From NCBI GenBank assembly GCA_030690545.1, contig JAUYGN010000079.1, positions 1-39,385 on the forward strand: a stretch of 39,385 bases of DNA, in the 5' to 3' direction. The position numbers and the translations under genes are program-made. This DNA is from Solirubrobacteraceae bacterium (GTDB taxonomy: Bacteria; Actinomycetota; Thermoleophilia; Solirubrobacterales; Solirubrobacteraceae). Under the pieces are notes generated by a model. It saw only the letters and a list, made by a program, of their open reading frames with translations. It had not been told where the DNA came from and made no database searches. This document shows positions 1 to 39,385 of this stretch, one piece after another. Within the stretch, counting starts at the first letter, position 1, and every line of letters begins with the position of its first letter.

Positions 1-455
1 GGCGCGCGGTGCTCGCGCTGGCCGCGGTCGCCGCCGCGCTCGTCGGCCTCGCCGGCGCGCACCGGATCGAGGGCGCGATCAACGACGAGCGCTACCGCGG
101 GATCGATCCCGCCGTCGACACGCTGCTGAGCGTCGCCCCGAGCGGCAAGCGGATCGGCCTCGCAAGCGACTGGTCCGTCGCCGGCCTCGCGCCGATCTGG
201 CCGGCCTTCGGGACGCGGATCGGCAACGAGGTCGAGTACGTCGGCGAGTTCGTCGACGGCTTCCTGACGCCGTACGGCGACGCCGCCTCGTTCCGCGACG
301 CGCTGGCGCGGTTGCGGTTCGACGTGCTCGTCGTCGGGCGCGGCTTCCATCCACCGCAGGACACGCCCGAGCAGCGCTGGGCGATCGAGGCCGGCTGGCG
401 CACGATCGCGCTCAGCCCGCGGCTGCGCGTGCTCGTCCCGCCGCCCGGCTACTGA
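1..455 (+). CDS. C-terminal end of a membrane protein (left-truncated)
   Basis: The reading frame is open to the left edge, so only about the last 150 residues are seen. It begins with a hydrophobic alanine/leucine/valine segment (a last membrane helix, about the first 20 residues) followed by a soluble tail with alternating beta-like segments (GLASDWSV, FDVLVVGRG, LRVLVPPPGY). A hydrophobic helix followed by a small soluble tail is typical of GT-C (PMT/ArnT-like) glycosyltransferases of actinobacteria, and the next gene is a glycosyltransferase, so a role in surface polysaccharide assembly is a reasonable guess. No catalytic motif is in view. The stop overlaps the stop of the convergent glycosyltransferase by 7 bases. 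Confidence 0.6.
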   Translation, partial: RAVLALAAVAAALVGLAGAHRIEGAINDERYRGIDPAVDTLLSVAPSGKRIGLASDWSVAGLAPIWPAFGTRIGNEVEYVGEFVDGFLTPYGDAASFRDALARLRFDVLVVGRGFHPPQDTPEQRWAIEAGWRTIALSPRLRVLVPPPGY

Positions 456-1627
456 CGCCGCGCGGCGACCACGCGCTCGAGGACATCGGCCATGCGGCGC
501 GTCTCGCCGTCGACGGCGGCATTGGCCTGCACCCACGCGCGGGCCTGCTCGCCGGCGCGCCTGCGCGCGCCGGGATCGAGCGCGAGCGCCGCGCGCAGCT
601 GCTCGGCGAGTGCCGCCGGATCGCCGGGCGGCGCGAGAAGCCCCCACGGTGCGAGCACGCATTCCGGCAGACCGACCTCGTCGCTGGCGACGACGAGCAG
701 CCCCATCGCCATCGCCTCCTTGACGACGACCGGCATCGAGTCGCGATCGCCGTCGCGCGCGACGACGCAGGGCATCGCCAGCACGTCGGCCTGCTCGAGC
801 GCGGCGCGCACCTGTGCGGGCGCGCGGCTGCCGAGCAGTTGCACGCGGTCGCCGCAACGCTCCCGCGCGAGCTGCGTGAGCTGCCCGCGCAGCGGCCCGT
901 CGCCGATGATCCGCAGCGTGACGCCGGGCAGCTCGGCGACCGCCTCGATCAGGACGTCGAAGCCCTTCTTCTCGACGAGGCGGCCGACGGCGATGATCGC
1001 CTGCCCGCGGCCCGAGCGCGGCGACGTCGCGGGCGCGAACGCCGACGCGTCGACGCCCATCACGATCTTGTGCACGTCGGCCTGCGGCACGGTCGCGCGC
1101 AGGTGGCGGACGTTGTAGTCACAGCCGCTGAAGACCGCGCCGGCGCGGGCCAGCTTCTCGCGCAGGTTGCGCGGCGTCATGAAGATGTCGTAGGCGTGGG
1201 CGGTCACGCTGAACGATCGTCCCGTGAGCGCGGCGAGACGCAGCGCGTCGAGCGCGGCGCCGCCGGCGAAGTGCGCGTGCAGGTGCTCGTCGCGGTGCCC
1301 GGCGATCCGCCGCGCGGCGGGCGCCAGGGTGCGCAGCGGACGCGCCCACTCCTCGCGGCGCCAGCGCGTCCGGCCGGCGAGATCGCGCGCGCAGGCCAGC
1401 GGCCGGCGCGCGACGAGCCAGAGCAGGTCGCGGACGGCCGCCGCGCGCTCGTCGTGGGCCAGCACGTGGACGTCGACGTCGCCGGGCGCCTCGGGGTTCG
1501 GGTGAGCGGCGGGGTCGGCCGCCTGGACGCGCACCTCGTGACCGAGCCGGCGCAGCGCCTGCAGCTCGTTGACGACGAACGTCTCCGACAGCTCGGGCCA
1601 CTGGTCGACGACGAGCAGCAGCCGCAT
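449..1627 (-). CDS. GT4-family glycosyltransferase (WcaL-like)
   Basis: This 392-residue protein is a GT-B fold glycosyltransferase that probably moves a sugar from a nucleotide donor to a growing surface polysaccharide at the cytoplasmic membrane face. The N-terminal half has the acceptor-domain start LLVVDQWPELSETFVVNEL and the LHAHFA motif. The C-terminal half has the donor-site strand IIGDGP and the GT4 acid-x7-E element in DSMPVVVKEAMAMG, with Asp in place of the first Glu, as is common in the colanic-acid WcaL group. I chose the ATG at 1627 because the family N-terminus begins there; the frame is open further upstream but codes nothing family-like. A nine-codon ORF ends two bases before this start. 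The acceptor and sugar cannot be told from sequence. Confidence 0.85.
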   Translation of the reverse strand: MRLLLVVDQWPELSETFVVNELQALRRLGHEVRVQAADPAAHPNPEAPGDVDVHVLAHDERAAAVRDLLWLVARRPLACARDLAGRTRWRREEWARPLRTLAPAARRIAGHRDEHLHAHFAGGAALDALRLAALTGRSFSVTAHAYDIFMTPRNLREKLARAGAVFSGCDYNVRHLRATVPQADVHKIVMGVDASAFAPATSPRSGRGQAIIAVGRLVEKKGFDVLIEAVAELPGVTLRIIGDGPLRGQLTQLARERCGDRVQLLGSRAPAQVRAALEQADVLAMPCVVARDGDRDSMPVVVKEAMAMGLLVVASDEVGLPECVLAPWGLLAPPGDPAALAEQLRAALALDPGARRRAGEQARAWVQANAAVDGETRRMADVLERVVAARRQ

Positions 1628-1629
1628 GA

Positions 1630-1659
1630 TCAGGTCGACGCCGCCGTTCGGTGATCCAT
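1630..1659 (-). other. nine-codon leader ORF upstream of the glycosyltransferase
   Basis: On the minus strand an ATG lies nine bases after a TACAGT -10 box and reads nine codons (MDHRTAAST) to a TGA that ends two bases before the glycosyltransferase ATG. The geometry would allow a leaderless mini-ORF with termination-reinitiation into the main gene. It may be chance; there is no conservation evidence. Confidence 0.3.
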
Positions 1660-1668
1660 CGCCGCCGG

Positions 1669-1674
1669 ACTGTA
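1669..1674 (-). promoter_or_regulatory. candidate -10 box (TACAGT) for the glycosyltransferase
   Basis: TACAGT on the minus strand fits the TANNNT pattern seen ahead of many starts here. It would start RNA at about the ATG of the leader ORF (1659) and gives a leader of about 35 bases to the glycosyltransferase. Confidence 0.4.
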
Positions 1675-1730
1675 GAGCGTCGTCGCCGGTGCGCCCCGCG
1701 TGCACCGACTCCGCCATCGGCGACTGGCGA

Positions 1731-1736
1731 TAGCCT
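1731..1736 (+). promoter_or_regulatory. -10 box (TAGCCT), leaderless start of the sigma/zinc-finger membrane gene
   Basis: TAGCCT is followed after eight bases by GTG at 1745, the spacing expected of a leaderless transcript. It argues for 1745 over the GTG at 1739, which is only two bases from the box. Confidence 0.5.
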
Positions 1737-1744
1737 GCGTGGCC

Positions 1745-3154
1745 GTGTCCGGCGCCGCAGTAACGCCCTCCGGCGTACGCGAAGGGGATCTCGCCGCGCT
1801 CACGGCGCTGTGCGCCGTGCGCGGTCCGTCCGTGCTCGCGTACTGTCGCCAGGTGGCCGGCGCGGCGGCGGCCGGCCAGGCGGCGGCGGAGGCGTTCGCC
1901 TCCTTTCGCCTCGCGGTCGTACAGGCCGACGACACGGCAGGCCTGAACCCCGAGGCGCTGCTGATCAGCGCGACGCGGCGGGCTGCCGCCGCGCGCAGCG
2001 ACCGGCAGGCGCAGGGCGTCTGCGCGCAGGTGCCGACGCTGCTGGCAGCACGCGCCGAGCGCGACCTCGAGCTCGGCGACGCCGAGCTGCTCGAGCAGCA
2101 CCTGACGACCTGCTGGTCCTGCCGCGCCCCGCTGGCCCGCTTCAAGGCCGCCGAGCGCGCCTACCGCGATCCGCCCGACGCGACGATCGACGCCGACGTC
2201 GCGGCGCAGATCGTCGCTGCCCTCGCCGGCGCGGTGCCCGATCCCGAGCCCACCGCGATGCCGCCGGTCAACGGCAACGGGCACCTCCCGGCACAGGTCG
2301 ACGCCGCGCCCGTCGTCGACGTCGCTGCCACGCACGCCTTCATCGTCGATCAGCCGACGGAGGCGTTTCGCTCCCCCGACGTGTTCGACGCGCCGCCGCC
2401 GGAACGCCGCCGGGCAACGGCACCGTCACCGTCCCGGCGCTCCGGAGCCTGGTCCTCGCTGCTCGGCAGGCTTGGGCTGCGGCCCGACGGCGACGCCCTG
2501 CGGCTGCCACCGCGGATCGACGAGCCCGTGCCCGAGCCCGAGCGCGCCACGCGGGAGGCGGCGGCCGGCGCGTCGCGTCGGCCTGCCCGGCGCGCGACGA
2601 CCTCGCGTCCACGGCGCTCGAGCCGCCGCCCGCGGCTGCGACTTGCGCTCGTGCTGCCGATCGCGCTCCTGCTGCTTGCGCTGCTCGTCGCGCTGACCGT
2701 GTCGGGCGTCCTCGGCGGCCGCGACCCGGAGTCCAGCCCGGCGATCGCCGCGCCCGCTGCCGAGCCGTCCGATACCTCGACACCGGAGATCGTCGTCGTG
2801 CCCGGAGCGCGGGACGCGACGCCGAACGAGGTCGAGCGCGCCAAGTCCCGGGAGCGCGAACGCGCTCGCGCCGAGCGCCGGCGCGAGTCCGCGCTCGGCT
2901 CCGAGCGCGACGCGCAGACCGGTGCGACACCGCGCTCGGCAGCACCGCCGAGCACCGCGACGCCAACGCCCGCACCGACGCCTGCACCGCCTGCGAACGA
3001 CGATGCCGCGCGCGAGCGCAACAGCGACGGTGGCGGCGCCAGGCCCGAGGCGGCCGACGCCGGCGACGACGCGCCCGCGCCCGTCGTCCCGCCTCAGGAG
3101 TCGCCGAACGCGCCCGACCTCCCACCACCGCCGCCCGGGGCACCGATTCCCTGA
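1745..3154 (+). CDS. membrane protein with sigma-region-2-like and anti-sigma zinc-finger-like N-terminus
   Basis: This is a 469-residue protein. Residues about 10-85 resemble a degenerate sigma-70 region 2 (a helix with RGPSVLAYC, then AAAEAFASFR). Residues 119-126 hold an H-x3-C-x2-C motif (HLTTCWSC), as in zinc-binding anti-sigma domains. A basic stretch follows, then one strong transmembrane helix (about residues 300-325, rich in Leu/Val/Ile), then a long outer tail rich in Ala, Pro, Glu and Arg. The order, cytoplasmic regulator-like head, one helix and extracytoplasmic tail, matches membrane anti-sigma factors, but the head also looks sigma-like. No region 4 is seen, so it is not a working sigma factor by itself. 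The exact role is unknown. The start rests on the TAGCCT box eight bases upstream. Confidence 0.65.
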   Translation: MSGAAVTPSGVREGDLAALTALCAVRGPSVLAYCRQVAGAAAAGQAAAEAFASFRLAVVQADDTAGLNPEALLISATRRAAAARSDRQAQGVCAQVPTLLAARAERDLELGDAELLEQHLTTCWSCRAPLARFKAAERAYRDPPDATIDADVAAQIVAALAGAVPDPEPTAMPPVNGNGHLPAQVDAAPVVDVAATHAFIVDQPTEAFRSPDVFDAPPPERRRATAPSPSRRSGAWSSLLGRLGLRPDGDALRLPPRIDEPVPEPERATREAAAGASRRPARRATTSRPRRSSRRPRLRLALVLPIALLLLALLVALTVSGVLGGRDPESSPAIAAPAAEPSDTSTPEIVVVPGARDATPNEVERAKSRERERARAERRRESALGSERDAQTGATPRSAAPPSTATPTPAPTPAPPANDDAARERNSDGGGARPEAADAGDDAPAPVVPPQESPNAPDLPPPPPGAPIP

Positions 3155-3157
3155 CGG

Positions 3158-3163
3158 TAGCCT
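3158..3163 (+). promoter_or_regulatory. -10 box (TAGCCT) of the putA remnant
   Basis: TAGCCT followed by seven bases and GTG at 3171. The promoter begins right after the stop of the preceding gene and appears intact although the gene it serves is internally deleted. Confidence 0.55.
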
Positions 3164-3170
3164 GGCGACC

Positions 3171-3851
3171 GTGGACAACGCGACGCTCGAGCGCGAGATC
3201 CAGCGCGCCGGGCGCGCGCTGGCCGGCGCTCTGGCATTGCATCGCGCCGACCCGCGGAAGGCGCTCGACGACCGCGCGATGCAGCTCGCGGCACAGGACG
3301 ACGAGCTGCGCGCCGCGCTGCTTCGCTTCGTCGACGTCGTCCCGGCGTGCCGTTCGCTCGACGACCTCGCCAGCCACCTGACGGCGTTCCTCGAGCAGGT
3401 CGACGGCTCACCCGTGCCGCTGCGCGCCGCGCTGCGGCTGGGCGATACGAAGGCGGGTCGTGCCGCGCTCGGCGCGGCCGGCGCGGCGGGCGTGCGCCAC
3501 ATGGCCCAGCGCTTCATCGTCGGCGAGAGCCCGGCCGCAGCGCTGCCCGCGCTGCGCCGCCTGTGGGACGGTGGGATCGCGGCGTCGGTCGACCTGCTCG
3601 GCGAGGCGACCGTGACCGCCGCCGAAGCCGACCTCTACGCCGCGCGCTGCACCGAGGCGCTGCGGACCCTCACGCGCGCCTACGAGGTGCTCGACGACGC
3701 GCCGGCACTCACGCGCGACGCCGTCGGGCCGCTGCCGTGCGCCAATCTGTCGGGCACCGGCACGAAGGCCGGCGGCGGCGACTACCTGCTGCACTTCGTC
3801 GAGCCGCGCGTCGTGACGGAGAACACCATCCGCCACGGGCTCGTCGTGTGA
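3171..3851 (+). pseudogene. putA: putA remnant: N-terminus of proline dehydrogenase fused to the last residues of P5C dehydrogenase
   Basis: Intact bifunctional PutA oxidises proline to glutamate and is about 1000 residues or more; this frame has 226. Residues 1-193 match the N-terminal helical part of the proline dehydrogenase module, including DLLGEATVT and the usual LPCANLS strand. At residues 191-195 (about base 3741-3755) the sequence jumps directly to GTGTKAGGGDYLLHFVEPR and VVTEN, the extreme C-terminal signature of delta-1-pyrroline-5-carboxylate dehydrogenase. The FAD/proline site and the whole aldehyde dehydrogenase domain with its catalytic Cys are missing, so neither reaction is expected. 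The frame is kept across the join. Either a large in-frame deletion or an assembly collapse would give this; LS-G in both parental motifs could be the join site. The GTG start follows a TAGCCT box by seven bases. Confidence 0.8.
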
Positions 3852-3932
3852 GAGCGGCGCTCAGCTTCGTTCGACGCGCGTCGCGCCGCGCCCCTTGTGC
3901 CAGGACGCCAAGCGCGCATCCGCGCCGTGGAT

Positions 3933-3967
3933 GGCACCGATTGGGCGCGTAGCGCCCGATCGGCGCC
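3933..3967. terminator. strong hairpin between convergent putA remnant and pdxT
   Basis: Two 12-base arms at 3937-3948 and 3952-3963, with a three-base loop (GTA) and one G-T pair, extend past one mismatch to 3933-3967. The hairpin lies in the gap between two convergent genes and has no U tract, as is usual in high-GC actinobacteria. It can serve either strand. Confidence 0.65.
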
Positions 3968-3979
3968 ACACGGGTCCGC

Positions 3980-4528
3980 TCAGTCCGTCGTCCCGTCGCA
4001 GGACGCGAGGAACAGCTCGTGCAGGCGCGCGTCGGTGCCGAGCTCGGGGTGAAAGGCGACCGCCAGCAGCCGGCCCTGCCGCGCCGCGACGGCGTGCCCG
4101 TCGACCGAGGCGAGGATCTCGACGCCATCGCCGTGCGACGCGATCCACGGCGCGCGGATGAAGACCGCGCGCAGCGGCGGCCCGTCGATCCCGGCGACCT
4201 CGAGATCGGCCTCGAACGAGCGCACCTGGCGCCCGAACGCGTTGCGCCGCGCCTCGATGTCCATCAGCCCGAGGTGCGCGCGGTCGAGCACGATCAGCCC
4301 AGCGCACGTCCCGAGGATCGGGCCGGCGAACGCGCGCAGCAGCTCGGCGAGCCGCTCGCGCTCGATGCCGAGCGACATCGTCGTCGACTCGCCGCCGGGG
4401 ATGACGAGCCCGTCGAGGCCGTCGAGATCGGCGCCCACGCGCACCTCGCGCACGTCCGCGCCGAGCGCGCGCAGCATCCGCCCATGGGCGGCGAAGCCGC
4501 CCTGCAGGGCGAGCACGCCGACGAGCAC
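3980..4528 (-). CDS. pdxT: pyridoxal 5'-phosphate synthase glutaminase subunit PdxT
   Basis: The 182-residue class I glutamine amidotransferase releases ammonia from glutamine and passes it to PdxS for vitamin B6 (PLP) synthesis. Visible motifs are VGVLALQGG at the N-terminus, GGESTTM (oxyanion strand), the nucleophile Cys in GTCAGLI, and the His-Glu pair in AFHPEL near the C-terminus. Length is normal for the family (about 185-200). The GTG at 4528 puts VLVGVLALQGG at the start as in homologues; a GTG four codons later is possible. It starts eight bases after the pdxS stop, so the two are co-transcribed and made in similar amounts, as expected for the 12:12 complex. Confidence 0.95.
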   Translation of the reverse strand: MLVGVLALQGGFAAHGRMLRALGADVREVRVGADLDGLDGLVIPGGESTTMSLGIERERLAELLRAFAGPILGTCAGLIVLDRAHLGLMDIEARRNAFGRQVRSFEADLEVAGIDGPPLRAVFIRAPWIASHGDGVEILASVDGHAVAARQGRLLAVAFHPELGTDARLHELFLASCDGTTD

Positions 4529-4536
4529 CGCGACGC

Positions 4537-5421
4537 CTACCAGCCGCGCTGGGCGAGCAGCTGATCGTCGCCGAGCCCGCGCGACTCGAGCGAGTCCATC
4601 GCCGGGCCGAGCCCCTCGGAGGCGCGCGCGACGCGAAACGGATCGGCGAAGTGCGTCGTCGCCTCGACGATCGCCCGAGCGCGGCGCTCGGGATCGGACG
4701 ACTTGAAGATTCCCGAGCCGACGAACAGCCCTTCGGCGCCGAGCTGCATCATCAGCGACGCGTCGGCCGGCGTCGCGATCCCGCCCGCGCAGAACAGCAC
4801 GACCGGCAGCCCGCCTTCGTGCGCGACGCCGCGGACGAGGTGCAGCGGCGCGCCGAGCTCCTTCGCGGCGCTCGGAAGCTCGGTGTCGTCGAGCGTCCCG
4901 AGGCGGCGGATCTCCGAGCGGATCGCGCGCATGTGGCGCACCGCCTCGACGATGTCGCCGGTTCCGGCCTCGCCCTTGGAGCGGATCATCGCCGCGCCCT
5001 CGCCGATCCGCCGCAGCGCCTCGCCGAGGTTCGTCGCGCCGCAGACGAACGGGATCGAGAAGGCCCATTTGTCGATGTGGTTGTGCTCGTCGGCCGGCGT
5101 CAGGACCTCGGACTCGTCGATGTAGTCGACCTCGAGCGCCTCGAGCACCTGCGCCTCGGCGATGTGGCCGATGCGCGCCTTCGCCATCACGGGAATCGTG
5201 ACGGCGGCCTGGATCGACTGGATCATCAGCGGATCGGACATCCGCGCGACGCCGCCGTCGCGGCGGATGTCGGCGGGGACGCGCTCCAGCGCCATCACGG
5301 CGGTCGCACCGGCGGCCTCGGCGATCCGCGCCTGCTCGTCGTCGACGACGTCCATGATCACGCCGCCCTTGAGCATCTCCGCCAGCCCGGCCTTGACGCG
5401 AAAGGTCGATTCGTCACGCAC
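4537..5421 (-). CDS. pdxS: pyridoxal 5'-phosphate synthase PdxS
   Basis: The 294-residue TIM-barrel enzyme builds PLP from ribose 5-phosphate, glyceraldehyde 3-phosphate and ammonia from PdxT. The protein shows the conserved GGVIMDVVD segment (active-site Asp), the Schiff-base lysine region [22 protein letters not shown], the second lysine in [10 protein letters not shown], and the phosphate-binding loops [11 protein letters not shown] and [11 protein letters not shown]. Length is typical. The GTG start at 5421 follows a TACAAT -10 box by seven bases, so the message is probably leaderless. No MocR-type regulator or riboswitch is visible beside it. Confidence 0.97.
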
Positions 5422-5428
5422 GAGGGCG

Positions 5429-5434
5429 ATTGTA
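5429..5434 (-). promoter_or_regulatory. -10 box (TACAAT) of pdxST
   Basis: On the minus strand TACAAT, then seven bases, then the GTG of pdxS. This is the closest match to the TATAAT consensus among the leaderless promoters of this window except TATACT at 30654. Confidence 0.6.
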
Positions 5435-5559
5435 TCGGCGCGCCAGACCGTGATCCTGTCGTGCCCTGCGCCGAGTCCGCTGTGGTTGACGCCCGCGACC
5501 GCCCGTGAACGGCCGAGTGGAGAGCAGCACCCTTGGACGCGGCTGGGCTCAGGACGCCG

Positions 5560-6154
5560 TCACGGAAGTCGACGGCTGCGAAAGACGACGAGTGCAAGAA
5601 AGCGGTGGATGTGTACATCGTCGGTGTGGGCCGCGAGGAGAGCGAGCGCGTTCTCGGCGGCGTTGATGTGCCGCTGCGCGGTCGCCTTCGGAAAGCTCGC
5701 CAGGTGGTCGTAGTCCGCGTTGTGCCTCGCATCCTGCAAGTCAACGAACGTGTGCGCGACGCGGCGCAGATGGTCCGGGACGTCTGTCACCCGCGTGGCG
5801 CCATCGACACGCCGTGAGAAGAGCTCCCACACACCATGCTTGACGCCCGTGTCATTCGATGGCGTACCAGTTGGATGAGCGACGGCCGCACATTCGACGA
5901 CCCATCGCGCGGCTTGCTTGACATCGGTGTGCTGTATCCAGCGAGCGGCGCGAAGGCGATCGTCGTCCGTCGCCACGGTCGCGGGCAGGATCCGCAGCAC
6001 GGCGTCGGCGATGATCGTGTGGAACAGCGCGTAATACGCGGCCGATACCGCCCGGCGATGGTTGGTCGGTGATGGGTCGTCCGCGTCCCGCTCCATACCC
6101 GGCGAGTGCCTTGGCCTGAATGATCAGGCGATCGGCACGGATCGGATCGCGCAC
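5560..6154 (-). pseudogene. HEPN-domain protein, interrupted by a +1 frameshift
   Basis: Read from GTG 6154, the first frame gives ADRLIIQAKALAG and ends in GRGRP. The next frame continues SPTNHRRAVSAAYYALFH, the classic HEPN start, through to the C-terminus. Removing one base at about 6073 (an A on the coding strand) joins the two into one protein of about 197 residues, so this is most simply a single-base insertion. The catalytic R-x6-H motif of HEPN ribonucleases is present in ARHNADYDH. An ATG at 6096 could still make a 178-residue product that keeps the RRAVSAAYYALFH helix and the R-x6-H motif, so some activity cannot be excluded. The 5' end overlaps the upstream partner gene by 31 bases, suggesting a coupled pair. 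HEPN proteins are frequent RNase toxins or defence effectors; that role is inferred. Confidence 0.65.
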
Positions 6155-6519
6155 GGACGCGGGTCGTCGGACTCGAGCGCGCGCGACAACTCGTCCACGT
6201 CGCCGTCGCTGCTGTCTTCGCCCGGATCCGGACTCTCGGGGTACAGCTCCGTCACGACGTAGGGCAACTCGACGCCCGCCTGCCTGACGAGACGTCCGGC
6301 TTCCTGCTGCAGCGCGTCAACGTCATCAAGCGACCATGTCGCATGCTCGCCGGGTGGGTCGGAGAGGGTCAATCGAAGCCGCAGCACGGAGTCCCCGTCC
6401 TGGTCGGTCGTCAGCTCGCCTTCGGCGTTGATCACCCGGATCGACCCGAACGGCTCGTGTGCCTTCAGCTTGTCGGCGATCTCCCCGATCTCGGCGATAG
6501 CCGCAGTTCGTCCATTCAT
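6124..6519 (-). CDS. 131-residue partner protein of the HEPN gene, function unknown
   Basis: This acidic small protein has an N-terminal helix (IAEIGEIADKLKAHEPFGSIRV), a beta-rich middle (SVLRLRLTLSDPP, then TWSLDDVDALQQEA) and an acidic C-terminal tail rich in Asp, Glu and Ser. I do not recognise the family; it lacks the GSxxxG/Asp motifs of MNT nucleotidyltransferase antitoxins that often pair with HEPN proteins. It lies directly upstream of the HEPN reading frame and overlaps it by 31 bases, and the only visible promoter (TAGACT, eight bases before its ATG) serves both. An antitoxin or regulator role for its HEPN neighbour is a hypothesis from position only. Confidence 0.6.
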   Translation of the reverse strand: MNGRTAAIAEIGEIADKLKAHEPFGSIRVINAEGELTTDQDGDSVLRLRLTLSDPPGEHATWSLDDVDALQQEAGRLVRQAGVELPYVVTELYPESPDPGEDSSDGDVDELSRALESDDPRPCAIRSVPIA

Positions 6520-6527
6520 CCGAACCC

Positions 6528-6533
6528 AGTCTA
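6528..6533 (-). promoter_or_regulatory. -10 box (TAGACT) of the HEPN module
   Basis: Minus-strand TAGACT followed by eight bases and ATG at 6519; the transcript is expected to be leaderless. Confidence 0.55.
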
Positions 6534-6543
6534 ACCGCCATCC

Positions 6544-7407
6544 CTACTTGAGCTTGAAGGCCTTGATGCGGTCGGCGTAGTCGTCGGCGTCGCGCGCGTA
6601 GACGCCATAGGCGAGCGCCTGGACCATGCTCAGCAGGGCGGTGTGCGAGCGCACGTAGGCGGGGCTGTTGGACGAGTAGTACAAGCGGATCTGGGCCAGC
6701 TTGGCGACCTCGGACAGCGTCGCGTCGGTGATCGCCATCGTGCGCGCCTTGCGGTGGCGGGCGAGCTTCATCGCCCGCACGACGAGCGGATGCGGGCGCC
6801 CGGCCGACAGCCCGATGACGAGCGTCTCCTCGTCGATCCGGCTCAAGCGCCCGAGCGCCTCCTGCGACGGGCTGGCGACGATCTCGGCGCGCAGGTCGAG
6901 CAGCATCAGCAGGTGTCGCAGGTAGGAGGCGAAGAACGCCATCTGGTCGGTGCCGGCGACGAGCAGTCGCGGCGTCGTCGCGATCGCCTCGACCGCTGAC
7001 TCGACCTCGCTGCGCGAGACCTTGCGCGCGGTGTCCTCGACGTTGACGTGGTCGGCCGCGAGCAGCGTCTCGAACTCGTTCTGGTCGAGCGAGAAGAGCG
7101 GCGCCACATGCGGCGTGCCGTTCGAGGCGGGTGCCTTGGCATGGCGGCGGCGGTACTCCTCCCGGGCGGAGTGCTGCAGCTCGGGGTAGCCCTCGAAGCC
7201 GAGCGCCTGGGAGAAGCGCACGACCGTGCTCGAGGAGGTGTTCGCGCGCCGCGCGAGCTCCTCGGCGGTCTGGAACGCCACCTCGTCGAGATGATCGACG
7301 ATGTACTGCGCGACGTCCTTCTGCGAACGTGAGAAGTCGTCGAAGCGGGCTTGGATGTATGTGGACAGCGACTCGGGAGTCGCCGCCGGGGTCGCGGATC
7401 GCTTCAT
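6544..7407 (-). CDS. MurR/RpiR-family transcriptional regulator
   Basis: The 287-residue regulator has an N-terminal HTH_6 domain (about residues 10-85; FDDFSRSQKDVAQYIVDH, then TAEELARRANTSSSTVVRFSQALGFEGYPE split over two helices) and a C-terminal SIS sugar-phosphate-binding domain (about residues 125-265; LLVAGTDQMAFFA, VIGLSAGRPHPLVV, ARTMAITDA). Members bind phosphorylated sugars or amino sugars and control sugar catabolism or cell-wall recycling genes. No sugar gene adjoins it here, so the target is unknown. I use the ATG at 7407; a TTG at 7440 would add 11 residues but has its AAGGAG almost touching the codon. Confidence 0.88.
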   Translation of the reverse strand: MKRSATPAATPESLSTYIQARFDDFSRSQKDVAQYIVDHLDEVAFQTAEELARRANTSSSTVVRFSQALGFEGYPELQHSAREEYRRRHAKAPASNGTPHVAPLFSLDQNEFETLLAADHVNVEDTARKVSRSEVESAVEAIATTPRLLVAGTDQMAFFASYLRHLLMLLDLRAEIVASPSQEALGRLSRIDEETLVIGLSAGRPHPLVVRAMKLARHRKARTMAITDATLSEVAKLAQIRLYYSSNSPAYVRSHTALLSMVQALAYGVYARDADDYADRIKAFKLK

Positions 7408-7475
7408 AGGCGACAGCCTGTTTCGACGGCCCGCGCCCAATCTCCTTTGCGCTCGCGCGAACTGCCGTTAACGCA

Positions 7476-7505
7476 GCGCGCCCGGCGGGGTCACACCGGG
7501 CGCGC
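7476..7505. terminator. ten-base-pair hairpin downstream of the lipoprotein gene
   Basis: A perfect inverted repeat, GCGCGCCCGG with CCGGGCGCGC, around a ten-base loop. It lies in the 204-base gap between the minus-strand lipoprotein gene (ends 7612) and the RpiR gene, in position to end the former. No other element is seen in this gap. Confidence 0.6.
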
Positions 7506-7611
7506 GATGTCGAGAGCGGTGGGCGGCGGGGGTATGGACCGAACCAGCTCTCGACGGGTCCTGAAGCAGTGTGTTTCCCGTATGCGCGATGGGCAAACAT
7601 CGTCTTTGCGA

Positions 7612-8580
7612 TCAGGACGCGCCGCCGCGTGCCTCGTAGCGGCGGATCGCCGCCCGGCTGTCCTCCGGAACCGTATGGAAGGCGCGCCCGTCGCCATCCA
7701 GCGCGAGCGCCTCGCCCTGGCCTTCGCGCAGCAGATCGGCGTCGACGGCGCAGGGCGCCCGTCGCAGCGCAGCCGCGACCGACTCGCCCGAGCGCCGGTG
7801 CCAGACGTACGCGCGGTCATACGTGCGCAGCGCGATCGTGCGCCCGTCGCCGGAGACGTCACCGGCGGTCACCGCCTGCAGGGCGCCGAGCGAGATCGTC
7901 CCCGTCCGCCGCAGCACGGTGACGCGCCGCGCCGACGGCTCGCGTGCGACGTAGACGCCGGACTCGCCGCCGAGGCTCTTCGTCACGATCACGACGGTTG
8001 CGGTCGCGCGGTCGAACAGCAGCGCCTCGGCGTCGCGCGCGCCATCGGGATAGCGCAGCTCGTAGCGCGCCGCGACGGCCACGCCGGTGGCGGCGGGAGC
8101 CGTGATCCGCGGCTCGAGGACGCGATAGACGACGACGGAGTCGCGGCGGGCCAGGTTGTCGCCGATGTCGCCGATCAGCAGCGACCGGCCGGCGCCCGTC
8201 GCGATGTCCTCCCAGTCGACGTTCTCCGCACCTTCGACGACGACGTCGGCGACGGTGCGGCCCGCCGGCGTGACGGCGATCAGGCGCGCGCCGTTGCCCG
8301 AGTCGTTGTGCGTCCAGAGCACGTCGCGGCGCGACGGGGAGCGCACGAGGCCCGACAGCTCGCCGCTGTCGGGGGCGGCGACGCGCCCGGTGACGCGCAC
8401 GCGCGGCGCCGACCGGCAGAGCGCGGGCTCGCGCGCCTGCGGCGCCGGCGCATCCGCCCTCCCCGAAGCGACCGTGCCCGGTCCGCGCTCGGGCACGCCG
8501 TCGTCAGCGCCGCCACCGCAGCCGGCGAGCAGCGCGAGCGCCGCGAGCCACGCGACCGGCGCTCGCGCGCCCGGGCCCAG
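7612..8580 (-). CDS. secreted lipoprotein with beta-propeller-like domain, apparent CTG start
   Basis: The frame encodes a lipoprotein signal (VAWLAALALLAGC; Cys at the lipobox end) and then about 290 residues with repeated beta segments (LWTHNDSGNGARLIAV, LLIGDIGDN, GDGRTIALRTYDRAYVW), resembling extracellular propeller-like esterase/phytase-type proteins. Upstream of the GTG at 8496 the frame is open to 8598 and holds the whole signal peptide, yet contains no ATG, GTG or TTG. The only near-cognate start that includes the signal is CTG at 8580, one base after the TGA of the small gene upstream. A start at 8496 would remove the signal and is unlikely. Function and ligand are unknown. Confidence 0.7.
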   Translation of the reverse strand: MGPGARAPVAWLAALALLAGCGGGADDGVPERGPGTVASGRADAPAPQAREPALCRSAPRVRVTGRVAAPDSGELSGLVRSPSRRDVLWTHNDSGNGARLIAVTPAGRTVADVVVEGAENVDWEDIATGAGRSLLIGDIGDNLARRDSVVVYRVLEPRITAPAATGVAVAARYELRYPDGARDAEALLFDRATATVVIVTKSLGGESGVYVAREPSARRVTVLRRTGTISLGALQAVTAGDVSGDGRTIALRTYDRAYVWHRRSGESVAAALRRAPCAVDADLLREGQGEALALDGDGRAFHTVPEDSRAAIRRYEARGGAS

Positions 8581-8581
8581 C

Positions 8582-8797
8582 TCAGATCCCCAGCCGCTTC
8601 ACGGTCTCGCGAGCACGCACGACGCGCTGGTCCTTCTCGGCGTGGGACTCCGGCATCCCCGTCATCTCGACGAGCGACAGGACGTCGCGCCCGAGCTGCT
8701 CCTGCATCGCCAGCGCGCCCTCTGCGACCTCCTCGAGCTGCTCGCGGGTCAGCGAGTCGGCCTTGTCTCCAACCATTCTGCGCAGAAAGAAGCCCAT
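8582..8797 (-). CDS. 71-residue hypothetical protein
   Basis: This is a small, mostly helical, charged protein (MGFFLRRMVGDKADSLTREQ, later EEVAEGALAMQEQLG) with no membrane segment or metal motif. An AGGGGA ribosome site lies five bases before the ATG. Its TGA is one base from the apparent CTG start of the lipoprotein gene, so translation of the two is probably coupled. I do not recognise the family. Confidence 0.65.
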   Translation of the reverse strand: MGFFLRRMVGDKADSLTREQLEEVAEGALAMQEQLGRDVLSLVEMTGMPESHAEKDQRVVRARETVKRLGI

Positions 8798-8894
8798 CAG
8801 ATCCCCTGGCCTAGCTCGGGTGTACGCGTGCAGCCAGGGATTATGGCGGTCGCTGCGTCGCGGGGCTGCCGGCCGGGCCCACCGGCGCGAGAGG

Positions 8895-8900
8895 TACGGT
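8895..8900 (+). promoter_or_regulatory. -10 box (TACGGT) of tRNA-Met
   Basis: TACGGT lies nine bases before the mature tRNA 5' end, so transcription would start at or a few bases before G1. A six-base dyad flanks it (GAGA...TCTC). Confidence 0.45.
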
Positions 8901-8909
8901 CTCGCCTGC

Positions 8910-8983
8910 GGGGCAGTAGCTCAGTTGGTCAGAGCAGCCGACTCATAATCGGTTAGACGGAGGTTCGAGCCCTCCCTGCCCCA
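8910..8983 (+). tRNA. tRNA-Met (CAU), elongator-type
   Basis: The 74 bases fold into a full cloverleaf: acceptor GGGGCAG/CTGCCCC, D stem GCTC/GAGC, anticodon stem GCCGA/TCGGT with loop CTCATAA (anticodon CAT), T stem GGAGG/CCTCC and T loop TTCGAGC. The acceptor begins with a G-C pair, so it is not the initiator. CCA is not encoded. A CAT anticodon is also used by lysidine-modified tRNA-Ile; that cannot be excluded without comparison. Confidence 0.92.
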
Positions 8984-9719
8984 TGCCGTCGCGCTCGTGC
9001 CCAGCCTGGATCGGCACCATGACGAGTCCGCGCAGGTCGACGACGACGTGGACGACGATCGGCAGCAGCAGGCTTCCCGTCGACACGTAGAGGGCGGCGA
9101 ACACGGCGCCGAGCACCCCGACCCCGACCATCCCCGCCGCCCCCTGATAGAGGTGCGCGAGCGTGAACACGGCGACCGCGACGATCGCGGCGGGCACGAC
9201 CGACAGGCCGAGCACGGCCACGGCGAACGCGATCAAGAACCCCCGGTACACGATCTCCTCGCAGATCCCCGCCGTGAACGCCACCCCCACTGCCAGGCGC
9301 CGCTCGGGCGACGTTCGCGGCAGCAGCGCGCTCAGCGCGCTCTGCCCCGGCACGGCCTTGCCCGCAGCCGCGCGCCGGCGCAGGATCAGCCCCGTGACGA
9401 CGACGATCGCGACGACATAGGCGGTGAAGCCGACGGCCTCGAGGAGATGGTCGCCGCCCGGCAGCGCGAGACCGACGGAGGCGGGATCCAGGCGGGGCGC
9501 GATCAGCAGGATGGCCCCGACCAGCGCCACGCAGGCCCACTGAATCGCAAACGTGAGGCGGTAGACGCGCAGCAGGGCATGCGGATCCAGGTCGCGCTCT
9601 CGCTCGAGCCGCTCGTACCACCGACGCCCGAGGATCGGCTCCCCGACGATCGCGTAGGCGGCCAGCAGGACCGCCAGCGCCATCCCCACGACGCCGAACT
9701 GTGGATCGATGTCGAGCAC
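8943..9719 (-). CDS. CPBP-family intramembrane glutamic protease
   Basis: This 258-residue protein has about seven to eight hydrophobic helices and the CPBP (Abi/CAAX) motifs: EEIVYRGF (motif 1, the Glu-Glu-x3-Arg), FTLAHLYQG (motif 2, His) and HVVVDL (motif 3, His/Asp). Such proteases cut inside the membrane; in bacteria known roles include bacteriocin immunity and anti-sigma factor processing. The last residues (GGLEPPSNRL and stop) are read from the antisense strand of tRNA-Met, so about 40 bases overlap the tRNA. GTG 9719 follows a TACGGT -10 box by eight bases. No partner gene indicates the substrate. Confidence 0.88.
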   Translation of the reverse strand: MLDIDPQFGVVGMALAVLLAAYAIVGEPILGRRWYERLERERDLDPHALLRVYRLTFAIQWACVALVGAILLIAPRLDPASVGLALPGGDHLLEAVGFTAYVVAIVVVTGLILRRRAAAGKAVPGQSALSALLPRTSPERRLAVGVAFTAGICEEIVYRGFLIAFAVAVLGLSVVPAAIVAVAVFTLAHLYQGAAGMVGVGVLGAVFAALYVSTGSLLLPIVVHVVVDLRGLVMVPIQAGHERDGMGQGGLEPPSNRL

Positions 9720-9723
9720 GCGG

Positions 9724-9742
9724 CGTCACCGTAGCGGTGACG
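9724..9742. promoter_or_regulatory. perfect 8-base dyad over the CPBP promoter
   Basis: CGTCACCG and CGGTGACG are inverted around three bases, directly covering the -10 box (9728-9733) of the protease gene. It could be an operator for that promoter, or a small terminator for the upstream lipoprotein gene (ends 9761). Confidence 0.45.
9728..9733 (-). promoter_or_regulatory. -10 box (TACGGT) of the CPBP protease gene
   Basis: Minus-strand TACGGT, then eight bases, then GTG at 9719: a leaderless arrangement. Confidence 0.5.
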
Positions 9743-9760
9743 TGCCGCGCGCCGCGGGCG

Positions 9761-10735
9761 CTACTTCACGCGTTCGACGGCGCGTGCGAGCTCGCCGACG
9801 GAGAAGACGCCCTCGAAGCGCGCGGAGACCTTGCCGCTGCGATCGATCACGAACGCCCACGGCTCGGTCGGCAGGCGCCAGGCGAGCACCGGCTGGCGAA
9901 ACGGCTTGCCGGGATCGTTGTCCTGATAGATCTCCTGATGGATGAACGTGACGCCCTTGCCGTTCTGGGCGCGCACCTGCTCGGCGATGTCGACGACCGG
10001 CCCGCACGTCCGCGAGGCGCACAGCGCCGGCGTCGCGAACAGCAGCACGACCGGCTTCTTGCCGACGACGTCGGCGAAGTTCGTCTCCAGCAGCCTCGGC
10101 GCCGGCGGGATCCGCGTCGAGATCCGCGTCAGGTCACCGCCGACGTCGGCGCCCGTCTGCGTCTTGACGCGGATCGCGCGCTCGCCGATCTGCGGGGGAC
10201 CGCCCTGCTCGCCGATCGGCAGCGCGGAGACCGGCTCGGCGACGACGAGCCTGCCGTCGAGCCGAACGAGGCCGAGCGCGATGTGCGGACCGCGCGACCC
10301 ATAGACGGCGTCGGCGACGTAGAACGAGTCGCCGCTGGCGAGGTCGGAGGAGGTCTGCGCGCTGCGATACTGCGTGGCGACGTCGAGCGACTCCTTGCGC
10401 GCGACGAACGGGCCGCGCAGCTGCGTCCCGTCGGGCCTCGCGGTGTAGACGGCGACCGCCGACACGTCGATCTGCTTGTTGGCGCGATCGACGATCGCGA
10501 AGCCGAGGCGATTGCGCCCCACGCGCTGGCCCTTGGCGCTGGAGACGTTGAGGATCGCGCCCTTCGGAAGGCCCTCGACGAGCGCCTGGAGCGTCTTGCC
10601 CTCGACGGACGGGAAGTGCGCCGGCGCCGCGGCGGCGGGCTGCGCGGGCGCGGGCGCCGCGCCGCCGTCATCGTCCGCACCACATGCTGCGAGCACCACG
10701 GTCGACGCCAGCAGGAAGAAGAGCAGGCGAGCCAT
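9761..10735 (-). CDS. secreted lipoprotein with thioredoxin-fold C-terminal domain
   Basis: The 324-residue protein starts with a lipoprotein signal (LLFFLLASTVVLAACG, Cys lipidated), a short Ala/Pro linker, a beta-rich middle domain (about residues 45-200) and a C-terminal thioredoxin-like domain (about residues 210-320). The latter has KKPVVLLFATPALCASRTCG, where the two Cys are separated by four residues (C-x4-C), unlike the C-x2-C of thioredoxins but like some SCO1/TlpA-type relatives. It also has the cis-Pro region PWAFVIDRSG. A redox or metal-delivery role outside the membrane is plausible. The ATG at 10735 follows a TAGAGT -10 box by eight bases and is divergent from the SDR gene. Confidence 0.75.
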   Translation of the reverse strand: MARLLFFLLASTVVLAACGADDDGGAAPAPAQPAAAAPAHFPSVEGKTLQALVEGLPKGAILNVSSAKGQRVGRNRLGFAIVDRANKQIDVSAVAVYTARPDGTQLRGPFVARKESLDVATQYRSAQTSSDLASGDSFYVADAVYGSRGPHIALGLVRLDGRLVVAEPVSALPIGEQGGPPQIGERAIRVKTQTGADVGGDLTRISTRIPPAPRLLETNFADVVGKKPVVLLFATPALCASRTCGPVVDIAEQVRAQNGKGVTFIHQEIYQDNDPGKPFRQPVLAWRLPTEPWAFVIDRSGKVSARFEGVFSVGELARAVERVK

Positions 10736-10743
10736 CGGGCTGG

Positions 10744-10749
10744 ACTCTA
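10744..10749 (-). promoter_or_regulatory. -10 box (TAGAGT) of the thioredoxin-fold lipoprotein gene
   Basis: Minus-strand TAGAGT, eight bases, then ATG at 10735; leaderless. Confidence 0.5.
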
Positions 10750-10775
10750 GGACCTCACGTGATTGGATAGCGCCG

Positions 10776-11507
10776 ATGGATGCCCGCGCCGCGATCGTGA
10801 CCGGGGCCTCGAGCGGGATCGGCCTCGCCGTCGCCCGCATGCTCGGCGAGCAGGGCTACGCGGTGACGCTCGCCGGCCGGCGGCCCGACAAGCTCGACGC
10901 CGCCTACGAGCAGCTGCGCGGCGACGGGCTCGACGTCCAGCCGATCGTCGCCGACGTCGGCGACGAGGACGACGTCGTGCGCTGCGTCGCGGCGCACCGC
11001 GAGGCCTACGGACGCCTCGACGTCCTCGTCAACAACGCCGGCGTCGGGATCGGCGAGTCGATCGGCGAGCTGAGGACGAAGGCGCTCGACATCCAGCTCG
11101 CGACGAACCTGCGCTCGATCATGCTCTTCTACCGCGAGTCGCTGGCGATGCTCACCGCCGCCGCCGCCGAGCATCGCAACGCACTCGTCGTCAACACCGC
11201 TTCGATCGCCGGCAAGCAGGGCCAGGCCTGGCTGAGCGTCTACTCGGCGACGAAGTCCGGCGTCGTCGGCTTCACGCAGGCGATGAACAGGGAGCTGGGC
11301 GGTCTGGGCATCAAGTCGACCGCGCTGTGCCCAGGCTTCGTCGATACCCCGATGACCGACTTCGTCAAGGAGCGGGTTCCGCCCGAGGCGATGATCCAGA
11401 CGTCGGACGTCGTCGCCTCGGTGCGGATGCTGCTCGCGCTGACCCCGGGCTGCGTGATCGGGGAGATCATCTTCGAGCGACCCGCCGGAGACGGGTCGCT
11501 CGGCTGA
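10776..11507 (+). CDS. short-chain dehydrogenase/reductase
   Basis: This 243-residue classical SDR has the NAD(P) glycine motif TGASSGIG (residues about 9-16), an Arg-rich turn after strand 2 (AGRRPDK) that favours NADP, the NNAG motif, catalytic Ser in NTASIAG and YSATK (Tyr-x3-Lys), and CPGFVDTPMT after strand 6. The substrate cannot be deduced. Its 3' end carries a ten-base-pair hairpin inside the coding sequence (11475-11501), and its stop is only two bases from the stop of the convergent gene. Confidence 0.9.
   Translation: MDARAAIVTGASSGIGLAVARMLGEQGYAVTLAGRRPDKLDAAYEQLRGDGLDVQPIVADVGDEDDVVRCVAAHREAYGRLDVLVNNAGVGIGESIGELRTKALDIQLATNLRSIMLFYRESLAMLTAAAAEHRNALVVNTASIAGKQGQAWLSVYSATKSGVVGFTQAMNRELGGLGIKSTALCPGFVDTPMTDFVKERVPPEAMIQTSDVVASVRMLLALTPGCVIGEIIFERPAGDGSLG
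11475..11501. terminator. hairpin inside the 3' coding end of the SDR gene
   Basis: A perfect ten-base stem (GAGCGACCCG with CGGGTCGCTC) with a seven-base loop, encoding part of the last 12 residues of the SDR. Because the convergent stops are two bases apart there is no spacer, and this in-gene hairpin is the only terminator-like structure. Confidence 0.55.
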
Positions 11508-11509
11508 CG

Positions 11510-12181
11510 TCAGCGGGTGAGCTGCGCCTCGGCGGCGTCGAAGTCGAACTCGCCGGCACTGCCCGCGGGCTGCGCTTCGACAGGCTCGTCGCCGAAGTCC
11601 TCCGGCAGCACGAGCGTGTCCTCGAAGAGCCAGTCGATCCCGAGATCCTCGGCCTCGCGACTGCGCCGGCTGCGCGCCGCCGACCGGTGCTCGTCGATCG
11701 CCTCGCCGAGATCGATGCGCAGTCCGCCCGTGATCCGCAGGCGCCGGCGCCGGCGCTCGGTCGGCGCCTGCTGCTCGTCGACCGTCTCCGGCACGGCGAC
11801 CGTCGTTTCGTGGCGACGCGCCTCGACGATCGCTTGGTGCTCGGCGATCGCCTCCGAAAGCGGGTTGGGCAGCGGCTGCAGGCTGGCCTCGATCTCGCGG
11901 CAGAGGATCTGGACCTCGTACTCGGTCGCCTCGCGGACGATGTGGCGCCCGTAGACGCCGGTGAACTTGTCCCACGCCTCCGGGAACGTGCAGCAGCGCG
12001 TGCGACCGCCGGCCTGGTGGGCGGCGAGCATCGGGCAGGCCCCGTTGCGCGCGCCGGCGAAGGCGCCCGTGATGACGGTGTTGTTCTGAAGCCCGATCAG
12101 CATCGCCCTACGAGTCCGCTCAGGCAGCACGTCGATCGACCGTCGAAGTTCTGCTTGGGCTTGTTCGCGAGGCGTTGCCAT
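11510..12181 (-). CDS. 223-residue conserved-looking cytoplasmic protein, function unknown
   Basis: An N-terminal segment (residues about 1-100) has an amphipathic helix (REQAQAELRRSIDVLPERTR), AMLIGLQNNTVITGAFAG, then a Cys-containing region (NGACPMLAAHQAGGRTRCCTF), and EAWDKFTG. Cys and His there could bind a metal. The rest is charged and repetitive, with an Arg-rich stretch (ERRRRRLRI) and an acidic C-terminus. No signal or membrane helix. I do not recognise the family. GGAGAG lies six bases before the ATG, with a -35/-10 pair further up, so this gene, unlike most here, has a normal leader. Confidence 0.65.
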   Translation of the reverse strand: MATPREQAQAELRRSIDVLPERTRRAMLIGLQNNTVITGAFAGARNGACPMLAAHQAGGRTRCCTFPEAWDKFTGVYGRHIVREATEYEVQILCREIEASLQPLPNPLSEAIAEHQAIVEARRHETTVAVPETVDEQQAPTERRRRRLRITGGLRIDLGEAIDEHRSAARSRRSREAEDLGIDWLFEDTLVLPEDFGDEPVEAQPAGSAGEFDFDAAEAQLTR

Positions 12182-12211
12182 AGGGTTCTCTCCAGTCGTC
12201 GGGACCCGACC

Positions 12212-12240
12212 ACCGTATGTCAGCCCGTCTCTCGCGACAA
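12212..12240 (-). promoter_or_regulatory. -35/-10 promoter of the 223-residue gene
   Basis: Minus strand: TTGTCG (12235-12240), 17-base spacer, TACGGT (12212-12217). RNA would begin about 22 bases before the ATG, leaving room for GGAGAG at 12188-12193. Confidence 0.5.
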
Positions 12241-12274
12241 CCGAAGTCCTGTCGATGAAAGGGATCTTGCACGA

Positions 12275-13309
12275 ATGAAGCTCGGCCTCCACATCGGGTA
12301 CTGGGGACTGGGCCTCTCCTCCGAGGACCAGCGCAAGGTCGTGCTGGAGGCCGAGCGGCTGGGCTATGACTCCGTCTGGGCGGCCGAGGCCTACGGCTCG
12401 GACGCAGCGACGGTGCTCGGCTGGCTGGCGGGGCTGACGTCGACGATCAAGCTCGGCTCGGCGATCTTCCAGATGCCCGCCCGCAGCCCGGCGATGACGG
12501 CGATGACGGCCGCGACGATCGATCAGCTCTCCGGCGGGCGGATGCTGCTCGGGATCGGCTCGTCGGGACCGCAGGTCGCCGAGGGCTGGCACGGTCAGCG
12601 CTTCGGTCGCCAGATCCAGCGCACGCGCGAGTACGTCGCCGTCGTGCGCAAGGCGCTCGGCCGCGAGCGGCTGCAGTTCGATGGCGAGACGCTGACGCTG
12701 CCGCTGCCCGACGGACCGGGCAAGGCGCTGAAGCTCACGATCGCACCGATTCAGGAGCGGATCCCGATCTACCTCGCCGCGATCGGACCGAACAACACGC
12801 GCCTTGCCGGTGAGATCGCCGACGGCTGGATCCCGACGCTGTTCTCGCCCGAGCACGTCGCCGAGTTCCGCCCGCTGCTGGCGGAGGGAGCGGCCCGCGT
12901 CGGTCGGTCGCTCGAGCGCTTCGACGTCGCCCCGCAGGTCAACGTCTTCGTGACGGACGACCTCGTTGCCGGCCGCGACGCGATGCGCCCGTTCATCGCG
13001 CTGTACGTCGGCGGGATGGGCTCACGCGAGAAGAACTTCTACAACGCGCTCGTACAGCGCTACGGCTTCGCCGACGAGGCCCGCGACGTGCAGGACCTCT
13101 ACCTCGACGGCAAGCGCGACGAGGCGATGGCGCGACTGTCCGACGAGCTGATCGACGCGGTCTCGCTGTGCGGTCCGCCCGAGCACATCCGCGAGCGCCT
13201 GGCGGTCTACCGCGACGCCGGCGTCGGCACGCTCGGCGTCAGCCCGCTGGCCTTCACGAAGGGAGACCGCCTCGATCAGCTGCGGCGCATCGCGGAGCTG
13301 GCCGCCTGA
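12275..13309 (+). CDS. LLM-class F420-dependent oxidoreductase
   Basis: This 344-residue TIM-barrel luciferase-like monooxygenase family member shows the N-terminal MKLGLHIGYWG, LGYDSVWAAEAYG, the SAIFQMPARSPAMTAMTAATIDQLSGGRMLLGIGSSGPQ region (read in two parts), and GEIADGWIPTLFSPEH near the phosphate site, all usual for the actinobacterial F420 group. These enzymes use the deazaflavin F420 for redox steps on varied substrates; no F420 biosynthesis gene is in the window. It ends 58 bases before the glycosyltransferase start, and the two may be one unit. Confidence 0.9.
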   Translation: MKLGLHIGYWGLGLSSEDQRKVVLEAERLGYDSVWAAEAYGSDAATVLGWLAGLTSTIKLGSAIFQMPARSPAMTAMTAATIDQLSGGRMLLGIGSSGPQVAEGWHGQRFGRQIQRTREYVAVVRKALGRERLQFDGETLTLPLPDGPGKALKLTIAPIQERIPIYLAAIGPNNTRLAGEIADGWIPTLFSPEHVAEFRPLLAEGAARVGRSLERFDVAPQVNVFVTDDLVAGRDAMRPFIALYVGGMGSREKNFYNALVQRYGFADEARDVQDLYLDGKRDEAMARLSDELIDAVSLCGPPEHIRERLAVYRDAGVGTLGVSPLAFTKGDRLDQLRRIAELAA

Positions 13310-13367
13310 GCCGCCGGCCGCTGCTGCGTGGTGCGACCGACCGTCATCTGACCGGCGCGCAATCGGC

Positions 13368-14555
13368 ATGACGCCGGCGACGATCCTGCTCGGTGCCTTC
13401 GGCGATCCCGGCCACGCGTTCCCGATGATCGCTCTCGGCCGCGAGCTCGCGCAGCGCGGACACGACGTCACGCTGCAGACGTGGCGGCGCTGGCAGGACG
13501 ACGTCGAGCGCGAGGGGATGCGCTTCGCAGCGGCGCCGGAGTACCACGTCTTCCCCACGCGCGAGCGACCGCTGACGCCCTATCAGGCGGTCGAGCGCGC
13601 CACCCGGGAGACGGTGCAGCTCGTCCGCGCGCTCGCACCCGACGCCGTCGTCGCCGACATCCTGACGCTCGCACCCGCGCTGGCGGGCGAGCTTCAGGGG
13701 GTGCCGGTCGGCACCGTCATCCCCCACCTCGACCCGCGCCTGCCGCCCGGCAGCGCGCCGTACTCATGCGGCGCGCGGCTGCCGCGCACGCGCGCCGGCC
13801 GCGCGCTCTGGCGCGGCGCCGATCCGCTGCTGCGCCACGGGCTGCAGCTCGGTCGCCGTCAGCTCAACGAGACGCGGCGGCGACTCGGCCTGCCGGCGCT
13901 GGAACGCGTCCACGGCGGGATCAGCGAGGCGCTCGCGCTCGTCGCCACGTTCCCGCAGCTGGAGTACCCACGGGTCTGGCCTTCCGGAGCACACGTCGTC
14001 GGTCCGCTCATGTGGGAGCCACCTGCCACCGAGCTGGAGCTGCCCCCGGGCGACGAGCCGCTCGTCCTGATCGCCCCGTCGACCTCGCAGGATCCCGGCC
14101 AGACGTTGCTGCGCGCTGCGCTCGAAGGGCTCGCCGACCTTCCCGTGCGCGTGCTCGCCTCGGCCAACCGGTCCATGCCGCCGGTCGCCGTTCCGGCGAA
14201 CGCGCGGATCGTCGAATGGATCTCCTACGCCCGAGCGATGCCGGCCTGCGAGCTCGTCGTCTGCCACGGCGGGCACGGCACCATCGCGCGCGCGCTCGCC
14301 AGCGGCTGCGGCGTGGTCGTCGTCCCGGCCGCCGGCGACATGAACGAGAACGCCGCGCGCGTCGACTGGGCAGGCGTCGGCGTGCGGCTGCCGGGTCGGC
14401 TGCTCGGCGCGCGCGCGGTGGCGCTCGCCGTCGGGCGGGCGCTTGCCAGCCCGCAGCTGCGTGAGAACGCGCGCCGCCTGCAGTCGTGGGCGGCCGTCCA
14501 CGATGGACCCTCATGCGCGGCCGACCTCGTCGAGGACTTCGTCGCGCGCGCGTGA
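13368..14555 (+). CDS. GT1 (UGT/MGT-like) glycosyltransferase
   Basis: This 395-residue GT-B enzyme probably glycosylates a small molecule. The N-terminal domain begins ILLGAFGDPGHAFPMIALG (acceptor side); the C-terminal donor domain has VEWISYARAMPACELVVCHGGHGTIARALASGC with the HGGHGT sequence and later GDMNENAARV, the sugar-nucleotide motif of UGT and macrolide glycosyltransferases. The length fits the bacterial MGT group. The nearest upstream gene is an F420-type oxidoreductase, so oxidation then glycosylation of a metabolite is conceivable, but no biosynthetic core is present. The ATG at 13368 has no clear ribosome site. Confidence 0.85.
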   Translation: MTPATILLGAFGDPGHAFPMIALGRELAQRGHDVTLQTWRRWQDDVEREGMRFAAAPEYHVFPTRERPLTPYQAVERATRETVQLVRALAPDAVVADILTLAPALAGELQGVPVGTVIPHLDPRLPPGSAPYSCGARLPRTRAGRALWRGADPLLRHGLQLGRRQLNETRRRLGLPALERVHGGISEALALVATFPQLEYPRVWPSGAHVVGPLMWEPPATELELPPGDEPLVLIAPSTSQDPGQTLLRAALEGLADLPVRVLASANRSMPPVAVPANARIVEWISYARAMPACELVVCHGGHGTIARALASGCGVVVVPAAGDMNENAARVDWAGVGVRLPGRLLGARAVALAVGRALASPQLRENARRLQSWAAVHDGPSCAADLVEDFVARA

Positions 14556-14570
14556 GCCGTCACGGTCCAG

Positions 14571-14643
<73 letters not shown>

Positions 14644-14655
14644 ATGTGCGCTGGA

Positions 14656-14661
14656 AGGGTA
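14656..14661 (-). promoter_or_regulatory. possible -10 box (TACCCT) of tRNA-Asn
   Basis: Minus-strand TACCCT lies 12 bases before the tRNA 5' end, between the L,D-transpeptidase stop and the tRNA. No clear -35 is seen. Confidence 0.35.
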
Positions 14662-14676
14662 GCGCCCCCGCGGTTC

Positions 14677-15522
14677 TCAGTTGACGACTTCGACCGGCGT
14701 TCCGATCGGCATCAGGCGGGCGAGCCGGCGAATCTGATCGTTGCGCACCCGCACGCAGCCGGCCGACGGCCGTCCCGGGATCAGGCCGGGCTGGTTGGTC
14801 CCGTGGATCCCGACGACGCCACCGCCGGGCCAGTCCGACAGGTTGGAGTACGCGCTCGTTCCGAACGCCCAGGGTCCGTAGACGCCGTTGCCGCCCAGTC
14901 CCTTCAGGCGCACGCGAATCCAGAACTTGCCGCGCGGCGTCGGCGTCGACGCCTTGCCGACGCCGACGCGAGCCTGCCAGACGCGCTTCCCGGCGCGGTA
15001 CAGCGTGGCGCGCAGATTGCGACGGTCGACGACGAGCCGCGTGCGCACGACGTACAGCTGCGAGCTGAGCATCTCGTCGCGTACCCAGCCCGTCCGCCCG
15101 TTTGGCCGCATCGGGATCCGGATCCGCAGCCATGTGCGCCCGGCCGCGTCCTTGCGCGCAGCGAGGACGAGGTAGACCTCCGGCAGGCGATCCTCGGTCA
15201 TGAACCGCAGGCGGCCCATCGTTCTCGCGCCCGTCCGCGGGGACTGGCGGATCACCACCGTCGACTGGGCGTGCGCCCAGCGCGTCGTCCGCTTCTCGTC
15301 AGACAGCTTGATCTCGTCGCCGGGTGCCTGCAGCAGCTCCAGCGGCTCTCGAACGCCGGCGGCCACCACCTTCGTCGGGTCCGGACGCACATGCTCCGGC
15401 GGCGACGTGGTCTCCGCCGCAGGCGCAGGCGCAGGCGCCGGGGCCTCCGCAGCCGCGGTCGCCGGCCCCAGCAGGAACATCCCGAGAGCCAGCGCAACGG
15501 TCCAGCGCAAGCAGCCCCTCAT
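14677..15522 (-). CDS. secreted L,D-transpeptidase (YkuD domain)
   Basis: The 281-residue protein has a signal peptide (TVALALGMFLLGPATAAAEA) and an Ala/Pro linker. Next comes an SH3-like region (about residues 80-150; WAHAQSTVVIRQSP, TGWVRDEMLSS), then a YkuD catalytic domain (about residues 160-280). The catalytic motif is HGTNQPGLIPG...SAGCVRVRN (His, then Ser-Ala-Gly-Cys). It forms 3-3 cross-links in peptidoglycan or anchors proteins, outside the cytoplasmic membrane. I prefer the ATG at 15522, since GGAGGA lies nine bases before it; the GTG at 15531 touches that site. Confidence 0.92.
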   Translation of the reverse strand: MRGCLRWTVALALGMFLLGPATAAAEAPAPAPAPAAETTSPPEHVRPDPTKVVAAGVREPLELLQAPGDEIKLSDEKRTTRWAHAQSTVVIRQSPRTGARTMGRLRFMTEDRLPEVYLVLAARKDAAGRTWLRIRIPMRPNGRTGWVRDEMLSSQLYVVRTRLVVDRRNLRATLYRAGKRVWQARVGVGKASTPTPRGKFWIRVRLKGLGGNGVYGPWAFGTSAYSNLSDWPGGGVVGIHGTNQPGLIPGRPSAGCVRVRNDQIRRLARLMPIGTPVEVVN

Positions 15523-15531
15523 CCCTGACAC

Positions 15532-15537
15532 TCCTCC
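15532..15537 (-). promoter_or_regulatory. ribosome binding site (GGAGGA) that decides the L,D-transpeptidase start
   Basis: GGAGGA on the minus strand ends directly against GTG 15531 but is nine bases from ATG 15522, favouring the ATG. Confidence 0.6.
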
Positions 15538-15707
15538 AATCCACCGTCGATCGCTCGGGCGCCTGCGCCCGTTGAGCCGGCTACCTGTGCAAGCCCGCTC
15601 ACGCCTCCGTGCCTGTGCACGCGCCGTCCTCCAGCGACGGGAACGTCACACGCGGGCCCGCACCAGAACATGGCGCGACCCGCGTGCGTTCCCGACCGTG
15701 GCCTCCG

Positions 15708-18593
15708 TCAGCCCGTGAACCGCGGTGCCGCGGCGACGCGTCCGCAGCGCTGGAACACGATTCGCAGCGTCCGCGACTTCGTCCTGCTCGCGGCGGTGAA
15801 GTACGTCACCGCGAGGATCCGGTGCGTGCCCACTCGCAGGCGATTCGGGCGCACCAGGTGCGCGAACTGCCGGCCGCTGTTGGGACGCGTCAGCGTCCTG
15901 ACCTTCCTACCGTTCTGCCAGAAGACCACCCTCCGGATCTGCTGACCGGTGACGCGGACGTTGAAGTTCCGCGTCGGGCATCCGCTCGGGCTGACCGCCC
16001 TCGCAGTACCACCCGGCATAGCTCTCGTCGGCAGCACCTGCGCCACCGGTGGCGGGGGCGGTGGTGGCGGCGGCGGGGGCGGTGGTGGTGGTGGTGGCGG
16101 CGGCGGCGCCGGCGTCAGGATCACCGTCGCGTCGTCCTCGTCGGTCGCGGTGTTGTCGTTCTCATCGGTGCCCACGACCGTCACGGTATCCGTCTCGCGA
16201 TCGCCGGCGACTCCGGTGAACTGACCATCGAACGAGCACGTCGCCGTGTCATTCGGACCAGGCGACACCGCCAGCGTGACACCGATCACGGCAGCACACG
16301 TGTTGTTCGCGACGTTCGGGTTCGCCACGTTACCGAGATCACCGTAGATGTCATCGGTCAGGCTCGTGATCGTTATCGGATTCGTCGTGCTCGGGTTCGA
16401 GATCACCAGCGAGAACGTGAACGTCCCACCCGGCTCGACCCGCGTCCCCGGAGTCACCGACTTCACGATCGCGATCTGCGGCGGTCCCAGTATTCGGACC
16501 GTCTCCTCGTCCTCGTCGGTCGCCGTGTTGTCGTTGTCGTCCGTGCCCTCGACCGTGACGGTATCCGTCTCGCTGTCGCCCGCGACTCCGGTGAACTCGC
16601 CATCGAACGAGCACGACACCGAGCTGTTCGGATCCGGCGACACCTCCAGCCGCACACCGATCACGGCAACGCACGTGTTGTTCGTGACGTTTGCGTTCGT
16701 CGCGTCGCCGAGATCACCATAGATGTCATCGGTCAGGCTCGTGATCGTAATCGGATTGATCGTGCTCGGGTTCGAGATCACCAGCGAGAACGTGAACGTC
16801 CCACCCGGCTCGAGCTGCGCCAGCGGATCAGCGGTCTTCTCGATCGCGATCTGCGGCAACGGCAGCAACCGCACCGTCGCATCGTCGTCGTCGGTCGCGG
16901 TGTTGTCGTTCTCGTCCGTACCGAGGACCGTGACGGTATCCGTCTCGGTATCACCTGCGACTCCGGTGAACTCACCATCGAACGAGCACGTCGCCGTGTC
17001 ATCCGGACCAGGCGACACCGCCAGCGTGACACCGATGGCCCCAACGCACGTGTTGTTCGTGACGTTCGAATTCGTCGCGTCGCCGAGATCACCATAGATG
17101 TCATCGGTCAGGCTCGTGATCGTAATCGGATTGATCGTGCTCGGATTCGAGATCACCAGCGAGAACGTGAACGTCCCACCCGGCTCGACCCGCGCCTCCG
17201 GAGTCACCGACTTCACGATCGCGATCTGCGGCAACGGCAGCAACCGCACCGTCGCGTCATCGTCGTCGGTCGCGGTGAACCCATTGGCGTCGGTACCGAG
17301 GACCGTGACCGTATCCGTCTCGGTGTCACCGGCAACCCCCGTGAACACACCATCGAACGAACATGTCGCGCTGTCACCTGGACCTGCCACGGAGAGCGTC
17401 ACACCGATCAGTGCCGCACACGTGTTGTTGGTGACGTCAGGATTCGCCCCGTCACCGAGATCGCCATAGATGTCATCAGTGAGACTCGTGATCGTGATCG
17501 GGACCAAGTCGCTCGGATTCGAGACGACGAGCGAGAACGTGAACGTCCCGCCCGGCTCGATCAGCGTCTCCGGAGTCACGGTCTTGTCGATCGCGATCTC
17601 AGGGGCGGGGATCGTGACCGACTCGTTCGGAGCGTTGCAGGGCGACGTGAAGCCCTGATAGTTGGCATCGCCGCTGTAGATCGCGACGAAGCGATACACG
17701 CCCGGCGCCGAGGGCGTGAAGGGATCGGACACGATGTCGACCGTGTCCTCCCCGGGTTGCGGCGCGGGCACCTGCTGGACGTCGACCTGCGGCGCTCCCG
17801 AGCAGTCCTGATCGTCGGGACCGTAGGCCTCGAACGTGATCGTGCCCGTCGGCGCGACGGCGTTGCCCGGGATCGGCCCGAGCGTCGCCGTGTCGATGAA
17901 CTCGGTGAAGTCGGCGTTGGTCGAGGCGACGGTGTTGAGGTCGATCGGCGCCTGCAGGACGGTGACGAAGCCCGACGCCGCGCCGGTACCGGTCGCGGTC
18001 GTGTCATCCGAGACGCCGTCGGCCCACGTGAGATGCGCCTTCTGCATGCCGGGATTTCCCGGCTGTGCGTCCTGCGTCGGCATCTTCAGGACGTCGACCG
18101 TGAACGCGATCCGGCAGATGTCGTTCGCGGCGCCGGGAGGCCCGAGAACCACGGCCGGCCCAACCGGCACGAACAGCACCCGGCCGGTGGCGGGATTCTG
18201 CTCGACGATGTTGAAGGTCTGAGTTGCGCAGGCCGTGCCGGCGGCGCCGGTGCCGGTCGGGCTGAAGGCGAACACGCCAGGATCGGCCTGAAGCGGTGGA
18301 CAGTCGTTGGCGGGCGGCATGCCGAAGTTGGTGCCGCACGCGGGCACGAGCGCCAGCTCGGTGAGCGTCACCGTGCCGGCGTTCTCTGGGGGCGTCGAGA
18401 TGTTGCGGACCTCGATCGACGTGGCAACGCCGGTCTGCCCGACGGTGAGGGGCGATTGCCACGTCGAGGGCGGGCCGAACGCGACGTCGGCCGACGCGGG
18501 TGACGCGCCGACCGCAAGCCCGAGGCAGAGCGTCAAGATGGCCAAGACCGCGGTGGCCAGACACCGTTCTGCCTGCTTGCGCGGCCGCGTCAT
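15708..18593 (-). CDS. large secreted protein with four tandem DUF11-like repeats and a poly-proline linker
   Basis: The 961-residue protein has a signal peptide (CLATAVLAILTLCLGLAVGASPASA), an N-terminal region of about 300 residues with Cys, four repeats of about 125 residues, some 20 consecutive prolines, and a C-terminal basic domain with Cys near each end (SGCPTRNF; FQRCGRV), probably a disulfide. Each repeat contains IAI-K, EPGGTFTFSLVISNPS, ITSLTDDIYGDLG, NNTC, TATCSFDG and GVAGD-ETDTVTV, an immunoglobulin-like fold with two Cys. Asp-rich ends (DDDDATV) suggest calcium. It is probably a cell-surface or extracellular structural/adhesion protein. A start at 18770 has a better ribosome site but would add 59 residues of poor coding character before the signal. 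Confidence 0.8.
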   Translation of the reverse strand: MTRPRKQAERCLATAVLAILTLCLGLAVGASPASADVAFGPPSTWQSPLTVGQTGVATSIEVRNISTPPENAGTVTLTELALVPACGTNFGMPPANDCPPLQADPGVFAFSPTGTGAAGTACATQTFNIVEQNPATGRVLFVPVGPAVVLGPPGAANDICRIAFTVDVLKMPTQDAQPGNPGMQKAHLTWADGVSDDTTATGTGAASGFVTVLQAPIDLNTVASTNADFTEFIDTATLGPIPGNAVAPTGTITFEAYGPDDQDCSGAPQVDVQQVPAPQPGEDTVDIVSDPFTPSAPGVYRFVAIYSGDANYQGFTSPCNAPNESVTIPAPEIAIDKTVTPETLIEPGGTFTFSLVVSNPSDLVPITITSLTDDIYGDLGDGANPDVTNNTCAALIGVTLSVAGPGDSATCSFDGVFTGVAGDTETDTVTVLGTDANGFTATDDDDATVRLLPLPQIAIVKSVTPEARVEPGGTFTFSLVISNPSTINPITITSLTDDIYGDLGDATNSNVTNNTCVGAIGVTLAVSPGPDDTATCSFDGEFTGVAGDTETDTVTVLGTDENDNTATDDDDATVRLLPLPQIAIEKTADPLAQLEPGGTFTFSLVISNPSTINPITITSLTDDIYGDLGDATNANVTNNTCVAVIGVRLEVSPDPNSSVSCSFDGEFTGVAGDSETDTVTVEGTDDNDNTATDEDEETVRILGPPQIAIVKSVTPGTRVEPGGTFTFSLVISNPSTTNPITITSLTDDIYGDLGNVANPNVANNTCAAVIGVTLAVSPGPNDTATCSFDGQFTGVAGDRETDTVTVVGTDENDNTATDEDDATVILTPAPPPPPPPPPPPPPPPPPPPPVAQVLPTRAMPGGTARAVSPSGCPTRNFNVRVTGQQIRRVVFWQNGRKVRTLTRPNSGRQFAHLVRPNRLRVGTHRILAVTYFTAASRTKSRTLRIVFQRCGRVAAAPRFTG
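16049..16110 (-). repeat. poly-proline coding tract
   Basis: A near-pure GGN tract on the plus strand encodes about 20 prolines in the secreted protein. Such low-complexity stretches are prone to length change and to assembly error. Confidence 0.9.
16112..17610. repeat. four tandem repeats of about 375 bases
   Basis: Blocks start about every 375, 375 and 372 bases and are highly similar at DNA level (for example the TGTCATCGGTCAGGCTCGTG element recurs at 16349, 16723, 17098 and, with changes, 17470). Two adjacent units are nearly identical, pointing to recent duplication or gene conversion. Confidence 0.9.
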
Positions 18594-18777
18594 GCGATCG
18601 CGTGCTCGCACGCCTGCGGGTTGCGCCCGGCGGCTGATCCAACGTCGCGCCAGCCGGTCTCTCGCTGGCGGTCCTCCGTGATCGGCCGCGGCAGACGCCG
18701 TGTCCCCGACGCAACACCGCAGACCAGCGCGCACACGCGTGCCGCGTGCTCTTCCGTGATCCAGCACCATCGATCTT

Positions 18778-18785
18778 CCCCCTCC
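18778..18785 (-). promoter_or_regulatory. GGAGGGGG ribosome-like site before ATG 18770
   Basis: Seven bases separate this site from an ATG that is in frame with the secreted protein. It competes with the signal-peptide start at 18593. Confidence 0.4.
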
Positions 18786-18858
18786 CCTTCCCTCCTGCTC
18801 CTGCTCCTGCTTGACCCCAGTGCTTGAGCCGGAAGTTATGGGTCGTGTGTGAACGGGC

Positions 18859-18888
18859 ACCGTAGCCGGTCCTGCGGACGATTTGCAA
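18859..18888 (-). promoter_or_regulatory. -35/-10 promoter (TTGCAA / TACGGT) of the secreted repeat protein
   Basis: Minus strand TTGCAA (18883-18888), 18-base spacer and TACGGT (18859-18864). If used, the mRNA has a leader of about 80 bases to ATG 18770 or about 260 to ATG 18593. Confidence 0.45.
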
Positions 18889-18964
18889 CCTCTAGGCGGC
18901 AATCCTCCATATTCGGCGCATGTGATCCAGCACGCCACGAGCGGCGGCGACCTTCTGCCGGTGC

Positions 18965-20788
18965 CTAGACCTGCTCCATGAGGCGGTCGAGCCGGGCGCT
19001 GAGCTCCGTGCGGCGGGCGGCGAGCGCGCCGATCGGTTCACCGTGTGAGCGAGCGGCGGTGATCTCCCGTCCGACGCGGGCGAGCGCGAGCTGCAGGCGC
19101 TCGATCTCGAAGTCGCTCGGCGACGCCGACGTCATCGCGGTCGCGCGCACGACGAGCTCGCGAATCAGCGCGGCCAGCTCGTCGTCGACCAGCTCGTCGA
19201 GCCCGGCGGTCGGAGCACGCAGGTGCACCCGCAGGTAGGCGACCGCGCGCCGTGCGACGTCGGACGTGAGATCGGCCTCGGGATCGAGCTCGGCGAGCGC
19301 AGGGCCACCGAGCTCGGGCAGCCCGACGCAGAGTGCGAGAAAGGAGCGCTCGGTCGGGTCGCGGCGACCGATCATCGACGGTTCCGCATTCACCCCTGCG
19401 CCTGCATCGCCGCGCGCGTCGACGCGTTGGGAGCGCGGCGGCGGCGAACCGCCACCGCCCTGTCCGATGCCGTGACTCCCACCCGTCAGCACCCGCTCGA
19501 GCAGGTCGGACGACAGGTCTAGGCGATCGGCGGCGATTCGTCGCAGCTCCTCGCGCTCTGCACTCGGAGCGAGCAGCGCGAACACACTGCTCAGCTCGTG
19601 GCTGACGCGGTCGCGACCCTCGGCCTCGGCGAGGTTGCCGGTGTCGAGCGCACGCAGCACGCGAAAGCGTACGAACGGGACCGAATCGCTGACGCGTCGC
19701 TTGATCTCATCGGCGCCGGCGCGCTGCACGAGGTCGGCGGGATCCTCACCCGGCGGCAGCGGGACGACGCGTATTCGCAGCGGTGGCTTGCGACCGAGGG
19801 CGATCCGCGCGGCGCGCAGCATCGCGTCCTGGCCGGCGCTGTCGGCGTCCAGCGCGAGCTTCACCTCGGGTGCGAGCCGAGCCAGCTCGCCGATCTGATC
19901 CTCGGTCAGCGCGGTGCCCATGATGCCGACGGTGTTACGCACGCCCACCTGGTGCATCGCGATGACGTCCGTGTAGCCCTCGGCGGCGATGACGTGCTGC
20001 GCCTTGGCAGCCGGCGCGCGCGCAAGATCGGCTGCGAACAGCTGGCGACCCTTGTGAAACAGGTCGCTCTCCGGGCTGTTGATGTACTTCGGGCGCCGAT
20101 CGGACCCGTCACCCATCGTTCGCCCCGCGAAGCCGCGCACCCGCCCGCGGGCGTCGGCGAGCGGGAAGATGATCTGCGAGCGAAAGCGATCATAGATACG
20201 CCCGTTGGACTGCGAGCGCTGCGCGAGGCCGGCGTCGTACAGCTCACGGTTACCGAATCCGGCGCGACGCGAGGCGCTGATCACCGTGTCCCAGGCACTC
20301 GGTGCGTAACCGACGCGAAACTCGCGCAGCGTCGCCTCCTGCAGCCCACGGCCGGTGAGATACTCGCGCGCCTTCGCCGCCTGCGCCGATTCCCACAGTT
20401 GGCGCGCGTAGTACGTCGCCGTGCGCTCCAGCAACTCGAGCAGCCGCTCGCGGCGCTGGCGCTGCTCGGCCGCGCGAGGGTCCTCGTCCTCGAGCTCCAG
20501 CGTCACCTTGTAGCGATCGGCCAGCAGCTCGATCGCCCCCTTGAAGTCGACGCCCTCGGTCTCCATCACGAAGGTGAACGCGTCACCCGATGCCTGGCAG
20601 CCGAAGCAGTAGTAGAGCTTGTCGGCGGGGTTGATGCCGAACGACGGCGTGCGCTCGTCGTGAAACGGGCACAGGCCGGTCATGCGGTTCGCTCCGGCGC
20701 GCTTGAGCTCGACGCGCGCGGACACGAGGTCGACCATGTCGACCGCGTCGCGCACGCGCTCCTTGGACTCGTTCGTGTAGAGCGCCAT
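18965..20788 (-). CDS. dnaG: DNA primase DnaG
   Basis: The 607-residue primase makes RNA primers at replication forks. The N-terminal CHC2 zinc finger is complete (Cys40, His43, Cys61, Cys64 in CPFH and YCFGC). The TOPRIM core has the EGYTDVIAMH segment (catalytic Glu) and the DADSAGQDA acidic motif; DRFRSQIIFPLAD precedes it. The C-terminal part (from about 440) is a helical helicase-interacting region preceded by a Gly/Pro-rich linker. Length is normal. It begins 12 bases after the dgt stop, so both are on one message. Confidence 0.97.
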   Translation of the reverse strand: MALYTNESKERVRDAVDMVDLVSARVELKRAGANRMTGLCPFHDERTPSFGINPADKLYYCFGCQASGDAFTFVMETEGVDFKGAIELLADRYKVTLELEDEDPRAAEQRQRRERLLELLERTATYYARQLWESAQAAKAREYLTGRGLQEATLREFRVGYAPSAWDTVISASRRAGFGNRELYDAGLAQRSQSNGRIYDRFRSQIIFPLADARGRVRGFAGRTMGDGSDRRPKYINSPESDLFHKGRQLFAADLARAPAAKAQHVIAAEGYTDVIAMHQVGVRNTVGIMGTALTEDQIGELARLAPEVKLALDADSAGQDAMLRAARIALGRKPPLRIRVVPLPPGEDPADLVQRAGADEIKRRVSDSVPFVRFRVLRALDTGNLAEAEGRDRVSHELSSVFALLAPSAEREELRRIAADRLDLSSDLLERVLTGGSHGIGQGGGGSPPPRSQRVDARGDAGAGVNAEPSMIGRRDPTERSFLALCVGLPELGGPALAELDPEADLTSDVARRAVAYLRVHLRAPTAGLDELVDDELAALIRELVVRATAMTSASPSDFEIERLQLALARVGREITAARSHGEPIGALAARRTELSARLDRLMEQV

Positions 20789-20800
20789 CGCCGCCAGGAC

Positions 20801-21865
20801 TCAGAGCGCGAACGACGCCGGCACGCTGAGCGCCTGAAACGCGCGCACGGCATAGCGGTCGGTCATGCCGGCGATGTAATCGGTGACACGCTGGGCGTGA
20901 CCTGCACCCGGCGCCCCTCCGCCGTCGGGCACGAGCGCGGGATCGGACGCGTAGTGCTCGAAGAGCGTGCGGATCACGCGGTCGATCCGTGAGTGCTCGC
21001 GCCGCGCCTCAGCGCCGAGATAGACGCGCTCGAACATGAACGCCCGCAGCTCAGTCATCGCCGCTCCCGCACGCTCGCCCTGCGCGATGTCAGCGATGTC
21101 CTCCGACGTCTCGACGAGATCGTGCACGAGTGCGTCGATCCGTGTCGAGCCGGTGGATCCGAGCACGGCGATCGCCGCGGCCGGCAACTCGGACTCGTCG
21201 ATCACGCCGGCACGCAGTGCGTCGTCGATGTCGTGGTTGATGTACGCCACCCGGTCGACGATCCGCACGATCCTCCCCTCCATCGTCACCGGCTGCGGCG
21301 CGCGCCCGGAGTGACAGAGAATCCCGTCGCGAACGTCGTCACAGAGGTTCAACCCGGCGGCGCGGGCGACGCGATCGCGACTCGGCGTCGGCTCGAGCAC
21401 GTCGACGACCCGCAGTGAGTGCTCGAAATGGCGGAAGCCGCCGCCGAATCGCTCCGCCAGGCAGGCGTCCAGCACAGCCTCGCCGATGTGGCCGAACGGC
21501 GGGTGGCCGAGATCGTGGCCGAGGCCGATCGCCTCGACGAGATCCTCGTTGAGCGCGAGCGCGCGCGCCACCGTGCGGGCGATCTGCGTCACCTCGAGCG
21601 TGTGCGTCATGCGCGTGCGGTAGTGGTCGCCCTCCGGTGCGACGAAGACCTGCGTCTTGTGCTTGAGCCGGCGGAAGGCCTTGCAGTGCACGATCCGGTC
21701 GCGATCACGCTGCAGCGGCGTGCGCAGCGCGCAGTCCTCCTCGGCGACGGCTCGCCGGGCCGGGTAGGAGCGCGCGGCCAGCGGCGACAGCTGCTCCTCC
21801 TCCCACGCGCGGCGACGCGCGGCGAAGCGCTCCGCGACGGTGCCCGGTGCGGTGACGGCGTCCAT
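20801..21865 (-). CDS. dgt: deoxyguanosinetriphosphate triphosphohydrolase-like protein
   Basis: This 354-residue HD-domain enzyme hydrolyses dGTP (or other dNTPs) to the nucleoside and triphosphate. The HD metal ligands are seen in [10 protein letters not shown] and [16 protein letters not shown], with the downstream Asp in [24 protein letters not shown] and YRTRMTH are standard for the family. Lying directly before dnaG is a common actinobacterial order. The ATG at 21865 is chosen because the upstream sequence has no coding character; the -10 candidate there (AAGAAT) is weak. Confidence 0.92.
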
Positions 21866-22051
21866 CGCCCGATTCTTGCAGCCGCGCCGAACGTCGCCGG
21901 CATCGAGCGCTGCGCTGGGTCCCTGCGCGCTTGCCGCCGAGGCCGGAGACACCACTCGCGCTCGCGAACGGCATCGACGAGGGGGCCCGAACGCCGGGAG
22001 CACGATCACGCGCGAGAACGCCGGTGCCATGCGGCTCGTGAGCTGCGGCGT

Positions 22052-22057
22052 TACGCT
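22052..22057 (+). promoter_or_regulatory. -10 box (TACGCT) of the quinone-oxidoreductase-like gene
   Basis: TACGCT, six bases, ATG at 22064; leaderless. The rest of the 198-base gap from dgt shows nothing further. Confidence 0.5.
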
Positions 22058-22063
22058 CGCCTC

Positions 22064-22990
22064 ATGCTTGCCCTGAAGGTCACCGACCAGCCCCCGCACG
22101 TCGAGCTCGGTGAGACACCGAGCCCCGAGCCGCTGCCCTCGCAGGCGCTCGTCGAGGTCCGCGCGTTCTCGCTGAACCGCGGCGAGTCGCGCCAGCTGCC
22201 CGACCGGCCGCGCGGCCAGGTTCCCGGATGGGACGTCGCCGGCGTCGTCGCGCAGGCGGCCGCGGACGGCAGCGGCCCGCCGCAGGGCGCGCGCGTCGTC
22301 GGGATCGTCCGCAACGGCGCGTGGGCCGAGCGCGTCGCCGTCGCGACGACGAACCTCGCCGAGCTGCCCGAGGGCGTCAGCTTCGCGCAGGCCGCGACGC
22401 TCCCGGTCGCCGGCGTCACCGCCCTGCGCGCGCTGGAGATCTGCGGCTTCGTGCTCGGAAAGCGCGTGCTCGTCACCGGCGCGAGCGGCGGCGTCGGGCG
22501 CTTCGCCGTCCAGCTCGCGGCGCGCGCCGGCGCGCACGTCACGGCCGTCGCGCGCAACGCCGAGCGCGCCCGCGGCCTGCGCGAGCTCGGGGCCGTCGAG
22601 GTCGTCCACGACCTCTCCGACGGCGACGCGCGCTACGACGCCGTCATCGAGGGCGTCGGCGGCGCGACGCTCGGCCTCGCGCTGCAGCGCGTCGTGGCCC
22701 GCGGCACCGTCGTCTCGTTCGCCTCGAGCGACCCCGATCCCGTGAGCTTCCCGACGCGGTCGCTGTTCGGGCGCGCGCCCGGCGCGACGCTGCACGGCCT
22801 GTTCGTCTTCGAGGAGATCGAGCGCACCGGCACCGGCGGCAGCGATCTCGCGCGGCTCGCGGCGCTCGTCGCGACCGGCAGGCTCGACACGCAGATCGAC
22901 CTCGAGGGCTCCTGGCGCGAGCCCGGGCCGGCGATCGCGGCGCTGCTCGAGCGCCGCGTCGCCGGCAAGGCCGTCCTACACGTCGACTGA
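22064..22990 (+). CDS. zinc-free medium-chain dehydrogenase (quinone oxidoreductase-like)
   Basis: This 308-residue MDR protein has [12 protein letters not shown] and PGWDVAGVV in the GroES-like N-terminal domain (about residues 1-115). In the Rossmann domain it has [16 protein letters not shown] (NADPH motif) and [11 protein letters not shown]. It lacks the structural-zinc Cys cluster and the catalytic Cys/His set of alcohol dehydrogenases, so a zinc-independent NADPH:quinone or enoyl reductase is the best guess. No neighbour gives the substrate. Confidence 0.88.
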
Positions 22991-23010
22991 CTCAGCCTCA
23001 GCCTGACCAG

Positions 23011-23792
23011 TCATACGGCGACCTCGCGCCGCGTGATCTGCCAGATGCCGATCAGCAGCGGAAGCAGCATCCAGATCGCCAGCGCCGTGCCCGCCTGCGC
23101 CCACTCGATGGGGCTCAGGACCTCCGCGGACATCCGACCGAGGGCGCGCGCGGTGTCCACCCACGGGGCGATGTCGGCGAAGAAGGGCAGCGAGACCACC
23201 GCCGACCAGGCGATCGGCAGCGCGAAGCGCGAGACGATCGCGGGCGCCGAGGTGCGCAGGACCGCGCCGAATGCGACGCCGACGACCATCCCGGTCGTCA
23301 GGTAGACCGCCGCCTGGCCGATCAGCGGCGCAGCGTCCGACCAGGTCGCGTCGACGCCCGGGGATGCGACGAGCACCCCCGCTGCGATGACGGCGACGCT
23401 CATGACGAGCATCGCGACCGCCAGGACGAGGCTGGCAAGGAGCTTCGCGCCGAGGACGCGCGAGCGCTGCGGGACGAGTGCGAACGTGATCAGACCGGTG
23501 CGCTGGGACCACTCCGAGGTGACGAGCAGGATGCCGGTGACCGGCAGCAGGACGGCCGCCGGCTGCAGCCCGACATCGAGGACGGACCGTAACGTGAGGT
23601 CCTCGGCGTCGCCGACGACGCACGCGACGATCACGGCGACGACCGTGATCGCCACCATGGCGACCTGCAGCCAGAAGCCGGCCCGGGTGTCGACCATCTT
23701 GCGCAGCTCGACGGCGACGAGGCGGCCGAGGCCGGGCCGCGCGTGGACGCCGGCGGCGTCGACGCGGATCGGTACGGCGAGGGTGGTGGTGC

Positions 23793-23796
<4 letters not shown>
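23011..23796 (-). CDS. ABC-2-type transporter permease
   Basis: The 261-residue membrane protein has six hydrophobic helices (for example FWLQVAMVAITVVAVIVACV, ALAIWMLLPLLIGIW) and a cytosolic N-terminus (VELRKMVDTRAGFW), as in ABC-2 exporters. It overlaps the ATPase stop by four bases (ATGA) and is translationally coupled to it. With the divergent histidine kinase and response regulator next door, it probably exports or resists an antibiotic or peptide; the substrate is inferred only by context. Confidence 0.88.
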
Positions 23797-24728
<932 letters not shown>

Positions 24729-24845
24729 GCCGGCAGGCTCGCGGCTGACCGAGCGCCCGGCCACGGTCTCCGGGCTACGCTCGCCGAGCCCTGCGACGGT
24801 GGCAACCAGAGACGTTGGTAGGGGGTCGCGGCCGAGGGACTCGCC

Positions 24846-24851
24846 TAGCCT
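24846..24851 (+). promoter_or_regulatory. -10 box (TAGCCT) of the two-component genes
   Basis: TAGCCT lies 13 bases before the kinase ATG, giving a leader of only about five bases. It serves the kinase and response regulator. Confidence 0.45.
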
Positions 24852-24864
24852 TTCGCCGTACGCG

Positions 24865-26073
24865 ATGACACCCTGGGCGACAGCGCGCTTCACCGATCGG
24901 CTGTCCGGCTGGACGCGCTCCGCGCTGCCCGGCGTCGTGATCGACGCCCCCGACGAGCAGCGCGGACGCCGCGACCGCGTCGTCGACGCGGTGATGTACG
25001 TCGTCGCGTTCGCGGGCGGCGTCATCGCCCTCGTGGACAGCTGGGAGCTGCACCCGCCCTGGCTGCGCGTCGTGGCGATCGTCGTCGGGCTCGCGGCGCT
25101 CGTCGCGCTGCGCTGGCGGCGCAGCCATCCGGCCGCGCTCGCCATCTGCGTCGCGGCGGCCGGGATCCTGATCGTCACGTTCTCGGGCCTGATCCTCGTC
25201 GCGACCTTCAACGCGGCGATCCGGGCTCGCAGTCGTGATCTGGCCGTCGTCGCCGGCCTCGTGATCGTCTGGTGCTTCACGAGTACGCTGCTCTATTCGC
25301 CCGACGACAGCTACTGGGTCGAGGCCGGGGCCTGCCTGCTGATGGTCGGCGTCCTGATCGGCTGGGGGCTGTTCGTGCGCGCGCGGCGCGAGCTCGTGCG
25401 ATCGCTGCGCGCGCAGGCCGACCGCGCCGGTGACGAGGCGCGCGCGGCCGAGCGGCGGCGGATCGCGCGCGAGATGCACGACGTGCTCGCCCACCGTCTC
25501 TCGCTGCTGTCCGTCCATGCCGGCGCGCTCGAGTTCCACCCCGACGCACCGGCCGAGGAGATCGCCGAGGCTGCCGGCGTCATCCGCGAGAGCGCGCGAT
25601 CGGCACTCGACGAGCTGCGCGAGGTGATCGGCGTGCTGCGCGACGAGGGCGGCGACGACGACGCATTCACCCAGCCGCCCCAGCCGACGCTCGCCGATGT
25701 CGCCACTCTCGTCGAGGAGTCGCGAGCGGCCGGGATGCGGCTTGCCGCACGGATCGAGCTGGGCGGCGCGACGCCGCCCACCGCCACCGGCCGCACCGCC
25801 TACCGGATCGTTCAGGAGGGACTGACGAACGCGCGCAAGCACGCGCCCGGAGCGGCCGTGATGCTCACCGTCCATGCGTCTGGCGACAGCGCGCTGCACG
25901 TCGAGGTCCGCAGCCTCGCGCCGGTCGCCGTGGCCGGGCCGGGCGCCCCGCTGCCCGGCGCCGGCACCGGCCTGATCGGCCTCGCCGAGCGCGTGTCGCT
26001 CGCCGGCGGCGAGCTCGAGCACGGCGTCGACGCCGACGGCGCGTTCGTCCTGCGCGCCCGGCTGCCGCGATGA
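24865..26073 (+). CDS. sensor histidine kinase (HisKA_3, NarL-type partner)
   Basis: This 402-residue kinase has about five N-terminal membrane helices (residues 40-175) and almost no outer loop, so it senses within the membrane or via the transporter. The HisKA_3 dimerisation domain (AERRRIAREMHDVLAHRLSLL; His phosphorylated) and the ATPase domain (RIVQEGLTNARKHAPG N-box; GTGLIGLAERV G-box) are complete. It overlaps the regulator by four bases. A role like LiaS/BceS in sensing cell-envelope stress and driving the adjacent ABC genes is plausible. Confidence 0.93.
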   Translation: MTPWATARFTDRLSGWTRSALPGVVIDAPDEQRGRRDRVVDAVMYVVAFAGGVIALVDSWELHPPWLRVVAIVVGLAALVALRWRRSHPAALAICVAAAGILIVTFSGLILVATFNAAIRARSRDLAVVAGLVIVWCFTSTLLYSPDDSYWVEAGACLLMVGVLIGWGLFVRARRELVRSLRAQADRAGDEARAAERRRIAREMHDVLAHRLSLLSVHAGALEFHPDAPAEEIAEAAGVIRESARSALDELREVIGVLRDEGGDDDAFTQPPQPTLADVATLVEESRAAGMRLAARIELGGATPPTATGRTAYRIVQEGLTNARKHAPGAAVMLTVHASGDSALHVEVRSLAPVAVAGPGAPLPGAGTGLIGLAERVSLAGGELEHGVDADGAFVLRARLPR

Positions 26074-26723
26074 TCCGCGTCCTGCTCGTCGACGACGACG
26101 CGCTCGTACGCTCCGGCCTGCGGATGATGCTCGCCGGCGCGAGGAGCCTCGAGGTCGTCGCCGAGGCCACCGACGGCCGCGAGGTCCTCGGCGCCGTCGA
26201 CCTCCACCGTCCCGACGTCGTGCTCATGGACATCCGCATGCCCCTGCTGGACGGCATCGCCGCGACCCGCCTGCTGGCTGAGCAGCCCGACCCGCCCGCC
26301 GTTCTCGTCCTGACGACCTTCGACGCCGACGAGCTCGTCCTGCGCGCGCTGCAGGCGGGCGCGTCCGGCTTCCTGCTGAAGGACACCGCGCCGGCCGAGA
26401 TCGTTCGCGCGATCGAGCTCGTCCATGCCGGTGACGGCATGCTCTCCCCCACCGTCACGCGCCGGCTCATCGCGCTCGTCGCCGGTGATTCCGACGCCGG
26501 CGCTCGCACCGACGACGCGCGCGAGCGCATGGCGACGCTCAGCCCACGCGAGCGCGACGTCGCCCTCGCCGTGGGCCGCGGTCAGGCCAACGCAGAGATC
26601 GCCGCCGCGTTGCACCTCTCCGTGCCGACCGTCAAGGCACACGTCTCGCGCCTGCTCGACAAGCTCGGCGTCGACAACCGCGTCCAGATCGCCCTCCTCG
26701 TACAGAACGCGGGCGGGCGCTAG
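26070..26723 (+). CDS. NarL/LuxR-family response regulator
   Basis: The 217-residue regulator has a receiver domain (residues 1-120: VDDDAL acidic pocket, phospho-Asp in VVLMDIRMP, Thr/Lys switch LTTF and LLKDTAP) and a LuxR-type HTH (about residues 150-210: LSPRERDVALAVGRGQANAEIA, HLSVPTVKAHVSRLL). The start ATG sits inside the kinase stop (ATGA). It probably controls the ABC genes at 23011-24728 from the divergent gap. Confidence 0.95.
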   Translation: MIRVLLVDDDALVRSGLRMMLAGARSLEVVAEATDGREVLGAVDLHRPDVVLMDIRMPLLDGIAATRLLAEQPDPPAVLVLTTFDADELVLRALQAGASGFLLKDTAPAEIVRAIELVHAGDGMLSPTVTRRLIALVAGDSDAGARTDDARERMATLSPRERDVALAVGRGQANAEIAAALHLSVPTVKAHVSRLLDKLGVDNRVQIALLVQNAGGR

Positions 26724-26732
26724 CCACGCGCC

Positions 26733-26756
26733 GCGACGGTCACCAACCGCCGTCGT
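26733..26756. terminator. hairpin between convergent response regulator and ppdK
   Basis: CGACGG and CCGTCG are inverted around a ten-base loop at the shared 3' ends, extendable by a G-T pair. Its arms lie partly in the last codons of ppdK. Confidence 0.4.
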
Positions 26757-29340
26757 CGCCGCGGCGGATCGCCGCCTGAGCGGCGGCGACGCGCGCGACC
26801 GGCACCCGGAACGGCGAGCAGGAGACGTAGTCCAGGCCCGAGTTGTGGAAGAAGTCGATCGAGTCCGGGTCGCCGCCGTGCTCGCCGCAGATGCCGAGCT
26901 TCAGCTCGAGCTTCGCCTTGCGCCCGAGCCAGGCCCCCATCCGCACGAGCTGTCCGACGCCGGGCGCGTCGATCGTCTCGAACGGCGAGCGGTCGAAGAT
27001 CTTGCTCTCGATGTACGGCGCCATGATCCGGCCCTCGATGTCGTCACGGCTGAAGCCGAGCGCGGTCTGCGTGAGGTCGTTCGTGCCGAACGAGAAGAAG
27101 TCGGCGTGGGTCGCGATCGTGTCGGCCAAGAAGCAGGCCCGCGGCAGCTCGATCATCGTGCCGACGAGGTAGTGCTCGCGCGCGACGCCCTCCTCGCGGG
27201 CGACGCGGAAGATCAGCTCCTCGATGATCTCGAGCTCGCGCTCGTAGTCGATCAGCGGGACCATGACCTCCAGCCGCGGTGGGTGGCCGAGACGCTCCGT
27301 CACGGCGCACTGGGCGCGCATGATCGCGCGCACCTGCATCTCGTAGATCTCGGGGTGCAGGATCGCCAGCCGGCAGCCGCGCGTGCCGAGCATCGGGTTG
27401 ACCTCGCGCAGCGCGTGCGCGCGGGGGTCGTCCTCGTCGGGCGGCAGGAACTCGTGCAGCGGCGGGTCGAGCAGGCGGATCGTCACCGGCAGCCCGTCCA
27501 TCGCCTCGAGCAGCTGCTCGAAGTCCTGCTGCTGCAGCGGCAGCAGCTCGGCGAGCGCCGCGACGCGATCCGCCGTCGTGTCGGCGAGGATCATCTCGCG
27601 CATCTTCGGCTGGCGATCGGCCGCCATGAACATGTGCTCGGTGCGGCACAGCCCGATCCCCCCGGCGCCGAACGCGCGCGCCTTGCGCGCATCCTCGGGC
27701 GTGTCGGCGTTCGCGCGGATGCCGAGCGTGCGCAGCTCGTCGCACCACGCCAGGACGCGCTGGAAGTACGCCGTCATCTCGGGCTCGACGAGCGGCACGT
27801 CGTCGATCGTGACCTGCCCCGTCGTGCCCTCGATCGAGATCCGGTCGCCCTCGCGCAGCAGCGTCTCGCCGACGCGCAGCTCGTGCTTGTCGAGGTCGAT
27901 GTCGAGCGCGCTCGCGCCGGTCACCGCGGGGCGCCCCATGCCGCGCGCGACGAGCGCCGCGTGGCTGGCCTTGCCGCCCTCGGCGGTCAGGATCCCGCGC
28001 GCGGCGTAGAAGCCGGCGACGTCCTCGGCCTCGGTGAACGGGCGCACGAGGATCACGTCGCGCCCGCCGGCTGCCGCGGCGACCGCCTCGGCCGCGCTGA
28101 AGACGATCTCGCCCTTCGCGGCGCCGGGCGAGGCGGCGACGCCCTTGGCGAGCACGGCATAGTCGACGGTCGGGTCGAACGTCGGGTGCAGCAGCGCGTC
28201 GAGCTTCTCGCAGTCGATCGTCGCGATCGCCTCGGCCTTCGTCAGCAGGCCCTCGTCGACGACGTCGCAGGCGAAGCGCACGGCGGCCTGGGCGGGCCGC
28301 TTGGCGTTGCGCGTCTGCAGCATGTACAGGCGCCCCTCCTCGATCGTGAACTCCGTGTCCTGCATGTCCTTGTAGTGCGCCTCGAGCGTGCGCAGGATCT
28401 CCATCAGCGTCGCGTGCGCGTCGGGCATGACGTCGCGCAGGTCGGCGATGTCCTGCGTGTTGCGCACGCCCGAGACGACGTCCTCGCCCTGTGCGTTGAC
28501 GAGGAAGTCGCCGGACGGCTCGGGTGAGCCGTCGACCTCGTCGCGGCTGAAGGCGACGCCCGAGCCCGACGTGGCGCCCTTGTTGCCGAAGACCATCTGC
28601 TGGACGTTGACGGCGGTGCCCCAGTCGTCGGGGATGCGGTTGATGCGCCGGTAGGCGATCGCGCGATCGCCGCTCCAGGAGTCGAAGACCGCGCGGATCG
28701 CCTGCTCGAGCTGGTCGCGCGGCTCCTGGGGGAACTCCTCGCCGGTCTCGGTCTCGAAGATGTCGCGGAAGTCCGCCGTCAGCTCCGTCAGCGCTGCGAT
28801 GTCGAGATCGGTGTCGAGCGTCGCGCCGTGGCGCTCCTTGGCGACCTGGATCCGCTGCTCGAAGCGCTCGCCGGCGATGTTGCGCACGACGTTGCCGAAC
28901 ATCTGCACGAAGCGCCGGTAGGAGTCCCAGGCGAACCGCTCGTTGCCCGTCCGCTCGGCAAGCCCGTCGACCGAGTCGTCGTTGAGGCCGAGGTTGAGCA
29001 CCGTGTCGAGCATGCCGGGCATCGACTCGCGCGCGCCCGAGCGCACGGACACGAGCAGCGGATCGTCGGGGTCGCCGAGCGTCTTGCCGGTCGCGGCCTC
29101 CAGGCGGGCGAGCGCCGCATCGACCTCGTCGTCCATCCCCTCGGGCACGGACTGGCCGCCCTCGATGTAGGCGACGCATGCCTCCGTCGTGATCGTGAAG
29201 CCCGCCGGGACGCGGTCCGCGCCGAGGATGCGCGTCATCTCGGCGACGTTCGCGCCCTTGCCGCCGAGCAGGTCGCGCATCTCCTTGGAGCCGTCGGCGA
29301 AGTCGTACACCCAGGCGCGACCGACTCGAGTGATGCCCAT
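26740..29340 (-). CDS. ppdK: pyruvate, phosphate dikinase
   Basis: This 866-residue enzyme interconverts pyruvate + ATP + phosphate with phosphoenolpyruvate. Domains in order: ATP-grasp N-terminus (GGKGANVAEM, PAGFTITTEAC), the central swivelling phosphohistidine domain (GGKASHAALVARGMG), and the C-terminal PEP/pyruvate TIM barrel (NPMLGTRGCR, GTNDLTQTALGFSRDD and the catalytic Cys in GICGEHGGDP). Length matches the long PPDK form. In most long-form enzymes the active-site His is preceded by Thr-Ser; here it is Ala-Ser, so the regulatory Thr is absent. Leaderless start: TAGCAT box eight bases before ATG 29340. It can work in gluconeogenesis or glycolysis. Confidence 0.96.
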   Translation of the reverse strand: MGITRVGRAWVYDFADGSKEMRDLLGGKGANVAEMTRILGADRVPAGFTITTEACVAYIEGGQSVPEGMDDEVDAALARLEAATGKTLGDPDDPLLVSVRSGARESMPGMLDTVLNLGLNDDSVDGLAERTGNERFAWDSYRRFVQMFGNVVRNIAGERFEQRIQVAKERHGATLDTDLDIAALTELTADFRDIFETETGEEFPQEPRDQLEQAIRAVFDSWSGDRAIAYRRINRIPDDWGTAVNVQQMVFGNKGATSGSGVAFSRDEVDGSPEPSGDFLVNAQGEDVVSGVRNTQDIADLRDVMPDAHATLMEILRTLEAHYKDMQDTEFTIEEGRLYMLQTRNAKRPAQAAVRFACDVVDEGLLTKAEAIATIDCEKLDALLHPTFDPTVDYAVLAKGVAASPGAAKGEIVFSAAEAVAAAAGGRDVILVRPFTEAEDVAGFYAARGILTAEGGKASHAALVARGMGRPAVTGASALDIDLDKHELRVGETLLREGDRISIEGTTGQVTIDDVPLVEPEMTAYFQRVLAWCDELRTLGIRANADTPEDARKARAFGAGGIGLCRTEHMFMAADRQPKMREMILADTTADRVAALAELLPLQQQDFEQLLEAMDGLPVTIRLLDPPLHEFLPPDEDDPRAHALREVNPMLGTRGCRLAILHPEIYEMQVRAIMRAQCAVTERLGHPPRLEVMVPLIDYERELEIIEELIFRVAREEGVAREHYLVGTMIELPRACFLADTIATHADFFSFGTNDLTQTALGFSRDDIEGRIMAPYIESKIFDRSPFETIDAPGVGQLVRMGAWLGRKAKLELKLGICGEHGGDPDSIDFFHNSGLDYVSCSPFRVPVARVAAAQAAIRRGDDGGW

Positions 29341-29348
29341 GCCGCGCG

Positions 29349-29354
29349 ATGCTA
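29349..29354 (-). promoter_or_regulatory. -10 box (TAGCAT) of ppdK
   Basis: Minus-strand TAGCAT, eight bases, then ATG 29340. It sits in the last bases of recO, so ppdK can be transcribed by itself as well as from recO. Confidence 0.5.
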
Positions 29355-30086
29355 CCTCGCGGACGCCGCCCGCAGGCGAATATGGCCATGGTGCTCGACC
29401 GTCTCGGAGATCGCGCGCTCGGCCTGGCGCAGGGCGAGCTCGTCGGCCTCCGGGACGTCGGCCAGCGCGCGGCCCAGCGCCCCCGTCATGAACGCGTGCG
29501 CCGCCTCGCCGAGCGCGAAGCCGCCGGCTTCGCAGGCGCTGCAGACGACGCCCCCGGCGGCCCCGGAGAACGCGACGAGATGGTCGGCCTCGCCGCACGA
29601 CGCGCAGCCGGCGAGCTGCGGCGCGAGGCCGGCGGCGAGCAGCAGCTTCAGACGGAAGGCGAGCTGGTTGGCATGCGTGGCGTGCGTCCGCGGCCCGCCC
29701 GCGCCGGCGTCGAGCAGCGCCAGCTCGTTGCACAGCAGCGCGAACACGCCAGGATGCGGGTCGGCCGTCTCGAACATGCGCGCGACCGCGTCGCAGGCCC
29801 GCGCCGCGCTGTCGATCGCGGCACCGTCCTCGCGCAGGCGCGGGTAGCCGGTGATCGTGTCGGCGCTCGTCACCGTCAGCAGCTCGCTGCGTCCTTGGTA
29901 GAGCACCATGTGCAGGCGGAAGTAGGGCTCCAGGCGCCCGCCGAAGCGGCTCTTGGAGCGCCGCACGCCCTTCGCGATCGCGGCGATCCGGCCGCGGTGG
30001 GGCGTGTAGAGATGCAGGATCCGGTCGGCCTCTCCGTAGCGCAGCGAGCGGATCACGACGGCCTCGGTCTTCAGGGCGCCGGTCAT
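29352..30086 (-). CDS. recO: DNA repair protein RecO
   Basis: The 244-residue RecO helps RecF/RecR load RecA at gaps. It has the OB-fold N-terminus (TEAVVIRSLRYGEADRILHLY, then RGRIAAIAKGVRRSKSRFGGRLEP) and a helical C-terminal half with a four-Cys zinc site (CASC and CSAC) as in actinobacterial RecO. Length is typical. The start at ATG 30086 is divergent from the first glutaredoxin; the two promoters overlap in 26 bases. Confidence 0.93.
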   Translation of the reverse strand: MTGALKTEAVVIRSLRYGEADRILHLYTPHRGRIAAIAKGVRRSKSRFGGRLEPYFRLHMVLYQGRSELLTVTSADTITGYPRLREDGAAIDSAARACDAVARMFETADPHPGVFALLCNELALLDAGAGGPRTHATHANQLAFRLKLLLAAGLAPQLAGCASCGEADHLVAFSGAAGGVVCSACEAGGFALGEAAHAFMTGALGRALADVPEADELALRQAERAISETVEHHGHIRLRAASAR

Positions 30087-30097
30087 CGGTGGGTCAC

Positions 30098-30103
30098 TAG
30101 ACT
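30098..30103 (+). promoter_or_regulatory. -10 box (TAGACT) of the first glutaredoxin gene
   Basis: TAGACT, nine bases, ATG at 30113. The box lies inside the 26-base gap shared with divergent recO, so the two promoters must compete. Confidence 0.5.
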
Positions 30104-30112
30104 TTCCTGGTC

Positions 30113-30367
30113 ATGAGAACCATGCAGATCTACACGAAAGAGGGCTGCGGGTTCAGCGCCTCGCTGAAGGAGCTCCTCGAGGAGCGCGAGATCCCGTACG
30201 AGGAGACGCTGATCAAGCTCGACTCGCCCGAACACCACGAGCTCGGCACGCGTGCCGGCTCGATGAAGCTGCCGCAGGCGTTCATCGGCGTGATCCCGCT
30301 CGGGAGCGCGCAGGAGGTCCAGGCGGCCGCGGTCAACGGCATGCTCGACGACCTGCTGGTCGACTGA
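30113..30367 (+). CDS. glutaredoxin-like protein, CGFS motif
   Basis: 84 residues of thioredoxin fold with active site EGCGFSASLKELLEE: a CGFS (single-Cys) site. The substrate loop has KLPQAFIG (cis-Pro), but the next Gly-Gly is GSAQE, so the usual glutathione-binding Gly pair is altered. Monothiol CGFS glutaredoxins carry iron-sulfur clusters; whether this short form does is unknown. It is the first of three tandem 84-residue paralogues; the second follows after two bases. Confidence 0.85.
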   Translation: MRTMQIYTKEGCGFSASLKELLEEREIPYEETLIKLDSPEHHELGTRAGSMKLPQAFIGVIPLGSAQEVQAAAVNGMLDDLLVD

Positions 30368-30369
30368 CG

Positions 30370-30624
30370 ATGCGCCCGGTCACGGTGTACAGCGACGAGA
30401 TCTGCACGCTGTGCCACTCGGTCGAGAACCTGCTCAACGTGCGCGAGATCCCATACGAGAAGGTCATGGTGGAGGAAGGCACGGACGCCTACGATCAGCT
30501 CGTGCGGCGCACCGGCGTGAAGTCGCTGCCCCAGGTCTTCGTCGGCAGCCTGCTGCTCGGCGGCTATCAGGAGACGCTCGCCGCCGATCAGGCCGGCATG
30601 CTCGCCGACCTGCTCGTCGACTGA
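30370..30624 (+). CDS. glutaredoxin-like protein, CTLC motif
   Basis: This 84-residue protein has an active site DEICTLCHSVENLLN: a dithiol C-x2-C with Thr-Leu between the Cys, unusual against the CPYC or CGFC of glutaredoxins. The SLPQVFVG cis-Pro segment and GGYQE follow, which are intact. It starts two bases after the first gene's stop, so it is certainly co-transcribed. Confidence 0.85.
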   Translation: MRPVTVYSDEICTLCHSVENLLNVREIPYEKVMVEEGTDAYDQLVRRTGVKSLPQVFVGSLLLGGYQETLAADQAGMLADLLVD

Positions 30625-30653
30625 GGCCTCTCGGCGGCCCCCGCGCAAGGCAC

Positions 30654-30659
30654 TATACT
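30654..30659 (+). promoter_or_regulatory. -10 box (TATACT) of the third glutaredoxin
   Basis: TATACT, the nearest to consensus in the window, then ten bases, then ATG at 30670. The third gene therefore appears to have its own promoter. Confidence 0.55.
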
Positions 30660-30669
30660 TTCTGAAGTC

Positions 30670-30924
30670 ATGCGCGAGGTCATCGTCTACACGACCGAAC
30701 CCTGCGGCTTCTGCACGCGGGTCAAGATGCTGCTCAAGGCGCGTGAGATCGCGTTCCGCGAGGTCAGCCTCGCCGGCGACCCCGAGGGCGTCGTCGCGCT
30801 CGCGGAGAAGACCGGCATGACGACGTTGCCGCAGGTCACGGTCGGCGGCATCCTCGTCGGCGGCTACGACGATACGGCCGCCGCCGACGCGTCGGGCATG
30901 CTCGCCGATCTCGTCGCTGACTGA
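30670..30924 (+). CDS. glutaredoxin-like protein, CGFC motif
   Basis: This 84-residue protein has the active site TEPCGFCTRVKMLLKA (dithiol), TLPQVTVGG (cis-Pro) and GGYDD (glutathione-type Gly pair). It looks like the most regular member of the trio, similar to NrdH/Grx-type reductases of actinobacteria. It is followed by a hairpin at 30926-30951 and convergent mutM. Confidence 0.88.
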   Translation: MREVIVYTTEPCGFCTRVKMLLKAREIAFREVSLAGDPEGVVALAEKTGMTTLPQVTVGGILVGGYDDTAAADASGMLADLVAD

Positions 30925-30925
30925 G

Positions 30926-30951
30926 CGCCGTTCGCCGCTTCAGCGACGGCG
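30926..30951. terminator. hairpin between glutaredoxin array and mutM
   Basis: CGCCGTTCGC and GCGACGGCG pair with one bulged T around a seven-base loop that holds the mutM stop. Suitable as a bidirectional terminator. Confidence 0.5.
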
Positions 30952-31782
30952 TCGGACCCGCGGCCGCGTCTGGCACGACTCGCAGGCGTAGGTCCCCCGC
31001 CCCGCGGCGACGAACTTGCGCACCGGGGTGCCGCAGACCGAGCACGGCTCGCCCTCGCGGGCGTGGACGAGAAACTCGTCCTGAAAGGCGCCCTTGACGC
31101 CGTCGGGGTGGCGGAAGTCGTCGATCGACGCGCCGCCGGCGCCGAGGCCGGCCTGCAGCGAGGCGACGACCGCGTCGCGCAGCGCGGCGACCTGGCCGCG
31201 CTTGAGCGCGCCGGCGCTGCGCAGCGGATGGATGCGAGCCCGGAAGAGCGCCTCGTTGGCGTAGATGTTGCCGACCCCGGCGACGCGCCGCTGGTCGAGC
31301 AGCAGCGCCTTGATCGGCGTGCGGCGCTTGCGCGTCTGCAGGTACAGGTGCTCGGTCGTGAAGTCCGGCCCGAGCGGCTCGACGCCGAGGCGCGCGTCGA
31401 GGAACGCCTCCAGCGCCGGCTCGCCGAGCGCGAGCTCGCCGGTGCCGAAGCGGCGCGGATCGCAGAAGCTCAGCACGTGGCCGTCGTCGAGCGCCAGCCG
31501 CACGCGCACGTACCGCGTGTCCGGCGCGGCGTCGTAGAGGACCGTGCCGGTCATGCGCAGGTGCATCAGCAGGTAGACCTCGTCGTGCGCCTCCCAGATG
31601 AGGTACTTGCCACGCCGCTCGAGGCGCTCGACGACGCGGCCCTGCAGCGCGGCAGCGAGCTCGTCGGGATGCAGCGGCTGGCACCATTTCGCGTCGAGCA
31701 CCTCGAGCGTGCGCAGCCTGCGTCCCGCGACGAGCGGCGCGAGGCGGCGGCGGATCGTCTCGACCTCGGGCAGCTCGGGCAT
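30940..31782 (-). CDS. mutM: formamidopyrimidine-DNA glycosylase
   Basis: The 280-residue glycosylase/AP-lyase removes 8-oxoguanine and Fapy lesions. Catalytic Pro2-Glu3 are at the N-terminus ([10 protein letters not shown]), Lys in RRGKYLI, the H2TH motif [20 protein letters not shown] and the C-terminal zinc finger with CSVC and CESC. It follows the lipoprotein gene by 20 bases, in the tail of the large minus-strand operon. Confidence 0.96.
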
Positions 31783-31802
31783 GGCGGGGAGCCCTCGCTC
31801 GC

Positions 31803-32381
31803 TCAGCGCCCGGACGGCGCGCGCAGCTGCAGCGAACGCGCCATCGGCGCGAAGCTCTGCTCGTCGACGCGCGCGAAGTCCCGCGGCGGAGCGAACGCGT
31901 CCATCACGACCTCGGCGCCATGCCCGTAGGCGTGCAGCGAGCGCATCTCGCGCTGGACGGACGCGTTCGTCAGGTTCGTGCCGGTCCCGACGACCTCGAC
32001 CGCGCGCAGCCCCGGCTTGATCACCAGCCGCGTCGACGTGAGCTTGAACGTCGGGTCGCGGCTCTCGATCTGGGCGACGAGCGCCTGGCGCGCGGCGTCG
32101 AGCTGCGAACGCGTCTCGGGCAGCGGCTCGCTGCGCGGATAGCGCCAGATGCCGACCTGGGCGTTGCCGATCGCGACGGTCGCCACCTGCGGTGCCTGGC
32201 CGGGGATGATGCGCCAGTTCGTCGGCGCGCGGAAGCGGATGCCCTCGTCGGCGAAGATCGCGTCGCGGAAGGCCTTCGGCGCGGGGATCACGCCGAGGTT
32301 CGTCACCGGGGTGCGGTCGTTGCCGCAGCCGGCCAGCAGCACGACGAGCACGACGACGAGTGGGAGCGGGGCGCGTCGCAC
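31803..32381 (-). CDS. secreted lipoprotein, function unknown
   Basis: This 192-residue protein has a lipoprotein signal ([15 protein letters not shown]; Cys lipidated) followed by a beta-rich fold without recognisable motifs ([34 protein letters not shown]). It has a GTG start with GAGAGG upstream and lies 12 bases from xerD and 20 from mutM. The fold resembles the PsbP-like lipoproteins of actinobacteria, but this is only an impression. Confidence 0.7.
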
Positions 32382-32393
32382 CCCGTCATCCTC

Positions 32394-33356
32394 TCAAGCG
32401 CGCGCGTCCGCCGAGCCCAGGCCGGCGCGCGGGTGCGCCCGGAAGTAGACGTCCTTGAGCCGATCGGCGGAGAGGTGCGTGTAGATCTGGGTCGTCGCGA
32501 CGTCGGCGTGGCCGAGCATCTCCTGCAGCGAGCGCAGGTCGCAGCCGCCGGCGAGCAGGTGCGTGGCGAACGTGTGGCGCAGCGTGTGCGGGCTCATGCG
32601 CCCGGCGAGGCCGGCACTGGCGGCATGGCGCTGGACGATCTTGTAGAGGCCCTGGCGCGTCAGGCCGGTGCCGCGATGGTTGACGAACAGGTGGCGCTCG
32701 TCGCGTAGGCCGACGAGCTTCGGCCGGCCGTGCTCGAGGTAGGCGCGGGCGGCGATCACCGCCTGGCGGCCGACCGGGATCAGGCGCTCCTTGGATCCCT
32801 TGCCGTGCGCGCGGACGACGCCGGCGCGCAGGTCGACGCTGCCGACCGTCAGGTCGACGGCTTCGCTGGCACGCAGGCCGCAGGCGTACATCAGCTCGAG
32901 CATCGCGCGGTCGCGCAGCGCGGCGGGCGCATCGCCGTGCGGTGCCGTCAGCAGCTTGGCGACCTCGTCGCGGCTGAGCACCTGCGGCAGCTTCTGGCTC
33001 TTGCGCGGCGAGCGCAGCTCGGCCGTCGGGTCGTGGTCGATGACCTCCTCACGGCGCAGATGACGGTAGAACGAACGCAGACATGCGGTCTTGCGCTGGA
33101 TCGTCGCCGGCGCGACCGGCGGGCGCTGCGGGCCGCCCGTGCTCAGCTCGGACAGAAACCTCGCGAGCTCGGCGTGGCCGACGCTTGTCGCATCGAGCTC
33201 CTCGCGCACGAGGAAGTGCCCGAACTGCAGCAGATCGGAGCGGTAGGCCTCGAGCGTGTTGCGCGACAGGCCGCGCTCGAACTCGAGGTAGGCGAGGAAG
33301 TCGAGCACGTGATGCTCGAACGGGCGGGTTTCCGGAACGCTCCGAGCGACGGCCAT
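32394..33356 (-). CDS. xerD: tyrosine recombinase XerD
   Basis: The 320-residue recombinase resolves chromosome dimers at dif. It has a SAM-like N-terminal core-binding domain (about residues 15-100: [19 protein letters not shown]) and the catalytic domain with all residues: Arg in CGLRASEAV, Lys in GKGSKER, His-x2-Arg in [13 protein letters not shown], His in LGHADV and Tyr in TQIYTH. Length fits Xer. No dif site was recognised in the window. Start ATG 33356, about 70 bases after the Nudix stop. Confidence 0.94.
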
Positions 33357-33426
33357 GAAGACGAGATTCGCCGCCTCGCACGCCGTCCATTCCGCTGCAA
33401 CGCGGCGTGCGGCGACGACCGCGCCG

Positions 33427-33957
33427 TCAGCCGATCGTGGCGCGCAGCCACTGCAGCCCGATGACGGTCTTCGCGTCGCTCGTCGCCGCCAGCGCGGCGT
33501 CGAGGTCGGCGAGCGGCCAGCGGACGACCTCGATCCGCTCGCCCGGGTCGGGCTCGGTGTCGCTGCGACGCAGACCGGTCGCGGCGAAGACATGGACGAC
33601 CTCGTCGCTGTAGCCGCTCGAGGCCTCGAAGGAGCGCACGAGCTGCCAGTGCTCGGCCTCGCGACCGATCTCCTCGGCGAGCTCGCGCCGGGCGGACTGC
33701 AACGGCGACTCGCCCGCGTCGATCTTGCCGGCCGGGATCTCGAGCGTGTAGCGAAGCAAGGCCTCGCGCGGCTGGCGCACGAGCCACAGGTGCGTCTCGT
33801 CGTAGGCGACGATCGCGGAGGCATCGACGCGTCGCACGACCTCGCGCTGCACCTCCTCCCCGTCATGATGGCGCAGGCGCTCGACGCGCACGCTGAACTG
33901 GCTGCCCGCGAAGACGGTGTCTGCGCCCAGTGGCTCGATCGGCTTGTCCTGGCTCAT
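33427..33957 (-). CDS. Nudix hydrolase, ADP-ribose pyrophosphatase-like
   Basis: The 176-residue protein has a perfect Nudix box (G-x5-E-x7-REL-x2-EE-x-G in GKIDAGESPLQSARRELAEEIG), preceded by LEIPAG and an N-terminal beta domain. It cleaves ADP-ribose or a related compound. It starts inside the DUF3866 stop by four bases. Confidence 0.92.
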   Translation of the reverse strand: MSQDKPIEPLGADTVFAGSQFSVRVERLRHHDGEEVQREVVRRVDASAIVAYDETHLWLVRQPREALLRYTLEIPAGKIDAGESPLQSARRELAEEIGREAEHWQLVRSFEASSGYSDEVVHVFAATGLRRSDTEPDPGERIEVVRWPLADLDAALAATSDAKTVIGLQWLRATIG

Positions 33958-34970
33958 GTCATCCGTGCCAGGACGTCGCCGGCGGCGAGCGCGGCGGCGA
34001 AGAACAGCGGGTCGTCGCGGCCCATCGATCGTGTCGGCAGCCCGGTCGCCGCGTACCCGTCGAGATCGGTCACCAGCACGCGCCAGTCATGGCGCGCGTC
34101 AGCGGGTCGCTCGCCCGCGGGGAGCGCCACCACGACCGGCGCGAGCAGCAGGTCGAGCACGGTGCGCGTGTGGTGGCTGAGCCCGCGGTGGCGTGGGCGA
34201 CCGTCGGTCGAGGACATCCGCGCGACGAGCAGCGTCGGGCTGCCCAGCGCGAGCGCGGTGTGCGCGCTGTCGAGTGCCTGCAGACCGCCGTGGCCGAGCG
34301 CCGAGCCGGAGCCGAGGATGCCCGGTCCGGGACCCACGACGGCAGCGTCCCAGCCGCGCTCGGCGAGCCCGTGATGCAGGGCGGCGGCGGTCGTGATCGC
34401 CTCGCCGTCGGCCCCTCCGAAGGCCGGCCCGGCGGTCAGGTGCCCGGCCAGCCGGCCGGACTCGCGCAGCTCGTGCACGACGCAGGAGTGCCCGCCCGGC
34501 AGCGCGCCGCCGGCGGTCTGCACGTAGCCGAGCCGGCCGCCCCCGCCGGTCGCCTGCGCGAACGCCCATGCCAGCGGCGCGAGCTGGCCGTGCAGCGCGA
34601 GCACGGCGGTCGGCGCGCGCAGGGGGAGCGCGGGCGCGGGCGGGATGGCGTCCGCGGCGCCCTCCTCCACGGGCAGCACGGCGTGCTGCAGGCTCGTGTA
34701 GTTGAGCTTCATCACATGCGCCCCCGGCGTCCCGTCACCGTCGAGGCCGCGCGTGAGGTTGACGTGGACGATGTCCGCGCCGCCCGAGCCCAGCCCGAGC
34801 TCTACGGCCTCGACGTTGACGATCAGCTCGTCGCCCGGCTGGGCCGGACCGACGAGCCCGACGTCGGCGATCGCCGTGCGCCGCTCGCCGCCGACCTCGA
34901 CCGACAGGCGCTGCTCGACCGCGTCCTGCGGGCCCGCGACGAGGACCGTCGCGCGCCTCAGGCGGAGCAT
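33954..34970 (-). CDS. DUF3866-family protein
   Basis: This 338-residue protein has Gly-rich loops (TAGGALPGGHSC, VGPGPGILGSGSALGHGG), a GLSHHTRTVLDLLLAP segment and HDWRVL, known in the uncharacterised DUF3866 family of Firmicutes and Actinobacteria. These genes often lie before Nudix and xerD genes, as here. It overlaps the peptidase stop by 13 bases. The reaction is unknown. Confidence 0.85.
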   Translation of the reverse strand: MLRLRRATVLVAGPQDAVEQRLSVEVGGERRTAIADVGLVGPAQPGDELIVNVEAVELGLGSGGADIVHVNLTRGLDGDGTPGAHVMKLNYTSLQHAVLPVEEGAADAIPPAPALPLRAPTAVLALHGQLAPLAWAFAQATGGGGRLGYVQTAGGALPGGHSCVVHELRESGRLAGHLTAGPAFGGADGEAITTAAALHHGLAERGWDAAVVGPGPGILGSGSALGHGGLQALDSAHTALALGSPTLLVARMSSTDGRPRHRGLSHHTRTVLDLLLAPVVVALPAGERPADARHDWRVLVTDLDGYAATGLPTRSMGRDDPLFFAAALAAGDVLARMT

Positions 34971-36094
34971 GCGTCCAGCAGCGCGTAGGCGACGTCGAGC
35001 ATGCCCTCGAGCGCGCCGATGCTGACGCGCTCGCCGGGCTCGTGGTTGCGCTCCGTGCCGTTGGCGAGGTTCGTGCACGGAAGGCCCGCCGCCTCGAACG
35101 CGTTGGCGTCCGACCCCCCGCCCGTCGAGCGCCGCGCCGGCGCGTAGCCGCAGGCGCGCAGCGCCTCCTCGGCGGCGAGCACGGCGGGCGCGCTCGGCGC
35201 GTGGCTGTAGCCCTCGAACAGGCGCTGCGTGACGACGTCGACGTCGCAGAAGCAGGCCGGCGTGTTGGCGGCATCGTGGATCTGGCCGATGATCTCGGCG
35301 ACGGTGGCGTCGGCATCGGCGGGGTCCAGCGAGCGCACCTCCCCGACGATCCTGCAGCGGCCCGCGACGATGTTCGTGGCGCCGCGCTGACCGCCCTCGA
35401 TCGAGCCGACGTTGGCTGTCGTCTGCTCGTCGATCCGCCCCAGCGCCATCGCGCCGATCGCCCGCGCCGCGGCCTCGATCGCGCTGCGCCCGTCCTGCGG
35501 GCGGATGCCGGCGTGCGCCGGCGCGCCCCGGAAGTCGGCCTCGAAGCGGTAGTAGGTCGGCGACGCGACGATGATCTCGCCGATCGGCGACGCGTGATCG
35601 AAGACGTAGCCCCAGTCGCTGCGCAGCGAGCCGACGTCGAACGCCTTCGCGCCGGCGAGCGCGTTCTCCTCGCTGACGGTGAACAGCAGCTCGAGGCCGA
35701 CCGGAGAGCCTTCGATCGCGCAGCGCCGCGCGAGCTCGAGCAGCACCGCGACGGCCGCCTTGTTGTCGGCGCCGAGGATCGTGTCGCCGGCGCTGACCCA
35801 GCCGCCGTCGCGTACGACCGGCTCGATGACGCCGGGCTCGGGCACCGTGTCGAGGTGGGCGCAGAGCAGGATCGTGCGCTGGCCGCGGCCCGGGATGCGG
35901 GCGAGCAGGTTGCCGCACTCGGCACCCGCCTCGAGCGCCGCGCCGTCCTCCTCGACGTCGAGTCCGATCGCGCGCAGCTCGCGCGCGACCGCCTCGGCGC
36001 AGGCGCGCTCGGAGCCGAACGGGCTCGGGATCGCGCACAGGCGCGCGAACGTCTCGTTCAGGCGGCGGCGCTCGACGTCGGAGGCGGGTCGCAT
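34958..36094 (-). CDS. M20-family metallopeptidase (PepT/DapE-like)
   Basis: This 378-residue zinc peptidase hydrolyses short peptides or N-acyl amino acids. Metal ligands are in LLCAHLDTVPEPG (His, Asp), GADNKAA (Asp), the catalytic Glu pair in TVSEENALAG, Asp in VFDHAS, and His in RNHEPGERV. The dimerisation domain inserts at about 180-290. ATG 36094 is chosen by a CAGACT box eight bases before it; a longer frame upstream is not needed. Confidence 0.9.
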   Translation of the reverse strand: MRPASDVERRRLNETFARLCAIPSPFGSERACAEAVARELRAIGLDVEEDGAALEAGAECGNLLARIPGRGQRTILLCAHLDTVPEPGVIEPVVRDGGWVSAGDTILGADNKAAVAVLLELARRCAIEGSPVGLELLFTVSEENALAGAKAFDVGSLRSDWGYVFDHASPIGEIIVASPTYYRFEADFRGAPAHAGIRPQDGRSAIEAAARAIGAMALGRIDEQTTANVGSIEGGQRGATNIVAGRCRIVGEVRSLDPADADATVAEIIGQIHDAANTPACFCDVDVVTQRLFEGYSHAPSAPAVLAAEEALRACGYAPARRSTGGGSDANAFEAAGLPCTNLANGTERNHEPGERVSIGALEGMLDVAYALLDACSA

Positions 36095-36102
36095 CGGGGT
36101 GC

Positions 36103-36108
36103 AGTCTG
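36103..36108 (-). promoter_or_regulatory. -10 box (CAGACT) of the peptidase-xerD operon
   Basis: CAGACT, differing from TANNNT by the first base, then eight bases to ATG 36094. It is the best promoter candidate for the whole operon down to mutM. Confidence 0.4.
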
Positions 36109-36180
36109 ACGGGCGCGACGAGGGGGCGAACTTCGGGTGCCCCGGCCCCTGTAGAGGTATGAGCACACGATCCCTGACGG

Positions 36181-36186
36181 TAGGCT
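36181..36186 (+). promoter_or_regulatory. -10 box (TAGGCT) of the Uma2 pseudogene
   Basis: TAGGCT, nine bases, GTG 36196; the promoter persists though the gene is broken. Confidence 0.5.
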
Positions 36187-36195
36187 GACGACGTC

Positions 36196-36735
36196 GTGGC
36201 GTCACAGACCGTCGCTCCACGCCGCTTCTCGCTCGAGGACGTCGAGGCGATGGTCGCCGCCGGCATCCTCTCCCCGGAGGCCCGCCTCGAGCTCATCGAC
36301 GGGGTCCTGTTCGAGATGAGCCCGTCCGGACCGCAGCACGGTGGAGCCGTCGAATGGCTCACCAAGCACTTCGTGCTGGCTGCGCGGGGCGCGTACCGCG
36401 TCCGCGTGCGGGACACGTTCCTCATCGACGACGGCAGCGGTTTCGTGGTGCCCGATCTCATGGCGATCGAGTCGCTCCCCCGCGACCAGTTGCCCGACAG
36501 CGCGCTGCTCGTTGTCGAGGTCGCGTACAGCAGCCACGCGCAAGGCGTCGATCTACGCGCGCGCCGGCGTGCGGGAGTACTGGATCGTGGACGTCGACGA
36601 CGACGAGGTACATGCGCATCGCGAGCCGCGCGGAGACAGCTACGCGCGCATCACGCGCCACGCGCCCGGCGACGTCATCGAGCCGCTGCTCGGCGCGCCA
36701 GCGGTCGACGTCGCAGCGCTGCGAGGAACTGCGCC
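36196..36735 (+). pseudogene. Uma2-family endonuclease (DUF820), frameshifted
   Basis: The first frame gives EDVEAMVAAGIL, LIDGVLFEMSPSGPQHGG and IDDGSGFVVPDLM, up to LLVVEVAYSSHA, all Uma2 landmarks, with the PD-(D/E)xK core residues. At about 36540 it shifts: the next frame reads KASIYARAGVREYWIVDVDDDEV, the usual continuation. The spacing between SS and KAS is about five residues short of the family, so a small deletion that also broke the frame fits. Uma2 proteins are putative PD-(D/E)xK nucleases, multiplied in actinobacteria and cyanobacteria. The tail after 36725 is out of frame with the HTH remnant that follows. Confidence 0.8.
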
Positions 36736-36933
36736 GCGCTCAGCGCGCTCGAGTGCGCCGAGGCCACCAGCGAGAAACGCCGTCAGGAACGCGACCGGCT
36801 CGTCGGCGCCGCCCTCGACGACCACTGGACCCAAGCACGGGTCGCGCGCGCCCTCGGACTCACCCGCGCCCGCGTCGGCCAACTCGTCGCCCGCATCCGC
36901 CGCACACCCGACGCGACCGCCCAGGCACATTGA
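36736..36933 (+). pseudogene. HTH-protein remnant
   Basis: In a different frame from the end of the Uma2 gene, about 60 residues read ECAEATSEKRRQERDRLVGA and then DDHWTQARVARALGLTRARV and GQLVARIRR, a clear helix-turn-helix of the sigma region 4/antitoxin type, ending at TGA 36931. No start codon or promoter lies before it in frame, so it is a truncated gene tail or a fused remnant. It probably encoded a small DNA-binding regulator. Confidence 0.55.
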
Positions 36934-36939
36934 ACCCCT

Positions 36940-37072
36940 TGTCCTCCCGTGCGCCGGGAGACCGTTGGGGCACGGCGGTTCGCCGACGCCGCCGCCTCTG
37001 CTCACCGGGGCCCGGGAACAACGGAGCCCCAGGGGGATCACCGCCGAAACGGGAGAGCCTTACCTGGGGCAT
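36940..37072 (+). ncRNA. structured GC-rich element upstream of the Abi_2 gene (candidate abiF-type RNA)
   Basis: Between the HTH remnant and the Abi gene no frame codes. The bases instead form a set of stems: CTCCCG/CGGGAG (36944-36949, 36955-36960), CGGCG/CGCCG (36973-36977, 36981-36985), GGGGC/GCCCC (37007-37011, 37026-37030), and a perfect 8-base GCCCCAGG (37026-37033) with CCTGGGGC (37063-37070). The last two compete for the same GCCCC, as in a switch or alternative fold. Some AbiF/Abi_2 genes are preceded by a conserved RNA (abiF motif), proposed as antitoxin. The position fits; the strand and identity are uncertain, and no promoter for it is sure. Confidence 0.4.
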
Positions 37073-37101
37073 ACACCAGTCATTGTAGCGCCGCGCGCAC
37101 G

Positions 37102-37107
37102 GATAAT
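37102..37107 (+). promoter_or_regulatory. -10 box (GATAAT) of the Abi_2 pseudogene
   Basis: GATAAT, nine bases, GTG at 37117. The box lies right behind the structured element, in a small AT-richer patch. Confidence 0.45.
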
Positions 37108-37116
37108 CGACCGATC

Positions 37117-37754
37117 GTGAAGCCGACCGACGCGACCCGATGGATCACCGACCCCCGCTTCACCCCGTACCTGGCCCAGGCCGGCGGCGATCACAAGACC
37201 GCCGTCCAGCTCTACGTATGGAACTCCCGGATCTCGGCCGCGATGTTCGAGACCCTGCACCACGTCGAGGTGCTCGTGCGCAACGCCATCGACGCGCAGT
37301 TCACGCCGCTGGACCCCTCCGCCGCGCCGCGCACGACATGGCTCGAGGACGCCTCGATCCTCCACCCACCGCTCTTGCGCGCGTACGCGAGACCATCGGG
37401 AGGATCACCCGCGAGCACCACATCCCCACCCGCGGCCGCGTCGTCGCGGGCCTGTCATTCGGATTCTGGCGCGCGCTCTTCGACAAGAGGTACGAACCCC
37501 TCTGAGTCTCCCACCTGCACCGGGCCTTCCCCCACGGCACCGGCACCCGCCGCGAGATCGCCGCACTGATGTCCCATCTCCTCCCGTTCCGCAACCGCCT
37601 CGCGCACCACGAGACGATCATCCGCCGGCCGATCGCACGCCACCGCGACGCGATGCTCGACCTCGCCCGCCTCGTCGACCCCAACGCACGCGACTGGATC
37701 GCCGCCGTCTCACGGATCGATGACGTCCTCGCCCAACACCCGACCCCGTACTGA
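37117..37754 (+). pseudogene. Abi_2/AbiF-like abortive-infection protein with frameshift and premature stop
   Basis: The frame starting at GTG 37117 reads DPRFTPYLAQAGGDHKTAVQ and LYVWNSRISAAMFETLHHVE and VLVRNAIDAQF, as in Abi_2 proteins. At about 37375 one base is missing, and the next frame gives RVRETIGRITREHHIP and LSFGFWRALFDKRYEPL. At 37503 this frame has TGA where relatives have Trp, and then continues in the same frame with SHLHRAFPHG, LLPFRNRLAHHETII and the C-terminus. RNRLAH is the HEPN R-x4-H motif, expected to be an RNase site. Two independent lesions make it a dead toxin. It follows the structured RNA element. Confidence 0.8.
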
Positions 37755-37962
37755 CCGCGGCTCAGCCACACCGCCGCCTCCCGCCGGCAGAGCGCGGGAC
37801 CAGTCGTTCGCCGCGCGGCGACCACGGGTACATTGCGGCGCATGCGCTCTCTTCTGCGTCCCCCGGCTGCGGTACTGCGATACGTCGCGCGGCTGCTCCC
37901 GATCGGGTCGTCCAACCACCCCTCGGAGGCATCGCGCGCTTCGCGTTCCGCGGGAACGTCGG
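37755..37962 (+). other. 208-base gap between the Abi_2 pseudogene and zinc-ribbon remnant
   Basis: A TACATT -10 box (37829-37834) lies seven bases before an ATG at 37842; the frame from there is low-complexity (Arg/Pro/Ser) and resembles nothing. No other element is seen. Confidence 0.4.
37829..37834 (+). promoter_or_regulatory. -10 box (TACATT) before ATG 37842
   Basis: TACATT, seven bases, ATG. It may have been the promoter of the zinc-ribbon gene. Confidence 0.35.
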
Positions 37963-38116
37963 GTGAGCGGCGCGGCCACGACGAAGCCTGCGGCGGCGAA
38001 GACCGAACCATCAGCCGGCGTCGAGGCGCAAACGCTGTGGTGCGAGCCCGGCGCCCACGAGTGGCAACGCCCATCCGCCCGGCCGCAAGCCACGCGCGTG
38101 CCCCACGCACGCCTGA
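37963..38116 (+). pseudogene. small zinc-ribbon protein, frameshifted
   Basis: From GTG 37963 the frame reads through to QTLWCEPGAHEWQRPSAR, then a shift (about 38090) into RKPRACPTHA and TGA. Joined, this makes a C-x4-H...C-x2-H zinc site with the usual W-x-R and GR-x-PR spacing. A two-base loss in a G-run or one extra base would cause it. The pattern is seen in small mobile-element or phage-type proteins, but I do not know a function. Confidence 0.4.
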
Positions 38117-38277
38117 GCGCACCCGCCAGCCGCAAACGCCGCCCCTCCTAGCAAGCCCGGCGTGCGTCCTCCGAGTACGACGGGCCTGACCAAGTCCTCA
38201 CGATGAGGGCGCCGCGAGAAGACGGTCACCGCAGACAGGAGTGACGCCGTCAACCCGAAGTGACCGTCGGAGCATGC
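38117..38277. other. 161-base gap with a repeated GTGAC dyad
   Basis: No coding frame. GACGGTCAC (38221-38229) is inverted at GTGACCGTC (38260-38268), and GTGAC recurs at 38241. It precedes the TAGCCT box. Confidence 0.5.
38221..38268. promoter_or_regulatory. candidate operator upstream of CBS-nhaA
   Basis: A perfect nine-base inverted repeat (GACGGTCAC/GTGACCGTC) with 30 bases between, plus a further GTGACGCCGTC copy (38241-38251). The array ends ten bases before the -10 box, covering the -35 region, where a regulator would act. Confidence 0.45.
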
Positions 38278-38283
38278 TAGCCT
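38278..38283 (+). promoter_or_regulatory. -10 box (TAGCCT) of CBS-nhaA
   Basis: The TAGCCT box is followed by a folded leader, not by a start codon, unlike the other boxes here. Confidence 0.5.
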
Positions 38284-38436
38284 CGTTGGCGGTGTGCCGG
38301 GAAGCCTGGTCGGCGATCTGTTCGTCGACCCCTTTCGTGGAGGCTTCCTGGTATCCCTGTCGCGTCTCGCCCCGACCGTCGCTGTTGCCGGTCAAGGCCC
38401 ATCCGTTCGACGTTGTCCGTCCTGTCTGGGGCGTGC
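38284..38436 (+). promoter_or_regulatory. structured leader RNA before CBS-nhaA (possible riboswitch)
   Basis: A 13-base stem TGCCGGGAAGCCT (38295-38307) with AGGCTTCCTGGTA (38341-38353), including G-U pairs, encloses a nine-base hairpin GGTCGGCGA/TCGTCGACC (38308-38316, 38322-38330), and a third GACCG/CGGTC (38374-38378, 38389-38393) lies further down. Leaders before nhaA are known Li+ or Na+ riboswitches in some phyla; I do not recognise one of those consensus patterns here. Confidence 0.45.
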
Positions 38437-38895
38437 GTGATAGCCGTGTCGGTCGGGGATCTCGTTGTGCGCGATGCGCCGACGATCGATGTCTCGGACT
38501 GCGTCGAGCATGCGGTGCGGGTGCTCGTGGCGAGTGGGCTGCCGGCGGTGGCCGTGGTCGACGCGAACGACCGGTCCGTGGGGACGTTCGGCGAGCGCGA
38601 GTGCCTCGCGGCGATGCTTCCCGGCTGGGTCGATCTGCTCTCGGGCGCCGCGTTCGTGCCGCGCGACCCGCAGCACCCCCTCGCCCTCGACCAGAGCTGC
38701 CGCGCGGAGCCGGTCGCCGCGTACATGAACCCGGAGGACGTCGGGGCGGGGCCGGGGTGCTCGGACCTTCAGATCGCTGAGACGTTCCTGCACCACCCGG
38801 GCCTGATCCTCCCGGTCGTGGATCGCGACGGCGTCCGCGGCGTCGTCACCCGCTCCGACTTCGTCCACGCCGTCGCCCGCCGATTCCTTGGCTGA
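38437..38895 (+). CDS. CBS-domain protein
   Basis: This protein of about 152 residues has two CBS motifs (VSVGDLVVRDAPTIDVSDCVE; later LILPVVDRDGVRGVVTRSDFVHAV). CBS pairs bind adenosine nucleotides or S-adenosyl compounds and gate partners. GTG 38437 is a guess; GTG 38446 and TTG 38413 also fit. It overlaps nhaA by eight bases, so the two are coupled, and it may control or be controlled with the antiporter. Confidence 0.75.
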   Translation: MIAVSVGDLVVRDAPTIDVSDCVEHAVRVLVASGLPAVAVVDANDRSVGTFGERECLAAMLPGWVDLLSGAAFVPRDPQHPLALDQSCRAEPVAAYMNPEDVGAGPGCSDLQIAETFLHHPGLILPVVDRDGVRGVVTRSDFVHAVARRFLG

Positions 38896-39385
38896 CCCGG
38901 CACCGCCCGGGCCCGGCCACCGCTGGCGCGTGCGGCGGGGGCTCGGGGCGGCGTTGGAGTTCATCCGCAACGAGACCGTTGGTGGCGCGATCCTGCTCGT
39001 GGCGGCGGTCGTCGCGGTCGTCTGGGCAAACGTCGGCGACGGCTACGAGGCGCTGTGGACGACGGAGCTGACGATCGGCGCGGGGCCAGCGGCGATCACC
39101 GAGGACCTGCGCCACTGGGTCAACGACGGGCTCATGGTCCTGTTCTTCTTCGTCGTGGCCTTGGAGGTCAAGCGCGAACTCGTCGTCGGCGAGCTCACCG
39201 ACCGCCGTGCGGCGGTCGTCCCCGTGCTCGGCGCCGTCGGCGGCGTGGCGGTGCCCGCCGTGGTCTTCCTCGTGGTGACCGGCACGTTGGGCGATGGCGA
39301 GGCGACCCGCGGCTGGGCGATTCCCGCCGCGACCGATATCGCGTTTGCGGTCGGGGTCCTGGCGCTTCTCAGCCGCTGGGTGCCC
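38888..39385 (+). CDS. nhaA: Na+/H+ antiporter NhaA, right-truncated
   Basis: The first 166 residues of NhaA, running off the right edge. ETVGGAILLVAAVVAVVWAN (helix 1), LRHWVNDGLMVLFFFVVALEVKREL (helix 2 with the Glu78-Val-Lys region), and AATDIAFAVGVLALLS, where the transport Asp pair begins (only the first Asp is seen), identify it. It expels Na+ or Li+ in exchange for protons. TTG 38888 overlaps the CBS stop; GTG 38930 is an alternative. Confidence 0.92.
   Translation, partial: MADPAPPGPGHRWRVRRGLGAALEFIRNETVGGAILLVAAVVAVVWANVGDGYEALWTTELTIGAGPAAITEDLRHWVNDGLMVLFFFVVALEVKRELVVGELTDRRAAVVPVLGAVGGVAVPAVVFLVVTGTLGDGEATRGWAIPAATDIAFAVGVLALLSRWVP

Follow-up and report, generated by a model that had tools for sequence, protein, structure and literature searches.

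A short conserved hairpin in the 5' leaders of cation-transporter genes of Actinobacteria and Chloroflexota as a candidate ion- or pH-responsive RNA switch

One question raised by the leader of a CBS-nhaA operon in a Solirubrobacteraceae bacterium is how antiporter genes are controlled by ions in this phylum. To our knowledge, the sensing of sodium, potassium and pH for antiporter control is largely unknown in Actinobacteria such as Streptomyces, Arthrobacter and the mycobacteria, and the known Li+ and Na+ riboswitches are either rare in this group or have not been reported from it. The operon lies at the end of the stretch of 39,385 nucleotides that was analyzed here (contig JAUYGN010000079.1, hereafter the window). 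A preliminary description of the leader had listed a 13-bp stem, an inner 9-bp hairpin, a third hairpin, a -10 box and a 9-base inverted repeat, and each of them is present in the sequence (Table 1). The sequence also agrees with the long leader claimed there: the -10 box predicts a transcription start at 38291, well upstream of 38353 and approximately 146 nt before the GTG of the CBS gene at 38437. Moreover, the leader is folded beyond chance, its energy of -107.3 kcal/mol compares with a mean of -86.4 kcal/mol after shuffling (z -4.75) and none of 200 shuffles was as low. The inverted repeat is only weakly above chance, since 1.3% of region shuffles equalled its nine bases, and by inspection the dyad was not seen in either paralogous leader of the same genome. 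Possibly, it is a protein-binding operator that acts in addition to the RNA switch discussed below.

Table 1. Positions of features in and around the CBS-nhaA leader of the window
Feature	Position	Strand	Basis or remark
9-base inverted repeat, left arm GACGGTCAC	38221-38229		sequence; possible operator
9-base inverted repeat, right arm GTGACCGTC	38259-38267		sequence; in -35/spacer region
-10 box TAGCCT	38278-38283	+	TANNNT spacing shared with other motif copies
Core RNA motif, 25 nt, GGUGUGCCGGGAAGCCUGGUCGGCG	38291-38315	+	covariance model and conservation
Hairpin A, 5' arm GCCGG	38296-38300	+	covariation
Hairpin A, loop GAAGNCUGG, 9 nt	38301-38309	+	near-invariant; sensing role presumed
Hairpin A, 3' arm UCGGC	38310-38314	+	covariation
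13-bp stem (putative OFF stem, preliminary description), left arm	38295-38307	+	excludes hairpin A
13-bp stem, right arm	38341-38353	+	takes in AGG of Shine-Dalgarno-like GGAGG
Inner 9-bp hairpin, left arm (core GGUCGGCG plus A)	38308-38316	+	likewise excludes hairpin A
Inner 9-bp hairpin, right arm UCGUCGACC	38322-38330	+	
Shine-Dalgarno-like GGAGG	38339-38343	+	
Possible leader ORF, start CUG 38348 or GUA 38351	38348-38440	+	speculative
Third hairpin, GACCG 38374-38378 / CGGUC 38389-38393	38374-38393	+	
CBS-domain protein gene, GTG start	38437-38895	+	ORF and Pfam PF00571
nhaA Na+/H+ antiporter gene, runs off the window	38888-39385	+	Pfam PF06965

A compact hairpin motif downstream of the promoter

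The conserved element of the leader is a smaller hairpin (38296-38300 / 38310-38314, hairpin A) rather than the stems named in the preliminary description. Its consensus of 25 nt reads GGNGN-GCCGG-GAAGNCUGG-UCGGC-R, the shared stretch can also be written as GGNGN-GCCGGGAAGNCUGGUCGGC-R, and the loop is almost fixed with N free and U sometimes replaced by G. The search of the own genome with the leader identified three motif copies, each preceding a CBS-nhaA or nhaA operon; besides the window copy, one is situated on contig C5 before a CBS-nhaA pair and one on C144 directly before another nhaA. A fourth match of the leader was weak and fell within a coding frame, and the fourth nhaA gene of this genome (C34:3332-4540, L317) is without the motif. 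At the level of the class, 88 places were found in 74 of 299 genomes when one mismatch was allowed, versus about 11 for a reversed control pattern, while the sample of 396 genomes from the phylum contained at least 157 places that fit a pattern with free stem letters. The genome scan returned at least 119 stretches, nearly all from Actinobacteria, including Streptomyces, Amycolatopsis, Arthrobacter, Micromonospora, Nocardia, Mycolicibacterium, Microbacterium and Frankia, and exact copies predominated over few near misses among the matches listed at up to three mismatches. Chloroflexota carry the motif as well, in about a tenth of the genomes sampled and in 21 of 47 genomes of one class; viral contigs contained no copy. 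A covariance model made from 67 distinct cores scored the window copy at 43.7 bits (E 7.6e-8) compared with 16.6 bits for the best background match, and it recognized an ACC..GGU variant, a stem type missing from the model's sequences, with 34.7 bits. Matches lacking a promoter were regarded as due to chance and excluded; one of them, L308, is situated, as judged by reading, where a ribosomal protein gene ends.

The motif has a defined place relative to the promoter. Of 206 motif copies, 153 have a TANNNT box 16-21 nt upstream of the GCC, with 18 nt as the most frequent distance, and the window motif begins 7 nt after its -10 box, at the predicted transcription start. Given the fixed -10 spacing, the start is expected at the GG of GGNG, i.e. 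38291 in the window, and the motif would thus probably form the 5' end of the transcript. Furthermore, the copies are on the sense strand relative to the following gene. Divergently oriented genes have one copy each, as observed at L139, L188 and L198, where the two copies are approximately 120-150 bases apart.

The existence of hairpin A is supported by covariation. An unbiased stem test was performed by searching the 396 genomes with a pattern in which three letters were left free on each side. Among the matches listed, 10 of the 19 variants other than GCC..GGC were fully complementary (four GUC..GAC, three UCC..GGA and one each of GCU..AGC, GAC..GUC and GGC..GCC), and the -10 box was at its usual place in nine of these ten, while it was absent there in the non-complementary ones that were read. 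The pairs 1-19, 2-18 and 3-17 showed 10 double changes and 99.4% pairing, values of which neither was reached in any of 500 shuffles. The three UCC..GGA cases may represent a single event, because they come from one genus and one gene; these loci (L293, L305 and L306, genus g156) precede a gene for an ABC transporter ATPase, possibly of a sodium exporter. At the flanking positions -1 and 20, the combinations U-G, C-A or A-A prevail. Two other structures of the core were rejected. A rival hairpin GCCGG..CUGGU displayed no covariation, and a G-quadruplex from the four GG tracts is refuted by the GUC..GAC and GCU..AGC variants, which keep the stem but destroy the fourth tract.

Downstream partners that compete with the hairpin

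In Chloroflexota, where the motif precedes CPA1, nhaA, CaCA, CitMHS/NhaD-like, DUF2254 and AA_permease_2 genes, the 5' arm of hairpin A doubles as the 5' arm of an intrinsic terminator. It pairs with a downstream segment that leads straight into a U-run, e.g. GGAGCGCCGGG...CCCGGCGUUUUUUU, and such terminators with at least 8 pairs were found in 21 of 34 loci, whereas 0.6 would be expected from shuffles. The Ktedonobacteria-type loci add ACC..GGU pairs, and here the terminator arm changes along with the stem. When position 1 is A in place of G, a U appears in both the partner within hairpin A and the terminator arm, i.e. all three strands covary, and position -1 also varies jointly with the terminator arm. 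One strand with two evolutionarily maintained partners indicates a terminator/antiterminator switch, and at the sequence level the Chloroflexota layout is clearly of this type. From the logic of the terminator we infer that hairpin A represents the ON state. The short form of the Ktedonobacteria-type loci has its terminator near +30 (at +27 in an nhaA leader), and in a longer form (L339, L342, L347, L356 and L357) it is located near +90 with an extra hairpin between.

Terminators are essentially missing from Actinobacteria, where only 2 of 253 loci have one with at least 8 pairs. Instead, the stretch immediately ahead of the start codon is enriched in complements of the core's 3' portion (GGUCGGCR), with 53% versus 32% at a lower and 20% versus 7% at a higher threshold; no enrichment was detected among these loci for partners of GGGAAG or of the 5' arm. 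Of the two stems of the preliminary description, the inner 9-bp hairpin has a 5' strand with the enriched partner, whereas strong partners of the 13-bp stem's 5' strand are no more frequent in Actinobacteria (47.3%) than in shuffles (46.2%), and only the two paralogous leaders of this genome retain that stem, as looser equivalents. A pairing of the core's 5' strand downstream of a GGAGG was found in all three leaders of the genome, with helix scores of 31.4, 21.4 and 19.8, and the window form of this pairing is the 13-bp stem itself, including the AGG of 38339-38343. It cannot form together with the small conserved hairpin, and forcing hairpin A in the window frees part of the Shine-Dalgarno-like sequence.

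Several observations count against a switch of this kind in Actinobacteria. The OFF fold of the window is predicted to be 30 kcal/mol more stable than the fold with hairpin A, so that switching would have to be kinetic. Forcing hairpin A changed the accessibility of the start region in Actinobacteria only little, from 0.42 to 0.47, and the alternative pairing, although enriched, occurs in only about half of the loci. With terminators missing and only kinetic switching conceivable in the window, the mechanism is less certain in Actinobacteria than in Chloroflexota. Regarding the features expected of a riboswitch, a conserved structured RNA in 5' leaders is present, and an expression platform mutually exclusive with the sensor fold was found in Chloroflexota and partially in Actinobacteria.

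The three leaders of the own genome (window, L002 and L003) also contain an open frame a few bases past the GGAGG, with lengths of 30, 33 and 56 amino acids. In all three cases it ends on a stop that overlaps with the start of the following gene, in the window as UGA over the GUG of the CBS gene, which suggests translational coupling. The window frame is without a standard start codon.

Associated genes and relation to known RNAs

At least 190 of the 246 genes downstream of the motif encode Na+/H+, K+/H+ or other cation transporters. The families were assigned by one representative per cluster, and start codons by a simple script. NhaA dominates with 115 genes, followed by CPA1 (20), CaCA (16), CitMHS/NhaD-like (14), AA_permease_2 (13, KimA-like by inspection only), Mrp subunit A (7), CPA2 (4) and single cases of KUP, TrkH and TrkA, which together give 192; a KdpD-like protein was also found once. 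CBS proteins follow in eight cases plus the window. Further families, DUF2254 (7), ABC ATPase (7), alpha/beta hydrolase (5) and PPDK_N (3), have no obvious link to Na+, which counts against a Na+ switch. Both phyla have the motif next to genes for DUF2254 membrane proteins (L086, L089, L092, L093, L105, L134 and L355), suggesting that this uncharacterized family plays a role in ion or pH homeostasis.

No family of Rfam 15 describes the motif. Up to an E value of 10, the window leader gave no match, including to the nhaA-I, nhaA-II and DUF1646 models, and six related loci had none at the motif; the distinction from the known nhaA riboswitches made in the preliminary description can thus be maintained. 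The Na+-I riboswitch (DUF1646 motif) is reported from Firmicutes, Proteobacteria, Acidobacteria and Verrucomicrobia. It resembles the motif in its regulon, which comprises Na+/H+ antiporters, Kef-type and other cation transporters (PMC9337991), but is built from two extended stems, P1 and P2. The Li+-I/Na+-II (nhaA-I, RF03057) and Li+-II (nhaA-II) riboswitches activate the expression of nhaA-type transporters (PMC9646797). Like them, the motif is situated in the 5' leaders of nhaA and related cation-transporter genes, whereas its sequence and structure differ. Among 60 actinobacterial genomes sampled, nhaA-I was found in one; in the same class, a match of the Li+-I type above the gathering score is located at G104:C1:48608-48662 (L360). 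The c-di-AMP riboswitch (ydaO, RF00379) controls K+ and osmotic genes. Its 134-nt model did not match the window leader and identified separate loci, five of them above the gathering score in the own genome (contigs C24, C94, C8, C112 and C11), and it is missing from 8 of 12 genomes bearing the motif. A weak likeness to Chloroflexi-1 RNA (RF01698, 20.3 bits) and guanidine-I (RF00442, 12.4 bits) in one locus was dismissed, since these scores are far under the gathering scores of 80 and 63, and either the core differs in its letters or promoter DNA is part of the alignment. Finally, the open-access literature that was searched, including work on nhaA leaders in Actinobacteria and the two large RNA-discovery papers PMC8632094 and PMC11109978, contained no description of the motif. 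Collectively, the motif resembles known ion riboswitches in its apparent role and is a member of none of the families tested.

A proposed switch and its alternatives

The recurrence of one hairpin at the 5' ends of cation-transporter genes, where it can compete with a terminator, suggests a so far unreported RNA on/off switch in the balance of salt or pH. In the mechanism that we somewhat favor as the best explanation, the leader would open with hairpin A as a compact sensor (38296-38314, with GGUGU in front), which would be one half of a two-state RNA switch. In the presence of the signal, its near-invariant loop would be stabilized and the operon would be ON, whereas in the absence of the signal a downstream segment would take one strand of hairpin A and the operon would be OFF. 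In Chloroflexota this segment would make the intrinsic terminator with the U-run, and in the window the segment 38341-38353 would also bury the Shine-Dalgarno-like sequence. It is very likely that the motif is a conserved RNA switch element, and the RNA alone probably senses the signal. Na+, another alkali ion or pH is slightly favored over a nucleotide as this signal. It is presumed here that hairpin A turns the operon ON, that the RNA binds the ligand directly with no protein involved, and that Na+ (or another alkali cation, or pH) is the signal; a riboswitch of the ON type for Na+ or for a related ion or pH signal appears to be the most likely reading. An ion-sensing RNA had already been considered in the preliminary description, which is partly supported overall: a regulatory leader of a cation-transporter operon is supported, and ion sensing by a switch has become the preferred interpretation. 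The idea that sensing, or simple attenuation, is the task of the extended 13-bp/9-bp structure itself agrees with the very stable fold and the looser equivalents in the two paralogous leaders, but it is extremely improbable, as the partner of the 5' arm is no commoner than by chance in Actinobacteria and the conserved hairpin is incompatible with this structure.

As a selective ion aptamer, the conserved element would be very small, which counts against direct sensing. A trans-acting RNA-binding protein might act on the hairpin as antiterminator or translational activator, with the protein sensing salt. The RAT hairpins, which are bound by BglG, LicT or SacY and overlap terminators, provide a precedent; the layout is similar with a short conserved hairpin over the 5' arm of the terminator, although the sequence differs, and near-invariant loops are common at protein sites. 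We consider this rather unlikely, because the BglG-type RNA-binding domain CAT_RBD (PF03123) occurred in none of 12 motif-bearing genomes checked, no regulator gene was seen recurring next to the motif, and two phyla and many gene families share the same loop. A DNA operator placed directly behind the promoter would explain the fixed distance to the -10 box and the dyad GCCG-NNN-AG-N-CT-NNN-CGGC with its odd length and free centre base. It is very unlikely in view of the compensatory changes and the strand-specificity: the stem changes only as complementary pairs into several sequences, a freedom not expected of a DNA half-site, the motif is always in sense orientation with an own copy for each of two divergent genes, the central letters GGA / GGU are conserved yet asymmetric, and the terminator arm covaries. 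A riboswitch for another signal than Na+, i.e. c-di-AMP, K+, Li+, NH4+ or the proton concentration, deserves more weight, even if we regard it as the less probable option. The K+ systems (KUP, TrkH, TrkA, KdpD-like and KimA-like APC proteins) and CBS proteins in the gene set favor it, the flanks -1/20, mostly U-G or C-A, could be pH-sensitive, and an NhaA orthologue of Streptomyces is linked to alkaline stress in PMC12892944 (citing Kim 2011). On the other hand, nhaA dominates the gene set, and c-di-AMP has its separate riboswitch in the own genome, which most of the motif genomes checked do not possess.

For the preferred reading of an ion- or pH-responsive riboswitch, chances are about even that the motif represents an undescribed class of Actinobacteria and Chloroflexota, in which a hairpin of approximately 25 nt would directly sense Na+ (or an alkali ion or pH) and turn on Na+/H+ and K+ transport via antitermination or translation. 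If true, this class would be among the smallest riboswitches known, and the motif would supply a very small RNA for studying ion recognition. Moreover, one compact element before nhaA, nhaD-like, CPA1, CaCA, Mrp and KimA-like genes would define a phylum-wide salt/pH regulon.
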